A stretch of DNA of 64,000 bases from Oceanidesulfovibrio indonesiensis (GTDB lineage: Bacteria; Desulfobacterota; Desulfovibrionia; Desulfovibrionales; Desulfovibrionaceae), in assembly GCF_007625075.1 (NCBI RefSeq), contig NZ_QMIE01000003.1:167326-231325 (forward strand). The letters run 5' to 3'. Of the stretch, positions 1-64,000 are shown piece after piece. A program made the position numbers and the translations under genes. The notes under the pieces were generated by a model. The model had not been told where the DNA came from and searched no databases. It worked only from the letters and a program-made list of their open reading frames with translations. Each line of letters starts with the position of its first letter. The stretch's first letter is position 1.

Positions 1-462
1 GAGCGCCCCGGATTCGCCGAACTGATCGAGAAACACTTCGGAAAACGAAACTGGCGGCGCAAGCGAATCGTCCAGCGCAAGGCCGTCGCCACGAGCGGAA
101 AGGGCCAGCCGCGCCACCGGAATTTCCCGGGATCGCTTCTGGGGGCGTGTACCGGAGGGCATGACGGCTTCCTGCGGCCGTAAAAGAGGTCCGGCAGATT
201 CGGCCTGTTGGTCGATGCGTCTGGGGCCCAGGCCCATTTCCAGCCACACGGGGTTAGCGCTGTACGGAGGGCGGCTCAGTTTGAGGAGCCAGGAGGCAGG
301 TAAGGCGCCGCGCGTTTTCGCGTCGGAGATGGCAGCCTTTCCCACGCCGAGGATTTCGGCGAGTTCGGTCTGCGAGGATGCGTTCGTGACCTCGATCATC
401 CGACCGAGCACAGCCGCCGCATCTATGCTGCCGGAATCGGTTGAACGCATTTCCCTGTCCAT
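1..462 (-). CDS. CI-like repressor protein, 3' end beyond the window
   Basis: The reading frame is open from the ATG at 462 to base 1, giving 154 residues with the C-terminus missing. Residues of about 14-70 fit the small helix-turn-helix domain of CI-type phage repressors: an AELAEILGVGKAAISDAK recognition segment, then a PASWLLKLS stretch and a WLEMGLGP motif typical of that family. The part after residue 100 (R-S-R-E-I-P-V-A-R) looks like the linker into an S24/LexA-like peptidase domain, which would lie outside the window. No convincing ribosome site precedes the ATG. No phage genes follow on the visible side, so this may be a domesticated stress regulator rather than part of a prophage. 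Confidence 0.7.
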   Translation of the reverse strand, partial: MDREMRSTDSGSIDAAAVLGRMIEVTNASSQTELAEILGVGKAAISDAKTRGALPASWLLKLSRPPYSANPVWLEMGLGPRRIDQQAESAGPLLRPQEAVMPSGTRPQKRSREIPVARLALSARGDGLALDDSLAPPVSFSEVFLDQFGESGAL

Positions 463-632
463 GAAGTCGAGTACCCGAAAAATACTCCGCTGTAGGATTG
501 ATGGAGCAGTTCACCGGCTCTGCCCATCGCTTGCGCCCCCGCCACGCCAATGCGCTGCTCGCGGTCCGCAACCTGTCTCGTCTTTCCGGGCTCTCATTAT
601 TCCGTGAGCCGGAGGACTGCGGCACAGTCAGA

Positions 633-941
633 TCAGACCACAATCACCGAGTTGTCAGCGCTCGCGTAGGGGCTGTAGACATACTTGTCCGCTTCCCAGT
701 CGTTTTCCCATTTTTCGTCGTTCACGAGAAAACGATAGTGGTACTCGTTGCCCACTTCCAGATCGAGCGTCACGGTGAAGCCGCCGGTCTTCAGCTTCTT
801 CATGGGTGCGGCGGTCTTGTCCCAATCATTGAAATCGCCCACAAGACAGGCGCTTTCCGCTCCATCGGAAGCTTCCTTGGGAAGCTTGAAGGTCACTTTG
901 CAGATCGGCTTGGATTTCAAATACTTCTTACTGACAGGCAT
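633..941 (-). CDS. Stand-alone glycogen-binding (CBM48/AMPK-beta-like) protein
   Basis: The product has 102 residues. After a short basic leader comes one E-set/CBM48 domain: a VTFKLP strand, LVGDFNDWD at about residues 33-41, then the GGFTVTLDLEVGNEYHYRFLV strand pair and WENDWEAD. The N-F-N-x-W and Y-x-Y-R-F-x-V motifs are classic for the N-terminal domains of branching and debranching enzymes, but no catalytic domain follows. It probably binds alpha-glucan or acts as a partner subunit. The ATG at 941 is chosen because a GAGGAG site lies just upstream; a longer upstream extension lacks such a site. Genes for malto-oligosaccharide metabolism occur at 41.8-46.7 kb. Confidence 0.8.
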   Translation of the reverse strand: MPVSKKYLKSKPICKVTFKLPKEASDGAESACLVGDFNDWDKTAAPMKKLKTGGFTVTLDLEVGNEYHYRFLVNDEKWENDWEADKYVYSPYASADNSVIVV

Positions 942-1056
942 TGTCGTCTCCTCGCTGCGACGTGCGCAAATACTTCGGTTTTTTCGAGTCGTCAGCGGTC
1001 GCTGCAGCACCACGGCTTGTTTGCAACGTAAGCCGCAGGCGCCATCCGCTATTTCA

Positions 1057-1084
1057 ACAATACCATTCTACAGAAAAACCGCAA
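1057..1084 (-). promoter_or_regulatory. Possible sigma-70 promoter for the CBM48 gene
   Basis: Read on the minus strand, TTGCGG (1079-1084) and TATTGT (1057-1062) are separated by 16 bases. The distance to the ATG at 941 is long (about 110 bases), so this is tentative. Confidence 0.3.
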
Positions 1085-1137
1085 GCGGCCTGAACCACTT
1101 GTCACCCGTCCGTCACTGCCGAAAGGAGATCAGGAAG

Positions 1138-1542
1138 CTATTCGTTGGCGGCGATATCCTGGTCCTGGCCAAGCGCCTCCCCAAGAAAATCGCTCTGGCG
1201 TGCATCTTCCTGCAGTCCGCACAGCCCTTTGACGGCGGTGAGCAGGTCGGCAGCGTTTATCGTGACGTCAAAAAGGCCGTTGTTGATGCGGCACAGCTGC
1301 CCTTCGCGCTTGATGATGTAGGCGCGTCGCTCTTTGGATGCGCCGGCGCCGCTGACCACGGAATAGGCCTGATGCCCATCGCTGGTGACATAGAGACGTT
1401 GCACGGTGAGCGTTCCGGTTTCTCCGTCATAGAAGGAGTTCTCGGCATGCACCCTGCCCTGGAAGACGATACTTGCGCCGGCATCGTTGACCAGGGTAAT
1501 CTCTTCGAAAGAGCCCTGGTCTTGTGCGTGTTTCTCTTCCAT
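1138..1542 (-). CDS. Conserved protein of unknown function
   Basis: The product has 134 residues, is acidic and has no signal peptide or membrane segment. It looks all-beta in its first 100 residues (ITLVNDAGASIVFQGRV, GTLTVQRLYVTSDG, RRAYIIKREGQLCRINNG), followed by a short helical tail. I do not recognise a family. The ATG at 1542 follows an AAGGAGGGAG ribosome site, which decides against a longer frame that begins upstream inside the neighbouring gene. It lies 25 bases downstream of the excisionase-like gene on the same strand and is probably co-transcribed with it. Confidence 0.65.
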   Translation of the reverse strand: MEEKHAQDQGSFEEITLVNDAGASIVFQGRVHAENSFYDGETGTLTVQRLYVTSDGHQAYSVVSGAGASKERRAYIIKREGQLCRINNGLFDVTINAADLLTAVKGLCGLQEDARQSDFLGEALGQDQDIAANE

Positions 1543-1567
1543 CTGTCTCCCTCCTTGCAAAACGGCC

Positions 1568-1831
1568 TCATGTGGGCAGTTTGAGTTGCTCCGGACCCTT
1601 TTCCTGCTTCTTCCTGGCGGCCGGTCGCTCCGGCCTCGGCGAATCGTCAAACAAAGCGCCGCCACCCTTCGCCGTCCAGTAATGCTCAAGATCCGTCTTG
1701 GAAATCCTGTATTCCTTCCCGATCTTGGCGGCAAAAAGATGCCCGTCCTTGATGGACCGGCGCAACGTTTCAGTATGGCAATTCAGCAGCTCGGCGGCCT
1801 GCTTCAGTGTAAAGACCGTGCGTTCTTCCAT
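1568..1831 (-). CDS. Excisionase-family (MerR-like) helix-turn-helix DNA-binding protein
   Basis: The product has 87 residues. Residues 6-56 form the small winged helix-turn-helix seen in excisionases and MerR-type proteins: FTLKQAAELLNCHTETLRR, then IKDGHLFAAKIGKEYRIS and a final DLEHYW helix. The last 30 residues are basic, proline-rich and probably disordered. Such proteins act as phage or plasmid excisionases or as small transcription regulators. No integrase is visible nearby, so a regulator role with the downstream gene at 1138-1542 is more likely. Confidence 0.75.
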   Translation of the reverse strand: MEERTVFTLKQAAELLNCHTETLRRSIKDGHLFAAKIGKEYRISKTDLEHYWTAKGGGALFDDSPRPERPAARKKQEKGPEQLKLPT

Positions 1832-2133
1832 GCATCCGCTTTGGTAGGTGCGAAACGCCGTACTGTGTTCCTGCGCTCCGCCCTTGAGTCCATACCGATT
1901 ATCAACCGAGCTTTACTTGAACCACTTGGTATCACCCCAAAACAACTACTGTCAACTATAACCCACAATAATCAACATAGGCCAAAAAAAGCTTTGTAAG
2001 CCACTACTTTTATTGGATTAACATGCAAAGGCCAAACCTGCAGGCCGCCCCCCCGGAGCATCCCCTACCCTTCTCGATTCCGTTGGATTTTTTCATTAAC
2101 TGATGTATATTCACCCTTAAAAAGGAGTGCGCC
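1832..2133. other. Divergent intergenic region between the HTH gene and the HU gene
   Basis: These 302 bases hold no gene that I can support. Toward the HU gene there is a strong sigma-70 promoter (2083-2111). On the minus strand a perfect TTGACA (complement at 1950-1955) stands 16 bases before GATACC (complement at 1928-1933), a weak candidate promoter for the HTH gene. The stretch 1910-2035 is AT-rich compared with its surroundings. Confidence 0.5.
2083..2111 (+). promoter_or_regulatory. Sigma-70 promoter of the HU-like gene
   Basis: TTGGAT at 2083-2088 and TATATT at 2106-2111 are separated by 17 bases. An AAAGGAG ribosome site at 2121-2127 and the ATG at 2134 follow at normal distances. 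Confidence 0.65.
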
Positions 2134-2688
2134 ATGGTCAAAGAGGATCTCATCCAGTTGATTCACGACGAGGTCGGGCTCGAAACGAAAAAGCAGGCCG
2201 CCGAGACGCTGGACGCCATCCTGGACTCCATCACCGAGGCTCTCGGCTCCGGCGACAGAGTTGCTTTGCGCAACTTCGGAACCTTCGAGGTGCGCCACAT
2301 GGCAGCCAAAAAAGGACGCAACCCCCAAACCGGGGACCCCATCATCATACCTGAACACAACCGACCCGCATTCAGCCCCGGCAAAGAGTTTGCCGAGCGC
2401 ATCCGCACCTCGGACTCCTGGAACTGGAAACGCATCACCCGAGAAATTCAGAAGATGCGAGAATCCCTTGAAAAAACCACGTCCGAAATGGATATCGCAA
2501 ATCCGGAGTCCCGCGACTATTACTCCAGGAAAATCGCCGGCTATCAACGTTCCTACAATGAGCTCGTTGGCAAGCTCGAAGGATACGCCCACGCCGGCGG
2601 CGGCGCTTTGCGCGAGATAAAAGGCGGGCTTCAGCGTGCGTTAGAGGAAGTCACCGACGCATTCAAGCGTGCAGCGGACAAGTTCTGA
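2134..2688 (+). CDS. HU-family DNA-binding protein with a C-terminal helical extension
   Basis: The product has 184 residues, about twice the usual 90. Residues 1-90 are a complete HU/IHF domain: two N-terminal helices, RVALRNFGTFEVR, and the DNA-bending arm starting GRNPQTGDPIIIP at residue 61, with the intercalating proline at 64 and a closing PAFSPGKEF. Residues 92-184 are not part of the family. They contain a charged, probably coiled-coil stretch (RITREIQKMRESLEKT) and an amphipathic end (ALEEVTDAFKRAADKF). The tail may add oligomerisation or partner binding to nucleoid function. The stop codon abuts the stop of the convergent histidine kinase gene. Confidence 0.9.
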   Translation: MVKEDLIQLIHDEVGLETKKQAAETLDAILDSITEALGSGDRVALRNFGTFEVRHMAAKKGRNPQTGDPIIIPEHNRPAFSPGKEFAERIRTSDSWNWKRITREIQKMRESLEKTTSEMDIANPESRDYYSRKIAGYQRSYNELVGKLEGYAHAGGGALREIKGGLQRALEEVTDAFKRAADKF

Positions 2689-3900
2689 TCATCCCAGGTT
2701 TTCCGGGGCAGAAACCTGAAAGACCCGGGGCCAGCGCGCATAGAACGTGGTGCCTTCTTCCGGCGTGGACGTGAACCAGACCGTGCCGCCCAGGTAGCGC
2801 TCCGCAAGCAACTTGATAGAGTAGGTTCCGATGCCGCGGTCGCTGCCCTTTGTGGAAAATGACCGCTGGAATATCTGGAGCCGCACTTCGCCTGGCATGG
2901 ACGAGGGGTTGTGCACATAAAGGAGCACTTCATCCGTTTCTCGCTCGTACGCGCAACCTATTGTCACCACGCTGCCGGCCGGTTCGGCCTCCAGAGCGTT
3001 TTTGATCATGTTGCCCAGCACGCGCCGGACCAGCGCATCGTCCGTTTCCATACACACGGTCGCGGAATCCTCCGCAATGCGCAACTCCTTGCCCTGTGCC
3101 GCGTCGTGCCTCTCGAAGCCATTCTTGACGGAAAGAAGCAGGTCACGACTGCTCACGTCCTGGACGCTCGCCGTAAGGTCCCCGGTCTCGGCGGCAAGCA
3201 ACAGCTTCTGCGTCTCTATCTCGTCCACCATGTTCCTGAACACGTCATAGACGATCTGCGCTATCTTGCGCTGTTCCTTCGGCAAATCGTCCCGCAGGAG
3301 TTCCACGAGGTTGCGCAACCCACCCACCGTGTTCATGAGGTCGTGGAAGAATATCCGTTCCAGAATGCGCCGGCGCTTCTCGTTGGAAATGTCGTCGATG
3401 GCGAAAATGAGAAAATCCTCGCCATTGAGAGTAAGTGATGTGCCCGACACCCGGAAGTCGAAGGCTTCCATGCCCTGAGGTCCCTGGCGCAGGATACGCA
3501 CCTCGTGCGAGGACTGCCCGCTGGTGAAGCCCTCCAGAATGGTCCGCAGGGCGCCGCACCGCATGCAGACTTCCGAAGTCCCGCAGCCGTCATGGCCTTC
3601 GTGCGACCCCTCGCAGCCAAGCGCTTCGCCGGGGCGCATGCCCGCCACATCTTTGATGTCGCGGACATTGAGGAAATCAAGAAACTTACGGTTTGCGTAG
3701 ATTACCTGGCGCGTCTTATTGAGCACCAGGACATAACTGAGAACCGAATCCAGCAGCGCGGCAGGCAACGTTCCGTCGAACATCGCTGTCTGGCGGTTGA
3801 GCGTATCGGCGTCGGCACGCATGTCGAGCCTTGGCAACTCCACCGGACGCCCGGAATATTCTGGCGCCTGCAAGGAAGCGAGGAACGTATACTTCGACAT
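2689..3900 (-). CDS. PAS-domain sensor histidine kinase with a Cys/His-rich insert
   Basis: The product has 403 residues and no membrane segments, so it should sense a cytoplasmic signal. A PAS domain spans about residues 45-170 and contains Cys96, Cys106, Cys112 and Cys115 with His100 and His103, a spacing suited to a metal or redox cofactor. The dimerisation helix carries the likely phospho-acceptor His186 in FFHDLMN. The ATPase domain shows an N-box near 297-301 (NMIKN) and a G2 loop (GSDRGIGTYS) at about 352-361, but a poorly conserved G1 box. The ATG at 3900 is preferred; a GTG start at 3951 is also open. No response regulator is adjacent. Confidence 0.85.
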   Translation of the reverse strand: MSKYTFLASLQAPEYSGRPVELPRLDMRADADTLNRQTAMFDGTLPAALLDSVLSYVLVLNKTRQVIYANRKFLDFLNVRDIKDVAGMRPGEALGCEGSHEGHDGCGTSEVCMRCGALRTILEGFTSGQSSHEVRILRQGPQGMEAFDFRVSGTSLTLNGEDFLIFAIDDISNEKRRRILERIFFHDLMNTVGGLRNLVELLRDDLPKEQRKIAQIVYDVFRNMVDEIETQKLLLAAETGDLTASVQDVSSRDLLLSVKNGFERHDAAQGKELRIAEDSATVCMETDDALVRRVLGNMIKNALEAEPAGSVVTIGCAYERETDEVLLYVHNPSSMPGEVRLQIFQRSFSTKGSDRGIGTYSIKLLAERYLGGTVWFTSTPEEGTTFYARWPRVFQVSAPENLG

Positions 3901-4043
3901 GGTTGGCCGCTTTTCAGCTTCGTTTGAATTTTGCTTTCTTCCGAGGTTCACGCTTGCAGCAAGTCGTTCTCTCTTACCCCGTGACTGCTCCGGGGTCCAC
4001 CCTCACAACGCCACCCTCTCATTAAACATTTATGTCAATATCC

Positions 4044-4072
4044 TTGAAATAAAAATTCTTACGCAGTAGAGT
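4044..4072 (+). promoter_or_regulatory. Possible sigma-70 promoter for the 4141 gene
   Basis: TTGAAA (4044-4049) and TAGAGT (4067-4072) lie 17 bases apart in an AT-rich gap upstream of the small gene at 4141. Confidence 0.4.
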
Positions 4073-4140
4073 GCATAGTGTTTTGCCATGCCCACAGCTT
4101 CACTGCTGTCCGTATCCACATGCCACACAAGGAGATCTTC

Positions 4141-4380
4141 ATGAAAGCGACCTGGGAAAAAGTATTTGAATACGCATCCATGCCCGTGCACGGCACCCTT
4201 TCGCGCAAGCTGCGCAAGGAAGTGAAGCTGCAGATCAATGGCGGCGCTGTCTACTCGGACGCTGTCATCTTTCTGGGCGAAGAGTTCGTTCGAGTTGTCT
4301 CCACAAAGGACGATGAGACCGTAAACACCTACTACGACTGGAACAAGATTGATTATGTAAGCACCATAAGCTCTACGTAG
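4141..4380 (+). CDS. Small conserved protein of unknown function
   Basis: The product has 79 residues and starts at an ATG behind a good AAGGAG site (4128-4133). It is predicted as a short basic helix (LSRKLRKEVKLQI) followed by beta strands (AVIFLGEEFVRVVS, VNTYYDWNKIDYV). It has no signal peptide, no cysteine pattern and no recognisable domain. It stands alone between its own candidate promoter and a terminator, so it is probably a single-gene transcript. Confidence 0.65.
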   Translation: MKATWEKVFEYASMPVHGTLSRKLRKEVKLQINGGAVYSDAVIFLGEEFVRVVSTKDDETVNTYYDWNKIDYVSTISST

Positions 4381-4406
4381 TCGAACACCACGAGAAGGAC
4401 AGCGCG

Positions 4407-4447
4407 AAACGCCCGTTTCCCCAGGGGCTGGGGGGACGGGCGTTTTT
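4407..4447 (+). terminator. Rho-independent terminator after the 4141 gene
   Basis: The arms AAACGCCCGT (4407-4416) and ACGGGCGTTT (4436-4445) pair perfectly and run into five T residues (4443-4447). It may also serve thiD, whose stop lies at 4451 on the other strand. Confidence 0.8.
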
Positions 4448-4450
4448 ACA

Positions 4451-5290
4451 TTATTCGTCAATCAACAACGGACGAATGGCTGCCATGTGGTCCGGTGGGC
4501 CAGCGCCTTCGCCCGGGGCGTAACTCGCCGCCAGACACGCCGTCAGATATTCCTGCGCAAGCCGCACCGCCTGGTCCAGTGCTTCGCCCGCGCCGAGGAA
4601 CGTGGCTATGGCGGCGGACAAGGTGCAACCGGTGCCATGCAGGTTTTCCGTTGCCACGTGACCATGCTCCAGCACGCGGACATCGCCGCCTGGGAGCACC
4701 AGCCAGTCGCGCATGGTGTCGCCGTGTCGTGCGGCGTCCATGTGACCGCCCTTGAGCAAAACGGCCGCGGGACCGAGGTCGAGTATGCGTCGCGCAGCTT
4801 CTGCAACGTCATCTTCCGATTCGATTCGCATGTCGGAGAGCATTTCCGCTTCGGGCCGGTTCGGGGTGACCAAATCCGACAGCGGCAGTATGCGCCTGAT
4901 GAGGGCATGGACAGCCGACTCCTCAAGCAGGCGGTGACCGCTCTGGCTCACCGAGACTGGATCCACGACCAGAGGGAAATCCTTGCGAGCCTCAAGCACT
5001 TCTGCAACGGCATTGATAATTGCCTGAGAAAAAAGCATGCCTGTCTTGGCAGCGCGTACAGGAAAGCCGTCAAGCACCGTGGTGAGCTGCTGCGCAACGA
5101 ACTCGGCCGGCGGCGCGTGGATTCCCGTGACCCCCAGGCCGTTCTGGGCAGTGAGCGCAGTGATGACGCTGACTCCGTAGCCTCCGTTGGCGGCTATGGA
5201 TTTGAGGTCCGCCTGGATGCCGGCGCCGCCGCCGGAATCCGAACCGGCGATGGTCATGATGACAGGCGGCGAAATACGCTCCTGGTTCAC
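4451..5290 (-). CDS. thiD: Hydroxymethylpyrimidine/phosphomethylpyrimidine kinase
   Basis: The product has 279 residues, normal for ThiD. It phosphorylates HMP and then HMP-phosphate in the cytoplasm to supply the pyrimidine half of thiamine. Visible signatures are [17 protein letters not shown] at the N-terminus, [40 protein letters not shown] and the nucleotide site [16 protein letters not shown] near residue 218. The GTG start at 5290 has a near-perfect AAGGAGGTC ribosome site. It is the last gene of the rplU-to-thiD minus-strand run, 36 bases after the membrane-protein gene. Confidence 0.95.
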
Positions 5291-5326
5291 GATCGACCTC
5301 CTTTATCTGGACGTCCAGCCGAGCAG

Positions 5327-6280
5327 CTACAATGTTTCGGCCTGCTGCTCCCGTATGCCCTTGAGGCTCATGCCCGACTGCGCCATGACCCACAGCGCGG
5401 CCAGCACAGGCGGCACGTAGATGCAAAAGCGCATCACAAGGGCGCATGCCAGGGCTGGCCCCTTGGTCACGTCGAATGCGCCGAGCGTTGTCACAAAGGC
5501 CCATTCAAAAATGCCGAGCCCGCCGGGCGAGGCGGGAACCGCATAGCCCAGTGTAGCTATGGCGAACACGGACAACACCTGCACCGCGCTGATCTCCAGC
5601 CCGCCAACGCCCCAGAGCACCACGAAATACATGGCGGCGAACAAAAACCAGGAAACGAGGCTATATAGGAACAGAGACAGGAAAAAGGACGCACTCATGC
5701 CGTTGCGCAACTGGTGCATCACGTCGCTGGCCACAAGTTTCAAGCGCTGACCAGGCACGATCTTGAGTACCAGATCGTGGATTTTGAAATTGATGCGCAA
5801 GGCGATGACAAACGCCCAGAGCCCTACAACAGTGAGTCCGAGAAGCAGCACCCCCTCGTTCCTGCCCATGGACGCAGCCGCGATAAGCCCCACGACCATC
5901 AGCATGTTGAGGTCGAAAAGGCGCTCCCAGAAGATGAGTCCCAACCCTTCACCCAGCTGGATGCCCGTCTTCTTTCGCAGGTAGAAAGCCTTGGCTACCT
6001 CGCCAAGCTTGGCCGGAAAAAGGTTGTTGATGCCCAGGCAGAAGACGCTTGCTTTCAACGCGGTCAGGAAGCCCGCGCGAAATTTCGTAAGAAAATTGAA
6101 GCGCATGGCCACGGGAACGTATTGAATGAGGCTGAACAGAACGGCCAGGAGCACAGGAACGAATCCCAGCTTTTTGAGGGACTCCCAGAACTCGATCCAG
6201 TCTAGCCCGCGGAAGAGCAGAAACAGACAGAGCCCCATGAGGCCCCAACGAAGTGTTATTCCGAGAATTTTTTTCACCAT
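5327..6280 (-). CDS. YbhN/LPG-synthase-type integral membrane protein (flippase-like)
   Basis: The product has 317 residues with about eight hydrophobic segments, starting [17 protein letters not shown]. It matches the membrane part of lysylphosphatidylglycerol synthases (UPF0104/YbhN): a [14 protein letters not shown] region, [23 protein letters not shown] and the late [15 protein letters not shown] motif. Members lacking the catalytic transferase domain, as here, are thought to move lipids across the inner membrane. The ATG at 6280 is chosen for its AAGGAG site; an upstream ATG at 6313 would overlap proB. Confidence 0.85.
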
Positions 6281-6296
6281 TCCTCTGCCTGCTCCT

Positions 6297-7481
6297 TCAC
6301 TTGGACTCTTCATCCGACCATTCGGATTCGAGCTCGAGGACCATATTATCGCGGTGCACAGCTTCGCTGTAGAGTCCTGGGCCCAAAACTGTCTCGATGG
6401 CGTCCGTCTGCAACCCCATGATGCGCCGCAGTTCCGATGCGCGGTAGTTGGCCATGCCCACGGCCACGCGCCCGCCGTCTTCCGTCAGAATTCGCACCAC
6501 GGCGCCGCGGGCAAAGTTGCCACGCACAGCGGTGATACCGATGGGCAGCAGGGATTTGCCTCGCTCACGCAGGGCGCGGACCGCTCCTTCATCCACATAG
6601 ATGTGGCCGCTTGGCTCTCTGTTGTAAGCCAGCCAGAACTTGCGGCGGGACATGATTTTTTCTTCCGGGACCACCCAGGTGCCGATATCCTCGCCGTCCA
6701 TGGCCCGGACCAGGGCCCGGGGCTCGCGGCCGGATACAATGAGCGTGGGCACGCCCAGACGCGCCGCGCGCCTGGCGGCGAGCAGCTTGGAGTACATGCC
6801 GCCGGACCCGACCTTTGTCTTGCCGCCGCAGGAGGCGTTGAGATTCATCCGCGCAATGTCCGCGATGCAGGAGAGGGGTTCGGCGTCGGGATGCAGTTCC
6901 GGATTCTTCGTGTACACGCCGGCGGCCGAGGTCAGGTTGACGAAGAGGTCTGCCTCCACGAGGTTGAGGAGCAAACTGGCGAGGTGGTCGTTGTCCCCGA
7001 ACTCGAGTTCGCGCACGACGACCGTGTCGTTTTCGTTGACCACAGGAATGGCCCGCCATTCCATCAGCGAACTGAAGGTGTGCCGCGCATTGAGATAGCG
7101 GCGGCGGCTCTGGAGGTCGTCGCGCGTCAGCAGGATTTGCGCGCTCACCTTGCCCCGCTGCGCGAAGGCCTGGTCGTAAGCGTGCATCAGGCGGCTCTGG
7201 CCCACGGCGGATGCGGCCTGACGGTCCGGCAACCCGCTGATTTTGGGACATTCGCTGCTCATGCAGATAACGCCCCGGCCCGCGGCCACAGCGCCGGAAC
7301 TGACTAGCACCACATCGAGATCGCGGTCATGGAGCTCGCTCAGCTGAGCCGCCAGACTCTCCAGGGCCACATAGTCCAGTTCGAGGCCCCGCCTGGTCTC
7401 GCATGTAAGGACGGCGCTGCCGACCTTGACGAGAACACGCCGCACGTTTGCCAGATGCTTGGAACGATCGTCCGCGCTCAT
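6297..7481 (-). CDS. proB: Glutamate 5-kinase with PUA domain
   Basis: The product has 394 residues and catalyses the first step of proline synthesis, ATP-dependent phosphorylation of glutamate. The amino-acid kinase domain shows RRVLVKVGSAVLT near the start, VLVSSGAVAAGRGV, the glutamate-site VNENDTVVV and DNDHLASLLLNLVEADL. GKTKVGSGGMYSKLLAARRA follows. A C-terminal PUA domain (about 290-380) begins after KFWLAYNREPSGHIYVDEGAV. It is five bases from obgE, so the two are co-transcribed. proA is not in the window. Confidence 0.95.
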   Translation of the reverse strand: MSADDRSKHLANVRRVLVKVGSAVLTCETRRGLELDYVALESLAAQLSELHDRDLDVVLVSSGAVAAGRGVICMSSECPKISGLPDRQAASAVGQSRLMHAYDQAFAQRGKVSAQILLTRDDLQSRRRYLNARHTFSSLMEWRAIPVVNENDTVVVRELEFGDNDHLASLLLNLVEADLFVNLTSAAGVYTKNPELHPDAEPLSCIADIARMNLNASCGGKTKVGSGGMYSKLLAARRAARLGVPTLIVSGREPRALVRAMDGEDIGTWVVPEEKIMSRRKFWLAYNREPSGHIYVDEGAVRALRERGKSLLPIGITAVRGNFARGAVVRILTEDGGRVAVGMANYRASELRRIMGLQTDAIETVLGPGLYSEAVHRDNMVLELESEWSDEESK

Positions 7482-7486
7482 GGCTG

Positions 7487-8635
7487 CTACTCTTCCTCGT
7501 TCTTGCTTTGTTCACGGACCAGGCGCTGCATTTCCTCAACCAGAGAGGAGATTCCTTCGCCGGTGACCGATGAGATGCAATGCACCCGAACACCCGTCTT
7601 GTCAAAGCGGGCGCGCAACTCTTTCTGAGAATCTTTGTCGATAAGGTCGATCTTGCTCACCACGCGTATCTGCGGCTTGGCGGCCAGGGTGGCGTCGAAC
7701 GCGGCGAGCTCCTCGTCCACCAGGTTGAAACCGGCCATCACGTCGCCCTCATCCGGCACGTCCTCCACGCTCAACAGATGCACCAGGCAGCGGGTGCGCT
7801 CCACATGTTTGAGGAAGGAGTGGCCAAGTCCGAGGCCCAGAGAGGCGCCTTCGATGAGGCCGGGGATGTCGGCCACGACCATGCGTTCGCCGGCGTCCGA
7901 TTCCACCACGCCAAGGTTCGGCGTGAGCGTGGTGAAGGGATAGTTTGCAATCTTGGGCCGCGCCGCTGAAATGGTGGAAATAAGCGTGGATTTTCCGGCG
8001 TTGGGCAGGCCGATGAGACCAATGTCCGCCAGAATCTTGAGTTCCAGGCGGATACGCTTCTCTTCGCCGAAATGTCCGGGTGTGGTGCGTCTGGGGGCGC
8101 GGTTTGTGGAAGATTTGAAGTGGATGTTGCCCAGTCCGCCGCGGCCGCCTTCCGCCACCACGTACTCGGCGCCGTCGTGGTCCAGGTCGGCCACGAGGAT
8201 TCCTTCCTTGGCCCGTTCCTCGGATTCGTCGTCCTCATCCTCGTCCGTCACTTCGTAGACGAGGGCGCCGTCCTTTTCCATACCGGCGTAGCCGTCCGTT
8301 CCCAGCCCGGCCCTGGCCAGATCCTCGTCCTTGAGCGGCAGCTCGTAGATGAGGGTGCCCACGGGCACCTCGACCACAAGGTCATTGCCGGCGCGGCCGT
8401 ACTTCTGCTGACCCTGCCCGGGCCGGCCGTTCTCGGCCTCGTACACGCGTTTGAGCCGGAAATCATAGAGAGTGAGCAGACGCTCGGAAGCGCGGAAGAT
8501 GACGTCGCCGCCCTTGCCGCCGTCGCCGCCGTCAGGCCCGCCTTTGGGTATGAACTTCTCGCGCCGGAAGGAAAGGCAGCCATTGCCCCCCTTTCCTGCA
8601 CGGACTGTGATCATGGCTTCGTCGACGAATCGCAT
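7487..8635 (-). CDS. obgE: Obg-family ribosome-assembly GTPase
   Basis: The product has 382 residues. The glycine-rich Obg fold opens with MRFVDEAMITVRAGKGGNG and contains PKGGPDGGDGGKGGD. The G domain has G1 GLPNAGKST, G3 DIPGLIEGAS and the later SKIDLID motif. An acidic insert (ESEERAKEG region preceded by a run of D and E) interrupts the Obg domain, which is somewhat unusual. The protein acts in 50S subunit maturation and stress control. The start is set by the conserved Obg N-terminus; upstream in-frame residues do not resemble the family. It follows rpmA, the usual order. Confidence 0.95.
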   Translation of the reverse strand: MRFVDEAMITVRAGKGGNGCLSFRREKFIPKGGPDGGDGGKGGDVIFRASERLLTLYDFRLKRVYEAENGRPGQGQQKYGRAGNDLVVEVPVGTLIYELPLKDEDLARAGLGTDGYAGMEKDGALVYEVTDEDEDDESEERAKEGILVADLDHDGAEYVVAEGGRGGLGNIHFKSSTNRAPRRTTPGHFGEEKRIRLELKILADIGLIGLPNAGKSTLISTISAARPKIANYPFTTLTPNLGVVESDAGERMVVADIPGLIEGASLGLGLGHSFLKHVERTRCLVHLLSVEDVPDEGDVMAGFNLVDEELAAFDATLAAKPQIRVVSKIDLIDKDSQKELRARFDKTGVRVHCISSVTGEGISSLVEEMQRLVREQSKNEEE

Positions 8636-8742
8636 GGCGATGGAATCCCGGCCGATACGGCCCCGGACATGAAAAAGGGGTGCGAGGACGCTGGCGCCCT
8701 CCACCCCCCGTCACGAACGGAAAAATTAGATAACGACTCGCC

Positions 8743-9009
8743 TTACGCGGCGGGGACCACGCTGATGCGCGTCTTGACCTTGCGGTTGCGGCGATACTTC
8801 TCGAAGCGGACAACGCCGTCAGACAGCGCGAACAGAGTAAAGTCCTTGCCCAGGCCCACATTCAGACCGGGATGGAACTTGGTGCCGAGCTGACGCACGA
8901 GAATGTTACCGGCCTTCACTTCCTGGCCGGCAAAGCGCTTGACGCCTCGTCTTTGACCTTGTGAGTCGCGACCGTTTCTTGAACTGCCGCCTGCTTTTTT
9001 ATGTGCCAT
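8743..9009 (-). CDS. rpmA: 50S ribosomal protein L27
   Basis: The product has 88 residues, normal for L27. The N-terminus [16 protein letters not shown] carries the conserved tail that reaches the peptidyl-transferase centre, with no cleavable leader like that of Firmicutes. [19 protein letters not shown] and [11 protein letters not shown] complete the signature. It lies between rplU and obgE in the common bacterial order. Confidence 0.98.
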
Positions 9010-9050
9010 GGCCTGCCTCCGTACTGGGTCCGTGCTAAAAGGTGGACCCT

Positions 9051-9356
9051 TTAGTTGATGGCCTTGATCTTGAGAGTGGTGTAGTCCTGACGGTGGCCCT
9101 GCTTCTTGCGGGAGTCGTTGCGGCGCCACTTGTGGAACACAACGATCTTCTTGCCGCGGCCGTGGTCAACGACCTCGCAGGTCACCTTGGCGTTCTCCAG
9201 GTAGGGCGCACCCACCTCCACGGAATCGCCGCCCTTCATGAGCACCTTGTCCAGAGTCACTTCGCTTCCAGGCTCGGCCTGCAGCCGCTCCACGCGAATC
9301 ACCTGGTCCTGCTCCACCCGATATTGCTTTCCGCCGGTCTCTATAATGGCATACAT
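9051..9356 (-). CDS. rplU: 50S ribosomal protein L21
   Basis: The product has 101 residues, normal for L21. It starts [18 protein letters not shown] and ends with the RNA-binding [21 protein letters not shown] segment. It binds 23S rRNA with L20. It is the first gene of the operon and has a CGGAG ribosome site and a promoter directly upstream. Confidence 0.98.
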
Positions 9357-9385
9357 GGTTCAAACTCCGTTGTTGGAAGAAGGGG

Positions 9386-9415
9386 TATATGCCCCATCTC
9401 CCCCTTGTCCGTCAA
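9386..9415 (-). promoter_or_regulatory. Promoter of the rplU-rpmA-obgE-proB operon
   Basis: On the minus strand TTGACG (9410-9415) and CATATA (9386-9391) are 18 bases apart and lead to a short leader of about 25 bases before the rplU ATG. Confidence 0.6.
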
Positions 9416-9434
9416 CCCCTCTGCGTGGGAAAAA

Positions 9435-10436
9435 TCAGCGGTAATCGGAGAAAAATTGCAGGATGCGCGCGGTGGCGTCCGGCCTGCGTTCCGGCTGCGG
9501 CGCACCGCCGCCTGCCGGCCGTCCGCCGGGCCAGGCATGCCCGCCTTCGGTCACGGTAAGCAGACTCACCACCAGATCGTCCCGGCATTGATCGAACCGG
9601 TCCTCCACCCAGCCGTCCCCGGAGTCGCGCGTGGGTTCCACGCCGCACTCCGCGAGTTTGCCCCAATACGCCGTGGAGCGCAGCACGGAATTGTCCTGGC
9701 GAGCGCGACCGTCCCACGGCTTGGGCACGCCCCCGCCGAAGTACGGGACCGACTCGTCCTTGAGACCATGGACGATAAGCACCGGCAGCGCCTGGGCAGG
9801 ATCGCACCCCGGAGCTTCCAGCGTGCCGCCCACCACGGCCATGCCCGCCAGCCACCTGGTGCCCGCGCAGGCGACATGATGCGCCATCTTACCCCCCGCG
9901 CCGAAGCCCACGAGGAACATCTTGCCCCGTTTGGCCTCGCCCTGATCAAAATAATGATCGAGCACGTCCTGGATAAAACCCACGTCGTCCACACCCTGGG
10001 AACGCGCCGGTTCGCAGCAGTTGCCGGCATTCCATGTAGCGCCGCTCTCGGGTCCGGTGCCCCGCGGCGCAAGCACCATGTAGCCTTCGTACGTGGCCTG
10101 GGAAGGCATGCCGGTGATGCGCTCCACCTCCTCGGGTTCCCAGCCGCTGCCGTGCAGGAACACGATGGTAGGATGCGGTCCTTTGCCGGTCGGCCGCCAG
10201 ACCATGACCTCCCGTCCGTTCACGGTCTCGATGGCCGCATCGCCGGTGTCGTCGCCAATGAGCGGTTCCTGAACGGCGCATCCCGCCGCGGCGAGCAACG
10301 CGGAGCACGCCAGCAATGCGAAGAGCACGCCGATGAGGCTCCTCCCATTGCCCGAAAAGGAACTGTGCGATACACGGAGATTTCGATCAGACGGCCGATT
10401 ATTGACAGCCAGACCAATTCGAGGAGTGAATTTCAT
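9435..10436 (-). CDS. PHB-depolymerase/LpqC-type esterase, predicted lipoprotein
   Basis: From the ATG at 10436 the product has about 333 residues. A hydrophobic segment ending ALLAAAGC gives a lipobox cysteine, so the enzyme should be membrane-anchored outside the cytoplasm. The alpha/beta-hydrolase core shows an oxyanion strand TIVFLHGSGWEPEE, a LVGFGAGGKMAHHVA segment at the nucleophile elbow (G-x-G-x-G, where serine is usual), LPVLIVHGLKDESVPYFGGG with the acid, and a late GGHAWPGG histidine motif. The missing elbow serine leaves catalysis uncertain. The start overlaps the divergent TPR gene in a shared CATG, so translation may instead begin at a GTG close to the lipobox region. Confidence 0.75.
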   Translation of the reverse strand: MKFTPRIGLAVNNRPSDRNLRVSHSSFSGNGRSLIGVLFALLACSALLAAAGCAVQEPLIGDDTGDAAIETVNGREVMVWRPTGKGPHPTIVFLHGSGWEPEEVERITGMPSQATYEGYMVLAPRGTGPESGATWNAGNCCEPARSQGVDDVGFIQDVLDHYFDQGEAKRGKMFLVGFGAGGKMAHHVACAGTRWLAGMAVVGGTLEAPGCDPAQALPVLIVHGLKDESVPYFGGGVPKPWDGRARQDNSVLRSTAYWGKLAECGVEPTRDSGDGWVEDRFDQCRDDLVVSLLTVTEGGHAWPGGRPAGGGAPQPERRPDATARILQFFSDYR

Positions 10437-11388
10437 GGAGCGTTTCCTTTGCATTATAAATCGCTGTATTGCGAGCCACTCTGCCAAAAGCACGGCTCTC
10501 GCAGCCGGTGTCCTTCTGCTCGCGCTTGCGGCTGCGGGGCTCACGGCTGCGCCCGCCCACGCCGACGCCAGGGACGACATCCTCATCGGCCTGGAAGCAG
10601 CACGCCGCGGCGCGCACGAGGCTGCCATGCGCTACTATACCAAAGCCATGGAATCCGGAGAACTGTCCTCTCATGATCTGGGCATGGCGTACAAAGCCAG
10701 GGCCCTCAGCTATCACGATACCGGCCATCCGGACAAGGCATTGAGCGATTTCGAACAGGCGGCCAAACTCACCCCCGGCGATCCTGACATATATTACAAC
10801 CGTGCCCAGATTCTGCAAGCCCGCGGACAACAGGAAGAAGCGGACAAGGACCTGCAACGGGCCGCCCAGGGCTTCGCCCAGCGGGGCAATGCGTACATCG
10901 ACCACGAAAAATACGACGCCGCCATCTCCGATTTGACCAAGGCCCTGCTTTTCGCTCCGGATTCTGCTGACCTCTACATTGTACGGGGGCTGGCCTACAA
11001 GCTCAACGGTTCCCTGGACAAGGCCACGGACGACTACACCCGCGCCATCGAGCTCGCTCCGGATGACCCGCTGCCATACATGAACCGAGCCAACACGCTG
11101 CTCAAGGCGGAACAATACGGCATGGCGCTGATGGACTACGACAAGGCCATCGAGCTCGATCCGAAGTATGCGGACGCGTACTTCAACCGCGCCACGGCGT
11201 ACGAAAAGATTCTGGAAGACGAGAAAGCTGTCGAGGATTACACCATGGCCATCAAGATCAATCCCGAAGATGCCATGGCCTACAAGCGGCGCGGCGAGTT
11301 GCGGAAGGGAATGGGCCAGAATTCTCTCGCCGATAAGGACTTTGCCAAGGCTTTCAAGATCGACCCGAATCTGGACACGGCAAACTGA
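10435..11388 (+). CDS. Exported TPR-repeat protein
   Basis: The product has 317 residues. A signal peptide (ALAAGVLLLALAAAGLTAAPAHA) probably ends near residue 47. The rest is about eight 34-residue TPR units with the W/A-x-G-Y-A-pattern, for example IYYNRAQILQARGQQEEA, LYIVRGLAYKLNGSLDKA and AYFNRATAYEKILEDEKA. It should be a periplasmic scaffold; no enzymatic domain is present. The ATG at 10435 has a GAGGAG site eight bases upstream. It heads a plus-strand run with the lipoprotein gene 35 bases downstream. Confidence 0.88.
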   Translation: MERFLCIINRCIASHSAKSTALAAGVLLLALAAAGLTAAPAHADARDDILIGLEAARRGAHEAAMRYYTKAMESGELSSHDLGMAYKARALSYHDTGHPDKALSDFEQAAKLTPGDPDIYYNRAQILQARGQQEEADKDLQRAAQGFAQRGNAYIDHEKYDAAISDLTKALLFAPDSADLYIVRGLAYKLNGSLDKATDDYTRAIELAPDDPLPYMNRANTLLKAEQYGMALMDYDKAIELDPKYADAYFNRATAYEKILEDEKAVEDYTMAIKINPEDAMAYKRRGELRKGMGQNSLADKDFAKAFKIDPNLDTAN

Positions 11389-11423
11389 CGCACCGTCCGA
11401 TGCCATTTAAGTAAGGAATACCC

Positions 11424-11957
11424 ATGCGACTTCACTGCAAATCCATCGCGCTGCTCGCTCTTACGTGCCTCGCCCTGTGTTTCGTTGCCGGATGCACCGA
11501 GCCCCCGGCCGAGCCCGTCCAGCTCAAGTCCTTCTCCCTCGATACCGCCGATGCCGTAATCGATGCTGAAGCGGTGCGTGTGGAGACAAACACGGCCTGC
11601 GAAGGCGGCGCCTGCCTTCGCGTGGAAACTTCGGGTCCGAAAAAGATCCGGCTTTTCGTGCTGGACGATATAAGCGTGGAAGACGCATTCCTGATCTTCC
11701 AGGCCAAGGTGCGCTCGCAAGACCTCGCCGGCACGGCCTACCTGGAGATGTGGTGCGTTTTCGAAGGACAGGGCGAGTACTTTTCCCGTGCGCTGAACAC
11801 GGCCGCCACCGGCGATACCGAATGGCTTCTTCAGACCGCGCCGTTCCGTCTGGAGAAAGGACAGAACCCGGACCAGGTACTGCTCAACCTGGTGATCGAA
11901 GGCCCGGGCACGGTCTGGATAGATGATGCCGGCCTGTACCGCGCGCCACTGCAGTAG
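11424..11957 (+). CDS. Predicted lipoprotein of unknown function
   Basis: The product has 177 residues. The N-terminus MRLHCKSIALLALTCLALCFVAGC has a clear lipobox with Cys24. The mature part is beta-rich and ends with a jelly-roll-like pattern (AYLEMWCVFEGQGEYFSRAL, LLNLVIEGPGTVWIDDAGLY) reminiscent of carbohydrate-binding modules, but I cannot assign a family. Two cysteines (CEGGACLR) may form a disulphide in the periplasm. It follows the TPR gene closely and may be part of the same transcript. Confidence 0.75.
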   Translation: MRLHCKSIALLALTCLALCFVAGCTEPPAEPVQLKSFSLDTADAVIDAEAVRVETNTACEGGACLRVETSGPKKIRLFVLDDISVEDAFLIFQAKVRSQDLAGTAYLEMWCVFEGQGEYFSRALNTAATGDTEWLLQTAPFRLEKGQNPDQVLLNLVIEGPGTVWIDDAGLYRAPLQ

Positions 11958-11978
11958 GCGTCCGTTCCCTAAAGAACC

Positions 11979-13223
11979 GTGACACAACGAGCCATGCCCA
12001 GCAACGAATCCGGAGACGCACCGTCCAGAATTGTGGACAGCCTGAGTGGCCGTGATGCATCATACGAGGTTCATCTGCAGAATCTCGAATGCTCCTGCGA
12101 AGAATGGCGGAATTGCCGTTCGCGGTTGCCTGCCGGCGACCTGAGGCGTTGTTGCAGGCACCTGGTGTACGCTTTGGCGCGTGAGCCAGAGCAGGGACCG
12201 GCGAATCTGGCCGGCCAGACCCGCACCGTCTCCCGGTTCAAGCGGCTCGCCGCCAAACGTGAAGGTTTCCCGCTGTGCCGGCGCATTCTCCCCGTCGCCG
12301 TGCCTATAGGCGGGGGCAAGAAAGCCGACGCCGACCTTTTCTTTCCGCTCGATCCCGTCGCGATTCCATGGGTTACGGTGCTCATCGGCAAGACCGTATT
12401 CCGCTACCACCCGGCCGAGGACCGCTGGGCCAACGACGACGTCCCGCCCAAACCGATTCGTGATGAGCTGGAGCTGCGGATTCACAAAGCCCTGAACCAG
12501 GAGCAGGCCGCCCGCAAGGATAGTGTTCCCGAGAATGCCGAGCGCCGCGCACCGGCTCCCACCCCATCTGCCGCGATATCCAAGACGGGCCACATCGACG
12601 CCGGCGAGCCGGCATCCGATACGGACGCCGGCTCCGGGAAAAAGCCGCTGCGTTTCGAGACGTCCGCCCCGACTGAGACACGGAAGCGGCGCAAGCGACG
12701 CGGCTGGCTGATATTTCTGGTGATCCTGCTGGGCGGCGTGCTGTACTGGACCGACAACGTCACCATGCCGCCCCTTTCCAACAAGGCGGATGGCCCGGTA
12801 ATCTCCGGTGAGCAGCCCCTGCCCGGAAGGCCCGACGTCGCCGCACCCGATGTGCACCCTCCGCTGGAACCGCCCCTGCCCCGGGATTCCGAGGTGGGCA
12901 CTTCCGCCGCCGGCAACCCCCCGGCAGGCGATCCGCCGGAGTGGGACCTGCGCGAGCCGCTTTCAAACGCCTCCCTCGCCGCGGACCTGCTGGAACTCAT
13001 CGAACGGGACCCGGACCGCGGACGCTACACCCTCTCACGTAAGGTCCAGGGCGGCACCCTGCTCTTCGGCGCTGACCTCGATCTGGACGTAGTCTTCCGC
13101 ATCTACAGGGGCGACGACGGCGCGGAACGCAGGGACCGCTGGATCGGCCACGTCCGCCACCGGCTCCGGAGCGCCGCTGACGGCGGCAGCCTGGACGCCG
13201 TGCCCGCCCAGGGCGCTAGCTAA
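11979..13223 (+). CDS. SWIM-type zinc-finger protein with a single membrane segment
   Basis: The product has 414 residues if the GTG at 11979 is used; an in-frame ATG at 11994 is equally possible and neither has a strong ribosome site. Residues of about 28-66 carry a SWIM-like finger, C-x-C-x(n)-C-x-H (LECSCEEW ... CCRHLVYAL). A basic stretch (RKRRKRRG) precedes one membrane helix (WLIFLVILLGGVLYW) at about 241-257, followed by a proline-rich linker and a small alpha/beta C-terminal domain. SWIM fingers usually bind nucleic acid or protein, so a membrane-tethered finger is unusual. No family is recognised beyond the finger. Confidence 0.7.
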   Translation: MTQRAMPSNESGDAPSRIVDSLSGRDASYEVHLQNLECSCEEWRNCRSRLPAGDLRRCCRHLVYALAREPEQGPANLAGQTRTVSRFKRLAAKREGFPLCRRILPVAVPIGGGKKADADLFFPLDPVAIPWVTVLIGKTVFRYHPAEDRWANDDVPPKPIRDELELRIHKALNQEQAARKDSVPENAERRAPAPTPSAAISKTGHIDAGEPASDTDAGSGKKPLRFETSAPTETRKRRKRRGWLIFLVILLGGVLYWTDNVTMPPLSNKADGPVISGEQPLPGRPDVAAPDVHPPLEPPLPRDSEVGTSAAGNPPAGDPPEWDLREPLSNASLAADLLELIERDPDRGRYTLSRKVQGGTLLFGADLDLDVVFRIYRGDDGAERRDRWIGHVRHRLRSAADGGSLDAVPAQGAS

Positions 13224-13251
13224 CTTCAGGGCTCCTGATGGGGGACGCCAT

Positions 13252-13340
13252 CCGAGGGCTTTGCCCTCGGGCACCCACCAGAGAGCAGTGCTCCCTGGAC
13301 CTATATTGGGTTCGGGACCATTGGCCCCCGGCAGGGGGCC
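13252..13340. repeat. Cluster of three intergenic hairpins
   Basis: Between two convergent genes lie a perfect 8-base stem CCGAGGGC/GCCCTCGG (13252-13259 with 13263-13270), a 9-base stem with one mismatch (13278-13286 with 13290-13298), and a perfect GGCCCCC/GGGGGCC stem (13323-13329 with 13334-13340). The word order resembles the GC-rich intergenic repeat units common in Desulfovibrio genomes. No other copy was seen in this window. Confidence 0.55.
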
Positions 13341-13375
13341 TGAGGGACAGCGTCTCCCAGAACCTGTCGCGGGTG

Positions 13376-14032
13376 CTACACGCCATTTTTCGGACAAATA
13401 TCTTCGAGCGGACATTCCGGGCACTGGGGTTTGCGCGCTTTGCATACCTCCCGGCCCAGGAAGACGAGGTAGTGGTTCAGGTCGCCCCAGCGATCCTGGG
13501 GGAACAGAGCCATGAGGTCGCGCTCGATGCGCTTGACGTCCTGGGACTCGGTGAAGCCTAGCCGATAGGACAGCCGCTTCACATGGGTATCCACGGCCAC
13601 GCCTTCATGAATGCCGAAACACTGGCCGAGGATGATGTTCGCGGTCTTGCGCGCCACGCCGGGCAACCTGGTGAGTTCGGCCAGACTTTTGGGCAGTTCG
13701 CCGCCGAACTCTTGTTCCACCATCTGCGCCGCGGCTTTGAGGTTTTTGGCCTTGTTGCGGAAAAACCCCGTGGAGCGGACGACTTCCTCGATTTCGCCCT
13801 GCTCGGCCTGGGCCAGCGAGGCGGGATCAGGCCAACGCTTGAACAGCTCGGGCGTCACCTTGTTCACCCGCTCGTCCGTGCACTGGGCGGCAAGCACCGT
13901 GGCCACCAGCAGTTCCCAGGGGTTGCGGTGCACAAGGGCGGATTCGGGGTTCTCGTACCGTGCGCCGAGCCGCGCAAGCACTTCCCGTGCGCGCTGCTCC
14001 GGCGGGGACGACGCTTTTAGGGAGGATGCCAT
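13376..14032 (-). CDS. nth: Endonuclease III (DNA glycosylase/AP lyase)
   Basis: The product has 218 residues. It removes oxidised pyrimidines in base-excision repair. The helix-hairpin-helix LTRLPGVARKTANIILG contains the catalytic lysine, and GVAVDTHVKRLSYRLG contains the catalytic aspartate. The C-terminus has the [4Fe-4S] pattern C-x6-C-x2-C-x5-C (CKARKPQCPECPLEDIC). The ATG at 14032 follows a GAGAAGGAT site; an upstream ATG at 14101 is open but does not extend the family alignment. Confidence 0.96.
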   Translation of the reverse strand: MASSLKASSPPEQRAREVLARLGARYENPESALVHRNPWELLVATVLAAQCTDERVNKVTPELFKRWPDPASLAQAEQGEIEEVVRSTGFFRNKAKNLKAAAQMVEQEFGGELPKSLAELTRLPGVARKTANIILGQCFGIHEGVAVDTHVKRLSYRLGFTESQDVKRIERDLMALFPQDRWGDLNHYLVFLGREVCKARKPQCPECPLEDICPKNGV

Positions 14033-14308
14033 ATCCTTCTCTCCTGAATGGTTCCGCCGCGCGAACAAGACAAGCGGCGCATTTTTCGCTATGAGTTGCA
14101 TGGTTTCGGGTCTGTGTGCATGCTTTGGCCTGTGGCAGGGGACGCTTTCGGCCGTACCGGCGGACCGGTTGCATTCCGTTTCCCGCGGCTGGCGGTGCGC
14201 GCATCACCACGCTATCGCGCATGCGCGTGCAGACCATTTTTCGAAACCGGATTCGCCCATCGACGAAGGACATACACGCGCAGTCCGCAAACCCGCAAGG
14301 AGGCTTTC

Positions 14309-14632
14309 GTGTCCCATCTGATCGTTTACATGACAGCCGAGAATCCCGATGAGGCGCGCCGGATATCCGACATGCTCATCGAGAAGCGCCTTGCCGCCTG
14401 CTGCAACATCTTCGAGCCCATGCAGGCCGTGTTCTGGTGGGAAGGCGCCGCCCAGAGCGAACGCGAAACCGCCTTCATCGCCAAGACCACCACGGAACGC
14501 TTCGCCGAGCTCAAAGCCGCGGTGCTGGACGCGCACAGCTACGATGTTCCGTGCATCGTGGCGATGCCCATCGTGGACGGCAATTCCGAGTTCCTGGACT
14601 GGATCGGCGAACAGACCCGCGCGCAATCCTGA
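14309..14632 (+). CDS. cutA: CutA-family divalent-ion tolerance protein
   Basis: The product has 107 residues, normal for CutA. Conserved pieces are LIVYMTAENPDEARRIS, LAACCNIFEPMQAVFWWEG and the C-terminal SYDVPCIVAMPIVDGNSEFLDWI. CutA forms trimers; its part in copper tolerance is debated. The GTG at 14309 is chosen because AAGGAGG ends five bases upstream. The pfkB-type gene follows 59 bases later on the same strand. Confidence 0.93.
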   Translation: MSHLIVYMTAENPDEARRISDMLIEKRLAACCNIFEPMQAVFWWEGAAQSERETAFIAKTTTERFAELKAAVLDAHSYDVPCIVAMPIVDGNSEFLDWIGEQTRAQS

Positions 14633-14691
14633 CGCGCCGCGGCCCGGTCCCTGTCCATTTCGCCAACCGAAACAAAGGAGTTTGTTCTTTC

Positions 14692-15627
14692 ATGTCCATC
14701 TACATTTCCGGATCTGTCGCCTTCGACCGCATCATGACCTTTCCCGGACAGTTTTCCGACCATATCCTGCCGGACAAGCTGCACATCCTGAACGTGTGCT
14801 TCCTCGTGGACGGCCTCACAGAAAAGTTCGGCGGCACAGCGGGCAACATCGCCTACACGCTTTCGCTGCTGGGCAGGAAGCCCACGGTCATCGCCACCTG
14901 CGGCCGCGACTTCGGTCCCTACGAGAAGCACATGCGCAAGCACGGGCTTCCTCTGGACGGAATCCGCGTCATCGATGAGGAACTCACCGCCGGCGCCTAC
15001 ATCACCACGGACAAGAAAGACAACCAGATCACAGGCTTCAACCCCGGCGCCATGAAACACTCCGCCGACTTCAAGGTGGACCCCGTGCGCGTGAAGGACA
15101 CCTGGGCCATCTGCTCCCCGGGCAACATGAACGACATGCTCGGCCTGCCGCAACGCTACAAGGAAATCGGCGTGCCCTACATTTTCGACCCGGGCCAGCA
15201 GATCACCGCCATCGACGGCAAGGACATGGCCAAGGCCATCACCGGCGCGGCCATCCTCATCGCCAACGACTACGAGATGGAGATGATCCGCAAGAACACC
15301 GGCCTTACCATGGCCGAGGTCCGCGAACGCGCCGAGACCGTCATCGTCACCCTGGGCGAGAAGGGTTCCGTCATCTACTCCGGCGACGGCGAGACCGAGG
15401 TGCCCTCCGCCCCTGCCAAGACAGTGCTCGATCCCACGGGCGCAGGCGACGCCTACCGCGCCGGTCTCCTTTACGGCCTCACCGAAGGCCAGGATATGGA
15501 TACGTCCTGCCGCATTGGCGCCGTGTGCGCGGCCTACTGCGTGGAACAGCACGGCACGCAGGAGCATTCGTTCGATCTGGCCGGCTGCAAGGAGCGCTAT
15601 GGCAAGGCATTCGGCACCACCTGGTAG
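14692..15627 (+). CDS. PfkB-family carbohydrate/nucleoside kinase
   Basis: The product has 311 residues. The fold starts IYISGSVAFDRIMTFPG, includes the substrate-side GGTAGNIAYTLSLLG near residue 48, and ends with the catalytic DPTGAGDAYRAGLLYGL motif in which the second aspartate is the base. The sequence is nearer the adenosine-kinase side of the family than to phosphofructokinase, but substrate cannot be read from sequence. It has an AAAGGAG site and leads a three-gene run with the APH-like and APS-kinase-like genes. Confidence 0.85.
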   Translation: MSIYISGSVAFDRIMTFPGQFSDHILPDKLHILNVCFLVDGLTEKFGGTAGNIAYTLSLLGRKPTVIATCGRDFGPYEKHMRKHGLPLDGIRVIDEELTAGAYITTDKKDNQITGFNPGAMKHSADFKVDPVRVKDTWAICSPGNMNDMLGLPQRYKEIGVPYIFDPGQQITAIDGKDMAKAITGAAILIANDYEMEMIRKNTGLTMAEVRERAETVIVTLGEKGSVIYSGDGETEVPSAPAKTVLDPTGAGDAYRAGLLYGLTEGQDMDTSCRIGAVCAAYCVEQHGTQEHSFDLAGCKERYGKAFGTTW

Positions 15628-15667
15628 CTCCGATACAACATAAACCAAGAAGGAGAGCGCCTCCGAC

Positions 15668-16783
15668 ATGATCGAACTCAAAACCGATCGCCTCCAGGCC
15701 TTCCTCGAAGAAACCTTCGGCCCTGGGGCCCGGCTTCTCGGCGTCAGCGAGATCGGCAAGCCCGGCGACCAGGGCGTCAAGCGGTTCGGCTACGGCAAGC
15801 CGGTTCTCGTGAGCTACGAGGTTGCCGGCGAGCCGCAGGAGGCGGTGCTCTCCACCATGCGCGGCGACAAGTACGGCCACCAGTTTTACTGGGACCGCGC
15901 CGCCATCCTTATGTTCCAGCACGAGACGAGCGGGGACCTGGAGAAACACGCCAGGTCCCTCGCCCTCGGCTACATCGACGCACGCGACGCGCTCCACCCC
16001 GTGCGCGACGTGAAGGAATTTTTCCTGCTCGTGGAAAAGCTGCCGGGATACGACTATTTCCGCGACCTCGAACGCATTGCCGGCGGCGACTTCCGGACCG
16101 AGGACGCGACCCGCGTCCGCGAGTTCTCACGCTGGCTCGCGCGCATACACACCCAGAAGCTGGACGACCCCCATCTGTATTACCGCCGCATCCGCAACCT
16201 CATCGGCTCTGACGAGTGCATCCTCGGCCTGATAGACGAGGCGTTCCCGCAGGAGTACGAGGCGTATCCGCCTGAGCGGTTCCGTACGTTGGAGCGCCGG
16301 CTCATCGACTGGCGCTGGAAGCTCAAGCGCTACGCCCACAGGCTTTCGGCCGTGCACGGCGATTTCCACCCCTGGAACGTGCTCGTGGACAGCAGCGGCG
16401 ACTTCCGGGTGCTGGACCGCAGCCGCGGCGCATGGGGCGAGCCGGCCGGAGATCTCGCCGCCATGGCCGTGAATTTCCTTCTCTTCGGCATCCTCCACGA
16501 TCATCCCGGCGACCCAGAAGCCCTGCCACGGCTGGACGGACCCTTCCGCCAGCTGTTCGAGATCCTGTTCGAGGAGTACATTCAAGCGACCGGCGATACG
16601 GAGATTTTCGAGGTCCTGGCCCCGTTTTTCGTGTTCCGCTGTCTTGTGGTCGCCTCGCCGGAATGGTATCCGGACCATCCGCCCGCCGTGCGGCGCGGCC
16701 TGTTCGAATTCATGGAACGGGTGCTGGACGAGGACGTCTTTGATCCGACGTGCGTGAACAAATATCTCGTGGGGAGCTGTTGA
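15668..16783 (+). CDS. APH-like phosphotransferase of unknown substrate
   Basis: The product has 371 residues. The C-lobe holds the aminoglycoside-phosphotransferase signature VHGDFHPWNVLVD, with the catalytic aspartate near residue 236, and a metal site VLDRSRGAWGEPAGDLA about 18 residues later. The N-lobe is atypical and has no obvious glycine loop; Lys/Arg candidates lie in AVLSTMRGDKYG. Resistance is not implied: this fold also phosphorylates sugars, choline and proteins. The stop codon overlaps the start of the next kinase gene (TGATG), so the two are translationally coupled. Confidence 0.8.
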   Translation: MIELKTDRLQAFLEETFGPGARLLGVSEIGKPGDQGVKRFGYGKPVLVSYEVAGEPQEAVLSTMRGDKYGHQFYWDRAAILMFQHETSGDLEKHARSLALGYIDARDALHPVRDVKEFFLLVEKLPGYDYFRDLERIAGGDFRTEDATRVREFSRWLARIHTQKLDDPHLYYRRIRNLIGSDECILGLIDEAFPQEYEAYPPERFRTLERRLIDWRWKLKRYAHRLSAVHGDFHPWNVLVDSSGDFRVLDRSRGAWGEPAGDLAAMAVNFLLFGILHDHPGDPEALPRLDGPFRQLFEILFEEYIQATGDTEIFEVLAPFFVFRCLVVASPEWYPDHPPAVRRGLFEFMERVLDEDVFDPTCVNKYLVGSC

Positions 16784-17355
16784 TGGTGTCTGGCTGCGCC
16801 GTGTGGCTCACCGGCCTTCCCGGGGCCGGCAAGTCCACCATCGCCGAAATGGTCCGTGACGAGCTCATCGCGCGCTCCAAGCAGGCTATCCTCCTGTCCA
16901 TGGACGAACGCCGAAGAAAATACGTTCCCAGGCCGACCTACACGCCTGACGACCGCCGCGTGGCTTACGAAAAATTCGCCGAAGAAGCGGCCAGGCTCGC
17001 AGCCAAGGACTTCGTCGTGGTCATGGACGGCACTGGCCACAAGAAATCCATGCGCGACTACGCCCGCAAGCTCGTGCCCTGCTTTTGCGAAGTATACCTG
17101 AAGTGCTCGCTCGAAACGGCCATCCAGCGCGAAAGCGAACGGCCCGAAGGCCTGGTCATGGCCGGCCTCTACGAAAAAGCCCTGGAGCGTCAACGCACCG
17201 GCGAGGACGTGGACGGTCTGGGCGAGGTCATCGGCGTGGATTCACCCTATGAAGAGAATCCGGAGGCCGAGTTGGTCATCGACGTGGACGAGACGTCGCC
17301 GGAGGACGCGTGCGCCATGATCGTCGACCTGCTGGAATCCCTTCCGGTGAACTGA
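16783..17355 (+). CDS. APS-kinase-like P-loop kinase
   Basis: The product has 190 residues. The P-loop is WLTGLPGAGKSTIAEMV at about 8-24. The rest follows the adenylylsulphate kinase layout, but the family's D-G-D-x-x-R motif is replaced by LSMDERRRK and the F-I-S-P segment is absent, with VVMDGTGHKKSMRDYAR instead. The substrate is therefore probably not APS itself. The ATG at 16783 shares a base with the preceding stop and has a GGGGAG site. Sulphate reducers activate sulphate by ATP sulphurylase without needing PAPS, so another role is likely. Confidence 0.8.
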   Translation: MVSGCAVWLTGLPGAGKSTIAEMVRDELIARSKQAILLSMDERRRKYVPRPTYTPDDRRVAYEKFAEEAARLAAKDFVVVMDGTGHKKSMRDYARKLVPCFCEVYLKCSLETAIQRESERPEGLVMAGLYEKALERQRTGEDVDGLGEVIGVDSPYEENPEAELVIDVDETSPEDACAMIVDLLESLPVN

Positions 17356-17445
17356 ATTTACGCCAGAACGGCTCGTTTTCTTTGTGTCTCCAAAAGTCAT
17401 CACGGGGGGCTTTCCACCACGTGAAGGATGATTAGTTTCTCCACC

Positions 17446-18942
17446 ATGTCTTCAATGCCTCGCTTCCACATCATCACCTTCGGCTGCCAGATGAACGTCA
17501 ACGACTCGGCCTGGCTCGCCCGATCCCTGCGCGCCCGCGGCTTCGAGGAGGCTGAGCGCGTGCAGGACGCCGGCATCGTCGTGATCAATACGTGCAGCGT
17601 GCGCGACAAGCCCGAACAGAAAGTGTACAGTCAGCTCGGACGACTCCGCTCGCTCTTTGACAAGAATGCCGAGGCTTTCGCCGTGGTGGGCGGCTGCGTG
17701 GCCCAGCAGCTCGGAGACTCCCTCAGCAAACGATTCCCTTTCGTGCGGCTCGTGTTCGGCGCGGACGGCGCTGCCATGGCGCCCCAAGCCATCGAGCGAC
17801 TCGTGCACGAACCGGCCCTCTCGCTTTCTCTCGTGGACTTTTCCGAAGAATACACTGAGCGCGACACCCTGGCCGAGAAATCGAGCGACACGGATGTTTC
17901 CGGAACCGGCGGCCAGGCTTTCGTCTCCATCATGCAGGGCTGCGACAACTTCTGCGCCTACTGCATTGTGCCGTACGTGCGCGGCAGGCAGAAGTCCCGC
18001 AGCGCGGCGAGCGTCATCCGGGAATGCCAATCCTGGGTGGAACGCGGCGTCCGGGAAATCACCCTGCTCGGACAGAACGTGAACAGCTACGGCCAGGACG
18101 AAGCCGGCCGGGGCGAACCGTCATTTGCCCAGCTGCTCCGACGCGTGGCGGCAATAGATGGCCTGGAGCGGTTGCGTTTCACCACCTCGCACCCAAAGGA
18201 CATAGCCCCCGAGGTCGTCGAAGCCTTCGGCGAGCTGGAAGCGCTCTGCCCGTCGCTGCATCTGCCGCTGCAATCCGGATCGGACCGGGTGCTTGCAGCC
18301 ATGGGCCGCAGGTACGACCGCGCCCGCTACATGGACGTGGTGCGCCGGCTGCGCGAAGTGCGCGAGGGCATGCAGATCACCACGGACCTCATGGTGGGAT
18401 TCCCCGGCGAAACTGAAGAAGATTTCATGCAAACCCTCGAAGCCATGGAGGAAGCAGGCTTTGCCCAAAGCTTCTCCTTCATGTATTCTGATCGCCCGGG
18501 TGTGCGTGCCGCTCGCATGCTGGACAAGATCCCCGAGGAGGTGAAGTCGCAGCGACTGGCCGCACTCCAGGAGTTGCAGCATGGACTCACCACGCGCACC
18601 CTGGAAAGCCTGGTCGGCAGCGAAACGCTGCTGCTCGTGGAAGGGGTCAGCAAGAAGCAGCCCGCTTCCAGAAGAAACGCCCAGCCGACCGCCGCCTGCG
18701 CAACTGAAGAGCCAGGCGCGCAGGATGTGGCGCAGACGCGCGCTGGCAACGCCGTCCCCGAGTTCGACGGCGTCACCAGCGCATGCGTCCGCGGCCGGGA
18801 CCCATACGGCAATGTCGTGAACATGCGGCTGCCGGAAGGCCGCGACCCGGAAACCATCGCCTCCGGCTCGCTGGCCAAAGCCCGAATCCTCATGGCGAAG
18901 AAACACTCCCTGTTGGGAGAACTGGTAGGTGAGCCATGGTAG
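17446..18942 (+). CDS. miaB: tRNA-2-methylthio-N6-isopentenyladenosine37 synthase
   Basis: The product has about 498 residues. It adds the methylthio group to i6A37 of tRNAs reading U-starting codons. The N-terminal cluster cysteines lie in FGCQMNVNDS, NTCSVRDK and VGGCVAQQ. The radical-SAM site is QGCDNFCAYCIVPYVRG, followed by LLGQNVNSYG and LHLPLQSGSD. A C-terminal TRAM domain is split by an extra hydrophilic stretch after VEGVSKKQ, making the protein longer than usual. Starts at 17428, 17446 and 17455 are all open and none has a good ribosome site. The gene overlaps the next by seven bases. Confidence 0.95.
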   Translation: MSSMPRFHIITFGCQMNVNDSAWLARSLRARGFEEAERVQDAGIVVINTCSVRDKPEQKVYSQLGRLRSLFDKNAEAFAVVGGCVAQQLGDSLSKRFPFVRLVFGADGAAMAPQAIERLVHEPALSLSLVDFSEEYTERDTLAEKSSDTDVSGTGGQAFVSIMQGCDNFCAYCIVPYVRGRQKSRSAASVIRECQSWVERGVREITLLGQNVNSYGQDEAGRGEPSFAQLLRRVAAIDGLERLRFTTSHPKDIAPEVVEAFGELEALCPSLHLPLQSGSDRVLAAMGRRYDRARYMDVVRRLREVREGMQITTDLMVGFPGETEEDFMQTLEAMEEAGFAQSFSFMYSDRPGVRAARMLDKIPEEVKSQRLAALQELQHGLTTRTLESLVGSETLLLVEGVSKKQPASRRNAQPTAACATEEPGAQDVAQTRAGNAVPEFDGVTSACVRGRDPYGNVVNMRLPEGRDPETIASGSLAKARILMAKKHSLLGELVGEPW

Positions 18943-19430
18943 AGATGAAAGTATTCGGACTGGCACTGGATGAAGATTCCCAAGTCCCTGTCCTCGTCCT
19001 CAAGGACCTGGAGGAGAAGACCGCGCTGCCCATCTGGATTGGCGCCATGGAGGCCATGGCCATATCCCTCGCCCTCAACGGCGTGAAGCTGCCGCGGCCC
19101 ATGACCCACGACCTGCTCCTCTCCGCCTTCGAGTCTCTGGGCGGCAAGGTCCTCTCCGTCAACGTCGTCTCCCTGAAGGATGGAACCTTCTACGCGGAGA
19201 TCGAGGTCGACCAGGGCGGCTCGGTCCGCAAGATTGACTGCCGCCCCTCGGACGGCATCGCCCTTGCCTTGCGCGCTTCGGCGCCCATCTCCGTGGCCGA
19301 GGACGTGCTGGAGCAGGCTTCCACCGACTCCCTCGGCGAAGGCAAACCCGTGCTCCAGACCGAGGACGCCAAGGAGTGGAACGAGCTGCTCGAAAAGCTC
19401 AACGTGGACGACAGCAAATACAAGATGTAG
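18936..19430 (+). CDS. Bifunctional nuclease family protein (DUF151)
   Basis: The product has 164 residues. The DUF151 fold is seen in VPVLVLKDLEEKTALPIWIGAMEA, the PRPMTHDLLLSAFESLGG segment and CRPSDGIALALRASAPI. Plant and thermophile relatives have nuclease activity, but the function in proteobacteria is open. The start overlaps the end of miaB (ATGGTAG), so the two are coupled; the pairing of this family with miaB is common in this group of bacteria. The C-terminus (KEWNELLEKLNVDDSKYKM) is a short charged helix. Confidence 0.88.
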   Translation: MVEMKVFGLALDEDSQVPVLVLKDLEEKTALPIWIGAMEAMAISLALNGVKLPRPMTHDLLLSAFESLGGKVLSVNVVSLKDGTFYAEIEVDQGGSVRKIDCRPSDGIALALRASAPISVAEDVLEQASTDSLGEGKPVLQTEDAKEWNELLEKLNVDDSKYKM

Positions 19431-19468
19431 CGGCCGCGCGGCCGCTGCCGTTCAGACCGATGCGCCGC

Positions 19469-19501
19469 CCGGCGGGAAGCTCGCCCCGCGCTTCCCGCCG
19501 G
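19469..19501. repeat. 12-base inverted repeat after the DUF151 gene
   Basis: CCGGCGGGAAGC (19469-19480) pairs with GCTTCCCGCCGG (19490-19501) around a nine-base loop. No T run follows, so it is not a standard intrinsic terminator, but a strong hairpin here can still protect or stop the miaB transcript. Confidence 0.6.
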
Positions 19502-19563
19502 CTATGGCGTCATCGGAGAGCGCGCGCTTTATTCTTACCCCCTAGCCCTTTCCCCTTCACGCC

Positions 19564-20244
19564 ATGATAGTCGACTGCAACGTGCACACCTCCGTCTCGG
19601 ACGGCAGACTCACGCCCTCGGAAGCGGCAGCCAGAGCCCGCGCCGCCGGGTGCCGGGCCGTAATTTTCACGGACCACGCCGACGCCGCCACGTTGGAGCG
19701 CGTGGTATCCGAGCTTACCCGCGCGGCCCGCGATTCCCTCTTTGCGGATGTGGACGTGTTCGTGGGCGTGGAGCTCACCTTCGTGCCGCCCCCCTTGTTG
19801 CCCGAGACCATAGCCCGGGCGCGGGAGCTGGGCGCGCGATTTGTTGTCGTGCACGGCGAGACTCTCCTGGATCCCGTGCCCCGCGGCGCCAATCTCGCGG
19901 CCATCGAATCCGGCGCGGACATGCTGGCCCACCCCGGCCTGCTGTCCCACGAAGAAGCGGCACTGGCGGCCGAACGCGGCGTGTACCTGGAGCTCTCACT
20001 GCGCGCCGGACACTGCCTGACCAATGGCTTGATAGCCGCCCTGGCGCGGCAGCACGGGGCAAAGCTCCTCGTCAACTCCGGGGCTCACGACTCCGGCGAC
20101 TTTTTGCCGGCCGAGCTGCGCCGCGCCGCAGCCCTGGGCGCCGGCCTCACGCAGGAGGAGTACGAACAGACCCGGGCCAACGCGCGGGAACTGGTGGGGA
20201 GGATGTTATCCGGAGTTCTCGGGCAGAATGCTTCTAGCACCTAA
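19564..20244 (+). CDS. PHP-domain phosphoesterase
   Basis: The product has 226 residues. The PHP metal site shows DCNVHTSVSDG at the N-terminus, IFTDHADAAT, a glutamate in VGVELTFVPP, VVHGET, and late LAHPGLLS and NSGAHDSGDF motifs. These fit a trinuclear-metal phosphoesterase of the histidinol-phosphatase/YcdX type, acting in the cytoplasm. The substrate is unknown. The ATG at 19564 begins right at the conserved strand, so the start is well placed although no strong ribosome site is visible. Confidence 0.88.
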   Translation: MIVDCNVHTSVSDGRLTPSEAAARARAAGCRAVIFTDHADAATLERVVSELTRAARDSLFADVDVFVGVELTFVPPPLLPETIARARELGARFVVVHGETLLDPVPRGANLAAIESGADMLAHPGLLSHEEAALAAERGVYLELSLRAGHCLTNGLIAALARQHGAKLLVNSGAHDSGDFLPAELRRAAALGAGLTQEEYEQTRANARELVGRMLSGVLGQNASST

Positions 20245-20273
20245 AAACCAAATGCTTCTTTTGGGGAGCCACA

Positions 20274-20741
20274 ATGAATCTCGACAGAATTGAACAATAC
20301 ATACAAAGAAATTTTTCGGAATGGATTCCCATGGAACGCATTGGCCTGCTTTATTTTGACAAGCCACTGCCCAATGATCTTGAGGGCTTTGAGTTCAGAA
20401 AGGACCATGAGGCCAGTGACCCTTCTGACGATTGGGACTGCTTCAAGCTCTACGATCCGACTGAAGAATGTATGTACGAAGAATTGACTGTCACCGTTGA
20501 AGACAACAAGACGATTGTCGTTTCATGTGACAAGTTTTTATATTACAAGGGCACCAACATAATAGGCCTCCCAATACATGAGGCGCTCCAAACACTGGGT
20601 AACCCTGAATACTATACTGAAGAGTTCGAAGTCATCGACGCTTGGAAAACCATATATGAAGTCGACGAACTCGAGTTATCCATCTGGGTCAACAAAGACA
20701 TTGTGGAAAACGTTGCTTGCTACGGTTTCACGGAAGATTAA
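20274..20741 (+). CDS. AT-rich orphan protein of unknown function, possible immunity protein
   Basis: The product has 155 residues, is strongly acidic and has no signal or membrane segment. It begins MNLDRIEQYIQRNFSEWIP and ends with alternating strands (TIYEVDELELSIWVNK). Base composition is clearly lower in GC than the genes on both sides, and codon use differs (many A/T-ending codons), which points to recent transfer. Size, acidity and orphan state resemble immunity proteins of polymorphic toxin systems, but no toxin gene is adjacent. A GGGGAG site precedes the ATG. Confidence 0.7.
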   Translation: MNLDRIEQYIQRNFSEWIPMERIGLLYFDKPLPNDLEGFEFRKDHEASDPSDDWDCFKLYDPTEECMYEELTVTVEDNKTIVVSCDKFLYYKGTNIIGLPIHEALQTLGNPEYYTEEFEVIDAWKTIYEVDELELSIWVNKDIVENVACYGFTED

Positions 20742-20759
20742 TCCTTCATCAACAGTGGC

Positions 20760-22751
20760 TCAACCTGATTGGCTGGCCATGAACTCCATCACCACAATCA
20801 GCCCGCCATCCTCGGCGTTGTGCGCCTTCACCGTGCCGCCCATGGCCGCTACGAACCGCTTGACCAGCGCCAGGCCCAGACCTGTGCCCTTGGTCTTTCG
20901 GGTCAGAGAGTCGTCAGCGCGGTAGAAATCATCAAATATCCGGCACAACTCCCGGGATTCCACGCCCGGACCGGTGTCCCGCACCGTCAACAATACGCGC
21001 CGGCCCTCCTCCCGCGCCGTCACAGTGATGCGTTTTACCGGCCCGTCGCTGCCGAACTTCATGCTGTTCTCCACGAGATTCATGATCACCTGCATCATGA
21101 CCTCTCGGTCGTAGGCAAAGCCGCGCGACAGCCTGTTGTCCACGATGAGTTCGAAGTCTTCGCGCTGCAACTTGGGCCGGAGGGTTTCCTCCATGGTGCC
21201 GAAGACCTCTTCGAGTGTGCCAGGCTTGAGGTCCAGCGGTCGCTCGCGTTGCTCCAGCCTGGAGAATTCCAGCACGTTGGCGATGAGCCGCGTAAGCCGC
21301 CCGGCTTCGGACCCGATGACCCCGAGATAGCGTTTGCGTGACTCTTCATCCCGGGCCATGCCCTGCTCCAGCATCTCCGCGTACATGCGGATGGACGTGA
21401 GCGGCGTCTTCAACTCGTGCGTCACCGAGGACACGAAGCCGGCGCGCCGGCGGGAGAGGTCCACGGCTTTGCGCGCCGAAAGGTAGATTGCCACGAGCCC
21501 GGCCAGCAGCACCAGCGCGGTGACAGATGCTGCCCCCACAAGCACGCGGCGACCCTGGCCGGCCGGGACTTCCTCGGCCGAAAGCCGCGCCGAGAGAAAC
21601 GAGAACGGCCGCGGAAAGGTGCGGAAAACATCCACGACAGGTGCGAAGCCCGGATCCTTCCCTGCGCCTGCCTTGCCGGTGAGCAAAGCCCGGCCGTAGC
21701 CGTCCGCCACGCTAAGGACGAGGCGGGTGTACCCGGCTATGGGCTGGTCCACGTAATGGCGTGCGATGAGATGCTCCAGAAAACTGTACAGATCGATGAG
21801 AAAGCCCTGCCGCACCACCTGCCCATCCGCCACCACCCGGCGGTAAATCAGCGCCCTGTCGTCGCCAAGGAGCACCGAGGTGATGGGCGCGATCTCCACA
21901 CGGAATCCCCTCCCCGCCCCGGGCATCTCAGGCAGCACTGGAGCCGCATCTTTCCGCTCGTCGTGGAGATCGTATTCGAGCAGTGGCGCCTCATCGGCAT
22001 CCACTCCGGTGACGGATGCGCTTTCGTTGGAATCCCTGCCCGCCGATCGGTTTGTCGCAGCGTCGTATCCCTCGGCGCGCTCCCTGGTGATCAGACTCTT
22101 GCCCGAGCTCAGGTTCATCGCCTGGCCGGGCGTGATCTGCCGCGTCTCCTGCCGGACCTTGCCCAGAACCGTGCGCTCCGCTTCCGGCTCCCGGCGCCGC
22201 AGGTAGCGTTCCATGATGCTCTGCTCGTCGCCTTTCTGCACGGCGTCCTTGCCACCCGGCTGGAGCGCCGCGGCGGACTCAACGTCCCGCCCCGGAATGC
22301 TCGAACGGAACGACTCCCTGCTTGCGGCGGTGCGGGTGGATTCAGGACGTTCCCGAATGCGGCCAAGCTCCTCGTGCGCTGCTTCGAGCAGGGCGATGCG
22401 ATCCAGCGACAGATCCAGGTGCGGAGTCTGAAAGGAGCCGTCCGGGTTGGACTGGAAGTAGCCTACGATCCACGGCTCGGGCGGTTGGGTGGCCAGAGGC
22501 GAGAGCTCGCCCTCTCCCGCTCCGCGGTCGGCGGCGAGCACGGAGGCGTACTCGTCCACGGCGCGTGCCTCCTCGCGCTGCACAACCCTCGCGAGCTCGT
22601 CTTCCATGGACTCCAGCAAAGCCGCGCCGAAAAACCGCAACGTGCCGGCTTCCTCGCGTTTCATGCCCGCGTAGCTCCACCAGAATACGCCGCCGAGGCA
22701 CGGCGCGAGCAGCAGCACGAAAACGAGTATGAGCAGGGTGAGTCGACGCAC
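20760..22751 (-). CDS. Membrane-bound sensor histidine kinase
   Basis: The product has 663 residues. One membrane helix lies at residues 4-25 and another near 400-420 (ASVTALVLLAGLVAIYLSA), enclosing a large periplasmic sensor region with a long charged, probably disordered middle. The cytoplasmic part has the H-box SSVTHELKTPLTSIRMYAEML, an N-box MNLVENSMKFG, and RDTGPGVE and GTGLGLALVKR ATP-lid motifs. A GTG start at 22751 lies 15 bases after the response-regulator stop, so kinase and regulator form one operon. The likely target region is the divergent VWA gene. Confidence 0.93.
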   Translation of the reverse strand: MRRLTLLILVFVLLLAPCLGGVFWWSYAGMKREEAGTLRFFGAALLESMEDELARVVQREEARAVDEYASVLAADRGAGEGELSPLATQPPEPWIVGYFQSNPDGSFQTPHLDLSLDRIALLEAAHEELGRIRERPESTRTAASRESFRSSIPGRDVESAAALQPGGKDAVQKGDEQSIMERYLRRREPEAERTVLGKVRQETRQITPGQAMNLSSGKSLITRERAEGYDAATNRSAGRDSNESASVTGVDADEAPLLEYDLHDERKDAAPVLPEMPGAGRGFRVEIAPITSVLLGDDRALIYRRVVADGQVVRQGFLIDLYSFLEHLIARHYVDQPIAGYTRLVLSVADGYGRALLTGKAGAGKDPGFAPVVDVFRTFPRPFSFLSARLSAEEVPAGQGRRVLVGAASVTALVLLAGLVAIYLSARKAVDLSRRRAGFVSSVTHELKTPLTSIRMYAEMLEQGMARDEESRKRYLGVIGSEAGRLTRLIANVLEFSRLEQRERPLDLKPGTLEEVFGTMEETLRPKLQREDFELIVDNRLSRGFAYDREVMMQVIMNLVENSMKFGSDGPVKRITVTAREEGRRVLLTVRDTGPGVESRELCRIFDDFYRADDSLTRKTKGTGLGLALVKRFVAAMGGTVKAHNAEDGGLIVVMEFMASQSG

Positions 22752-22766
22752 GCGGATGTCCGATAT

Positions 22767-23477
22767 CTAAGCTTTTTCGAGAAGATCCGGTGCGAGGCGA
22801 TACCCCTCGCCCCGTACCGTGAGTATGAACTGCCGGTCGCCGGCGATCTGCTCCAGTTTGCGGCGCAGCTTGACCACGTGGCTGTCCACGGTGCGCGTCT
22901 CTATGTCCGCATCGCCGTAGCCCCAGACCTCGGCCAGAAGCTCTTGCCGGGACACGATGCCCGGCGCCTTGGCATGCAGATGCAGCACGATGTCCATTTC
23001 GCGCCGGGTGAGGTCCACGCTGCCGTCGCCGTCTGCTGCGGTGAGGGCCGAACCGTCGAAAACAAGCCCCCCCAGGACGAGCCGTTCCTGCCCGCCGGAT
23101 TTGCCCACCCGCCGCAACAGCGCCTCCACCCGCGCCAAGAGCTCGCCGATGGAAAACGGCTTGGTCACGTAATCGTCCGCGCCGGTACGCAGCCCGTGCA
23201 CCACGTCTTCTTCCGATCCCTTGGCCGTGAGCATCAGCACAGCCTGGCTGGGCCGACGCTTGCGCAGCGCCTCGCATATGGAAAAGCCGTCCATCCCGGG
23301 GAGCATGACGTCGAGCAGCACGAGATCGAAGCCGCCTTCGAGGGCGCGTTCCAGCCCGTGCTCGCCGTCCTCGATACCTTCCGCCTCATAGCCGTGGAAC
23401 ACGAACAGGTCGAGAAGCCCATTGAGTATGGCCGTGTCGTCTTCCACCACGAGTATGCGTGTCTTTGCGTTCGCCAT
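22767..23477 (-). CDS. OmpR-family response regulator
   Basis: The product has 236 residues. The receiver domain has the acidic pair in ILVVEDDTAIL, the phospho-acceptor aspartate in LVLLDVMLPGMDG near residue 55, and the lysine in DDYVTKPFSIGEL. A winged-helix DNA-binding domain follows (VDLTRREMDIVLHLHAKAPGIVSRQELL, then VDSHVVKLRRKLE and VRGEGYRLA). A GGAGGACC site precedes the ATG. It pairs with the kinase directly downstream. Confidence 0.95.
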   Translation of the reverse strand: MANAKTRILVVEDDTAILNGLLDLFVFHGYEAEGIEDGEHGLERALEGGFDLVLLDVMLPGMDGFSICEALRKRRPSQAVLMLTAKGSEEDVVHGLRTGADDYVTKPFSIGELLARVEALLRRVGKSGGQERLVLGGLVFDGSALTAADGDGSVDLTRREMDIVLHLHAKAPGIVSRQELLAEVWGYGDADIETRTVDSHVVKLRRKLEQIAGDRQFILTVRGEGYRLAPDLLEKA

Positions 23478-23609
23478 GTTGTCCGGTCCTCCAGGGGGTT
23501 CGTCATATATCGCCGCAACGTGGGGCTAACGCTAGCATGACCATGCACGGGCAGTCACTTCCCCCTGCGTAAAGAGAATGTGAAAAAACCACCCGACATC
23601 TTTTACTTT

Positions 23610-23628
23610 CCGCCGTCTTGAACGGCGG
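23610..23628. repeat. Short inverted repeat in the regulator/VWA divergent region
   Basis: CCGCCGT (23610-23616) and ACGGCGG (23622-23628) form a perfect 7-base stem with a 5-base loop, about 75 bases ahead of the VWA gene and 130 bases from the regulator gene. It could be an operator or a leader hairpin. Confidence 0.45.
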
Positions 23629-23701
23629 CTCAGCAGAGTTATCCTGACTTCGTATCGTGGCACCACGCCCCTGACACGCATCGCAGCCAAGGAGGACGTT
23701 C

Positions 23702-25204
23702 ATGCGACGCAAAGCCCTGCTCCCCCTCATCGGCCTTGCCATCTGTCTGGCGGCCGCCCTTGTGTTCTTGCCGCAAGGCGCCGCCGGCAGCAAGCCCCCT
23801 GTGCATGGAACGGCCCAGTTCACTTCGGGTCCCCTGGAGCTCAATGCCTCGCTCACCCGCAGCAAGATCGCCGTGGGGTCCGACGGCCGGTTTTCTCTGG
23901 CGCTCACGTTCTTCGCGCCGGACAGGCGCCCTGACGACCGACCGGACTTCGTACCGGCAGACAAGTTTGTGGATCTCGTCGTCGTCCTGGACCGCAGCGG
24001 CTCCATGCGCGGCGACAAGATCACCGATGCGCGCAACGCCCTCGCGCTCCTCGTGGACGCCCTGGGACCGGGGGACCGGCTCGGCCTGGTCTCCTATTCG
24101 GACGGCGTCCAGGTCCACACCCCGCCCATCCTGGTCACGCAGGACAACCGCCGCGTTCTGCACCGGGCCATTGCGAATATCGGCGCCGGCGGCAACACCA
24201 ATCTGGGCGCCGGCCTGCGCACCGGGCTGGAGCAATTGCGGCAAGCGACGTTCCTCGATGACGATATGCCACTGTTCCGCCATGAAGACTGCAGCGGCTG
24301 CCCGCCCCTTTCCGGCGAGCGAATCCGGCGGCTGATCCTCGTGTCCGACGGTCTGGCAAACCGCGGCGTCACCGACCCCGGCAGCCTGGCCAACATGGCC
24401 AGGAGCGCCGCCTTGAACGGCTGGTCCGTCAGCGCAGTAGGCGTGGGGCTGGACTTCAACGAGCACCTCATGACCTGCCTGGCCGACGCAGGCGGCGGGA
24501 CATACCACTATCTTCAGGAACCGCAAGCCTTCGCCGACCTGTTCCTGAAGGAGCTGCACACGGCCAGACGCATCGCAGCGACCGCCATATCCATCGACCT
24601 TTATCTGCCCCGCGGCATGTCCCTGGAGGAAGCTTCTGGATACGAGATCACCCGTAACGGCGGCGAAACAACTATTCTGATCGGCGACATCGCGGCAGGC
24701 TCCACGCGGACCATCCACCTGACCATGCGCGCGGAAGCACGCGAGGAGGCCGAATACCTGCTCGATTCCCTGGCTGTCTCCTACGTGCAGGAGAATGAAA
24801 CCAGAAGTCAGAAGCTGGAAGCGCCGCTACGCCTGGCCGCGGTGGAAAGCGAAGTCGAAGCGAGCATGTCCTACGCGCCTGCCGCCTGGGAACGCAAAGT
24901 CCTGCACGAGGACTACGGCAGGCTCAAGGAAGAGGTGGCGCGCGCGGTCTCTGCCGGGAACAAGGACGATGCGCTGGCCGCCATCGATGAGTATCGCCGG
25001 GAAACGACAGCCGAAAATTCGCTGGTAGGCTCGGACAGGGTGCAGGAGAATCTGGACGCGGACGTGGCCGCGCTGGAGGATTCCGTGGAGGAGAGCTTCA
25101 GCGGACCGGAACCCGAACAGGCCGTCAGACAGAAAGCCGCGGCCAAGCGCATCCAGCACGAAGGATACATGGACCGGCGCGACAAAAGCGCCACGGGATA
25201 TTGA
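23702..25204 (+). CDS. Exported von Willebrand factor A domain protein
   Basis: The product has 500 residues. A signal segment (LLPLIGLAICLAAALVFLPQGAAG) is at the N-terminus. After a beta domain comes a VWA domain at about residues 90-280 with the MIDAS start VVVLDRSGSMRGDK, the second GGNTNLGAGL site and LILVSDGLANRG. A beta-sandwich and a charged helical tail (about 390-500) follow. Such proteins bind metal-dependent protein partners in the periplasm. AAGGAGG lies eight bases before the ATG. The gene diverges from the two-component operon, its most likely regulator. Confidence 0.9.
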   Translation: MRRKALLPLIGLAICLAAALVFLPQGAAGSKPPVHGTAQFTSGPLELNASLTRSKIAVGSDGRFSLALTFFAPDRRPDDRPDFVPADKFVDLVVVLDRSGSMRGDKITDARNALALLVDALGPGDRLGLVSYSDGVQVHTPPILVTQDNRRVLHRAIANIGAGGNTNLGAGLRTGLEQLRQATFLDDDMPLFRHEDCSGCPPLSGERIRRLILVSDGLANRGVTDPGSLANMARSAALNGWSVSAVGVGLDFNEHLMTCLADAGGGTYHYLQEPQAFADLFLKELHTARRIAATAISIDLYLPRGMSLEEASGYEITRNGGETTILIGDIAAGSTRTIHLTMRAEAREEAEYLLDSLAVSYVQENETRSQKLEAPLRLAAVESEVEASMSYAPAAWERKVLHEDYGRLKEEVARAVSAGNKDDALAAIDEYRRETTAENSLVGSDRVQENLDADVAALEDSVEESFSGPEPEQAVRQKAAAKRIQHEGYMDRRDKSATGY

Positions 25205-25218
25205 GATCTTTCGAACAG

Positions 25219-25260
25219 AACCGCGCCGTGCGCTAAAACGATTCGCGTGCGGCGCGGTTT
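25219..25260. terminator. Hairpin after the VWA gene
   Basis: AACCGCGCCG (25219-25228) pairs with CGGCGCGGTT (25250-25259). The T tract is short (TTTAT), so termination may be inefficient. The following 170 bases up to the sirtuin gene are AT-rich and hold no gene. Confidence 0.55.
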
Positions 25261-25431
25261 ATACCCTTGCATGAACCTGTAATACCATGTTAAAAAAAGT
25301 ATAGAGAGAATCTAAATATTTCGTAAGCTTCTCGTCGCCATAAACACATCGGCCCAAGAACATGATACCCCGTCTCTGGCTCGACAACATATCGCCACCG
25401 GGCATCATGGAAAAAGGCCGTCACGTCGAAC

Positions 25432-26196
25432 ATGGGTAATGATCTGACCAAAGCGCAACACGCCGCCATCGAAGAAGCCGCGGCCATATGGCGGGAGGCC
25501 CGCTGCCCCATCGCCTCCACCGGCGCCGGCATCTCCGTGCCCAGCGGCATTCCGGATTTTCGCAGTCCTGGCGGCCTGTGGGAAAAGCACGACCCGGCCG
25601 AGGTCGCCACGCTTCAGGCGTTGCGCAGCAGGCCGGCCCGAGTGTGGGAGTTCTTGTTCGATGCGCTGGACATCTTTGCCAACGCCGCGCCCAACCCGGC
25701 GCACACTGCCCTGGCGGAGCTGGAACGCACCGGGCGACTTGCTGCGGTGATAACCCAGAACATCGACGGACTGCACCAGGCCGCCGGATCGCGCAACGTC
25801 ATCGAGTTCCACGGCAACAGCACGCGCTTGTACTGCATGCGCTGCAAGCGCGACCACGACGCTGCACGGATCACCACGCTTCCGTCCGCCGACAGGCCCT
25901 GGGAGTGCGAATGCGGCGGCGTGGTCCGGCCGGATATCGTGTTCTTCGGCGAGCAGATACCTCGGGACGCCATGACGCGCAGCTTCGCCGTGGCGCAGGA
26001 AGCGGACCTCGTCATCGTGGTCGGCACCTCCGGCGAAGTGGCCCCGGCCAACACCATCCCAGCCACGGTGAAAGCACGCGGCGGCAAGATGATCGAGGTA
26101 AACCTCGGCCCCTCGACTTTCGGCACCATGGCGGACGTCGCCATCCGCGCCGGTTGCGAGGCGGTCTTGCCCGCCTTGGCGAAACGTCTTATGTGA
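25432..26196 (+). CDS. Sirtuin NAD-dependent protein deacylase
   Basis: The product has 254 residues, normal for bacterial CobB-type sirtuins. Visible motifs are the NAD site STGAGISVPSGIPDFRS near 29-45, TQNIDGLHQAAG, the catalytic histidine in IEFHGN, and zinc cysteines in YCMRCKRDH and CECGGVVRPDIVFFGE. It removes acyl groups from lysines, for example on acetyl-CoA synthetase. It lies 57 bases upstream of tolQ on the same strand. Confidence 0.95.
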   Translation: MGNDLTKAQHAAIEEAAAIWREARCPIASTGAGISVPSGIPDFRSPGGLWEKHDPAEVATLQALRSRPARVWEFLFDALDIFANAAPNPAHTALAELERTGRLAAVITQNIDGLHQAAGSRNVIEFHGNSTRLYCMRCKRDHDAARITTLPSADRPWECECGGVVRPDIVFFGEQIPRDAMTRSFAVAQEADLVIVVGTSGEVAPANTIPATVKARGGKMIEVNLGPSTFGTMADVAIRAGCEAVLPALAKRLM

Positions 26197-26253
26197 TGCG
26201 CGGTTCAGCGCAACAATGTCCGCTCCGCGCGGAATTTCAAGGGAGATACGGGT

Positions 26254-26988
26254 ATGGAAATGGGATTTTGGCAGCTTATGAGCCAGGCCACCATCGTGGT
26301 CAAAGCGGTGCTCATCCTGCTTGCATTGATGTCCCTTACGAGTTGGGCGATCATCTTCACCAAGGTGTTCACCCTGATCGGCGCCCGGCGCAAGGTGCAC
26401 CGCGACACGGACGAGTTTCTGGACGCCGCGGATCTGCACTCCGCCATCGCACGCATGGGCCGTGACCAGAACTCCCCGGCCTATCGCGTGGCCGTCGAGG
26501 GCGTTACCGAACTGAACAAGTTCGGGGACATGAACGGCGAGTCCTACGGCACGCTCAGGGACAACCTCGAACGCGCCCTGTCGCGCGGGGTGCAGGGAGA
26601 AAGCGCCGCGATGACGAGTTCGTTGCCCTTCCTGGCCACCTGCTCCAACGCCGCGCCGTTCATCGGTCTGTTCGGCACGGTCTGGGGCATCATGCATTCG
26701 TTCCACCAGATCGGCATGATGAAGACGGCCGCGCTGGCCGCGGTGGCGCCCGGCATATCCGAAGCGCTCATCGCCACCGCCATAGGCCTCGCCGTGGCCA
26801 TCCCGGCCACCGTGGCATACAACTACTTCATGGGCATCATCCGCGGTGTGGACTCCGAACTCTCCAGCTTTGCCGGCGTGTTCATGAACCGCGTGCAACT
26901 CGAATTGCCGCAGCTCCTGGGCGAGGAGGATTCCGCACCCTCGTCGCCGCGTCCCCAACGCTCCGCCGCCCGCATCCAGGACCGCTGA
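26254..26988 (+). CDS. tolQ: TolQ/ExbB-type proton-channel protein
   Basis: The product has 244 residues. Three membrane segments are visible: VVKAVLILLALMSLTSWAIIF, one near residue 130 (FLATCSNAAPFIGLFGTVWG), and a third near 165-190 (ALIATAIGLAVAIPATVAY). The G-L-F-G-T-V-W-G-I-M and E-A-L-I-A-T-A-I-G-L motifs are diagnostic for the MotA/TolQ/ExbB family. It forms the proton-driven motor with TolR that acts on TolA. A ribosome site AAGGGAG precedes the ATG. The following genes identify it as TolQ rather than ExbB. Confidence 0.95.
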   Translation: MEMGFWQLMSQATIVVKAVLILLALMSLTSWAIIFTKVFTLIGARRKVHRDTDEFLDAADLHSAIARMGRDQNSPAYRVAVEGVTELNKFGDMNGESYGTLRDNLERALSRGVQGESAAMTSSLPFLATCSNAAPFIGLFGTVWGIMHSFHQIGMMKTAALAAVAPGISEALIATAIGLAVAIPATVAYNYFMGIIRGVDSELSSFAGVFMNRVQLELPQLLGEEDSAPSSPRPQRSAARIQDR

Positions 26989-27002
26989 GAAAGGACTGTC
27001 CC

Positions 27003-27488
<486 letters not shown>

Positions 27489-27515
27489 CCCACTTCAGTC
27501 GGCGAGCTTCCGTCA

Positions 27516-28508
27516 ATGCGCACACTCCCAGCCATTCTTTCCATCCTCGTGCATGTCGCGGTCCTTGGCATCGTCATTTTCGGCGGCGGCCTTGGCGGCC
27601 ATGTGCCCATCGACCTCACACAGCAGGTCTATTCCGTGGACATCGTGGGCACGCCGGGGCTTCCCGTGGGGCCGGAAGGCGCGCCCGACAAAGCCCCGGA
27701 GGCCGAGCCCGAGGGCGGTCCGGCCAAGCCCGCACCCAAGGAAGAGGCTCCGGCGCCCGTCCCGGAGACCAAGCCCGAGGCCAAACCGGAACCGCAGCCC
27801 GAACCCGAACCAGCGCCCGTGGAAAAGGGCAAGGCCATAAGCGCAGAAAAGAAGGATCAGCCGAAAAAGCCCGAGGCCAAGCCGGAACCGCCCAAGCCCG
27901 AGCCCGAAAAGAAAGAGGTTGCGGAGAAAAAGCCTGAGCCTGAAAAGAAGCCGGAACCCGAGAAAAAGACCGAGCCTGAGAAGAAACCCGAGCCGCCTAA
28001 AAAGACGGCTGAAACGCCCAAGCCCAAGCAACCCACCTCGCGCGACGTCATCGCCTCGGCTCTGAATGCCGTGCAGAAGGAAGCAGCGGATCAGGCGGCA
28101 GCGGACCGCGCCGCGCTGGAACGCGAACTCGACGCACTCAGGGGATCGGTGAGCGGCGAAGGCCAGGGTTCCGGACCAGGACGGGGCTCCGGCGGCGGCC
28201 GCGGCGGCGGGGGCGGCGCCGATCCGCTCACGGCCTACGGCAACTATGTGAAGAACCTGATCCAGCAGTACTGGGCTTTGCCGCCGATAATCGACCGTTC
28301 CATGAACTACGCCGCCGTTGTACGAGTAACCGTGGATCGCCGGGGGAATATCCAGCAGTTTTACGTCCAGACCTCGTCCGGACGACAGGACTTCGACCTC
28401 TCAACCATCAAGGCGATCAAGATGGCGCAGCAGAATGCCGTGCTCGAACCGCCGCCAGTGAACGGCGACATCGCCCTGAACATCACTTTCAACTCGCAGG
28501 AGATGTAA
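27516..28508 (+). CDS. tolA: TolA/TonB-type energy-transducing protein
   Basis: The product has 330 residues. An N-terminal membrane helix (ILSILVHVAVLGIVIFGGG) is followed by about 150 residues of Pro-Glu-Lys repeats able to span the periplasm, a glycine-rich hinge (GRGSGGGRGGGGG), and a C-terminal TonB/TolA domain (YVKNLIQQYWALPP, VVRVTVDRRGNIQQFYV, ALNITFNSQEM). It links the TolQ-TolR motor to Pal and TolB. The position between tolR and tolB fixes it as TolA. The start lacks a clear ribosome site. Confidence 0.9.
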   Translation: MRTLPAILSILVHVAVLGIVIFGGGLGGHVPIDLTQQVYSVDIVGTPGLPVGPEGAPDKAPEAEPEGGPAKPAPKEEAPAPVPETKPEAKPEPQPEPEPAPVEKGKAISAEKKDQPKKPEAKPEPPKPEPEKKEVAEKKPEPEKKPEPEKKTEPEKKPEPPKKTAETPKPKQPTSRDVIASALNAVQKEAADQAAADRAALERELDALRGSVSGEGQGSGPGRGSGGGRGGGGGADPLTAYGNYVKNLIQQYWALPPIIDRSMNYAAVVRVTVDRRGNIQQFYVQTSSGRQDFDLSTIKAIKMAQQNAVLEPPPVNGDIALNITFNSQEM

Positions 28509-28519
28509 GGAGCTTACCC

Positions 28520-29833
28520 GTGCGCGCCCACCGTACCCTGTCCTCCCTCGCGCTGGCACTCGTCCTCACGCTGAGCCTGGCCGCCGTTGCCGCTGCGCAG
28601 AAGGCCGAGCTGAATATAAACATCTACGGCGCCGGCGAGTCCCGCTCCTTCATCGCCCTGGCCGATCCCATGGCCACCCCATCCGGTGATGCGCCGCCGC
28701 TGGCTGCCGAGTTGCAGAGCCTCATCCGCACCAACCTGAGCTTCCTGCCGTTTCTGGGCATCGTGCCGCGCGAAGGCGTGTTGGGCGGCTCCCGGCTGAA
28801 CGGCGTAACCCGCGAAAACATCGATTTCCGGCGCTTTCAACTGGCAGGAGCGGACTACCTGATGACAACGGGCTGGCCCAATCCCGGCACGGTGGAACTG
28901 CGCGTCTACGAGGCCTTCGGCAGCAACCTGGTGGTGGGCAAGGCGTACGCTCAGGTCGACAAACAGTCCCTGCCCCGCGTGGCGGACAAATTCTGCGCCG
29001 CGCTCATGGAAGCGCTCACCGGCAGCGGGGAGTTTTTCCGCTCCACCCTCGCATTCGTCCGCGCCAGCGGCCCCGGCACCAACCGCAACATCTACACGGT
29101 TCGCCCCACGGGCCGCGAACTGAGGCAGATTTCCAACGAGGAAGGAGCCTGCCTTTCGCCTTCGTGGTCGCCCAACGCCAACTCGATCGTCTTCAGCATC
29201 GTGGCCGAGCGCTACCACTATCTCGGTCTGTGGCAGGGCGGCAGCGTGAAGAAAGTCCGTTATCCCGGCAACACTGTCATCGCTCCCGACTTCACGCCGT
29301 CGGGCCAGATTGCCGTGAGCCTGACTCAGAAAAACCAGCCGGACATCTTCCTGCTCGGTGCGGACCTGCAACCCCAGCGGCCGCTGGTCCAGGACGGCTC
29401 CATCAATGTCTCGCCCAGCTTTTCCAGAAACGGCCAGGCCATGGCCTACGTCTCGGACCGCTTCGGTTCTCCGCACATTTTCGTACGCAACCTCGCCACC
29501 GGCCACGACCAGCGCATCACCTACTCAGGCTACAACACCGACCCGTCCATCAGTCCGGACGGATCGCTCGTGGCCTTCACCCGCATGACCGGCGGCGGCC
29601 ACCGCATCTACCTCTACGACATTAAGACGGGCAGGGAACAGCAGATCACCTTTGGTCCAGGCAGCGACGAGCAACCTGCATTCGCGCCGGACAACTACTT
29701 TGTGGCTTTTTCTTCCTCACGCTCCGGCTCCCGGCAGATCTATCTGACCACCCGCCACGGAACAGAGCCTATCCAGGTGCCGACGAACGGGCCGGCCGGG
29801 TTCCCCGCATGGGGACTGACGGACGCTCCGTGA
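28520..29833 (+). CDS. tolB: Tol-Pal system protein TolB
   Basis: The product has 437 residues. The signal peptide (LSSLALALVLTLSLAAVAAA) is removed on export to the periplasm. An N-terminal alpha/beta domain (about 25-160) is followed by a beta-propeller made of TolB repeats, such as GACLSPSWSPNANSIVF, MAYVSDRFGSPHIFV and DPSISPDGSLVAFTR. A GTG start at 28520 follows an AAGGAG site that overlaps the tolA stop. It binds Pal and TolA during envelope constriction. Confidence 0.96.
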   Translation: MRAHRTLSSLALALVLTLSLAAVAAAQKAELNINIYGAGESRSFIALADPMATPSGDAPPLAAELQSLIRTNLSFLPFLGIVPREGVLGGSRLNGVTRENIDFRRFQLAGADYLMTTGWPNPGTVELRVYEAFGSNLVVGKAYAQVDKQSLPRVADKFCAALMEALTGSGEFFRSTLAFVRASGPGTNRNIYTVRPTGRELRQISNEEGACLSPSWSPNANSIVFSIVAERYHYLGLWQGGSVKKVRYPGNTVIAPDFTPSGQIAVSLTQKNQPDIFLLGADLQPQRPLVQDGSINVSPSFSRNGQAMAYVSDRFGSPHIFVRNLATGHDQRITYSGYNTDPSISPDGSLVAFTRMTGGGHRIYLYDIKTGREQQITFGPGSDEQPAFAPDNYFVAFSSSRSGSRQIYLTTRHGTEPIQVPTNGPAGFPAWGLTDAP

Positions 29834-29867
29834 TTGTAAATGTTGTGTATCCAGATCTCCGCGTCCA

Positions 29868-29896
29868 TTGACCCATGTGGGGATCGACGGTAGGAG
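29868..29896 (+). promoter_or_regulatory. Possible own promoter of pal
   Basis: TTGACC (29868-29873) and TAGGAG (29891-29896) are 17 bases apart in the 130-base gap between tolB and pal. The -10 element is weak. Confidence 0.3.
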
Positions 29897-29963
29897 TTTC
29901 ATCGCTGGCGGCATGACGCCGTCCACAGAAACGCACTAAACGCACCGTGTGAGGAGAGTACCC

Positions 29964-30461
29964 ATGCGCACCAAACACCTGACAATTTCCGCGCTTCTCG
30001 TTTGCCTCGCGCTGCTTCTGGGCGCGGGCTGCGCCAAACAGCAGGTGGCCCCTGCTGGCGCCGAAGGCACAACCGGCATGAACCAGAGCGAGATCGAGGC
30101 CCGCAGCCTGTCCGAATCGCAACGCATCGTTCTGAGCGAGAAAATCTACTTCGATTTCGACAAATACGATCTCTCCCCAGAGGCGCGCGCCGTGCTGGAC
30201 CGTAAAGCCCAGCTCATCCGCTCCAAGCCCAACCTCAAGGTGCTCATCGAAGGCCACTGCGATGAACGCGGCACCCAGGAGTACAACCTCGCCCTGGGCG
30301 AACGCCGCGCCAAAGCCGCCGAACGGTATCTGCTGATGCTCGGCGTGCCGGCCGCCCAGTTGGAGACCGTGAGCTACGGCGAAGAGCGCCCCGCGGTCAT
30401 CGGCCACAACGAGAACGCCTGGGCCCAGAACCGCCGCGACGAGTTCCAGGCCGTCTGGTAG
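29964..30461 (+). CDS. pal: Peptidoglycan-associated lipoprotein
   Basis: The product has 165 residues. A lipobox in LALLLGAGC puts Cys23 at the start of the mature outer-membrane lipoprotein. The OmpA-like domain (IYFDFDKYDLSPEARAVLD, VLIEGHCDERGTQEYNLALG, then RRAKAAERYL) binds meso-diaminopimelate in peptidoglycan. The ATG at 29964 is preferred over one five codons upstream because a GAGGAGAG site sits at the right distance. A terminator follows. Confidence 0.97.
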   Translation: MRTKHLTISALLVCLALLLGAGCAKQQVAPAGAEGTTGMNQSEIEARSLSESQRIVLSEKIYFDFDKYDLSPEARAVLDRKAQLIRSKPNLKVLIEGHCDERGTQEYNLALGERRAKAAERYLLMLGVPAAQLETVSYGEERPAVIGHNENAWAQNRRDEFQAVW

Positions 30462-30487
30462 CCCCCAACGGATCGACTGTATGAATG

Positions 30488-30520
30488 ACGCCGGGCGGAA
30501 TTTTCCGTCCGGCGTTTTTT
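30488..30520 (+). terminator. Rho-independent terminator after pal
   Basis: The stem ACGCCGGGCGGAA/TTCCGTCCGGCGT (one G-T pair) runs directly into six T residues (30515-30520). It closes the sir2-tol-pal transcript. Confidence 0.9.
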
Positions 30521-30657
30521 GTTCGAGAATCGGGCTTTCACAATTGCTCAGGCTTCGATAAAACCAGCATGCACGTGCTACCTGGAGCGGATGCCCTCGA
30601 CCGTGCTCAGGGCCAGGCGCCGCATGACCACCGCACTTCACCGCAAGGATACCCCAC

Positions 30658-31248
30658 ATGCAACGCTGCGACTGGGCTGAAGGATCCTCTCCCCTGGACA
30701 TTCGATACCACGACGAGCAATGGGGCGTGCCGGTGCACGAAGACCGCATGCTGTTCGAAATGCTTATCCTGGAGGGCGCCCAGGCCGGGCTGAGCTGGTC
30801 CACCATTCTGCGCAAACGCGAAGGCTACCGCCAGGCGTTCGACAACTTCGACGCCGCCGCCATTGCCGGGTACTCGGATGCGAAGATCGATGAACTGCGG
30901 CGGAATCCGGCGATCATCCGCAACAAGGCCAAGATCGACGCGGCCGTGACCAACGCACGGTGCTTCCTGGAGGTTCAGAAGGAGTACGGCAGCTTCGACG
31001 CCTACATCTGGTCTTTCGTGGGCGGTGCGCCTGTCAACAACGACTGGAAGAGCCTGTCCGACATCCCGGCGACTTCGCCGGAGTCCGAAAACATGAGCAA
31101 GGACCTCAAGAGGCGCGGCTTCAAGTTCGTCGGCCCTACCATCTGCTACGCATTCATGCAGGCGGTGGGGATGGTCAACGACCATCTCGTCTCCTGCTTC
31201 CGCCACCAGGAAGTCAGGGAGCTGTACGACTGGAATGAGAAAACATGA
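30658..31248 (+). CDS. tag: DNA-3-methyladenine glycosylase I
   Basis: The product has 196 residues. It excises 3-methyladenine in base-excision repair. The N-terminal RCDW holds a zinc cysteine (Cys4), and the late CFRHQEV holds another ligand. YHDEQWGVPVHEDRMLFEMLILEGAQAGLSW is the diagnostic segment, with the catalytic glutamate in it, and NPAIIRNKAKIDAAVTNAR follows. It sits alone, convergent with the AT-rich island genes. Confidence 0.96.
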   Translation: MQRCDWAEGSSPLDIRYHDEQWGVPVHEDRMLFEMLILEGAQAGLSWSTILRKREGYRQAFDNFDAAAIAGYSDAKIDELRRNPAIIRNKAKIDAAVTNARCFLEVQKEYGSFDAYIWSFVGGAPVNNDWKSLSDIPATSPESENMSKDLKRRGFKFVGPTICYAFMQAVGMVNDHLVSCFRHQEVRELYDWNEKT

Positions 31249-31274
31249 ATCTTTCAGTACCCATCTAACGTTTA

Positions 31275-31880
31275 CTAAGTAAGTAATCTCATTTGCTCTT
31301 GCCTACCTTTAGACGCATCCTTCTGTGCTTTCGCTCTCTGCGCCTTAACCCAATCTACATATTCCATTTTTGCAATCGCTGATTCACTCGGATACACAAT
31401 AGACAAGCCGTATTGCTTACACAATTCCTCAATACACGCGAAGTCATTCTTCTTTTTAGCTCTGTTATAGTTATCAAACGTTATTATCTCACTACATTCA
31501 GTAAAAATAGCCGACGCAATATGGATCTTATCTATATTAGAGGGCATTGGAAACTTATCCCAATACATTTGACGTGCATTTTCAATAATAACATTACTTA
31601 CACTGATCGTCCTGACTACTCTTCCTGAATCTAAAATTGACTTAAATAATCTGATCGCCTCTTGCGACACTGCGCCCTCACTACCATCATGTAAGCATTC
31701 TATCTTTGTAATTGCAGAACTTATTAAATATATTGACCCATCTTTGGCAGCAGCCAAAATTTTTTGAACATAATCCATTTCTTCTATATAGCCATCATCT
31801 CTCAAGTTGCCAGAGATATTTTGAACATAATGCAATACCACATTGGAATCGATGTAACATCGTGGCAAGCTTTTATTCAT
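31275..31880 (-). CDS. PIN-domain ribonuclease, probable toxin of a two-gene system
   Basis: The product has 201 residues. The PIN acidic residues are all present: Asp11 in CYIDSNVVLHYV, Glu61 in ITKIECL, Asp117 in NIDKIHIASA and Asp136 in IITFDNYN. This set normally binds two Mg ions and cuts RNA, as in VapC toxins. The protein is longer than the typical 130-residue VapC, with a basic C-terminal tail (KAQRAKAQKDASKGRQEQ). DNA is strongly AT-rich compared with both flanks. The start codon overlaps the end of the upstream partner gene by eight bases, so the two are coupled. Confidence 0.85.
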   Translation of the reverse strand: MNKSLPRCYIDSNVVLHYVQNISGNLRDDGYIEEMDYVQKILAAAKDGSIYLISSAITKIECLHDGSEGAVSQEAIRLFKSILDSGRVVRTISVSNVIIENARQMYWDKFPMPSNIDKIHIASAIFTECSEIITFDNYNRAKKKNDFACIEELCKQYGLSIVYPSESAIAKMEYVDWVKAQRAKAQKDASKGRQEQMRLLT

Positions 31881-32673
31881 TATGTAACCACTCTGAAGAT
31901 TTGAGTTCAGCTTTTAACTGAGGAGCACACCCCCTAAATTTACCGATATCCCCACTCTCAAAAGCAGGACTTTCATACATTTTATCTATATCCATCTTGG
32001 TAATTCTATTTGTTGTAGTATCTGCCTTGGCACGCCCAAATGCCTGCACAATTGTATCTCGCCCAACAAATAATTTTGCAACAGCATCATATAGGTCATC
32101 AGCAAAACTACAATCTACAATTGAGTCAAATATTAAATCTTGTATTTTGCAATGGTGCACAACCTTACCTTTTGAAAACGACTTAATGACACCTTGTACA
32201 TCTCCATACAATTCATAGCTCTTACTCCATGACTCTTTAATACGGTGACCCTTCTCCTTTGTAATTATAGACCACTTCCCTTTTTTATCTTTGAAAAACT
32301 TCGAACCCAGCTTAATCTTGTCGCCTTCTTCCAGCACATTTGCTAATTTAACAAAACTATCAATCGTCTGCTCACTAATCCTTGTACTCTTCCTGAGCCT
32401 CTCAAAATCCTCGAACAAGTAAATTTGTTCAGTAAACTCTTCAACGATTACATCTTTATATTTTTTATTGCTAATAATATTAAAGGCTATCGCATCATTC
32501 TTATTGCGTTGTGTAACGTTTGCAACTTGCCACTCCTCCTGATTTTCAAAGTCCATATCTCTTGCCAAGCTATTGAGATACGAACCAACAGCACCAATAG
32601 AGCTGTGCAATTTCTGCAAAGCAACTCTATTACTTGGCTTGTTCAGCACAAAACGAATAATTATCGGTTGCAT
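31873..32673 (-). CDS. Large partner protein of the PIN gene, probable antitoxin
   Basis: The product has 266 residues and no signal or membrane segment. Residues 1-55 look helical; residues of about 75-155 are charged and basic. Residues 156-230 show a repeating strand pattern, Y-G-D-V-Q-G-V-I-K-S-F then CKIQDLIFDSIVDCSF then VQAFGRAKAD, that resembles a small beta domain present in uncharacterised bacterial proteins encoded next to PIN genes. It lacks a VapB-type DNA-binding motif. Gene order (partner first), eight-base overlap and shared AT-rich composition support one transferred unit. Function as an antitoxin is inferred, not shown. Confidence 0.65.
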   Translation of the reverse strand: MQPIIIRFVLNKPSNRVALQKLHSSIGAVGSYLNSLARDMDFENQEEWQVANVTQRNKNDAIAFNIISNKKYKDVIVEEFTEQIYLFEDFERLRKSTRISEQTIDSFVKLANVLEEGDKIKLGSKFFKDKKGKWSIITKEKGHRIKESWSKSYELYGDVQGVIKSFSKGKVVHHCKIQDLIFDSIVDCSFADDLYDAVAKLFVGRDTIVQAFGRAKADTTTNRITKMDIDKMYESPAFESGDIGKFRGCAPQLKAELKSSEWLHNE

Positions 32674-32694
32674 CTTTATAAACTCGCATACTCG

Positions 32695-32722
32695 ATGATA
32701 CTTACAGCTACTTGCAACGCAA
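32695..32722 (-). promoter_or_regulatory. Probable promoter of the PIN two-gene unit
   Basis: On the minus strand TTGCGT (32717-32722) and TATCAT (32695-32700) are 16 bases apart, ending 21 bases before the start codon at 32673. The leader is therefore very short. Confidence 0.45.
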
Positions 32723-32829
32723 GACGGTTCTTAGGCGAATATGATGCCCTATTGAGCAGCTAATTTCCACCCTTTTTTGGTTAGCCAACTTCGCATCATC
32801 TACCCATAAACTTGTCTATTTTTTAGTTG

Positions 32830-33573
32830 TCATTCGGCAACCCAGCTACACCTCTTCGCTTTCTTCCGCCCCCACGGACACGCCGCAACGCACACCCCGC
32901 AGAGATAGGGGTTGATGTGCTCCAACTCGCCGAAACGTTTGAGCTGCTTCACACAGGCGTCAAGGTCGATGGCTTCGTTGCGCGTGGCGTAGTGCAAGTC
33001 CGTGTTCACGTTTTTTATGGCCCCGGACGGACAGGCATCCGCACAGAACGTGCAGGTGCCGCAGCGGTTCTTGCTCGGCTCGTCGGCCGGCAGCGCCATG
33101 TCCGTGAGCACCGTGACGAGCCGCACGCGGGGACCATATTGCGGTGTCACCAGCAGTAGAGACTTGCCCTGCCACCCCAACCCGGCGGCTATGGCCACAG
33201 CCTTGTGCGAGATGTAGGAATAGTAACGCTCTTCGCACAGAATCTGACTGGCCGGGATGGGCAGCGCCTTCGCGCCGTGGGATTGCAACAAACCCGTGGC
33301 GCGAATCGCGATGTCGTCCAGCAGGGCGTTTACCCGCTGGTAATGGGACGAGTACAGCGGCGTGGGACCGTCCGTGATGGGATCCATGATGCCGTCGGCA
33401 AGGTGCACGGCCATGGATACGGCGCGTTGGTACCCATGCAGCAGATCTGCGGGTTCGGTTTCCAGACCTTGCAGACGTACGGTATCCGCCACCGCCACGC
33501 AGTCGGCGCCCCATGCCCGGGCCTGTTCCTCCAGCTCCTGTCGTACGAGTCGTGTGTCGTGCATTGATTCCAT
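32830..33573 (-). CDS. QueG-like protein with two [4Fe-4S] clusters
   Basis: The product has 247 residues, shorter than true epoxyqueuosine reductase (about 350). The C-terminal half has two ferredoxin-like motifs: CGTCTFCADACPSGAI and, near the end, CGVCVAACPWG. The N-terminal part (LEEQARAWGADCVAVAD, SHKAVAIAAGLGWQGKSLLLVTPQYGPRVRLVTVLTD) matches the cobamide-binding reductase fold. The missing C-terminal HEAT repeats suggest a paralogue acting on a different substrate, or an electron-transfer role. ATGs at 33573 and 33564 share the same GGAGGG site. Confidence 0.8.
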   Translation of the reverse strand: MESMHDTRLVRQELEEQARAWGADCVAVADTVRLQGLETEPADLLHGYQRAVSMAVHLADGIMDPITDGPTPLYSSHYQRVNALLDDIAIRATGLLQSHGAKALPIPASQILCEERYYSYISHKAVAIAAGLGWQGKSLLLVTPQYGPRVRLVTVLTDMALPADEPSKNRCGTCTFCADACPSGAIKNVNTDLHYATRNEAIDLDACVKQLKRFGELEHINPYLCGVCVAACPWGRKKAKRCSWVAE

Positions 33574-33868
33574 GCCCTCCGATTTGTGAAGCAAACGAGA
33601 CACCCGCAAGACAAGTGCCTGCCCCTTGTCGTTTTTGATGAGCTTTTCGTGTATCACAGCGGCTCCCTCGCGAGAAGGTCCGCCACCCAATACAACAATG
33701 CGAATCGCAGGTCCTGCGCCCTGACCCGAGCCTCCGCAATGCGACCACCATGCTTGTAAAGGTTCCGGTCTTGGGCTAGGAAAATCAATGGCGGCTATTC
33801 CATTTTTCCGTTAAACAGCGCTGAGATGCGCTCAGAATGTTGGGCTTGGCCGCCACAAGGAATCTTTT

Positions 33869-34762
33869 GTGCCCATTGTCATCCACACACACGCATTCGG
33901 AATAACCGACGTCGGCCGGCGGCGTGACACCAACCAGGACACCTTTCTCATCGACAGGGACCTCGGCCTCTTCGTGGTGGCGGACGGCATGGGCGGACGC
34001 CAGGGCGGCGGCGTGGCCAGCCAACTCGTCACGGAAACCGTCAGCACCCAGCTGCGACGCCATCTCGCCCGGGATGCGCCGGCTCCCGATCCCAACGACC
34101 CTGTGTTCGTGGACGACGAAGAGCGCCAACTCGCCAGAAAGGGCCGGCTGCTCAAAGGCGCCGTGCTCGCGTCCAACCGCGCGGTCTTCGAAAAATCATC
34201 ACAGCATGCGGCACTGCGCGGTATGGGTTCCACCTTGGCCGCCGTTTTGCTCAATGAGGATGTCCTCGAAATCGCCAACGTGGGCGACAGCCCCATTTAC
34301 CTGCTGCGCGGGGGCGCCATCCACCTGGTCTCCGTGATCCACACCGTGGAGGCCGAACACGCCGCCAAAATCGCTTCCGGCGAGCTGGCCGCGGATTCTC
34401 CGCCTTTGGACAAACGCTACCGTCACGTGCTCACCCGCGCCGTGGGCGTGGCTCCAGGCGTGAAGGTCCAGATGCGGGAACTGCGTTTCTACGACGGCGA
34501 TCAGCTGCTGCTCTGTTCGGACGGCCTGTCCAACAAAGTGGACCCTGACGAGATGCTCGATGTCGCCGAGCGCAACAACCCGGAAGCAACCTGCCGCAAG
34601 CTCGTGAACCTGGCCAACGAACGCGGAGGCGAGGACAACATCTGCGTGGTCAACGTGCGTCTGGGCATCGAGGATGTGGACGGCGAGGACGACGAGGACG
34701 AACTCTTACGCCTCAAACCGAGCATCTTCACCATTATGGGCCGGCTTCTGGGCAAAGGATAG
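33869..34762 (+). CDS. PP2C-type serine/threonine protein phosphatase
   Basis: The product has 297 residues. All metal-binding PP2C motifs are visible: DVGRRRDTNQDTF, LFVVADGMGGRQGG, GMGSTLAAVLL, NVGDSPIYLLRGG, LLLCSDGLSNKV and GGEDNICVVNV. An insert with acidic residues (DPNDPVFVDDEER) lies near residue 75. The C-terminus is very acidic (DVDGEDDEDE) before a basic end. It dephosphorylates Ser/Thr on cytoplasmic proteins. A GTG start at 33869 follows an AAGGAA site. It ends nine bases before a second PP2C gene. Confidence 0.93.
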   Translation: MPIVIHTHAFGITDVGRRRDTNQDTFLIDRDLGLFVVADGMGGRQGGGVASQLVTETVSTQLRRHLARDAPAPDPNDPVFVDDEERQLARKGRLLKGAVLASNRAVFEKSSQHAALRGMGSTLAAVLLNEDVLEIANVGDSPIYLLRGGAIHLVSVIHTVEAEHAAKIASGELAADSPPLDKRYRHVLTRAVGVAPGVKVQMRELRFYDGDQLLLCSDGLSNKVDPDEMLDVAERNNPEATCRKLVNLANERGGEDNICVVNVRLGIEDVDGEDDEDELLRLKPSIFTIMGRLLGKG

Positions 34763-34771
34763 GCAGCCTCC

Positions 34772-35482
34772 ATGGCCGGCATGGAATTCGGCTCCCTCAC
34801 CGATGTGGGCCGGCGGCGCTCCGCCAACGAAGACGCTTTCTGCGTCGACGAGAATCTCGGCCTCTATCTCGTGGCCGACGGCATGGGCGGGCATATGGCC
34901 GGCGAGGTGGCCAGCGCCCTGGCAGTAGAGGTTTTCCGCGAATCCCTGACGCGAACGAAGAACTCCGGGCTGGCGGGCACGGAGCGCATGCGCATCGCCA
35001 TGCACGCCGCCAATCGCACCGTCCGGGGCAAATCCTTCGCCAATCCGCTCTGGAGCCGCATGGGCACCACCATTACCGCCCTGCTCCAGGACGGTTCCGA
35101 CTTCGTTATCGCCAACGTGGGCGACAGCCCGGCCTACCTCCAGCGCAACGGCGACGTCGCCCTCGTCAGCCGGCTGCACACCGTGGCAGAGGAACGGGGC
35201 GTGCCCGAAGGCGGCTTCCCGTCCTCATTCTATCAGCACATCCTCACCCGTTCCATCGGCACGCGGCAGGGGGTCGATCCGTACGTGGCCCCGCTGGACA
35301 TCAGACTCGGCGACATCCTGGTGATTTGCAGCGACGGGCTGTCCGACAAAGTGGAGCCCCGCGAGATCATGCGCATCGCTTCGTTCTCCACGCCGAAGTC
35401 CGCCTGCCGCCAACTCGTGGACATCGCCAACGAACGCGGCGGCGAAGACAATATCACCGTCCTTGTCATGCGCTTCATTTGA
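34772..35482 (+). CDS. Second PP2C-type serine/threonine protein phosphatase
   Basis: The product has 236 residues, a minimal PP2C domain. Motifs are DVGRRRSANEDAF, LYLVADGMGGHMAGE, MGTTITALL, NVGDSPAYL, ICSDGLSDKV and GGEDNITVLVM. It is clearly a diverged duplicate of the preceding gene, lacking its insert and acidic tail. The two are co-transcribed. No Ser/Thr kinase of the Hanks type is in the window; the UbiB-like gene at 36.6 kb is a different kinase family. Confidence 0.93.
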   Translation: MAGMEFGSLTDVGRRRSANEDAFCVDENLGLYLVADGMGGHMAGEVASALAVEVFRESLTRTKNSGLAGTERMRIAMHAANRTVRGKSFANPLWSRMGTTITALLQDGSDFVIANVGDSPAYLQRNGDVALVSRLHTVAEERGVPEGGFPSSFYQHILTRSIGTRQGVDPYVAPLDIRLGDILVICSDGLSDKVEPREIMRIASFSTPKSACRQLVDIANERGGEDNITVLVMRFI

Positions 35483-35535
35483 AACGCCCGCCACCGGCCT
35501 CTTGCCTTCATGCTTCCTGTGCTTATTGATCGTGG

Positions 35536-36519
35536 ATGCGCACCTCATTTATCCGCACCACCCTTGCTGTTGTCCTGGTTTGCTTGTTCCACTCCGTGGC
35601 CATGGCCGGCAACGCGACCCTGGCGCCCCGGCCGGACCTGCCGCCCGAACCCGTGCACGATGCGGCGCTGAACGCCGCGCTGGACCGCATGGTCCGCGAA
35701 ACTCTGGCGCACGACGGCGCCGGCCTCGCCGAGGATCGCGTGCACGTCGCGCTCATCGATCTGGCCGACGCGGACGCCCCGCGCTCGGCCCATTTCCGAG
35801 GGGACGTGCCGGTGTATCCGGCAAGCGTGGTCAAGATGTTCTACATGGGCTACGCCTACCATCTGGTGGAGCGCGACGAGCTCGAGCTCACCCCGGAGCT
35901 GCGTCAGCTGCTCACCCAGATGATCCGGCCCTCGTCCAACATCGCCACCGGCGAGATCGTGGACGTCTGGAGCGGCATCCGCAAGGAGCGGGTATTGCCG
36001 CCCGAGGAGTTCGAGAAGTTCGCGGACAAGCGCAACGCCTGCAATCGCTGGCTGCACCGCGTGCTGAACATCGAGGACGTGAACGCGAACCAGAAAACCT
36101 GGGGGGGAACCATCCCGGACGCCGAACGTCAGTTTCTCAGCGGCGGAGATTTCGGTGGCCCGTGGGTGAACCGCAACTCCATGACCGCCCTTGCAGCAAC
36201 GCGCTTCCTGCAATTGCTGGCGCAGGACAGGCTCGCCTCGCCAGAAAGCTGCGACGCCATGCGAACCCTCATGAAGCGCGACGTATCCGAGCAGCCATAC
36301 CAGAAACGCCGCATTGCCGGCGGCGTGCCCCAAGGTGCGGAAGTCTACTCCAAGACCGGCACGACGAGCGATACGTTTCACGATGCAGGCATCGTGCAAC
36401 TTCCCGACGGCCGCACGTTCGTCCTCGCCACCCTCATCACGGGCACTGGGGCGAAAGGCGATTTCATACCGGCGCTCACCAGCCGTATCAGCGCGTATCT
36501 GTCTGCCGATAGGGATTGA
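35536..36519 (+). CDS. Exported class A beta-lactamase-like serine hydrolase
   Basis: The product has 327 residues with a signal peptide (TTLAVVLVCLFHSVAMAG). The penicillin-recognising triad is present: YPASVVKMFYMGY (S-x-x-K), RPSSNIATGE (S-x-N) and VYSKTGTTSD (K-T-G). A class A omega-loop glutamate motif (E-x-x-L-N) is not evident, so it may be a peptidoglycan-acting transpeptidase/carboxypeptidase-like enzyme rather than a resistance enzyme. No strong ribosome site is seen before the ATG. It lies 53 bases after the second phosphatase. Confidence 0.82.
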   Translation: MRTSFIRTTLAVVLVCLFHSVAMAGNATLAPRPDLPPEPVHDAALNAALDRMVRETLAHDGAGLAEDRVHVALIDLADADAPRSAHFRGDVPVYPASVVKMFYMGYAYHLVERDELELTPELRQLLTQMIRPSSNIATGEIVDVWSGIRKERVLPPEEFEKFADKRNACNRWLHRVLNIEDVNANQKTWGGTIPDAERQFLSGGDFGGPWVNRNSMTALAATRFLQLLAQDRLASPESCDAMRTLMKRDVSEQPYQKRRIAGGVPQGAEVYSKTGTTSDTFHDAGIVQLPDGRTFVLATLITGTGAKGDFIPALTSRISAYLSADRD

Positions 36520-36543
36520 TTCGGAAATTCCTCCCCTCCGACA

Positions 36544-36572
36544 TTGGATTTGCATACCGCCTGTGGTATCCA
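36544..36572 (+). promoter_or_regulatory. Probable sigma-70 promoter of the UbiB-like gene
   Basis: TTGGAT (36544-36549) and TATCCA (36567-36572) are 17 bases apart. The spacer holds an inverted repeat ATACC/GGTAT around GCCTGT that could be an operator. Confidence 0.5.
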
Positions 36573-36615
36573 TCGTGTTGCTTTCGCGCTTGCGCGCTGA
36601 ACATCCGAGGATACC

Positions 36616-38295
36616 ATGAACCACCAGACAAGTTTGCTCCGCCTCTCCACGCTCAAGGCGGCAAAGCGCCTTCGCGTCGTCATAACCGTCTTCGTCAAAT
36701 ACGGTCTCGGCGAGGTCTCCGAGGCCCTGGGGCTCTCACGCATCGGCAAGTGGCGCTGCCGGCAGGACGTCTGCCCGACAAGCCAGGAGATGACGATATG
36801 GGAGAAGATCCGCCATATCATCGAAGAGCTTGGCCCCACGATGATCAAGATCGGACAGATTCTGTCCATGCGTCCGGATCTCGTGCCCACCGAATTGACC
36901 ACCGAGCTCCAGAAACTGCAGGAGACCGTGCCGCCTGAGAATTTCGAGGTCATCAAAGCCAGGGTGGAGCGCTCCCTTGGCAAGCCGCTCGATAAAGTGT
37001 TCACGCAGTTTGACGAAAAACCCATTGCCTCGGCTTCTCTTTCTCAGGTGCATAAAGCCGTGCTGCGCGAGACCGGGGAGACCGTGGCCGTCAAGATAAA
37101 ACGTCCTGGTGTGGAGAAAACCATCGACGCCGATCTGGACGTCATGGCCTATCTCGCGTCCCTGGCCCACGAGCGGGTCTACTCCCTCAAAACCGCCAAT
37201 CTTCCGGATGTGGTGGACGAGTTGCGCAAGTCCCTGTCCCGTGAACTGGATTTCCTCAACGAAGCGCGCAACATCATGCACTTCAACAAGTGCTTCGCCG
37301 ACGATCCGAAAATTCGCGCGCCCAACATCCACGCTCGATATTGCACGTACGACGTCCTGGTGCTGGAGTACCTGCCAGGCCTCAGGCTGGACAAGTTTCA
37401 GGGCAGCCACAAGCGGCGGGAGGAGATCGCCAGGCGCGGGCTGGATTGCGCCATCAAGCAGATGCTCGATTTCGGCTTCTTTCATGCCGACCCGCACCTG
37501 GGCAACCTCAAGCTCGGCGAGAACGACGAACTCATCTTTTACGATTTCGGCATGGTGGGCCGATTTACGGACGAAATGCAGTCCGCCATCGTGGACTACA
37601 TCATCGCTGTCGTGAAATCGGACGCCAAACGCGCCACCCGCGTGGCTCTGGACATGGCGGTCAAGGTGCCGCCGCTCATCGACACCATGCGGTTCGAGTC
37701 GGACGTCATGCACCTGCTCCAGCGCGTCACCACCCCCATAGACGACACTCCGAACTTCGGCATGTTCCTCCTGGAACTCACATCCCTGTGCCGCAACTAC
37801 GGCGTCTACCTGCGTCCGGACTATATCCTCATGGCCCGTGCGCTGCTGGCTACGGAGTCCGCCGGCCATGTCATCTGCCCGGACTTCAACACGGTCGCCG
37901 CGCTTAAGCCAGTGGCCCTGCGCTTCATGGTCAAGCGCTATTCCGTGCTCTTTTCGGACAAACCCCTGCTGGGCGACATGGACAACAACCTCCGCCTGCT
38001 GACCAAAATGCCTGAGCGCGTGGACAAGCTCTTCCGTATCGTGGAGTCCGGCCAGTTCAAAGTGGAGATGGAACAGACCGACTTCCCCCGCATGGTGGAC
38101 CGCATGGGCGCTATCGCGGACCGTATCGCCACCGGCCTCATCGTGGCGAGTCTCATCGTGGGCTCTTCGCTGCTGTTCATCTCAGGGCTCGGCCCCAAAT
38201 GGCACGGAGTTCCCATCCTGGGACTCATCGGCTTCACCCTGAGCGGCGTGTTCGGCGCATGGCTCCTGCTCCGCATGGTCTTCACCCGCAAATAA
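36616..38295 (+). CDS. UbiB/AarF/ABC1-family atypical kinase
   Basis: The product has 559 residues. The family motifs are present: the K-x-G-Q loop in GPTMIKIGQILSMRPDLVP, the alanine-rich nucleotide loop in PIASASLSQVHKAVL, an invariant lysine in VAVKIKRPG, FFHADPHLGNL with the catalytic aspartate, and FYDFGMVG. Two membrane helices close the protein (IVASLIVGSSLLFISG and FTLSGVFGAWLLLRMVF). UbiB-type proteins act as ATPases in quinone biosynthesis or lipid handling. In a menaquinone-using anaerobe the role is unresolved. A small coiled-coil gene follows 21 bases later. Confidence 0.93.
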   Translation: MNHQTSLLRLSTLKAAKRLRVVITVFVKYGLGEVSEALGLSRIGKWRCRQDVCPTSQEMTIWEKIRHIIEELGPTMIKIGQILSMRPDLVPTELTTELQKLQETVPPENFEVIKARVERSLGKPLDKVFTQFDEKPIASASLSQVHKAVLRETGETVAVKIKRPGVEKTIDADLDVMAYLASLAHERVYSLKTANLPDVVDELRKSLSRELDFLNEARNIMHFNKCFADDPKIRAPNIHARYCTYDVLVLEYLPGLRLDKFQGSHKRREEIARRGLDCAIKQMLDFGFFHADPHLGNLKLGENDELIFYDFGMVGRFTDEMQSAIVDYIIAVVKSDAKRATRVALDMAVKVPPLIDTMRFESDVMHLLQRVTTPIDDTPNFGMFLLELTSLCRNYGVYLRPDYILMARALLATESAGHVICPDFNTVAALKPVALRFMVKRYSVLFSDKPLLGDMDNNLRLLTKMPERVDKLFRIVESGQFKVEMEQTDFPRMVDRMGAIADRIATGLIVASLIVGSSLLFISGLGPKWHGVPILGLIGFTLSGVFGAWLLLRMVFTRK

Positions 38296-38316
38296 AATCA
38301 GCAACTGGAGAGAGAC

Positions 38317-38643
38317 ATGGACAACGTGTTCAAGAACGGCTTTTTGTTCGGACTGGGCGCAGGCCTGCTCATCAAGGACGGACTGGAAGAATCCGTGGAA
38401 GAGATTCTCGCCAAAGGCAAGGAGAAGGCCGAAGGCTTTTCCGGTCGGGGCGAGAAGTTCGTGGACCAGCTCAAGGGCTATCTGGACGACCTCGAAATCC
38501 GCGGCAAGGATGAAGTCGAATCCGCCCTGAGTGACCTGGGACTGGTCAACCGGCGCGAATTCGAAGCACTCCTGGCGCGGGTCGAGCACCTCGAGACTGC
38601 TACTGGCCATCGCGGCGCCACCATGGAATCGGACACCGAGTAG
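38317..38643 (+). CDS. Small phasin-like/coiled-coil protein encoded after the UbiB-like gene
   Basis: The product has 108 residues. It begins with a short hydrophobic patch (GFLFGLGAGLLIKDGLEE) followed by heptad-like helices and ends with VNRREFEALLARVEHLE, a coiled-coil ending that resembles accessory and phasin-like proteins. It probably forms an oligomer and may help localise the kinase. A GAGAGAG site precedes the ATG, and co-transcription with the kinase gene is very likely. Confidence 0.75.
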   Translation: MDNVFKNGFLFGLGAGLLIKDGLEESVEEILAKGKEKAEGFSGRGEKFVDQLKGYLDDLEIRGKDEVESALSDLGLVNRREFEALLARVEHLETATGHRGATMESDTE

Positions 38644-38706
38644 GACAGCAACGCACCTGACGGCATCCGCTGCACGCCCCCTGTTGACAGGTCGACCTCC
38701 ACAAAA

Positions 38707-38752
38707 GAAACGCCTCCCGAACACAGCACATGATGGCGCAGGAGGCGTTTTC
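38707..38752. terminator. Bidirectional terminator between convergent genes
   Basis: AACGCCTCC (38709-38717) and GGAGGCGTT (38741-38749) pair, with T residues after the right arm and A residues before the left arm, so it can serve both the UbiB operon and the transglycosylase gene. Confidence 0.7.
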
Positions 38753-38772
38753 ACTGACTTTGCGGAACAGGC

Positions 38773-39543
38773 TCAACCGGCGGCGTAGTGCTCGTAGAAT
38801 CTGAGCACACGCTTCACGTACGTCTTCGTTTCCCGGTACGGCGGGATTCCCTTGTACCGGCGCACCTTGGTGGGACCTGCGTTGTAGGCGGCCAGGGCCA
38901 GCTCCGTATCGTTGTCGAACACGCCGAGCAACCACTTGAGGTAACGCACGCCGCCGTCGATGTTCTCAGCCGGGTCCAGACTGTTGGTGACACCGAGCTC
39001 ACGGGCCGTGGCCGGCATGAGCTGCATCAGGCCGCGTGCGCCCTTCGGGCTGACCGCGCGGGGGTTGAAATTGGATTCGGCGCGGACCACAGCCATGATC
39101 AACGCCTCTTCCATACCGTACTTGGTGCACGTTGCGTTGATGATGTCCCTGAGCGATTCGGACGACGGCAGCGCACCATGGCGCGGCGACAGCGACGCCG
39201 TTGTTTTTGGCCAGGCGTACGGCCAGCGCGACGCCAGCCGCCGGCATGCCATCACGCCGCCGGATACCGAATCCCTCACGCTTGCTAACAGCGGAGTGAT
39301 GGTCCCTGAGACCGCGCATTGCACGCCATGGGATACCCTGGCCGACAGAGCCACCGCGCTGGATGACACGTCCTGCACCATAGCCATGAGGGATGATCCG
39401 CCATTCGACGCGGCCAGGGACGCACCCTTGACGAACCCGGAGACAGCACTACTGCCGTTGCCGGCAACAAGCTGGAAGCTGGCCAATGGAGCAAGATGCG
39501 CCGCTGCCAGCACTGTCAGGGCGAAGAGTATATGTCGGGGCAT
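38773..39543 (-). CDS. Exported lytic transglycosylase (SLT domain)
   Basis: The product has 256 residues. A signal peptide (ILFALTVLAAAHLAPLASF) and an alanine/serine-rich linker precede the C-terminal SLT domain: ALIMAVVRAESNFNPRAVS holds the catalytic glutamate, KGARGLMQLMPATARELGV and NIDGGVRYLKWLL follow, and AYNAGPTKVRRYKGIPPYRET closes the fold. It cleaves peptidoglycan between MurNAc and GlcNAc. The ATG at 39543 follows a GAAGGAT site. Confidence 0.93.
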   Translation of the reverse strand: MPRHILFALTVLAAAHLAPLASFQLVAGNGSSAVSGFVKGASLAASNGGSSLMAMVQDVSSSAVALSARVSHGVQCAVSGTITPLLASVRDSVSGGVMACRRLASRWPYAWPKTTASLSPRHGALPSSESLRDIINATCTKYGMEEALIMAVVRAESNFNPRAVSPKGARGLMQLMPATARELGVTNSLDPAENIDGGVRYLKWLLGVFDNDTELALAAYNAGPTKVRRYKGIPPYRETKTYVKRVLRFYEHYAAG

Positions 39544-39571
39544 GTTTGAATCCTTCGTGGTTAGATACAGA

Positions 39572-39599
39572 CATTTAGTGGCGAAGAAAAGCAAGTCAA
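39572..39599 (-). promoter_or_regulatory. Probable promoter of the transglycosylase gene
   Basis: On the minus strand TTGACT (39594-39599) and TAAATG (39572-39577) are 16 bases apart, ending about 28 bases before the start codon. Confidence 0.5.
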
Positions 39600-39694
39600 G
39601 CATTACAAATAATTTGACCTCCTTGACGTGCATACAACTTTCCCGCAAAAAAATAGAATGATGTCTGAACCATGCTGAAAGCCCAGGCGGTTAC

Positions 39695-41656
39695 ATGTCG
39701 TACCGTGCAAAACTCTTTGCCCTTCTGCTCCTGGCCGCCCTCGTCCCCGGCCTTGTTGCTATCGGCATGGACTTCACCACCACCCGGCAGCTCAACCAGA
39801 CTATTCTTGAACAATCGCAAGAGAATACGCTGGAAAGCGCCGAGCGCGGACTGCGCCTGGTGCTCGACGGTTTGCTGAAGAATATTGAGTTGTCGGCGAT
39901 CCTGCTCGAAGCAGAAATCACCGCCCACGCCCAATCCCTGCGCCTGGCTCTGGCGACCGGCGCGGACCTCGATTTACAAGCCCAACGCATTCTGGCGCGA
40001 CATCGGGATGAGCCGCACCTTCTCTGGGAAGGCATCTACCTGCCCGAAGATGAAGTAATGCTCATGCGTCTGCATCCGGAGGGCCAAAACGGAACCGATG
40101 CTGAACCAGTCCGGCGCGTCGCCATTGCGAGCGACGCACAATGGCTCGCCGAGGCGCAGCACTGCGACGAGCCGTGCTGGCAAGGCCCGGTTCCCGATCC
40201 CGCCACCGGCGAGCACGTCACGATTCTCGCCATGGCCGCCTCACCACCGGGAGAACCACATTCGAGCGACGCAACGGTTGTGGCCATGGCCTACGACTTT
40301 TCACCCCTGTACGGCATGTTCCGGAACGGCGTGTTGCCCCGAGGCACTGAAGCATTTCTCGTGGACCTCGACCACACCCAAGCCGCCGAGGGGCTGCCCG
40401 TGCGTGCTTCTGCCAGCCCACGCGGGGACGCGCCGCCGGTTTTGCGCTCATCGGACGCCGCGGCCTTTGGCCGTATGGTGGAAGACCTGCACGGCAACAA
40501 ACGCGGCGTTGTGCGCATGGGACATCGAGGAAGTCCCAGCTTCTGGGCTTACGGAACATTCCCTGACCGCCCGTTGGCCTTCGTACTCGTCTCGCCCATG
40601 TCGCCATATCTGGAAAGCGTCATGCACACGCAACGCGCCATCGACTCAATTTTCCAGGAGCAGATACGCTTCATGCAGTATGTGCTCGCAGCCATGGCCA
40701 TGCTCCTCGTGTTGCTCTCCTCGCTGTTCTCGCGCATGGTCACCCGCCCTCTGGCCGATCTGGCCCGGGCCATGACGCGCATCGCCGAGGGAGACTACAC
40801 GGCCCGCGTCAAGGAACCCGCTGGCAAAGGCCGCTGGCGGGGGGACGAGATCAACGCCATGCGCAGGACCTTCAACACCATGGCCGAGAGCATTCAGGAA
40901 CTGGAAAAAACCAAGGAGGACCTCGGCGTGGCCCGGGTCATCCAGCGGCGCCTGCTGCCCGAGACCCCGCCGACCCTGCAAGGCTGGGACATCGCCGGCG
41001 AATGCCTCTACAGCAAGGAAACCGGCGGCGACATATACGACTTCATCCTCACGCCGCCGCGCAGCGACGGACGAGAGCGTATCACCCTCTCCGTTGGCGA
41101 CGCCACCGGCCACGGCATCCAGGCCGCCCTGCTCATGACCACGGCCCGCGCCATGCTGCGCGCGCTGCTGGCCCAGGGCAAACCCCTGGCAGAGGTCATC
41201 TCGGATCTCAACTGGCTGCTGACCAGGGACACCTACGGCACGGGGCGATTTCTGTCGCTGTTCGCCGTGGAGATCGCCGCCCGGAGCCCGGTGCTGCAAT
41301 GGGTCCGCTGCGGGCACGAACCGGCCCTGCTCTATGTTTCGGATCGGGATGCAGTGACCCACCTGCGAGGACCGGGAGCAATCCTCGGCGTGGACTCGTC
41401 CATTCGTTTCCAGCTCGAACAGACCACGTTGCGTCCCGGCTCTGTCCTGCTGCTGGCCACGGACGGCGTATGGGAGACCGCCAACCCCGACGGCGAGATG
41501 TACGGTCACACCCGGCTGGAAGCGATGATCCGCAGGCACGCCGGCTCATCGGCCGAGCAGATTGTGGCCGCCATCATGGAGGACCTGCGCGTGTTCCGCG
41601 AAAAAGACTCGCCGGAGGACGACTCCACGATCCTTGTTGCCAAGTACCAGGCTTGA
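39695..41656 (+). CDS. HAMP-SpoIIE (RsbU-type) membrane phosphatase
   Basis: The product has 653 residues. A membrane helix near residues 6-25 and another near 330-350 (YVLAAMAMLLVLLSSLFSRM) enclose a periplasmic sensor domain of about 300 residues. A HAMP linker follows (TRPLADLARAMTRIAEGDY). The C-terminal PP2C-like SpoIIE domain has LGVARVIQRRLLP, TGGDIYDFILTPP, VGDATGHGIQAALLM and LLATDGVWE. Such proteins control anti-sigma-factor antagonist phosphorylation. No anti-sigma partner is adjacent. Confidence 0.93.
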   Translation: MSYRAKLFALLLLAALVPGLVAIGMDFTTTRQLNQTILEQSQENTLESAERGLRLVLDGLLKNIELSAILLEAEITAHAQSLRLALATGADLDLQAQRILARHRDEPHLLWEGIYLPEDEVMLMRLHPEGQNGTDAEPVRRVAIASDAQWLAEAQHCDEPCWQGPVPDPATGEHVTILAMAASPPGEPHSSDATVVAMAYDFSPLYGMFRNGVLPRGTEAFLVDLDHTQAAEGLPVRASASPRGDAPPVLRSSDAAAFGRMVEDLHGNKRGVVRMGHRGSPSFWAYGTFPDRPLAFVLVSPMSPYLESVMHTQRAIDSIFQEQIRFMQYVLAAMAMLLVLLSSLFSRMVTRPLADLARAMTRIAEGDYTARVKEPAGKGRWRGDEINAMRRTFNTMAESIQELEKTKEDLGVARVIQRRLLPETPPTLQGWDIAGECLYSKETGGDIYDFILTPPRSDGRERITLSVGDATGHGIQAALLMTTARAMLRALLAQGKPLAEVISDLNWLLTRDTYGTGRFLSLFAVEIAARSPVLQWVRCGHEPALLYVSDRDAVTHLRGPGAILGVDSSIRFQLEQTTLRPGSVLLLATDGVWETANPDGEMYGHTRLEAMIRRHAGSSAEQIVAAIMEDLRVFREKDSPEDDSTILVAKYQA

Positions 41657-41759
41657 GGATGCGCCTGCGGCTGGCCGCCATTACCCTTTGTCTACGGCCG
41701 TCTGCGCTGCTGGGCGCAAACACGGGATGAAAGGGCCGAAGTCCCGGGGCTCGACTGGA

Positions 41760-45110
<3,351 letters not shown>

Positions 45111-45172
45111 TGAATTCGATCTCGTTTTCTCAGGTTTGGTTTCAAAGAAATGCGGCGTGCTCCGCTGGCAAT

Positions 45173-46672
45173 TTATTGTCCGGCCCGATCAAAAAAGCGG
45201 GCCATGCGCGCAATCTCGGCAAAACTTTCTGTCGCAGCTTCCTCGGGCAGCAGACGCCATTCCCAGTTGCCGGAGAGCGTGGACGGCCTGTTCATGCGAC
45301 AGCTTTCGTCCAGCCCGAGCACGTCCTGCATGGGCACGATTACCGTATCCGCCACGCTGGACATGGCCAGGCGGATGCCTTCGTGATGGATCCGGTCCTC
45401 GGCAGGCACATGGCCGAGGTACTCGTGAAGCGCCGCACGTTCCTGCTCCGTGGCTTCCGTGCGGTACCAGCCGCGGAACGTGTTGTTGTCGTGCGTGCCA
45501 GTATACACGACGCTGTCCGTCGTGTGCAAATGGGGTACGTGCTTGGGCCATTCCTTGCCGAAGGCGAACTGGATGATCTTCATGCCCGGCAACCGGAAAA
45601 GCTGCCGCAGTTCACGCACGTCCGAGGTGATTACGCCCAGGTCCTCCGCCACGATGGGCAGGGTCGGGAAACGCCGGGCCATGGCCGTGAAGAGTTCCAC
45701 GCCTGGAGAGTCCACCCAGCGGCCGTTGATAGCCGTCTCCTCCTCCGCGGCTATCTCCCAGTATCCGGCGAACCCCCGGAAATGATCGACGCGCACCATG
45801 TCGAATCGGTCCAGCACATGGCCGATCCTCGCGAGCCACCAGAAAAAGCCGGAATCCCGATGCGCGCGCCAGTTGTACACCGGATTGCCCCAGCGCTGAC
45901 CCGTGGCGCTGAAATAGTCCGGCGGCACGCCGGCCACATAGAGAGGATTGCGGTCCGGGTCCAGCTTGAACAGATTGGGATGCGCCCAGACATCGGCCGA
46001 ATCGTGCGCCACGTAGATGGGCATGTCGCCGAAAAGATGCACCTCGTTGGCCCGGCAGTAGTCCCTCAGTTCGCTCCACTGCCGGTGGAACAGGTACTGG
46101 GTGAACTTCTCGGCCAGTATCTCCCGCGCACCCTGCTCCCGCCAGTCATCCAGTGCTTTGGAGTCGCGGAACCGATGGCCTTCGTTCCACTGGCTCCAGG
46201 GCTTGCCGCCATAGTGGTCCTTGAGACTCACGAACAGCGCCCAGTCATCCAGCCACCGGGCGGATTTGCGGCAGAACGCCTTGAATTCGGAATCGCTCTC
46301 CAGACCGTCACGAGCACGCTCGAAGGCTATGGTCAGCAGCCGTCCACGGTCGCGCTCCACGGCGGTATAGTCCAGGGACATGCGGTGCACGGGCCAGGGA
46401 TCGCCCAGATCGTCCTGCCGCAGAAACCCTTCGGAAACGAGCATCTTCGGACTGATGAGCAGCGGGTTGCCGGCAAACGCGGTGAAGCCGGCATAGGGCG
46501 AGTTGCCCAAAGCCGGCGAGGTGGGGCCGAGCGGCAGCATCTGCCAGTACAGCATGCCGGCTTCGGCCAGCAGCTCGGCAAAACGGTACGCTTCCGGACC
46601 GAGGTCCCCCACGCCATACATGGACGGCAGGGACGTCGGATGCATCAATACTCCACAGGCGCGAGTCTTCAT
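45173..46672 (-). CDS. malQ: 4-alpha-glucanotransferase (amylomaltase)
   Basis: The product has 499 residues, a normal GH77 length. It starts GVLMHPTSLPSMYGVGDLG and has the MVRVDHFRGFAGYWEIA nucleophile segment, the VAEDLGVITSDV acid/base segment and YTGTHDNNTFRGWY. It disproportionates malto-oligosaccharides. The ATG at 46672 marks the family start; a longer frame to 46729 adds residues unlike the family. It is upstream of the TreS-maltokinase gene and diverges from the amidoligase gene. Confidence 0.95.
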   Translation of the reverse strand: MKTRACGVLMHPTSLPSMYGVGDLGPEAYRFAELLAEAGMLYWQMLPLGPTSPALGNSPYAGFTAFAGNPLLISPKMLVSEGFLRQDDLGDPWPVHRMSLDYTAVERDRGRLLTIAFERARDGLESDSEFKAFCRKSARWLDDWALFVSLKDHYGGKPWSQWNEGHRFRDSKALDDWREQGAREILAEKFTQYLFHRQWSELRDYCRANEVHLFGDMPIYVAHDSADVWAHPNLFKLDPDRNPLYVAGVPPDYFSATGQRWGNPVYNWRAHRDSGFFWWLARIGHVLDRFDMVRVDHFRGFAGYWEIAAEEETAINGRWVDSPGVELFTAMARRFPTLPIVAEDLGVITSDVRELRQLFRLPGMKIIQFAFGKEWPKHVPHLHTTDSVVYTGTHDNNTFRGWYRTEATEQERAALHEYLGHVPAEDRIHHEGIRLAMSSVADTVIVPMQDVLGLDESCRMNRPSTLSGNWEWRLLPEEAATESFAEIARMARFFDRAGQ

Positions 46673-46902
46673 GACGATATGTCTCGTTGGTTGTCTGGTT
46701 GGCGACGGGGAATACTGCTGCGGCGACACGCTCCAGCCATGGCGCGGCGGCCGCTCATGATATTCTTAACAGACCAGCGGGAAAGCGTACAAGGGAAACC
46801 CCGGCCTGTTGCACGACCGCTTTATCCGGGCTTTTCCCTTTCATCTCTCGCCTGATTTGGGTTACGCTTTCGTTGATTATGGCAATGCAAGAGGAGAGAG
46901 AC

Positions 46903-47901
46903 ATGCCGTTCACCATGCCCTCGGTCACGAATAAAAGCGCAGGCGGCCCCCGCCATGTGGGGCTGGAGCTCGAGTTCGCCGGCATGGACATCCGCGATGC
47001 GGCGCGCGCCGTTGCCGATGTCTTCGGGGGCGAGGTGCGGGAGGTGGACACCTTCATCTGCACAGTGGAAGGCACGACGCACGGCAATTTCTCTGTGGAG
47101 CTGGATTCTTCTTTGCTCAGGAGCAAAGGGTATCTCAAGATCCTCCACGAGATCGGCATCGACCTTTCAGACGCGAACGAAAAGCGCATCGAACGCATTC
47201 TGCTCGATGTGGCGGACGAGCTCATCCCATATGAGGTTGTCGCCCCGCCCGTGCCAATGACCGAACTTGCTCCCATGGACGACCTGCGCGAACTGCTGCG
47301 CCGGCGCAAGGCGAAAGGGACCCGCGCCTCCATCCTGTACGCCTTCAGCATGCAGTTCAACGTTGAGCCGCCGGACCTGACCGCACCCACACTCGCCGGT
47401 TTCCTCAAGGCCTTCCTGCTCTGCTACCCGTGGCTGCGCGAAGCCTCGGGCCTCGACATGACGCGTATCCTCAGCCCTTTCATCGACAAATTTCCCTCGG
47501 ACTACGTGAAGCTGGTGGTCGATCCGGCCTACCAGCCCTGCGACGAGGCCGCGCTGATCGACGATTACCTGGACCACAACCCCACCCGCAACAGGCCGCT
47601 GGACTGCATGCCCATTTTCGCCCACCTGGACAGGGACCGGGTGATGGCGCGCGCCAATGAAAAACACCTCATCAAACCGAGGCCCGCGTTCCATTACCGG
47701 CTGCCCAACTGCCTCATCGATGAACCGGCCTGGCGCATCGCCAGGGAGTGGGATCTGTGGGTTGCGGTGGACGACCTCTCCCGCGACGCCGACACGCTCG
47801 CCGCCATGGGGGAAGACTTCCTGAACACGCCCGGCTTTCCGCTCGATCTGTTCACCGACTCCTGGAAGGAGAAGATACCGCGATGGCTCGACCGCTCATA
47901 G
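46903..47901 (+). CDS. Amidoligase-family (COOH-NH2 ligase) protein
   Basis: The product has 332 residues. The family opening RHVGLELEFAGMDIRDAA is followed by an acidic metal/ATP site in HGNFSVELDSSLL, and further conserved pieces DKFPSDYVKLVVDPAY and PIFAHLDRDRVMA. These proteins belong to the glutamine-synthetase-like amidoligase group and are predicted to join carboxyl and amino groups in small peptides or unknown metabolites. The ATG at 46903 follows a GAGGAGAG site. The reading frame overlaps the next gene by 19 bases, so the two are coupled. Confidence 0.85.
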   Translation: MPFTMPSVTNKSAGGPRHVGLELEFAGMDIRDAARAVADVFGGEVREVDTFICTVEGTTHGNFSVELDSSLLRSKGYLKILHEIGIDLSDANEKRIERILLDVADELIPYEVVAPPVPMTELAPMDDLRELLRRRKAKGTRASILYAFSMQFNVEPPDLTAPTLAGFLKAFLLCYPWLREASGLDMTRILSPFIDKFPSDYVKLVVDPAYQPCDEAALIDDYLDHNPTRNRPLDCMPIFAHLDRDRVMARANEKHLIKPRPAFHYRLPNCLIDEPAWRIAREWDLWVAVDDLSRDADTLAAMGEDFLNTPGFPLDLFTDSWKEKIPRWLDRS

Positions 47902-48695
47902 GCGTCAGCGGTCCGGACAAGGGCGGCGCCGGCATGTGGTTTTTCACCTGGCTGGCCGTGGTGCTCGCCGGAGGTTGGGCAGTGCGCCTGCATCCAGCCA
48001 ACCCGCGGTCTGACAGGAAGCTGCACGGCCTGGTCATCACCGGTGGCGCGGACGTGGCTGCATCCTTGTACGAGGAACGCAGCGACACCCCTCTGGACGA
48101 TCTCGACGCGGCCGAGCCCGAGACCATGCACTACCTCGTCGGCCTGGTCTGGTATCCGCTGGTGGCCACGATCCGCTGGGCGCTGTCCTCCCGCAAAAAG
48201 GAGACCGTCTCTGGCGACACGGCCCGCGACAAGCTCGAGTACGCCCTGCTGCAGCGCGCCATGGACGAGGATTTGCCTGTGCTCGGCATCTGCCGCGGCA
48301 TGCAGCTGCTCAACGTGTTTTTCGGCGGGTCCCTGCACAAGAGCATCGCTGAATTCTACATGGAGGAACCACAGGTCCGATCCGTCCTGCCGCGCAAGCT
48401 CGTGTACCTCGAAAAAAATTCCCGGCTCCGGTCCGTATTCCGGCGCAACAAGCTGCGGGTGAACGCCCTGCACGACCAGGCCGTGAACGAGCTGGGCGCG
48501 GGCCTGCGCGTGGCCGGCCGGGAGCTGAACGACGTGGTCCAGGCCATAGAGCACGCCGACCTCGAGTACGTGGTGGGCGTTCAGTGGCATCCCGAATTCC
48601 TGCAGCAGAAAAAGGAACAGCGGCGGCTGTTCCGCGCCCTGGTGCGGGCAGCCAGGGCGCGACGCCAACGCGGCAAAGCCCCGGCGCGGCAATAG
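47883..48695 (+). CDS. Class I glutamine amidotransferase (PuuD-like)
   Basis: The product has 270 residues. The catalytic cysteine is in LPVLGICRGMQLLN and the His-Glu pair in GVQWHPEF. The family's VITGGADV strand is present, but an extra hydrophobic segment (LVGLVWYPLVATIRWAL) interrupts the N-terminal half and looks like a membrane-associated helix, which is not typical of soluble PuuD. Its start lies inside the amidoligase gene with an AAGGAG site, which shows tight coupling. It probably hydrolyses or transfers gamma-glutamyl groups in the same pathway. Confidence 0.85.
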   Translation: MARPLIGVSGPDKGGAGMWFFTWLAVVLAGGWAVRLHPANPRSDRKLHGLVITGGADVAASLYEERSDTPLDDLDAAEPETMHYLVGLVWYPLVATIRWALSSRKKETVSGDTARDKLEYALLQRAMDEDLPVLGICRGMQLLNVFFGGSLHKSIAEFYMEEPQVRSVLPRKLVYLEKNSRLRSVFRRNKLRVNALHDQAVNELGAGLRVAGRELNDVVQAIEHADLEYVVGVQWHPEFLQQKKEQRRLFRALVRAARARRQRGKAPARQ

Positions 48696-49002
48696 TCGTA
48701 CATCGCCGGGCTGCGCACCATGCTGTCAAGTGCGGACGAGCCTCGTCGAGGTCTCGCCCTTCCCGAGCACTCCCCGTATGCACGAACGCACGATCCGTGT
48801 TATGCGGTCTGGAATAATACCGTTGGCCCCTGCCTGCGCACTCTTGGCGCAGGCTGTTGAGAATGTCGTTTCCTGACAGATTGTTCAAAAACCGCACTGG
48901 CAAGATATACGAACAATTCAAGGCCGATGCGCATAGAGAAATTTTGCACTTTCCCAGGCAACGCAGCAGGCGAGGCATTTCAATAACCAGCCAGGAGTCG
49001 TC
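48696..49002. other. Intergenic region before the Tat-exported amidohydrolase
   Basis: These 307 bases carry no gene that I can support. A perfect stem GCCTGCGC/GCGCAGGC lies at 48832-48839 with 48847-48854 around a seven-base loop, without a T run. The part from 48870 on is more AT-rich and may hold a promoter, but no clear -35/-10 pair at standard spacing was found. Confidence 0.45.
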
Positions 49003-50442
49003 ATGCCGAGGATCATCAGAAAGTTCGGAACTCGTCTGCGTTCCGCCAGCCGGAGCCCCATCCCCACACGCGACCGCGGCAGCGATGAGGTAGCGCCCGG
49101 CGCGCGCACTCCCAGACAAAGGGAGCTCGCAACGCGCATCGATTCCCTCGGCATGGAGCTTTCCAGACGCCAGGGGCTCAGCCGGAGGGAATTTCTGGGC
49201 ACGGCCGCAGGCATGGCCGCCGCCTTCGTAGCCATGAACCAGACGTTCGGCATGCTGTTCGATGCCGACCTGGCCGAGGCCGCAGACCCGGCGCGCGCCG
49301 CCGAACGGGCGGACCGCCTGTCCGATCAGCTCGTCATCGACATGCACACCCACTTCCTGCGTCCTGATACGCGGCTCGAAGGGTTCGTCGCACTGCGGGA
49401 GCTGGCGCGCGACAGGGGCTGGAACCCGGACCTCCAGGACAAGGAGCAGAGCCTCGAAGATCTCATGTTCCGAAACTACATCACCGAGATTTACCTGAAA
49501 AGCGACACCACCATGGCCTGCATCAGCGGCGCGCCGTCCGAGATTGAGCGGGACTGGTTCCTCACCAACGACATGAAAGCCAGCGCCCGCGAGGCCATCA
49601 ACGGCCTGGCCGGGACCCGCCGCTCGTTCGCCCACGCCATATTCGCGCCCGGCTACTCCGGCTGGATGGACCAGGTGGAGTACGCCATCGAAACCCTCAA
49701 GCCGGACTCCTTCAAGGGCTACACCATCGGCGACAACACGCACAAGAACCTCTCCGAGCACCCCTGGCGCATGGACGACGAGGACCTCGTCTATCCCGCC
49801 TATGAGAAGTTCAAACAGGCCGGCCTCATGAACGTGTGCGTGCACAAGGGCCTGTTCCCTCCGGAAGATGAAGAGCGCTTCCCCCACCTCACGCCATACT
49901 GCACCGTGCAGGACGTGCCCAAGGCGGCAAAGGACTGGCCCGAGCTCAACTTCATCATCTATCACGCCGGCTACCGCTTCGTGGGCGGCCGCGGCAGCGA
50001 AGGCGCCTGGGAGCAGTTCCAGAAAACGGGGCGCATCGAATGGGTCACGGATCTGGCCGAGATTCCCGAAAAGCACGGCGTGAACAACGTATATGCCGAC
50101 CTCGGCCAGACCTTCGCCATGACGGTGATCGCCGAACCGCGCCTGGCCGCTGTCATCCTCGGCCAGCTCGTGAAAGGACTCGGCGCGGACCATGTCTGCT
50201 GGGGATCGGACGCCCTCTGGACCGGCGCCCCGCAATGGCAGATCGAGGGCTTGCGCCGGCTGGAGATACCCGAGGACCTGCGCGAAAAATATGACCTCCC
50301 GGAGCTCGGCGGCCCGGATTCCGGGATAAAACGCGCCATTCTCGGCGAGAACAACGCCCGGTTGTACGGTGTCGATGCGGAGCAGGCCGTCATCGCCATG
50401 CGCCACGACGGCATCGCCCGGCTGAAAGGACAGCTGGCGTAG
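49003..50442 (+). CDS. Tat-exported amidohydrolase (ACMSD-like family)
   Basis: The product has 479 residues. A twin-arginine signal is visible late in the N-terminus (LSRREFLGTAAGMAAAFVAM, residues of about 59-78), preceded by an unusually long 58-residue n-region. The TIM-barrel metal site shows IDMHTHFLRPDTR, then VCVHKG, IYHAGYRF and CWGSDALWTGAP with the catalytic aspartate. Export via Tat implies cofactor loading in the cytoplasm. The ATG at 49003 has an AGGAG site seven bases upstream; internal starts closer to the Tat motif (for example the methionine before ELSRRQG) are possible. Substrate unknown. Confidence 0.88.
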   Translation: MPRIIRKFGTRLRSASRSPIPTRDRGSDEVAPGARTPRQRELATRIDSLGMELSRRQGLSRREFLGTAAGMAAAFVAMNQTFGMLFDADLAEAADPARAAERADRLSDQLVIDMHTHFLRPDTRLEGFVALRELARDRGWNPDLQDKEQSLEDLMFRNYITEIYLKSDTTMACISGAPSEIERDWFLTNDMKASAREAINGLAGTRRSFAHAIFAPGYSGWMDQVEYAIETLKPDSFKGYTIGDNTHKNLSEHPWRMDDEDLVYPAYEKFKQAGLMNVCVHKGLFPPEDEERFPHLTPYCTVQDVPKAAKDWPELNFIIYHAGYRFVGGRGSEGAWEQFQKTGRIEWVTDLAEIPEKHGVNNVYADLGQTFAMTVIAEPRLAAVILGQLVKGLGADHVCWGSDALWTGAPQWQIEGLRRLEIPEDLREKYDLPELGGPDSGIKRAILGENNARLYGVDAEQAVIAMRHDGIARLKGQLA

Positions 50443-50589
50443 CGCCTGAGCTCAATACGCCGCATCGGCCTGGACCGAAGTGTGGTTGCTTCCGATTTGA
50501 TGGGCCTGCACAATGAGCGGTCTGCTTCCATGCTGCGCGGTCTGCTCCATCACGGCAGGGCAAGCGTCACCATCTGAAATAAAGGGAAT

Positions 50590-51258
50590 TCAGAAGTGCG
50601 CATCCCCTGCCATCGCCTCCACCACCTCCGCCAGGGGCAGCCCCACCACGTTCGAATACGAACCGTCGATGGCGCGCACCAGGAAACCGGCCTTCCCCTG
50701 GATGGCGTAGCTGCCGGCCTTGTCCATGGGCTCGCCCGTGGCTATGTATCGTTCCAGCACGGCCGTGTCCGTCAGCGACATGAGCACCTGGGTGGTCACG
50801 AAAAAACCGTTCTCCACGGCGCCGTCCTGCACGCCGGCATCGTCCGCGCCTCTGCCGTCCAGCCAGCAGCAGCCTGTGGTCACAGCGTGGCGGCGCACCC
50901 CGGCCACGCGCTCCTCGGCCGTGGCGTTCATCGATCCGCACAGCGCTTCGAGCATGCGCAGGGCGTCGGCCTCGTCCGAAGGCTTGCCGAGGATTTCATC
51001 ACCGAGAGCCACCACGGTATCCGCCGCCAGAATGAGACTGCCCGGATACCGGGTCGCCACCTCCCGCGCCTTGAGCACGGCCATGCGCACGGCATAATCC
51101 TCCGGCGACTCCCCGGATCCGGGCGCAGGTTCCTCGGCATTGGACGGGACAATGCGGAAATCGAGCCCAACGGAATCGAGCAGCTCGCTGCGCCGCGGCG
51201 AGGCGGAAGCGAGAATGAACGGCGGGACTCCCTCGACAAGAACCGATCGATGCGTCAT
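50590..51258 (-). CDS. maf: Maf-family nucleoside triphosphate pyrophosphatase
   Basis: The product has 222 residues. FILASASPRRSELLDSVGL opens the fold and AADTVVALGDEILGKP holds the catalytic aspartate. An extra loop of about 25 residues (CWLDGRGADDAGVQDGAVENG) interrupts the domain relative to E. coli Maf. It hydrolyses non-canonical nucleotides or dTTP/UTP. The ATG at 51258 is chosen from the family start. It diverges from the flgM cluster. Confidence 0.93.
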   Translation of the reverse strand: MTHRSVLVEGVPPFILASASPRRSELLDSVGLDFRIVPSNAEEPAPGSGESPEDYAVRMAVLKAREVATRYPGSLILAADTVVALGDEILGKPSDEADALRMLEALCGSMNATAEERVAGVRRHAVTTGCCWLDGRGADDAGVQDGAVENGFFVTTQVLMSLTDTAVLERYIATGEPMDKAGSYAIQGKAGFLVRAIDGSYSNVVGLPLAEVVEAMAGDAHF

Positions 51259-51447
51259 TGTATACTTGCCCCATACTGAAGCGGCCATGCAATGCCGCTG
51301 TTTTTTTTCGTGTCGGAAAACCAGCGCTCCCTGAGTGGCACGCTCCGGCGTTGTGCGCAAGGTCCTGGAATCTTCGCCAGTTAGACACCGATGTTTTCTT
51401 GACACTTAAGCGCATAATATTTCTTAACATTTTTTTTGAGACTGACC

Positions 51448-51475
51448 TAAAGCCGAGACATGAAGTGGTCGATAG
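51448..51475 (+). promoter_or_regulatory. Sigma-28-like promoter of the flgM transcript
   Basis: TAAAGCCG (51448-51455) and GTCGATAG (51468-51475) are 12 bases apart, close to the FliA consensus (TAAA element and GCCGATAA). The start codon at 51501 follows after an AAGGAG site at 51485-51490. Confidence 0.55.
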
Positions 51476-51500
51476 AATTAGATGAAGGAGTAGAAGTGTC

Positions 51501-51911
51501 ATGACCATGCGATCGTTCTACATGCGCAACATGCTTCGCGGCTACGACAAGCAGCTCGTTACCGCGCGGCGTCTGGCCCGGTACCGGCGGGCCCTCGGCG
51601 CAGGCTCCGATGAGGAGCCCATCCCCCGGGAAGTGAAGCGACGCCACCTGGTGGAGCGCATCGCTCGGGAGATCGTGGAGAACCTGATCATGTCCGGTAC
51701 GGACAATCCCGTTGTTAACGACATCAAGGAGCGGCTCAGCAACGAATTTGAAACAAAACTGACGTTCGCGTTTCCACCTTCGGAACAGGACTTGCAGATC
51801 TTCAAGCAGACAAAGGGCGGTCCTGTCGAGGTGACGCCGGAAGAAAAAATCCGGATTCTGAACCGGCTCTGGCAAGTCACCCTGGACAAGGTGGACGACA
51901 CCATGCTGTAA
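51501..51911 (+). CDS. Conserved flagellar-cluster protein of unknown function
   Basis: The product has 136 residues and is basic at its N-terminus (NMLRGYDKQLVTARRLARYRRALG). A helical middle (VERIAREIVENLIM) and a predicted strand region (TKLTFAFPPSEQDLQIF) follow. No known domain is recognised. It sits 30 bases upstream of flgM and shares its transcript, an arrangement I believe is usual in Desulfovibrio-type genomes. A role in flagellar regulation is inferred only from position. Confidence 0.75.
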   Translation: MTMRSFYMRNMLRGYDKQLVTARRLARYRRALGAGSDEEPIPREVKRRHLVERIAREIVENLIMSGTDNPVVNDIKERLSNEFETKLTFAFPPSEQDLQIFKQTKGGPVEVTPEEKIRILNRLWQVTLDKVDDTML

Positions 51912-51941
51912 TCGTTTGCGACCTTCTGGGGGAGGTGCATT

Positions 51942-52253
51942 ATGGATATCAAGAAAATTCTGAGCGGGATGGGTCCTTACGACCAGTCCAAGATAGAAAA
52001 GGCGCGCGCCGACAAGCTCAAGGAACAACGAGGGTCCGGCGCCAAGGACGTCGCTGCCGGCGGCGACAAGGTCTCCATTTCGGACGAGGCCCAGCTGCGT
52101 ACCGAAGCGTACAGCACAGCCACAGGTGCGCCCGACATCCGGCACGACAAGGTCGCCGAGATCAAGGCTCGAATCGCGTCAGGCGAGTACGAGATCAACA
52201 CCCGCAGAATAGCCGAGAACATCGTCAAGGAAGACCTCGACTTCTTCAGTTGA
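51942..52253 (+). CDS. flgM: Anti-sigma-28 factor FlgM
   Basis: The product has 103 residues, normal for FlgM. The disordered N-terminus leads to GDKVSISDEAQLRTEAY and a C-terminal sigma-binding part IRHDKVAEIKARIASGEYEINTRRIAENIVKEDL. FlgM holds the flagellar sigma factor FliA until the hook-basal body is finished and then leaves through the export channel. GGGGGAGG lies ahead of the ATG. Confidence 0.92.
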   Translation: MDIKKILSGMGPYDQSKIEKARADKLKEQRGSGAKDVAAGGDKVSISDEAQLRTEAYSTATGAPDIRHDKVAEIKARIASGEYEINTRRIAENIVKEDLDFFS

Positions 52254-52300
52254 TCGAACAGTTCGCCCTCCTCGCTCCCCCCCGATCCTGCACGATGCTC

Positions 52301-52325
52301 AAGCCCCGCTCCGGCGGGGCTTTTT
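52301..52325 (+). terminator. Rho-independent terminator after flgM
   Basis: AAGCCCCGC (52301-52309) pairs with GCGGGGCTT (52314-52322) and runs into TTTTT (52321-52325). Confidence 0.9.
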
Positions 52326-52648
52326 CGTCCTCTTCCCTCATCATGGGATGTGGCAAGGACAACCGCTATTCCCCGGCAAGGAGTCCACTCCCGGGCGGAG
52401 GCCGGCCCGGCAACGTCGAGCATTCCTCCCCCCGCGTACCCAAGATGAGCGCCTCGCCAGGATTTGGAGACACTCAAGCACGGCGTGGCGCAATGCACTC
52501 CTTGCCTCGCCCACGGTCCAGGACTTTCAATGAGCGGCTGTGCTTTCCACCCATGCTTGCCTTACATGCACGAGGTGAACCGTCGCGCGGAGGAACTCGC
52601 CTCTGCGGCCAAGGCTCTTACCTCCGGGCGACGCCTGCCCTAAAACGC

Positions 52649-52675
52649 AAAAACCCCGCGCGAAACGGGGTTTCT
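52649..52675 (-). terminator. Terminator after fliW
   Basis: On the minus strand AAACCCCG and CGGGGTTT (52651-52658 with 52666-52673 on the plus strand) form a stem followed by a T-rich run. It closes the flgF-to-fliW operon. Confidence 0.8.
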
Positions 52676-52735
52676 TATGGGGATGGAGGCCCGAAATTAT
52701 GGGGGGGAATCGTGAGCCCGGGAACCTCTGAACTC

Positions 52736-53200
52736 TCAGCCTTCTTTCTGTTCCTTGGCGAGGTCGCTGAGGAAAAGCTTGGACGGATATTTGGTGTCCA
52801 CCTGCGGAACCTGCAGGCCGATGCGCGCGGCGTAGTTCACCAGGATGGGACCGCTCAGGTTCAGGGCGGTGCGCTCCGGAGCGCCGTGCGGGATGGTGAC
52901 GGTGACGAGCACCGCGACCTCGGTGGGGTCGTCGATCTGCAACAGCTTCTGCTCCGCGTCTGCCACCTTGATCTCGTAGTCGGTGGTGAAGCTGAAGGGA
53001 TCCGCGACCATGAGGCCGACCCGAGGATCGTCCATGGCCTGCAGCATGAGGAACGGCGAGTCCTCCTTGAGCTGCAGGAGCACGAACTCCCGATGGTTCT
53101 CGAAACCGATGATGCCACGGGGGAAGCTCAGGACCTTCGAGAGGTCAACCGTGCGTTCGCCCATGCGCGTGTCGATTACTTTTTCTTCGTTGGCTGCCAT
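52736..53200 (-). CDS. fliW: Flagellar assembly factor FliW, CsrA antagonist
   Basis: The product has 154 residues. The family shows [43 protein letters not shown], the DYEIKV region and [10 protein letters not shown]. FliW binds CsrA and also flagellin, linking translation of flagellin to its export. It overlaps csrA by 25 bases, a common and translationally coupled order. It is the last gene of the operon. Confidence 0.96.
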
Positions 53201-53415
53201 AGCGAAGTAACCGCGAGGACGTCTTCGTCCTTGGCCTCGAGCGCATCCTGGTTCTGCTCCTGTACCCGCAGGTACACTTCCTCACGGTACACGGTCATGT
53301 CCCGGGGCACCTCCAGGCCAAGCTTTATCTGCTTGCCCTGCACGTTGAGCACCGTCACCTTGATGTCGTCGCCCAGATAGAGGCTTTCGCCGGGTCTGCG
53401 GGTAAGAATGAGCAT
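53176..53415 (-). CDS. csrA: Carbon storage/flagellar regulator CsrA
   Basis: The product has 79 residues. It begins [20 protein letters not shown] and has the RNA-binding [19 protein letters not shown] segment, with a charged extension of about 20 residues after it. CsrA dimers bind GGA motifs in mRNA leaders, repressing flagellin translation until FliW takes it off. It lies after flgL in the same operon. Confidence 0.97.
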
Positions 53416-53548
53416 GTATATATGCGCCGGTTCGTTTGGTTTCCGTCATCGAAGGCGGCGTGCGAAATAGCCGCGATCGTGGTCATGCATCGAGCCGGCC
53501 CTTCCGGGTCGGCAAAATGCGACACTACCCAAAGGATGCCGCCTGCGT

Positions 53549-55084
53549 CTAGATGTAATTGACGAGACTCATCCGCAGCACCTGAGAAGAGGACTTGAGC
53601 ACGCTCTCGTAGATGATCTGCTGCTGTGCGAGCTTGGTCATGAGCTCGGTGACATCCACGTCCTCCACCTTGGAAAGCTGCTCCTTGCGATTGAGCTCCA
53701 GGCTGGAGAGCACGCTTGCTGCCACGTCCAGCCGGTTCTCCTTGCCGCCCACGCGAGCCGCCTGGGTAAGCAGATGCTCACTCGCCGTGGTCAGATCCTC
53801 CAGGGACTGCTGTATGCCGGACTGGTTGTTGGACTCCACATAGCCCACGAGCTTGCCCACTGTCTCAAAGACATTGCGGGCGTCGCCGTTCATCGCCGCC
53901 GTGGCGGTGGAGGAGAAGGGTTCGTAGTACACTCCCCCGAACACGTCCTTGCCCACGGAGTTCACAGTTATCTTCTCACCAGGAGAAATCTCGAAATCGA
54001 TGTCCGCCCGGCGGGGCCGCACGACGAACTGCGTTCCTGCCGAAAGGGTGTTGCCGCCGTTGGATGCCAGGTCCAGTGTGCCGCCGGGCAGCACCAGCGA
54101 TGCGCTGTTGGGCGTGGACGCGTTGGAGACCGTGTTGCCGGTCTTCCAGGTGAGGCCGCCGTCCAAGCTGTAGGAGTACTCGATCTGTGAGCCGAGATCC
54201 GTGGCGCTGTCGATGCGCACGAAGACATCGTCCTTGAACTGCCCCTGCGCGGCTGCGGCCAGGTCGTCGGCGCCGTACTGATTCACCTCGATGGCGTCCT
54301 TGTCGTCGCCCTTGTAGACGGCCGTGGGGCGCACCCAGAGCCAGGAACCATTGTCTTCGGATGTCTCGATCCGCTCGGTGTCCACCTGGCTCACCACGGC
54401 GCCGTTCTCCATGGTCACCCGCACGCCGCCCAAATCGAGCACTGTGTCGCCGGCGGCCAGCGTGGCATCGGTCCATGTGTCGCCGCCGTCCGTGGTATAG
54501 CGGTAGGCGATGTCTGCTCCGCCGCCCACGGTTCCGTCTTCCAGGAACTGGACGACCGTCGTGTAGTCGCGCGCGCCGGTGATGCTGAAACTTGTGCTGG
54601 ACAGTGCCGGATCGTTGGTGGTCACTGCCAGGCCGGCATCGAAGGCGCTGTTGTTGGTCTTGTGACCGGCGAAGATGTGCTTTCCTTCGAATTCCGCGTT
54701 GGACAGGTTGATGAGCTGATTGAACAGCTCGCGGAGTTCGAAGCCCACCTGCTCCCGGTTCGCCTTGCTCATGGTGCCGGTGGCTGCCTGTTCGGCCAGG
54801 CCTTTGATTCGGGTGAGCACGTTGTTGGCCTGCAGCAGGGTGCTGTCCGCCTGGCCCAGCCAGCCCCGCGCGGTGCTCACGTTCTCGCGGTACTGTTCCA
54901 GCTGGGAAAGTTCGGCGCGATAGGCGCGCACGCGTGCGGCTCCGGCCGGGTCGTCCGAGGGCGCATTGATGCGCTTCTGGCTGGAAGCCTGCACGTTGAG
55001 ATCCATGTAATCGGCCAGAGTCCGATTCATGTTGTTGAGGAAATTCGTATAAATGTTGCGCTGGGCGACTCGCATGTATGCCAT
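53549..55084 (-). CDS. flgL: Flagellar hook-filament junction protein FlgL (HAP3)
   Basis: The product has 511 residues, longer than the 317 of E. coli because of a variable middle domain. The N-terminal flagellin-like helix is RVAQRNIYTNFLNNMNRTL, then SQKRINAPSDDPAGAARVRAYR, and the C-terminus (LVNYI after ESVLKSSSQVLRMS) is the matching helix. The insert contains beta-rich repeats (AYRYTTDGGDTWTD and IEYSYSLDGGLTWKTG) that probably form exposed Ig-like domains. It starts 18 bases after flgK. Confidence 0.93.
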   Translation of the reverse strand: MAYMRVAQRNIYTNFLNNMNRTLADYMDLNVQASSQKRINAPSDDPAGAARVRAYRAELSQLEQYRENVSTARGWLGQADSTLLQANNVLTRIKGLAEQAATGTMSKANREQVGFELRELFNQLINLSNAEFEGKHIFAGHKTNNSAFDAGLAVTTNDPALSSTSFSITGARDYTTVVQFLEDGTVGGGADIAYRYTTDGGDTWTDATLAAGDTVLDLGGVRVTMENGAVVSQVDTERIETSEDNGSWLWVRPTAVYKGDDKDAIEVNQYGADDLAAAAQGQFKDDVFVRIDSATDLGSQIEYSYSLDGGLTWKTGNTVSNASTPNSASLVLPGGTLDLASNGGNTLSAGTQFVVRPRRADIDFEISPGEKITVNSVGKDVFGGVYYEPFSSTATAAMNGDARNVFETVGKLVGYVESNNQSGIQQSLEDLTTASEHLLTQAARVGGKENRLDVAASVLSSLELNRKEQLSKVEDVDVTELMTKLAQQQIIYESVLKSSSQVLRMSLVNYI

Positions 55085-55102
55085 GGCGTCTTCTCCTGCC
55101 CG

Positions 55103-57283
55103 TTATTGCTTGAGACCGAGCACGGTCTGAAGCATCTCGTCGGCTGTGGTAATGAGCTTGGCCGCAGCACGATAGGCGTGCTGGTATTTGATGAGGTTGG
55201 CCATCTCCTCATCGAGGTTCACGCCCGAAACCTGGTTCTGCCGGTCGTTCAGATCGTCCGCCAGCGCTTTGTTGTACTGGTATGTGAACTTGCTGGCGGA
55301 AGTGTCCGCGCCGACACGGGCCATGATAGTGCCGTAGTACTCGCCGATGGTCTGGGTGCTGGACACGCCGAATGAGCTGACCACGGTCACAGCCTTGGTC
55401 GCCAGCCCGGCTATGGCCGAGGCAGTGGTGTTGTCGCCCTCGTTGCCCTCGAAGGCGCCGTTCACCTGGCCGGCGTTTATGCGGTCCGGGTTTGCCAGAA
55501 CCTCGTCGTGCAAACCGATGTCGCTCATGCTCGAACCGCTGAAGAACGTATTCACGCCCAGGGCCGCAAGCAGGCCGGAGGAGTCCGCGCCGAAAGCGAA
55601 GGTGTAGCCGTCCTCGGCTGTTATGCGCAGCTTGTTGTCCACGATCTCGGCGTTGAGATACGAGCCGAAGGTGTTGTTCACGGCGTCCACCACGTCATCG
55701 AGGGAATGGACGCTCGGATCGAAGTTCTGGATGCCGGGTGTTCCGGGGTCGAAATCCAGCGGCCCGAAGACCGGGCTGCCGCCACCGCCGCTGACGAGCT
55801 CGCCCGTGGACTCATCGTACACATACATGGAAACGTTGCCTGTATCGGAGCCGAGGAAATCGCTCCAGGGCAGGCCCGAAGAATCACTGCCCAGGGCCAC
55901 GGATGTGTCGCGTACGGAGTACGTGCCTGTGGTCTGGGCGATGGGATTGAGCCCGGCGCCCTGGCTGTGCAGGCGGTTCACGTTCCAGACCAGGCTGCTG
56001 ACCATGCCGTCCAGCTTGTCGCGGTACTGGCCCACGTAGGGCCCCACAAAGTTCATGAGCCCGGTGAGCGAGCCGCCAACCAGCCGCTTGGGATCGTCCG
56101 TGCCGTCACCCCGAATCTGCGGGGAAATGTTAATGAAGCTCGAAGTGTTCTTGTACCAATAGAGGCCGCTGCGCGGCATGATGGAGAACTTGTCGCCCGC
56201 CTCGAGGTTCTGGGTGGCGCCTTCGAACCATATCTGCAGGTCGCCGGCGCCGATCTGGCCGCCTTCCGGCCTGGCGTAGAAATGTTTCTCCGAGCCGTCC
56301 GGATTCTTCAGCCAGGTCTGGCCGCCGTCTATGGAGACGCGGAACTGCGCCGTGCCGGACCCGGAAGCGTTGGACACCTGGCCGCCTCGGACCACCTCCA
56401 CGGTGTACTCGAAGTCATCGGAGCCGGAGAATTGAATCTCCCCGTCAAAATTGGACGAGGGGATGAGGCTCTGCATGGCGCGGGGGCCTTCGAACTTGAT
56501 CTCGTAAAACTCCGTGCCGTGAACCAGGGTGTGGCCGGCTTCGGTCATGATGGCGAAGTCCGTGCCGGCGCCCATTTCCACCTGCGTTGTCCGCGAGAAA
56601 TCCGGCGTCCCCTGGTTTGCGAAGCGTATATCTATTTTTTCTGATAGCTTTCGGATAAGCAACGCACGCTGGTCGTACAGCGCGTTGGCGTTGTTCGATC
56701 CAGGCATGTCGCTGATGTTGATCTGCTTGTTGATGTCGGCGATCTGACGGATGAGGTCGTTGACCTCGTCGACCTCGCTGCTGATCACGTCCTCGGCCTG
56801 CTTCTGCAGGGTGGCGAGATCGCGGTCCATATTGCGCAGCAGAGAGATGAGCCTGTAGCTGTCGGAAAGCAACTGCTCGCGGGTGGCGGCGTTTTCCGGC
56901 CGCAGCGAGAGATCCTGCCAGTCCTGGAAAAACTTGTCGATGGAAGAACCCAGCCCTTCGGTGGTGGATTCGTCGAACAGGTTGTCCACGCTCTTCAGGT
57001 TGGACCAGAGAGCCTGGAAGCGGCTCTGGTCCGAATACTTGTCCACATACTGGAGCTCGACGAATTCGTCGAAATGGCGGATGACCTCGGCCGCGCGGAC
57101 GCCCGTGCCTATCTGTCCGGGCCGATAATCGAGGGAAAACGACTCCTCGAAACGAACCTCGCGGCGGCTGTATCCCTCGGTATGGACATTGGAAATATTG
57201 CTGCCGGTTGTGGAGATGGCGGCCTGGTTTCCGAAGAGGGCCCACTTGCCCATGTCCAGCAGAGAGTTGATGCCGATGGCCAT
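55103..57283 (-). CDS. flgK: Flagellar hook-filament junction protein FlgK (HAP1)
   Basis: The product has 726 residues, against 547 in E. coli. N-terminal motifs are GINSLLDMGKWALFGNQAAIST and GSNISNVHTEGYSRREV; the C-terminus GVNLDEEMANLIKYQHAYRAAAKLITTADEM is the conserved hook-side helix. The extra length is in the middle, with a FRVSIDGGQTWLKNPDG repeat similar to that in flgL. Its start is in a TGATG overlap with the chaperone gene. Confidence 0.95.
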   Translation of the reverse strand: MAIGINSLLDMGKWALFGNQAAISTTGSNISNVHTEGYSRREVRFEESFSLDYRPGQIGTGVRAAEVIRHFDEFVELQYVDKYSDQSRFQALWSNLKSVDNLFDESTTEGLGSSIDKFFQDWQDLSLRPENAATREQLLSDSYRLISLLRNMDRDLATLQKQAEDVISSEVDEVNDLIRQIADINKQINISDMPGSNNANALYDQRALLIRKLSEKIDIRFANQGTPDFSRTTQVEMGAGTDFAIMTEAGHTLVHGTEFYEIKFEGPRAMQSLIPSSNFDGEIQFSGSDDFEYTVEVVRGGQVSNASGSGTAQFRVSIDGGQTWLKNPDGSEKHFYARPEGGQIGAGDLQIWFEGATQNLEAGDKFSIMPRSGLYWYKNTSSFINISPQIRGDGTDDPKRLVGGSLTGLMNFVGPYVGQYRDKLDGMVSSLVWNVNRLHSQGAGLNPIAQTTGTYSVRDTSVALGSDSSGLPWSDFLGSDTGNVSMYVYDESTGELVSGGGGSPVFGPLDFDPGTPGIQNFDPSVHSLDDVVDAVNNTFGSYLNAEIVDNKLRITAEDGYTFAFGADSSGLLAALGVNTFFSGSSMSDIGLHDEVLANPDRINAGQVNGAFEGNEGDNTTASAIAGLATKAVTVVSSFGVSSTQTIGEYYGTIMARVGADTSASKFTYQYNKALADDLNDRQNQVSGVNLDEEMANLIKYQHAYRAAAKLITTADEMLQTVLGLKQ

Positions 57284-57819
57284 CAGAGTCTCCCGTTGAG
57301 CATGGCGGCCTCACGCCTGGAAGCCTTATACCGGCCCTTGGACGAGTAAGTTTCCTTCTTCTCTTCCGGCGTGACCTGGCTGTACAGGTACTCGGCCATG
57401 GCGCTGTTCTGGTCCATCAACGCCAGGGCGAGCTCCGCGTTCTTTTCGGCCTGACGCACGGTGCCCTGCTCCTTCTCGTCCACGCTTTCCAGCAGGTTGG
57501 AGAGCAGTTCGGCCAGGGGCAACCGCCGTTCCGTCTCGGACAAACCGATGATGCACTCGATGTCCTCGACCATATCCGGGGCCATGAGCTCGGCCGGCAA
57601 CTCGGCCACGAGCGCGGCCATGCGGTTCGGGACCATGGCGCGGATGATCTGGCGTTCCTCGGATATCTGGCGCACCAGTTCGTGGACCTGCATTTCGAGC
57701 TGGGTCACCCGCTCCGGTGCGCGATTCTGCAACTGGGAATATTCTTCCTCGAGCAGAAGTCCGAGAAGGGCGAACGCTTTGCTTTGCCGCTGGAGATTTT
57801 CGATGATCTGTCTGTACAT
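57283..57819 (-). CDS. flgN: FlgN-type export chaperone
   Basis: The product has 178 residues, almost entirely helical. It begins MYRQIIENLQRQSKAFALLGLLLEEEYS and continues with long amphipathic helices (LEMQVHELVRQISEERQIIRA). This matches FlgN, the chaperone of FlgK and FlgL. The match is weak in sequence but strong in position: its stop codon overlaps the start of flgK, and FlgL follows. Confidence 0.82.
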   Translation of the reverse strand: MYRQIIENLQRQSKAFALLGLLLEEEYSQLQNRAPERVTQLEMQVHELVRQISEERQIIRAMVPNRMAALVAELPAELMAPDMVEDIECIIGLSETERRLPLAELLSNLLESVDEKEQGTVRQAEKNAELALALMDQNSAMAEYLYSQVTPEEKKETYSSKGRYKASRREAAMLNGRL

Positions 57820-57837
57820 GGCGTGGCCTCATTGTTG

Positions 57838-59079
57838 CTAAGAGCCCGCTACGCCCCGCTCCCTGTGTGCGAGCATGGTTTTGCGGAGTCCTTCCGGGTC
57901 GAAGGCTTGTCCCTGATGCCGGAGCTCGAAATGAAGATGCGGCCCGGTGGAACGGCCTGTAGAACCTACCGATGCAATTTTGCGGCCAGCCTGCACCCTG
58001 TCGCCCTTCGACACATCCAACCCCTCGGCATGACCGTAAAAACTGCGCCAGCCACCGCTGTGTTCCAGCACCACTATATTACCGTAGCCGGGTTTCTCCC
58101 CGGCAAAAACGACCTCCCCGTCCCAGCAGGCCCGCACGGGTGCGCCTTCCGGAGCCTTGTAATCCACGCCTGCATGGAATGCGCGCTGGCCGGTGAAGGG
58201 ATCGTTCCGCCACCCGAAAGGTGAGCTCACCGCGCCGTCCACAGGGGCCTCCAGAATCGGCAGGGACGCCACCCGCTGCAACCTTTCGGCATCGTCGGAA
58301 GACAGCGTGTTGCCCACATCCGGCCCGCCGGCAGCCCGCCCCAAGGTCGCAACGAAGGTTCGATCCTCGATGGGCGCCGCTTTGGCCGGGCGCGACGGCG
58401 TTTCATACGGCCGCATGTTCTCGGGGATGAGCCTGGTCTCGAGCGGTTCGCCAGCGGCAAGGCGGGCATCGCGCGGCGGCCTCACCACACCGTCGTCCCG
58501 CGCAGCCGTTTCGCTGCCGTCCCCTTCCACCGGCGTATAGAGGTTGGAAAGAAAGCCTTCGGAATCTCCCTCGTCCGCCTGTGCCAGTTCCTGCTCGTCC
58601 CTGAGGGGCTTGACGTCGGGCAGCCCGTTTACGTCCACGGGCTTGACCTGCTGCATATCCGGCGGTCGCAGACCGGTATCCGCGTTGATTGGAATGGGAT
58701 CCGTGGGCCGCGTGGGCGAGGTGGCGCGGCTGACGTACTCGGCCTGCTGCTTAAGCTGCTCGTACAGTATGTCCGCCAGACCGATTCCCCCGGCGCTCGC
58801 TATCTTCTGGGACATCTCCTGATCGAACATGGACTGGTAGAACTCCTCCTCCTTGGAGTGGAGAAATCCTTCTTTGGGCACGGACTTGCGCATCTGCTGC
58901 CAAAGCTTGTTGATGAAAATCGACTCGAACCCTTCACACGCCTCCCGAAGTTTCTTCTCCTCGTTCGGGTCGCCTTTCAGACGGTCCCTGACGGCATCGA
59001 GCGCAAGCTTTCTCCGGACGGAATCGTCCTGGGAAAGATTCGCCATCACGATATCGAGGTCGGGCTTGGCGTCGAACAT
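57838..59079 (-). CDS. FlgJ-type rod-binding domain fused to an M23 endopeptidase
   Basis: The product has 413 residues. Residues 40-115 are the FlgJ rod-binding domain: LREACEGFESIFINKLWQQM, then FLHSKEEEFYQSMFDQEMSQKIAS and IGLADILYEQL. A long proline-rich linker leads to a C-terminal M23/LytM peptidase (about 280-400): SSPFGWRNDPFTGQRAFHAGVDY with the first zinc ligands, RSFYGHAEG, and GPHLHFEL. E. coli FlgJ instead ends in a glucosaminidase. Both parts imply local peptidoglycan cutting for rod passage. Placed between flgI and flgN. Confidence 0.93.
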   Translation of the reverse strand: MFDAKPDLDIVMANLSQDDSVRRKLALDAVRDRLKGDPNEEKKLREACEGFESIFINKLWQQMRKSVPKEGFLHSKEEEFYQSMFDQEMSQKIASAGGIGLADILYEQLKQQAEYVSRATSPTRPTDPIPINADTGLRPPDMQQVKPVDVNGLPDVKPLRDEQELAQADEGDSEGFLSNLYTPVEGDGSETAARDDGVVRPPRDARLAAGEPLETRLIPENMRPYETPSRPAKAAPIEDRTFVATLGRAAGGPDVGNTLSSDDAERLQRVASLPILEAPVDGAVSSPFGWRNDPFTGQRAFHAGVDYKAPEGAPVRACWDGEVVFAGEKPGYGNIVVLEHSGGWRSFYGHAEGLDVSKGDRVQAGRKIASVGSTGRSTGPHLHFELRHQGQAFDPEGLRKTMLAHRERGVAGS

Positions 59080-59081
59080 GA

Positions 59082-60215
59082 TCAGATGACCTCCAGCTCG
59101 GCATGCAGGGCGCCGGCGCTCTTGAGCGTGCGCAGGATGGAGATCAGGTCACGCGGGGTGGCGCCGATGGAATTCAGGCCGTCCACAAGCTCCTGGAGCG
59201 TCGCGCCTTCGAGCATCATGAGCCGGCGATCTTCCTCGACCACGCCCAGCTCGGTCTCAGGCGTCACCACGGTCTGCCCTGGCGCAAACGCGCCAGGCTG
59301 CGACACGTTGAGATTTTCCTGGATCACGATCTGCAGATTGCCGTGGGCCACAGCAGCTTTGGAAAGCCGCACGTTCCGGCCCAGAACCACGGTGCCCGTC
59401 TTCTCGTCCACCACCACCTTGGCCTTGGAGTCCGGGCTGACTTCCAGATTCTCCAGGCTGGCCATGAACGGCACGAGGTTGCCGGCGAAACGCGGCGGCA
59501 CGTCCAGCTCAATGGTCGTGATGTCCTGGGCGCGGGCGAACTCGCCGCCCATGGTCTGGTTGATCTTATCCACGACCTGCATGGTGGTGGAAAAATCCGC
59601 CTGATTCATGTGAATCTTGAGCAGTTCCTGATCGTTGTAGTTGAAAGGAACGCCGCGTTCGATGGTGGCGCCGTTGGGGATGAGCGCTCCCGTGGTGATA
59701 TTCTTGGTGGCGGAGGCCGCCTCGCCCTGCACAGAAAATCCGCCCACTGTAAGCGGGCCCTGCGCCAGACCGTAGACCTTGCCGTCAATGCCCTTGAGAG
59801 GCGTCATGAGCAGCACGCCGCCCAGCAGGCTTTCCGCGTCGCCCAGGGAGGACACGGTGGCGTCCAGACGGGTTCCCGGCTTGGACGAGACCGGCATCTG
59901 CACGGTGACCATGACGGCGGCCACGTTCTTTGGCCGCAGGTTGCGCTTGTCCACGGCCACGCCCATCACTTCCAGCATGTTCACAAGGGACTGGATGGTG
60001 AACTCGCTCTTGCGCGAATCGCCCGTGCCGGCCAGACCGACGACCAGGCCATAGCCCACGAGCTGGTTGTTGCGCACGCCGCCGAATGTGGCGATGTCCT
60101 TGAGCCGCACCGCCTGCGCCTCGGTGAAGACGCCGAGGGTTCCGACGAGGATGAGCGCCGCGAGAAGAAAAGCCAGAGCGCCTCGCGCCTTGTTCGTGGT
60201 CGTGTGGGTCGTCAT
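59082..60215 (-). CDS. flgI: Flagellar P-ring protein FlgI
   Basis: The product has 377 residues, normal for FlgI. A signal peptide ([21 protein letters not shown]) is followed by [31 protein letters not shown]. Further family segments are [32 protein letters not shown] and the C-terminal [27 protein letters not shown]. It forms the periplasmic ring around the rod. It lies three bases upstream of the FlgJ-M23 gene. Confidence 0.97.
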
Positions 60216-60246
60216 GCTTCGAACTCCTTGAACGTTCCCGGAAATC

Positions 60247-60969
60247 CTAGAAAGGCCAGACGTTGTCGATGATGCGGGTCAGCCAGCCCGGCTTTTGTTT
60301 GTCGGATATCACGCCCTTGCCGTAATATTCGATGAAGGCGTCCGCCAGCTGCGTGGAAAGGACCGAGTTGTCCGGACCTATGTCGCGGGGCCGGACCAGA
60401 CCGCGGACCACCAGGATCTGAGTCTCTTCGTTGATCCGCACTTCGCGCCCCCCCTCAACCTGCATCAAACCACCGGGCAGCACCTTCACCACCCGGGCTC
60501 CCACCGTGGCGGAGACGTTGGCGGTGCGTGAGGTGTCGCCTTCAGACTCGAATTTGGAATTGTTGTTGAACTGGACAATGGGGGCCTCGCCGACATTTCC
60601 CTTCATGTTCAGCGGGTCCACGCCCATGAGCTCACCCACGCCGATGGTCTTGCGCAGGAAAGCGGACTGCACACCCAGGTTCATGGTGGAATCTTTTTCC
60701 GTGTTCGTCTCGGCCTTGAGCTCGCTCGTGGAGTTCTCCACAACGTTCACGAGCACGATATCGCCCACTCTTCGCGCGCGGTTATCCTCGAACAGATAGC
60801 CGGCGTTGCCCGGATTGAACAAAGAACCCGGGTTTTCGGCCACGGAGGGCTCGAGATCTTCGGCCGGCGGCGGCGCGATCACCGGAGTGGTCTGCACGTT
60901 CTGCTTGGTCTGCGTGCATGCCGCAAGGACCAGGCAGCACAGAAGCGCGATGAATATCTGCTTGTTCAT
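60247..60969 (-). CDS. flgH: Flagellar L-ring protein FlgH
   Basis: The product has 240 residues. The lipobox CLVLAAC places Cys18 at the start of the mature outer-membrane lipoprotein. Typical segments are [28 protein letters not shown] and [35 protein letters not shown]. It forms the L-ring with FlgI. The position between flgA and flgI is standard. Confidence 0.96.
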
Positions 60970-60981
60970 ATGACGTCCTCC

Positions 60982-61986
60982 TCAGCGGACCACCACGGTG
61001 TGCGCGTCGCGCACCCTGGCGTAGACTTCCCGTTTGCTTTGCATGTTGCGTACGCGGACGGATTGGCCCGGACCGGCGTCTTCCAGCGCCTCGGCCAGCA
61101 CTTTGAGCTTCACGAAGTCGCCTTCGTATACGAGCTCCACAGCCTCGCCCCGGCGCACAAGCGGCAAGACTTCCAGCTCATCTTTATACAGAGGTTGGAG
61201 TTCACCCACCGGCCGGGTCACACGCCAGGGCCCGCCCTTGCCGTCCCAGGGCTCGCCTTTCAGATAGGCGGTGTTCATCCGACGCATGGTCACCTTTTCA
61301 GGTGTCAACGCTTCGTTCCGGTTGATGGATGCGCCGGCAACCATGACGTCCTTGAAGCAATCCAGGAACACCGAGCCCGACACCTGGCGCACGGTCTCTC
61401 CGCGCAGGTCGGTCTCCACAAGCTTGAACGTGATCCGCCCCGGTTCGATACGTTTGCCGTCCGGCTCCACGCTGAGCTTGTTTGTGGCATCTCTGAGAAA
61501 ATGGTTGTCGGGCAGCCGATAGTCGCGGAAAGAGACTTCTCCACCCAGAGCCTTCGCCCTGGGCGTCAGGGTTTTGACCACAAGGGCGGCAAGCTCGTCC
61601 TGCGAGAGCAATGTACCCCCGCGGCGCAGAACCAGCCTGTTCGGCAGAAGGCACAGCTGCGCCTTGTCGCCCAGGTAATGATCCAGAGCCTGCTCCAGTT
61701 TGTCCCGATTCACGGCCATGGGACGGCCGTCCGCCTCCGGAGCGGGCCACAGTCTGGTGGCGGCGAGCTTTTCCCAGAGTTCTTCGGGCGCAGGGCCCAT
61801 GGGCTGCGCAATCTCGCCCAGGGTCACCGTGTCGCCTTGCACGACAGCGGCCTCGCGCACGGCAATGCGCCAGGGCGTATCGCCTGGTTTCACGGCTGCA
61901 TGCGCAAACGTCGCCGCATACAGCGTCAAAACAACAACGGCGAACTTGGCGGCGGTCCGTACCCTCTGCTTTGCGCTCGACATCAT
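60982..61986 (-). CDS. flgA: Flagellar P-ring assembly chaperone FlgA
   Basis: The product has 334 residues, longer than the 219 of E. coli FlgA, with an extra N-terminal domain. A signal peptide (RTAAKFAVVVLTLYAATFAHA) is followed by about 150 residues of poorly conserved beta structure. The SAF domain lies at about 200-325: VMVAGASINRNEALTPEKVTM, then RPVGELQPLYKDELEVLPLVRRGEAVELVYE and GQSVRVRNMQSKREVYARV. It aids FlgI assembly in the periplasm. Confidence 0.93.
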   Translation of the reverse strand: MMSSAKQRVRTAAKFAVVVLTLYAATFAHAAVKPGDTPWRIAVREAAVVQGDTVTLGEIAQPMGPAPEELWEKLAATRLWPAPEADGRPMAVNRDKLEQALDHYLGDKAQLCLLPNRLVLRRGGTLLSQDELAALVVKTLTPRAKALGGEVSFRDYRLPDNHFLRDATNKLSVEPDGKRIEPGRITFKLVETDLRGETVRQVSGSVFLDCFKDVMVAGASINRNEALTPEKVTMRRMNTAYLKGEPWDGKGGPWRVTRPVGELQPLYKDELEVLPLVRRGEAVELVYEGDFVKLKVLAEALEDAGPGQSVRVRNMQSKREVYARVRDAHTVVVR

Positions 61987-62002
61987 CCTCTCTCCAATCG
62001 GG

Positions 62003-62785
62003 CTAGCGCTTCAGGTTCGTGGCGGTCTGGAGCATGGCGTCCGAGGTCTGGATGGCTTTCGAGTTGATCTCGTACGCACGCTGTCCCACGATCATATTGA
62101 CCATCTCGTCCACGATCTCCACGTTGGACATCTCCAGATATCCCTGGGTGATGGTGCCGAACTGGTCTTCTCCGGGCACGCCTTGCACCGCGTCCCCCGA
62201 AGCCTCCGTGGAATAATAGAGGTTGCGGCCCGCGGCCTTGAGGCCTGCCGGGTTTGTGAAGGTGTAGATGGGTATCTCGGCGGTTGCGAGTTCCTCGCCT
62301 CCGCGCCCAAGGGCGGTGATGTTGCCGTCGCTGGTGACCACGAGGTTGACCGTATCTTCCGGCACCTGGAACTCAGGGTCCAGGGGGTGGCCGTTGGCCG
62401 TGACGATGGTGCCCTCGTCGTTGAGCTTGAAAGCGCCGGCGCGGGTGTAGGCCTCCTCGCCGTTGACGTCGATGCGGAAGAAGCCGTCGCCCTCGATGGC
62501 GAGATCCAGGGGGTTGTCCGTATTCTGATAGTCGCCCTGGCTGAAGAGTTTGTGCACCGTTGTAGGCCTGACGCCCATGCCGACCTGGATGCCGGTGGGA
62601 ATGCGCTGGCCGCCTACCGTCTCCGTGCCGGCGATGCGCATGTTCTGGTACAGCAGGTCCTCGAACTCCGCGCGGTTCTTCTTGAATCCGATGGTGTTGA
62701 CGTTGGCCAGGTTGTTGGAGATCACGTCGATGTTGAGCTGTTGCGCAATCATGCCCGTGGCCGAGGTCCAAAGTGAGCGCATCAT
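62003..62785 (-). CDS. flgG: Flagellar distal rod protein FlgG
   Basis: The product has 260 residues, normal length. It starts RSLWTSATGMIAQQLNIDV followed by SNNLANVNTIGFKKNRAEFEDLL, and the C-terminus is EMSNVEIVDEMVNMIVGQRAYEINSKAIQTSDAML. GTQIPTGIQ-like GQRIPTGIQVGMG and AIEGDGFFRI are further hallmarks. It lies 14 bases after flgF. Confidence 0.97.
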   Translation of the reverse strand: MMRSLWTSATGMIAQQLNIDVISNNLANVNTIGFKKNRAEFEDLLYQNMRIAGTETVGGQRIPTGIQVGMGVRPTTVHKLFSQGDYQNTDNPLDLAIEGDGFFRIDVNGEEAYTRAGAFKLNDEGTIVTANGHPLDPEFQVPEDTVNLVVTSDGNITALGRGGEELATAEIPIYTFTNPAGLKAAGRNLYYSTEASGDAVQGVPGEDQFGTITQGYLEMSNVEIVDEMVNMIVGQRAYEINSKAIQTSDAMLQTATNLKR

Positions 62786-62799
62786 GGGCTGAATCCCTC

Positions 62800-63585
62800 C
62801 TAGAGCGCTTTGCCGACACGCTGGATGGCTTTGGTGTCGGTGTCGTTTGTTTCGGAAATGACTTTCCCGTAAGCCTCGAAGGCGCGTTGCGTCTCGATCA
62901 TGTTGACCATTTCCTCGACCACGTTGATGTTCGAGGATTCGAGAAAGCCCTGCACGACCTGCGAATTCACGGGCTCGACCTCCACAGCGGCCAGGCCGTC
63001 CTTGGTCCGGAACAGATTGTGCCCGAGCTTTTCGAGCACCTGCGGATCTTCCAGCTCGACCACCTGGACCTGACCCACGAGTTCGTTGTCCGCGAAAATC
63101 TGGCCGTCGGGACCGAACTCGATGATGCTGACGTCCTCCGGCATCACGACGGGACCACCCACGCCCAGAAGACGGTCACCTCGGGAGTTCACCAACTCGC
63201 CGTCGATGTTCTTGTGCAGGTTGCCGTTGCGGGTGTAGTATTCGTCGCCGCCAACGCCCTGCACCTTGAAGAATCCAGGCCCCTGTATGGCGAGATCCAG
63301 TTGCGAGCCCGTCTGCTTGAGACCGCCTTGGGAAAAATCGGTTTTGAATCCGGCAATGCGCGGCCTGGCAAGATGCACCGGCGGGGGGAACAGCTTCTTC
63401 TGGCGCAGATCGAGGCTTGGCTCCATGATGTTGTCGTGTGCGTAGGCCACAAACGTGTCCTCGAAGGTGTACTGCTCACGTTTGAACCCGCTCGTGTTGG
63501 CGTTCGCCAAATTATTGGCGATGATGTCCAGCCGATGTTCGCTGGTAAGCGCTCCGAAGAGCGCGGAATACATGCTGCTTTGCAT
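62800..63585 (-). CDS. flgF: Flagellar proximal rod protein FlgF
   Basis: The product has 261 residues. The start is QSSMYSALFGALTSEHRLD, then IIANNLANANTSGFKREQYTFED. LDLAIQGPGFFKV and the C-terminal LESSNINVVEEMVNMIETQRAFEAYGKVI fit FlgF. The ATG at 63585 follows an AGGAGGACC site, which decides against a longer frame reaching 63687. It is the first gene of the operon. Confidence 0.95.
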   Translation of the reverse strand: MQSSMYSALFGALTSEHRLDIIANNLANANTSGFKREQYTFEDTFVAYAHDNIMEPSLDLRQKKLFPPPVHLARPRIAGFKTDFSQGGLKQTGSQLDLAIQGPGFFKVQGVGGDEYYTRNGNLHKNIDGELVNSRGDRLLGVGGPVVMPEDVSIIEFGPDGQIFADNELVGQVQVVELEDPQVLEKLGHNLFRTKDGLAAVEVEPVNSQVVQGFLESSNINVVEEMVNMIETQRAFEAYGKVISETNDTDTKAIQRVGKAL

Positions 63586-63657
63586 TGTCGGTCCTCCTGT
63601 GCCTGCGTAGGCGAAGCAAGATGCGGACCACATTCCTTGTGATCTTTGCGGAAAGAG

Positions 63658-63675
63658 ATGCACGGACCGTGCCGC
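63658..63675 (-). promoter_or_regulatory. Sigma-54 promoter of the flgF operon
   Basis: On the minus strand CGGCACGGTCCGTGCA has the invariant GG (63672-63673) and GC (63660-63661) separated by ten bases. It matches the sigma-54 consensus TGGCACG-N4-TTGC at nearly every position and lies about 75 bases before the flgF start. Confidence 0.7.
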
Positions 63676-63716
63676 GGCGTCGCGCAAAAAACCCCCTGCT
63701 CTGTACGAGAACCGCC

Positions 63717-63745
63717 TTGACAGGGGCAGGAGGCATGGGTATTGG
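63717..63745 (+). promoter_or_regulatory. Promoter of tRNA-Gly
   Basis: A perfect TTGACA (63717-63722) stands 17 bases before TATTGG (63740-63745), with the tRNA beginning at 63762. Confidence 0.6.
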
Positions 63746-63761
63746 ATTTATTTCCCGAAGG

Positions 63762-63837
63762 GCGGGTGTAACTCAGTTGGTAGAGTACAAGCTTCCCAAG
63801 CTTGGGGTCGCGGGTTCGAATCCCGTCGCCCGCTCCA
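63762..63837 (+). tRNA. tRNA-Gly (anticodon CCC)
   Basis: The 76-base cloverleaf has an acceptor stem GCGGGTG/CGCCCGC with one G-U pair, a D-arm around ACTCAGTTGGTAGAGT, an anticodon stem CAAGC/GCTTG with loop TTCCCAA, and a T-arm GCGGGTTCGAATCCCGT. The anticodon reads CCC, decoding GGG. The CCA end is encoded. Confidence 0.95.
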
Positions 63838-64000
63838 GTTTTCCCGTCGTGTCGTCGCCCGATTCATCAGAGACGCCGCAAGCGCCTCGCGGATCGCATC
63901 GGAACGACAACCGCCCTTCGAAGGTGGCGCGTACGGCACTACGCGAAAACGCGCCTCGTCACCACGCGGTCTGAGCGATACACGGGGTGGGCCTTGGGGG
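63838..64000. other. Right-edge sequence without a recognised gene
   Basis: The 163 bases after the tRNA contain no supportable gene within the window. A gene could begin beyond the edge. Confidence 0.4.

What the first reader, a model, noticed from the sequence alone, without database searches (positions are those of the whole stretch)
46903..48695. Amidoligase and glutamine amidotransferase encoded with a 19-base overlap
A glutamine-synthetase-like amidoligase and a class I amidotransferase share coding sequence and are therefore translationally linked. Amidoligases of this group are known to cluster with amidotransferase-like hydrolases and are predicted to build peptide-like metabolites, but products are unknown. 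Here the hydrolase also carries a hydrophobic insert that suggests membrane association.
Basis: partly seen in the sequence, partly recalled or inferred. Interest (0 to 1): 0.6.

Follow-up and report, generated by a model that had tools for sequence, protein, structure and literature searches.

The report
Ligase–hydrolase gene pair with hydrophobic insert
Two adjacent bacterial genes, one for an enzyme that should make amide bonds and one for an enzyme that should cut gamma-glutamyl amides, have been inherited together across two bacterial phyla, and in this lineage the cutting enzyme gained a conserved greasy helix once; the pairing is a known kind, but its substrate is unknown.

Summary
An Amidoligase_2 gene (46903-47901) and a Peptidase_C26 class I amidotransferase gene (47883-48695) overlap by exactly 19 nt. 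The overlap is minor: only the window and its genus mate have 19 nt; other pairs range from 28 nt overlap to 73 nt gap, 4 nt being commonest. The pairing is the real signal. In 39 of 49 homologous loci from two phyla the genes are adjacent. In one family 14 of 15 amidoligase genomes carry the hydrolase, and every genome with a strong hydrolase match carries the amidoligase (Fisher p about 1e-18). Catalytic Cys-His-Glu is invariant in 39 of 39 hydrolases. The hydrophobic insert is real (about 36-41 residues, one predicted 20-residue helix), present in 17 of 39 hydrolases, gained once on the amidoligase tree, with an Arg invariant in 17 of 17. A single helix inside one globular domain cannot simply cross the membrane; it should lie in-plane or dock a partner. 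Most likely mechanism: a stand-alone gamma-glutamyl-type amide make/break cycle, analogous to PuuA/PuuD but with another ligase family and no conserved oxidase. The pairing is already visible in public annotation; I found no description of the insert-bearing variant. Substrate unknown.

The parts
46903..47901 (+). Amidoligase_2 family ligase, 332 aa, predicted GS-like carboxylate-amine ligase of unknown substrate; invariant residues include E22, E24, D68, N153, R229, R260, H264, R266
   Evidence: Pfam PF12224 203.5 bits; conserved columns across 49 homologues; model pLDDT 93.9
47883..48695 (+). Peptidase_C26 / class I amidotransferase-fold hydrolase, 270 aa; catalytic C137, H236, E238
   Evidence: Pfam PF07722 141.7 bits; triad invariant in 39/39; Foldseek to Lin1909, PuuD, SpuA
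47883..47901 (+). 19-nt overlap of the two reading frames
   Evidence: same length only in genus mate L019
47866..47871 (+). AAGGAG, Shine-Dalgarno-like, 11 nt before the hydrolase start, inside the ligase gene
   Evidence: read from sequence
48090..48206 (+). Hydrophobic insert in the hydrolase (residues about 70-108); predicted helix 83-102 HYLVGLVWYPLVATIRWALS; Arg at residue 98 invariant among insert carriers
   Evidence: alignment, model, column counts

Best explanation
The two genes are a self-contained amide make/break module. The amidoligase uses ATP to activate a carboxylate, probably the gamma-carboxyl of glutamate or something glutamate-like, and joins it to an amine. The C26 hydrolase forms a thioester through C137 and releases the acyl group again, as PuuD and SpuA do with gamma-glutamyl amides. 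The insert helix near the hydrolase active site brings the hydrolase to the membrane face or to the ligase, so that conjugation and deconjugation happen in one place. Shown here: linkage, co-occurrence, intact catalytic residues, fold of the hydrolase, single origin of the insert. Inferred: gamma-glutamyl specificity, ATP use and direction of flux, role of the insert.
For: Pair linked in 39 of 49 loci of two phyla. Co-occurrence 14 of 15 versus 0 of 134 in one family. Separated pairs still keep the matching hydrolase type: G031 (ligase in the insert clade) has an insert-bearing hydrolase in trans, G321 (ligase in a non-insert clade) a non-insert one. Distance matrices of the two proteins correlate, Mantel r 0.72 with none of 2000 permutations as high. 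The hydrolase resembles Lin1909, SpuA and PuuD first, by sequence and by fold (E 5e-16 to 2e-20), ahead of ammonia-supplying amidotransferase subunits. C137/H236/E238 invariant in 39 of 39. In L003 a gamma-glutamyltranspeptidase gene lies directly upstream on the same strand. PuuA with PuuD is an established gamma-glutamyl ligase and hydrolase set in E. coli (PMC9397018).
Against: No substrate evidence of any kind. No oxidase or dehydrogenase is conserved beside the pair, so what happens between ligation and hydrolysis is unknown. Seven alphaproteobacterial-type amidoligases form a clade with no linked hydrolase, so hydrolysis is not always needed. The gamma-glutamyltranspeptidase neighbour is a single instance. 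The GS fold of the ligase is only weakly supported by structure comparison (best E 0.056, TM about 0.3, although the top ten are all GS or the YbdK family).
Confidence: 0.5

Rival explanations
1. Glutamine-dependent amidation: the C26-like protein is a glutaminase subunit that feeds ammonia to the amidoligase, which amidates a carboxylate.
For: Class I amidotransferase fold with an intact Cys-His-Glu triad; tight co-occurrence and co-evolution fit a subunit relation; the insert could be a docking helix.
Against: Nearest relatives by sequence and fold are stand-alone C26 hydrolases, not ammonia-supplying subunits. A clade of seven ligases lacks a linked hydrolase, and two genomes encode the partners far apart.
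Confidence: 0.2
2. Envelope or membrane-linked conjugation: the ligase attaches an amino acid or amine to a lipid-linked, peptidoglycan or protein carboxylate and the insert-bearing hydrolase removes it at the membrane face.
For: Insert hydrophobic in all 17 carriers with an invariant Arg; insert position just after the GGxD motif and before the nucleophile Cys.
Against: 22 hydrolases from the same family lack the insert yet keep the pairing, so membrane docking is not part of the core reaction. No envelope genes are conserved nearby. Amphipathicity of the helix is weak.
Confidence: 0.17
3. Ligase and hydrolase belong to a polyamine or amine catabolic gamma-glutamyl pathway like Puu/Pau, with the middle steps encoded elsewhere in the genome.
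For: Same order of chemistry as PuuA and PuuD (PMC9397018); an aldehyde dehydrogenase and an amino acid binding protein gene lie upstream of the pair on a Rhodobacteraceae plasmid.
Against: No PuuB-like oxidase or PuuC-like dehydrogenase recurs across 49 loci. The single aldehyde dehydrogenase case is not repeated. Whole genomes were not searched for the middle steps.
Confidence: 0.1

Closest known systems
E. coli PuuA / PuuD (and Pseudomonas PauA / SpuA) gamma-glutamylation pathway
   Same: ATP-dependent amide ligase working with a C26 gamma-glutamyl hydrolase; the hydrolase here is nearest in sequence and fold to Lin1909, SpuA and PuuD
   Different: Ligase is Amidoligase_2, not a PF00120 glutamine synthetase paralogue; no oxidase or dehydrogenase conserved alongside; insert helix in the hydrolase
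Amidoligase_2 (PF12224) plus gamma-glutamyl-GABA hydrolase family gene pairs, e.g. on Dinoroseobacter shibae pDSHI02 and a Qingshengfaniella alkalisoli plasmid
   Same: Same two genes, same order, adjacent or overlapping; already annotated by family in public records
   Different: Those hydrolases lack the hydrophobic insert
GS-like amidoligases classified by Iyer et al. 2009 (Mol Biosyst 5:1636)
   Same: The superfamily survey that, as I recall it, proposed such ligase and peptidase/amidotransferase gene links; paper not held here, seen only as a citation
   Different: I could not check whether this subfamily or its insert-bearing hydrolase is described there
Phage Amidoligase_2 proteins (PHROG 2443; LUZ24-like phages)
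   Same: Same broad Pfam family
   Different: Window ligase matches no PHROG and no phage record; the LUZ24-like phage UFV-P2 carries its amidoligase near a class II amidotransferase and an ATP-grasp gene (PMC3890496)

Membership tests
Amidoligase_2 (PF12224) | Profile match over the curated cut-off along the whole domain | tested here: met
   203.5 bits against cut-off 22, profile 2-244 of 245
Amidoligase_2 (PF12224) | Conserved acidic and basic active-site-type residues | tested here: met
   E22, E24, D68, N153, R229, R260, H264, R266 invariant in 49 of 49; roles assigned by analogy to GS, not measured
GS-like fold superfamily | Glutamine-synthetase-like fold | tested here: inconclusive
   Model pLDDT 93.9; top ten Foldseek hits are GS or YbdK family but best E is 0.056 with TM about 0.3
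Peptidase C26 (PF07722) | Profile match and Cys-His-Glu triad in GICRG and QWHPE motifs | tested here: met
   141.7 bits, cut-off 20.5; triad invariant in 39 of 39
PuuD equivalog | Score above the NCBIfam equivalog cut-off | tested here: not met
   70.5 bits against cut-off 266 for PRK11366
Gamma-glutamyl hydrolase activity | Cleavage of gamma-glutamyl amides | not testable with these tools
   Needs enzymology
Puu/Pau gamma-glutamylation pathway | Ligase, oxidase, dehydrogenase and hydrolase encoded together | tested here: not met
   Only ligase and hydrolase recur in 49 loci

The most novel reading that the evidence does not exclude
A gamma-glutamyl-type conjugation/deconjugation cycle unlike Puu/Pau, in which an Amidoligase_2 ligase and a C26 hydrolase are the whole pathway, and in which one lineage added a membrane- or partner-docking helix near the hydrolase active site to localise removal of the tag.
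Probability: 0.25. Interest if true: 0.65.

Novelty: new variant of a known kind. Interest (0 to 1): 0.42.

Why it matters
In the literature I could search I found no Amidoligase_2 protein with an assigned substrate, and no relative of this one in the PDB by sequence. The pair is a clean two-gene system, co-inherited and patchy, with a well-characterised hydrolase family on one side, so the hydrolase can be used to read out what the ligase makes. That makes an open question testable with two purified proteins.

Tried and rejected
The 19-nt overlap as the key feature: rejected, genus-specific. Wider operon: rejected, no third gene recurs across the loci apart from a few close relatives. Phage origin of the pair: no phage match; plasmid matches are all alphaproteobacterial replicons. 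Housekeeping glutamine synthetase: rejected, the genome's only PF00120 gene is elsewhere. The second amidoligase in the genome as a close paralogue: rejected, it is a phage-type enzyme with hardly any detectable similarity. The insert as a single transmembrane segment: rejected on topology. The insert as a strongly amphipathic helix: weak, moment 0.24-0.48, beyond the 5% level of shuffles in only three of 17 sequences. Five ligase positions differ between insert and non-insert clades, three of them in residues 72-85; suggestive of an interface but not separable from clade divergence. The ligase-hydrolase complex was not modelled. Iyer et al. 2009 was not held. Promoter and terminator scans gave nothing on the coding strand.

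Full report
Observation. The two reading frames exist as described: a 332-aa Amidoligase_2 protein at 46903-47901 and a 270-aa Peptidase_C26 protein at 47883-48695, overlapping by 19 nt. Both starts align with homologues. Both genes evolve under purifying selection against the genus mate L019 (dN/dS about 0.25 and 0.32). The hydrolase also has its own Shine-Dalgarno-like AAGGAG 11 nt before its start.

The overlap. Only the window and L019 overlap by 19 nt. Among 39 linked pairs, 29 overlap, most by 4 nt (13), 8 nt (6) or 1 nt (4), and 10 have gaps of 1 to 73 nt. (My notebook entry says fifteen 4-nt overlaps; the count is thirteen.) Overlaps of this sort are common in bacterial operons and are compatible with translational coupling, but coupling was not tested.

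The pairing. Of 49 amidoligase homologues from the window's phylum and Pseudomonadota, 39 have the C26 hydrolase immediately downstream. In a sample of 149 genomes of the window's family, 15 carry the amidoligase and 14 of these carry a strong hydrolase match; no genome without the amidoligase has a match of that strength (the next best is E 8e-49 in G005, with a stop inside). Fisher's exact test gives 9e-19, or 1.4e-17 if G005 is counted; related genomes are not independent, so the p-value overstates the case. In two genomes where the ligase stands alone, the hydrolase lies elsewhere: G031 has an insert-bearing one and G321 a non-insert one, each matching the clade of its ligase. In G141 only weak matches were found. 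Distance matrices of the two proteins correlate (Mantel r 0.72, highest of 2000 permutations 0.27). The pair is therefore a co-inherited unit.

Neighbourhood. No third gene recurs beyond close relatives. Neighbours include unrelated housekeeping and signalling genes. One hint is a gamma-glutamyltranspeptidase directly upstream in L003, another an aldehyde dehydrogenase upstream on a Rhodobacteraceae plasmid. In the window, a 4-alpha-glucanotransferase and a large alpha-amylase-family protein lie divergently upstream and an amidohydrolase lies downstream.

Hydrolase. Sequence and fold place it nearest to Lin1909, SpuA and PuuD. Cys137, His236 and Glu238 are invariant in 39 sequences. It is far below the PuuD equivalog cut-off, so it may work like PuuD but is not PuuD.

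Ligase. Conserved Glu, Asp, Asn, Arg and His residues suit a GS-like carboxylate-amine ligase. AlphaFold2 gives a confident model (pLDDT 93.9). Foldseek ranks GS and YbdK first but without significance. No PDB relative by sequence. The genome's only PF00120 glutamine synthetase is a different gene.

The insert. Residues about 70-108 of the hydrolase are an insert of about 36-41 residues present in 17 of 39 hydrolases and absent from 22, and also present in the unlinked G031 copy. On the ligase tree its presence needs one change. The model gives one helix at 83-102, with lower confidence (block pLDDT 59-78) and a low-confidence leader at 65-80. The consensus is roughly LIGLLLFPLLxLLRxLFS with Arg invariant in 17 of 17. 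A single helix whose two ends return to one globular domain cannot cross the membrane once, so it is either in-plane on the membrane or a docking helix. In sequence it sits between the GGxD segment and the nucleophile Cys, which in this fold should be near the active site (inference; the model coordinates were not measured).

Mechanism. I favour a stand-alone amide make/break cycle with gamma-glutamyl-type chemistry. The hydrolase half rests on family evidence, the ligase half on weaker fold evidence plus conserved residues, and the link on strong co-inheritance. Ammonia supply from glutamine is the main rival; a clade of seven ligases without a linked hydrolase and the hydrolase's nearest relatives argue against it.

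Known or new. The ligase and hydrolase pairing is already annotated by family in public records, and a 2009 superfamily survey, known here only by citation, probably covers the general idea. I found no experimental substrate for this family in the searched papers, judged from search listings and a few passages; subscription journals are mostly not held. The insert-bearing clade is best called a new variant of a known kind.

Noticed in passing
L001 (G000:C15:16564-20244): The same genome holds a second, phage-type Amidoligase_2 gene (PHROG 2443, E 5e-95), beside a DUF5049 protein and a protein matching large phage families; probably a prophage.
   Followed up: partly
L003 6115-7941: A gamma-glutamyltranspeptidase gene lies directly upstream of the ligase-hydrolase pair in a gammaproteobacterial MAG, same strand.
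   Followed up: partly
L039-L043, L087, L088: Seven amidoligases (Azospirillum, Microvirga, Rhodovastum, Indioceanicola and two unnamed Pseudomonadota genomes) form one clade without a linked hydrolase, five of them on plasmids.
   Followed up: partly
window 46903-47901 (ligase residues 51, 72, 77, 85, 159): Ligase positions nearly fixed in the clade whose hydrolases bear the insert and different elsewhere; residues 72-85 could be an interface.
   Followed up: partly
window 49003-50442: Amidohydrolase gene (PF04909) with a twin-arginine-like SRREFLG stretch near its start, about 300 nt downstream of the pair; no link to the pair was established.
   Followed up: no
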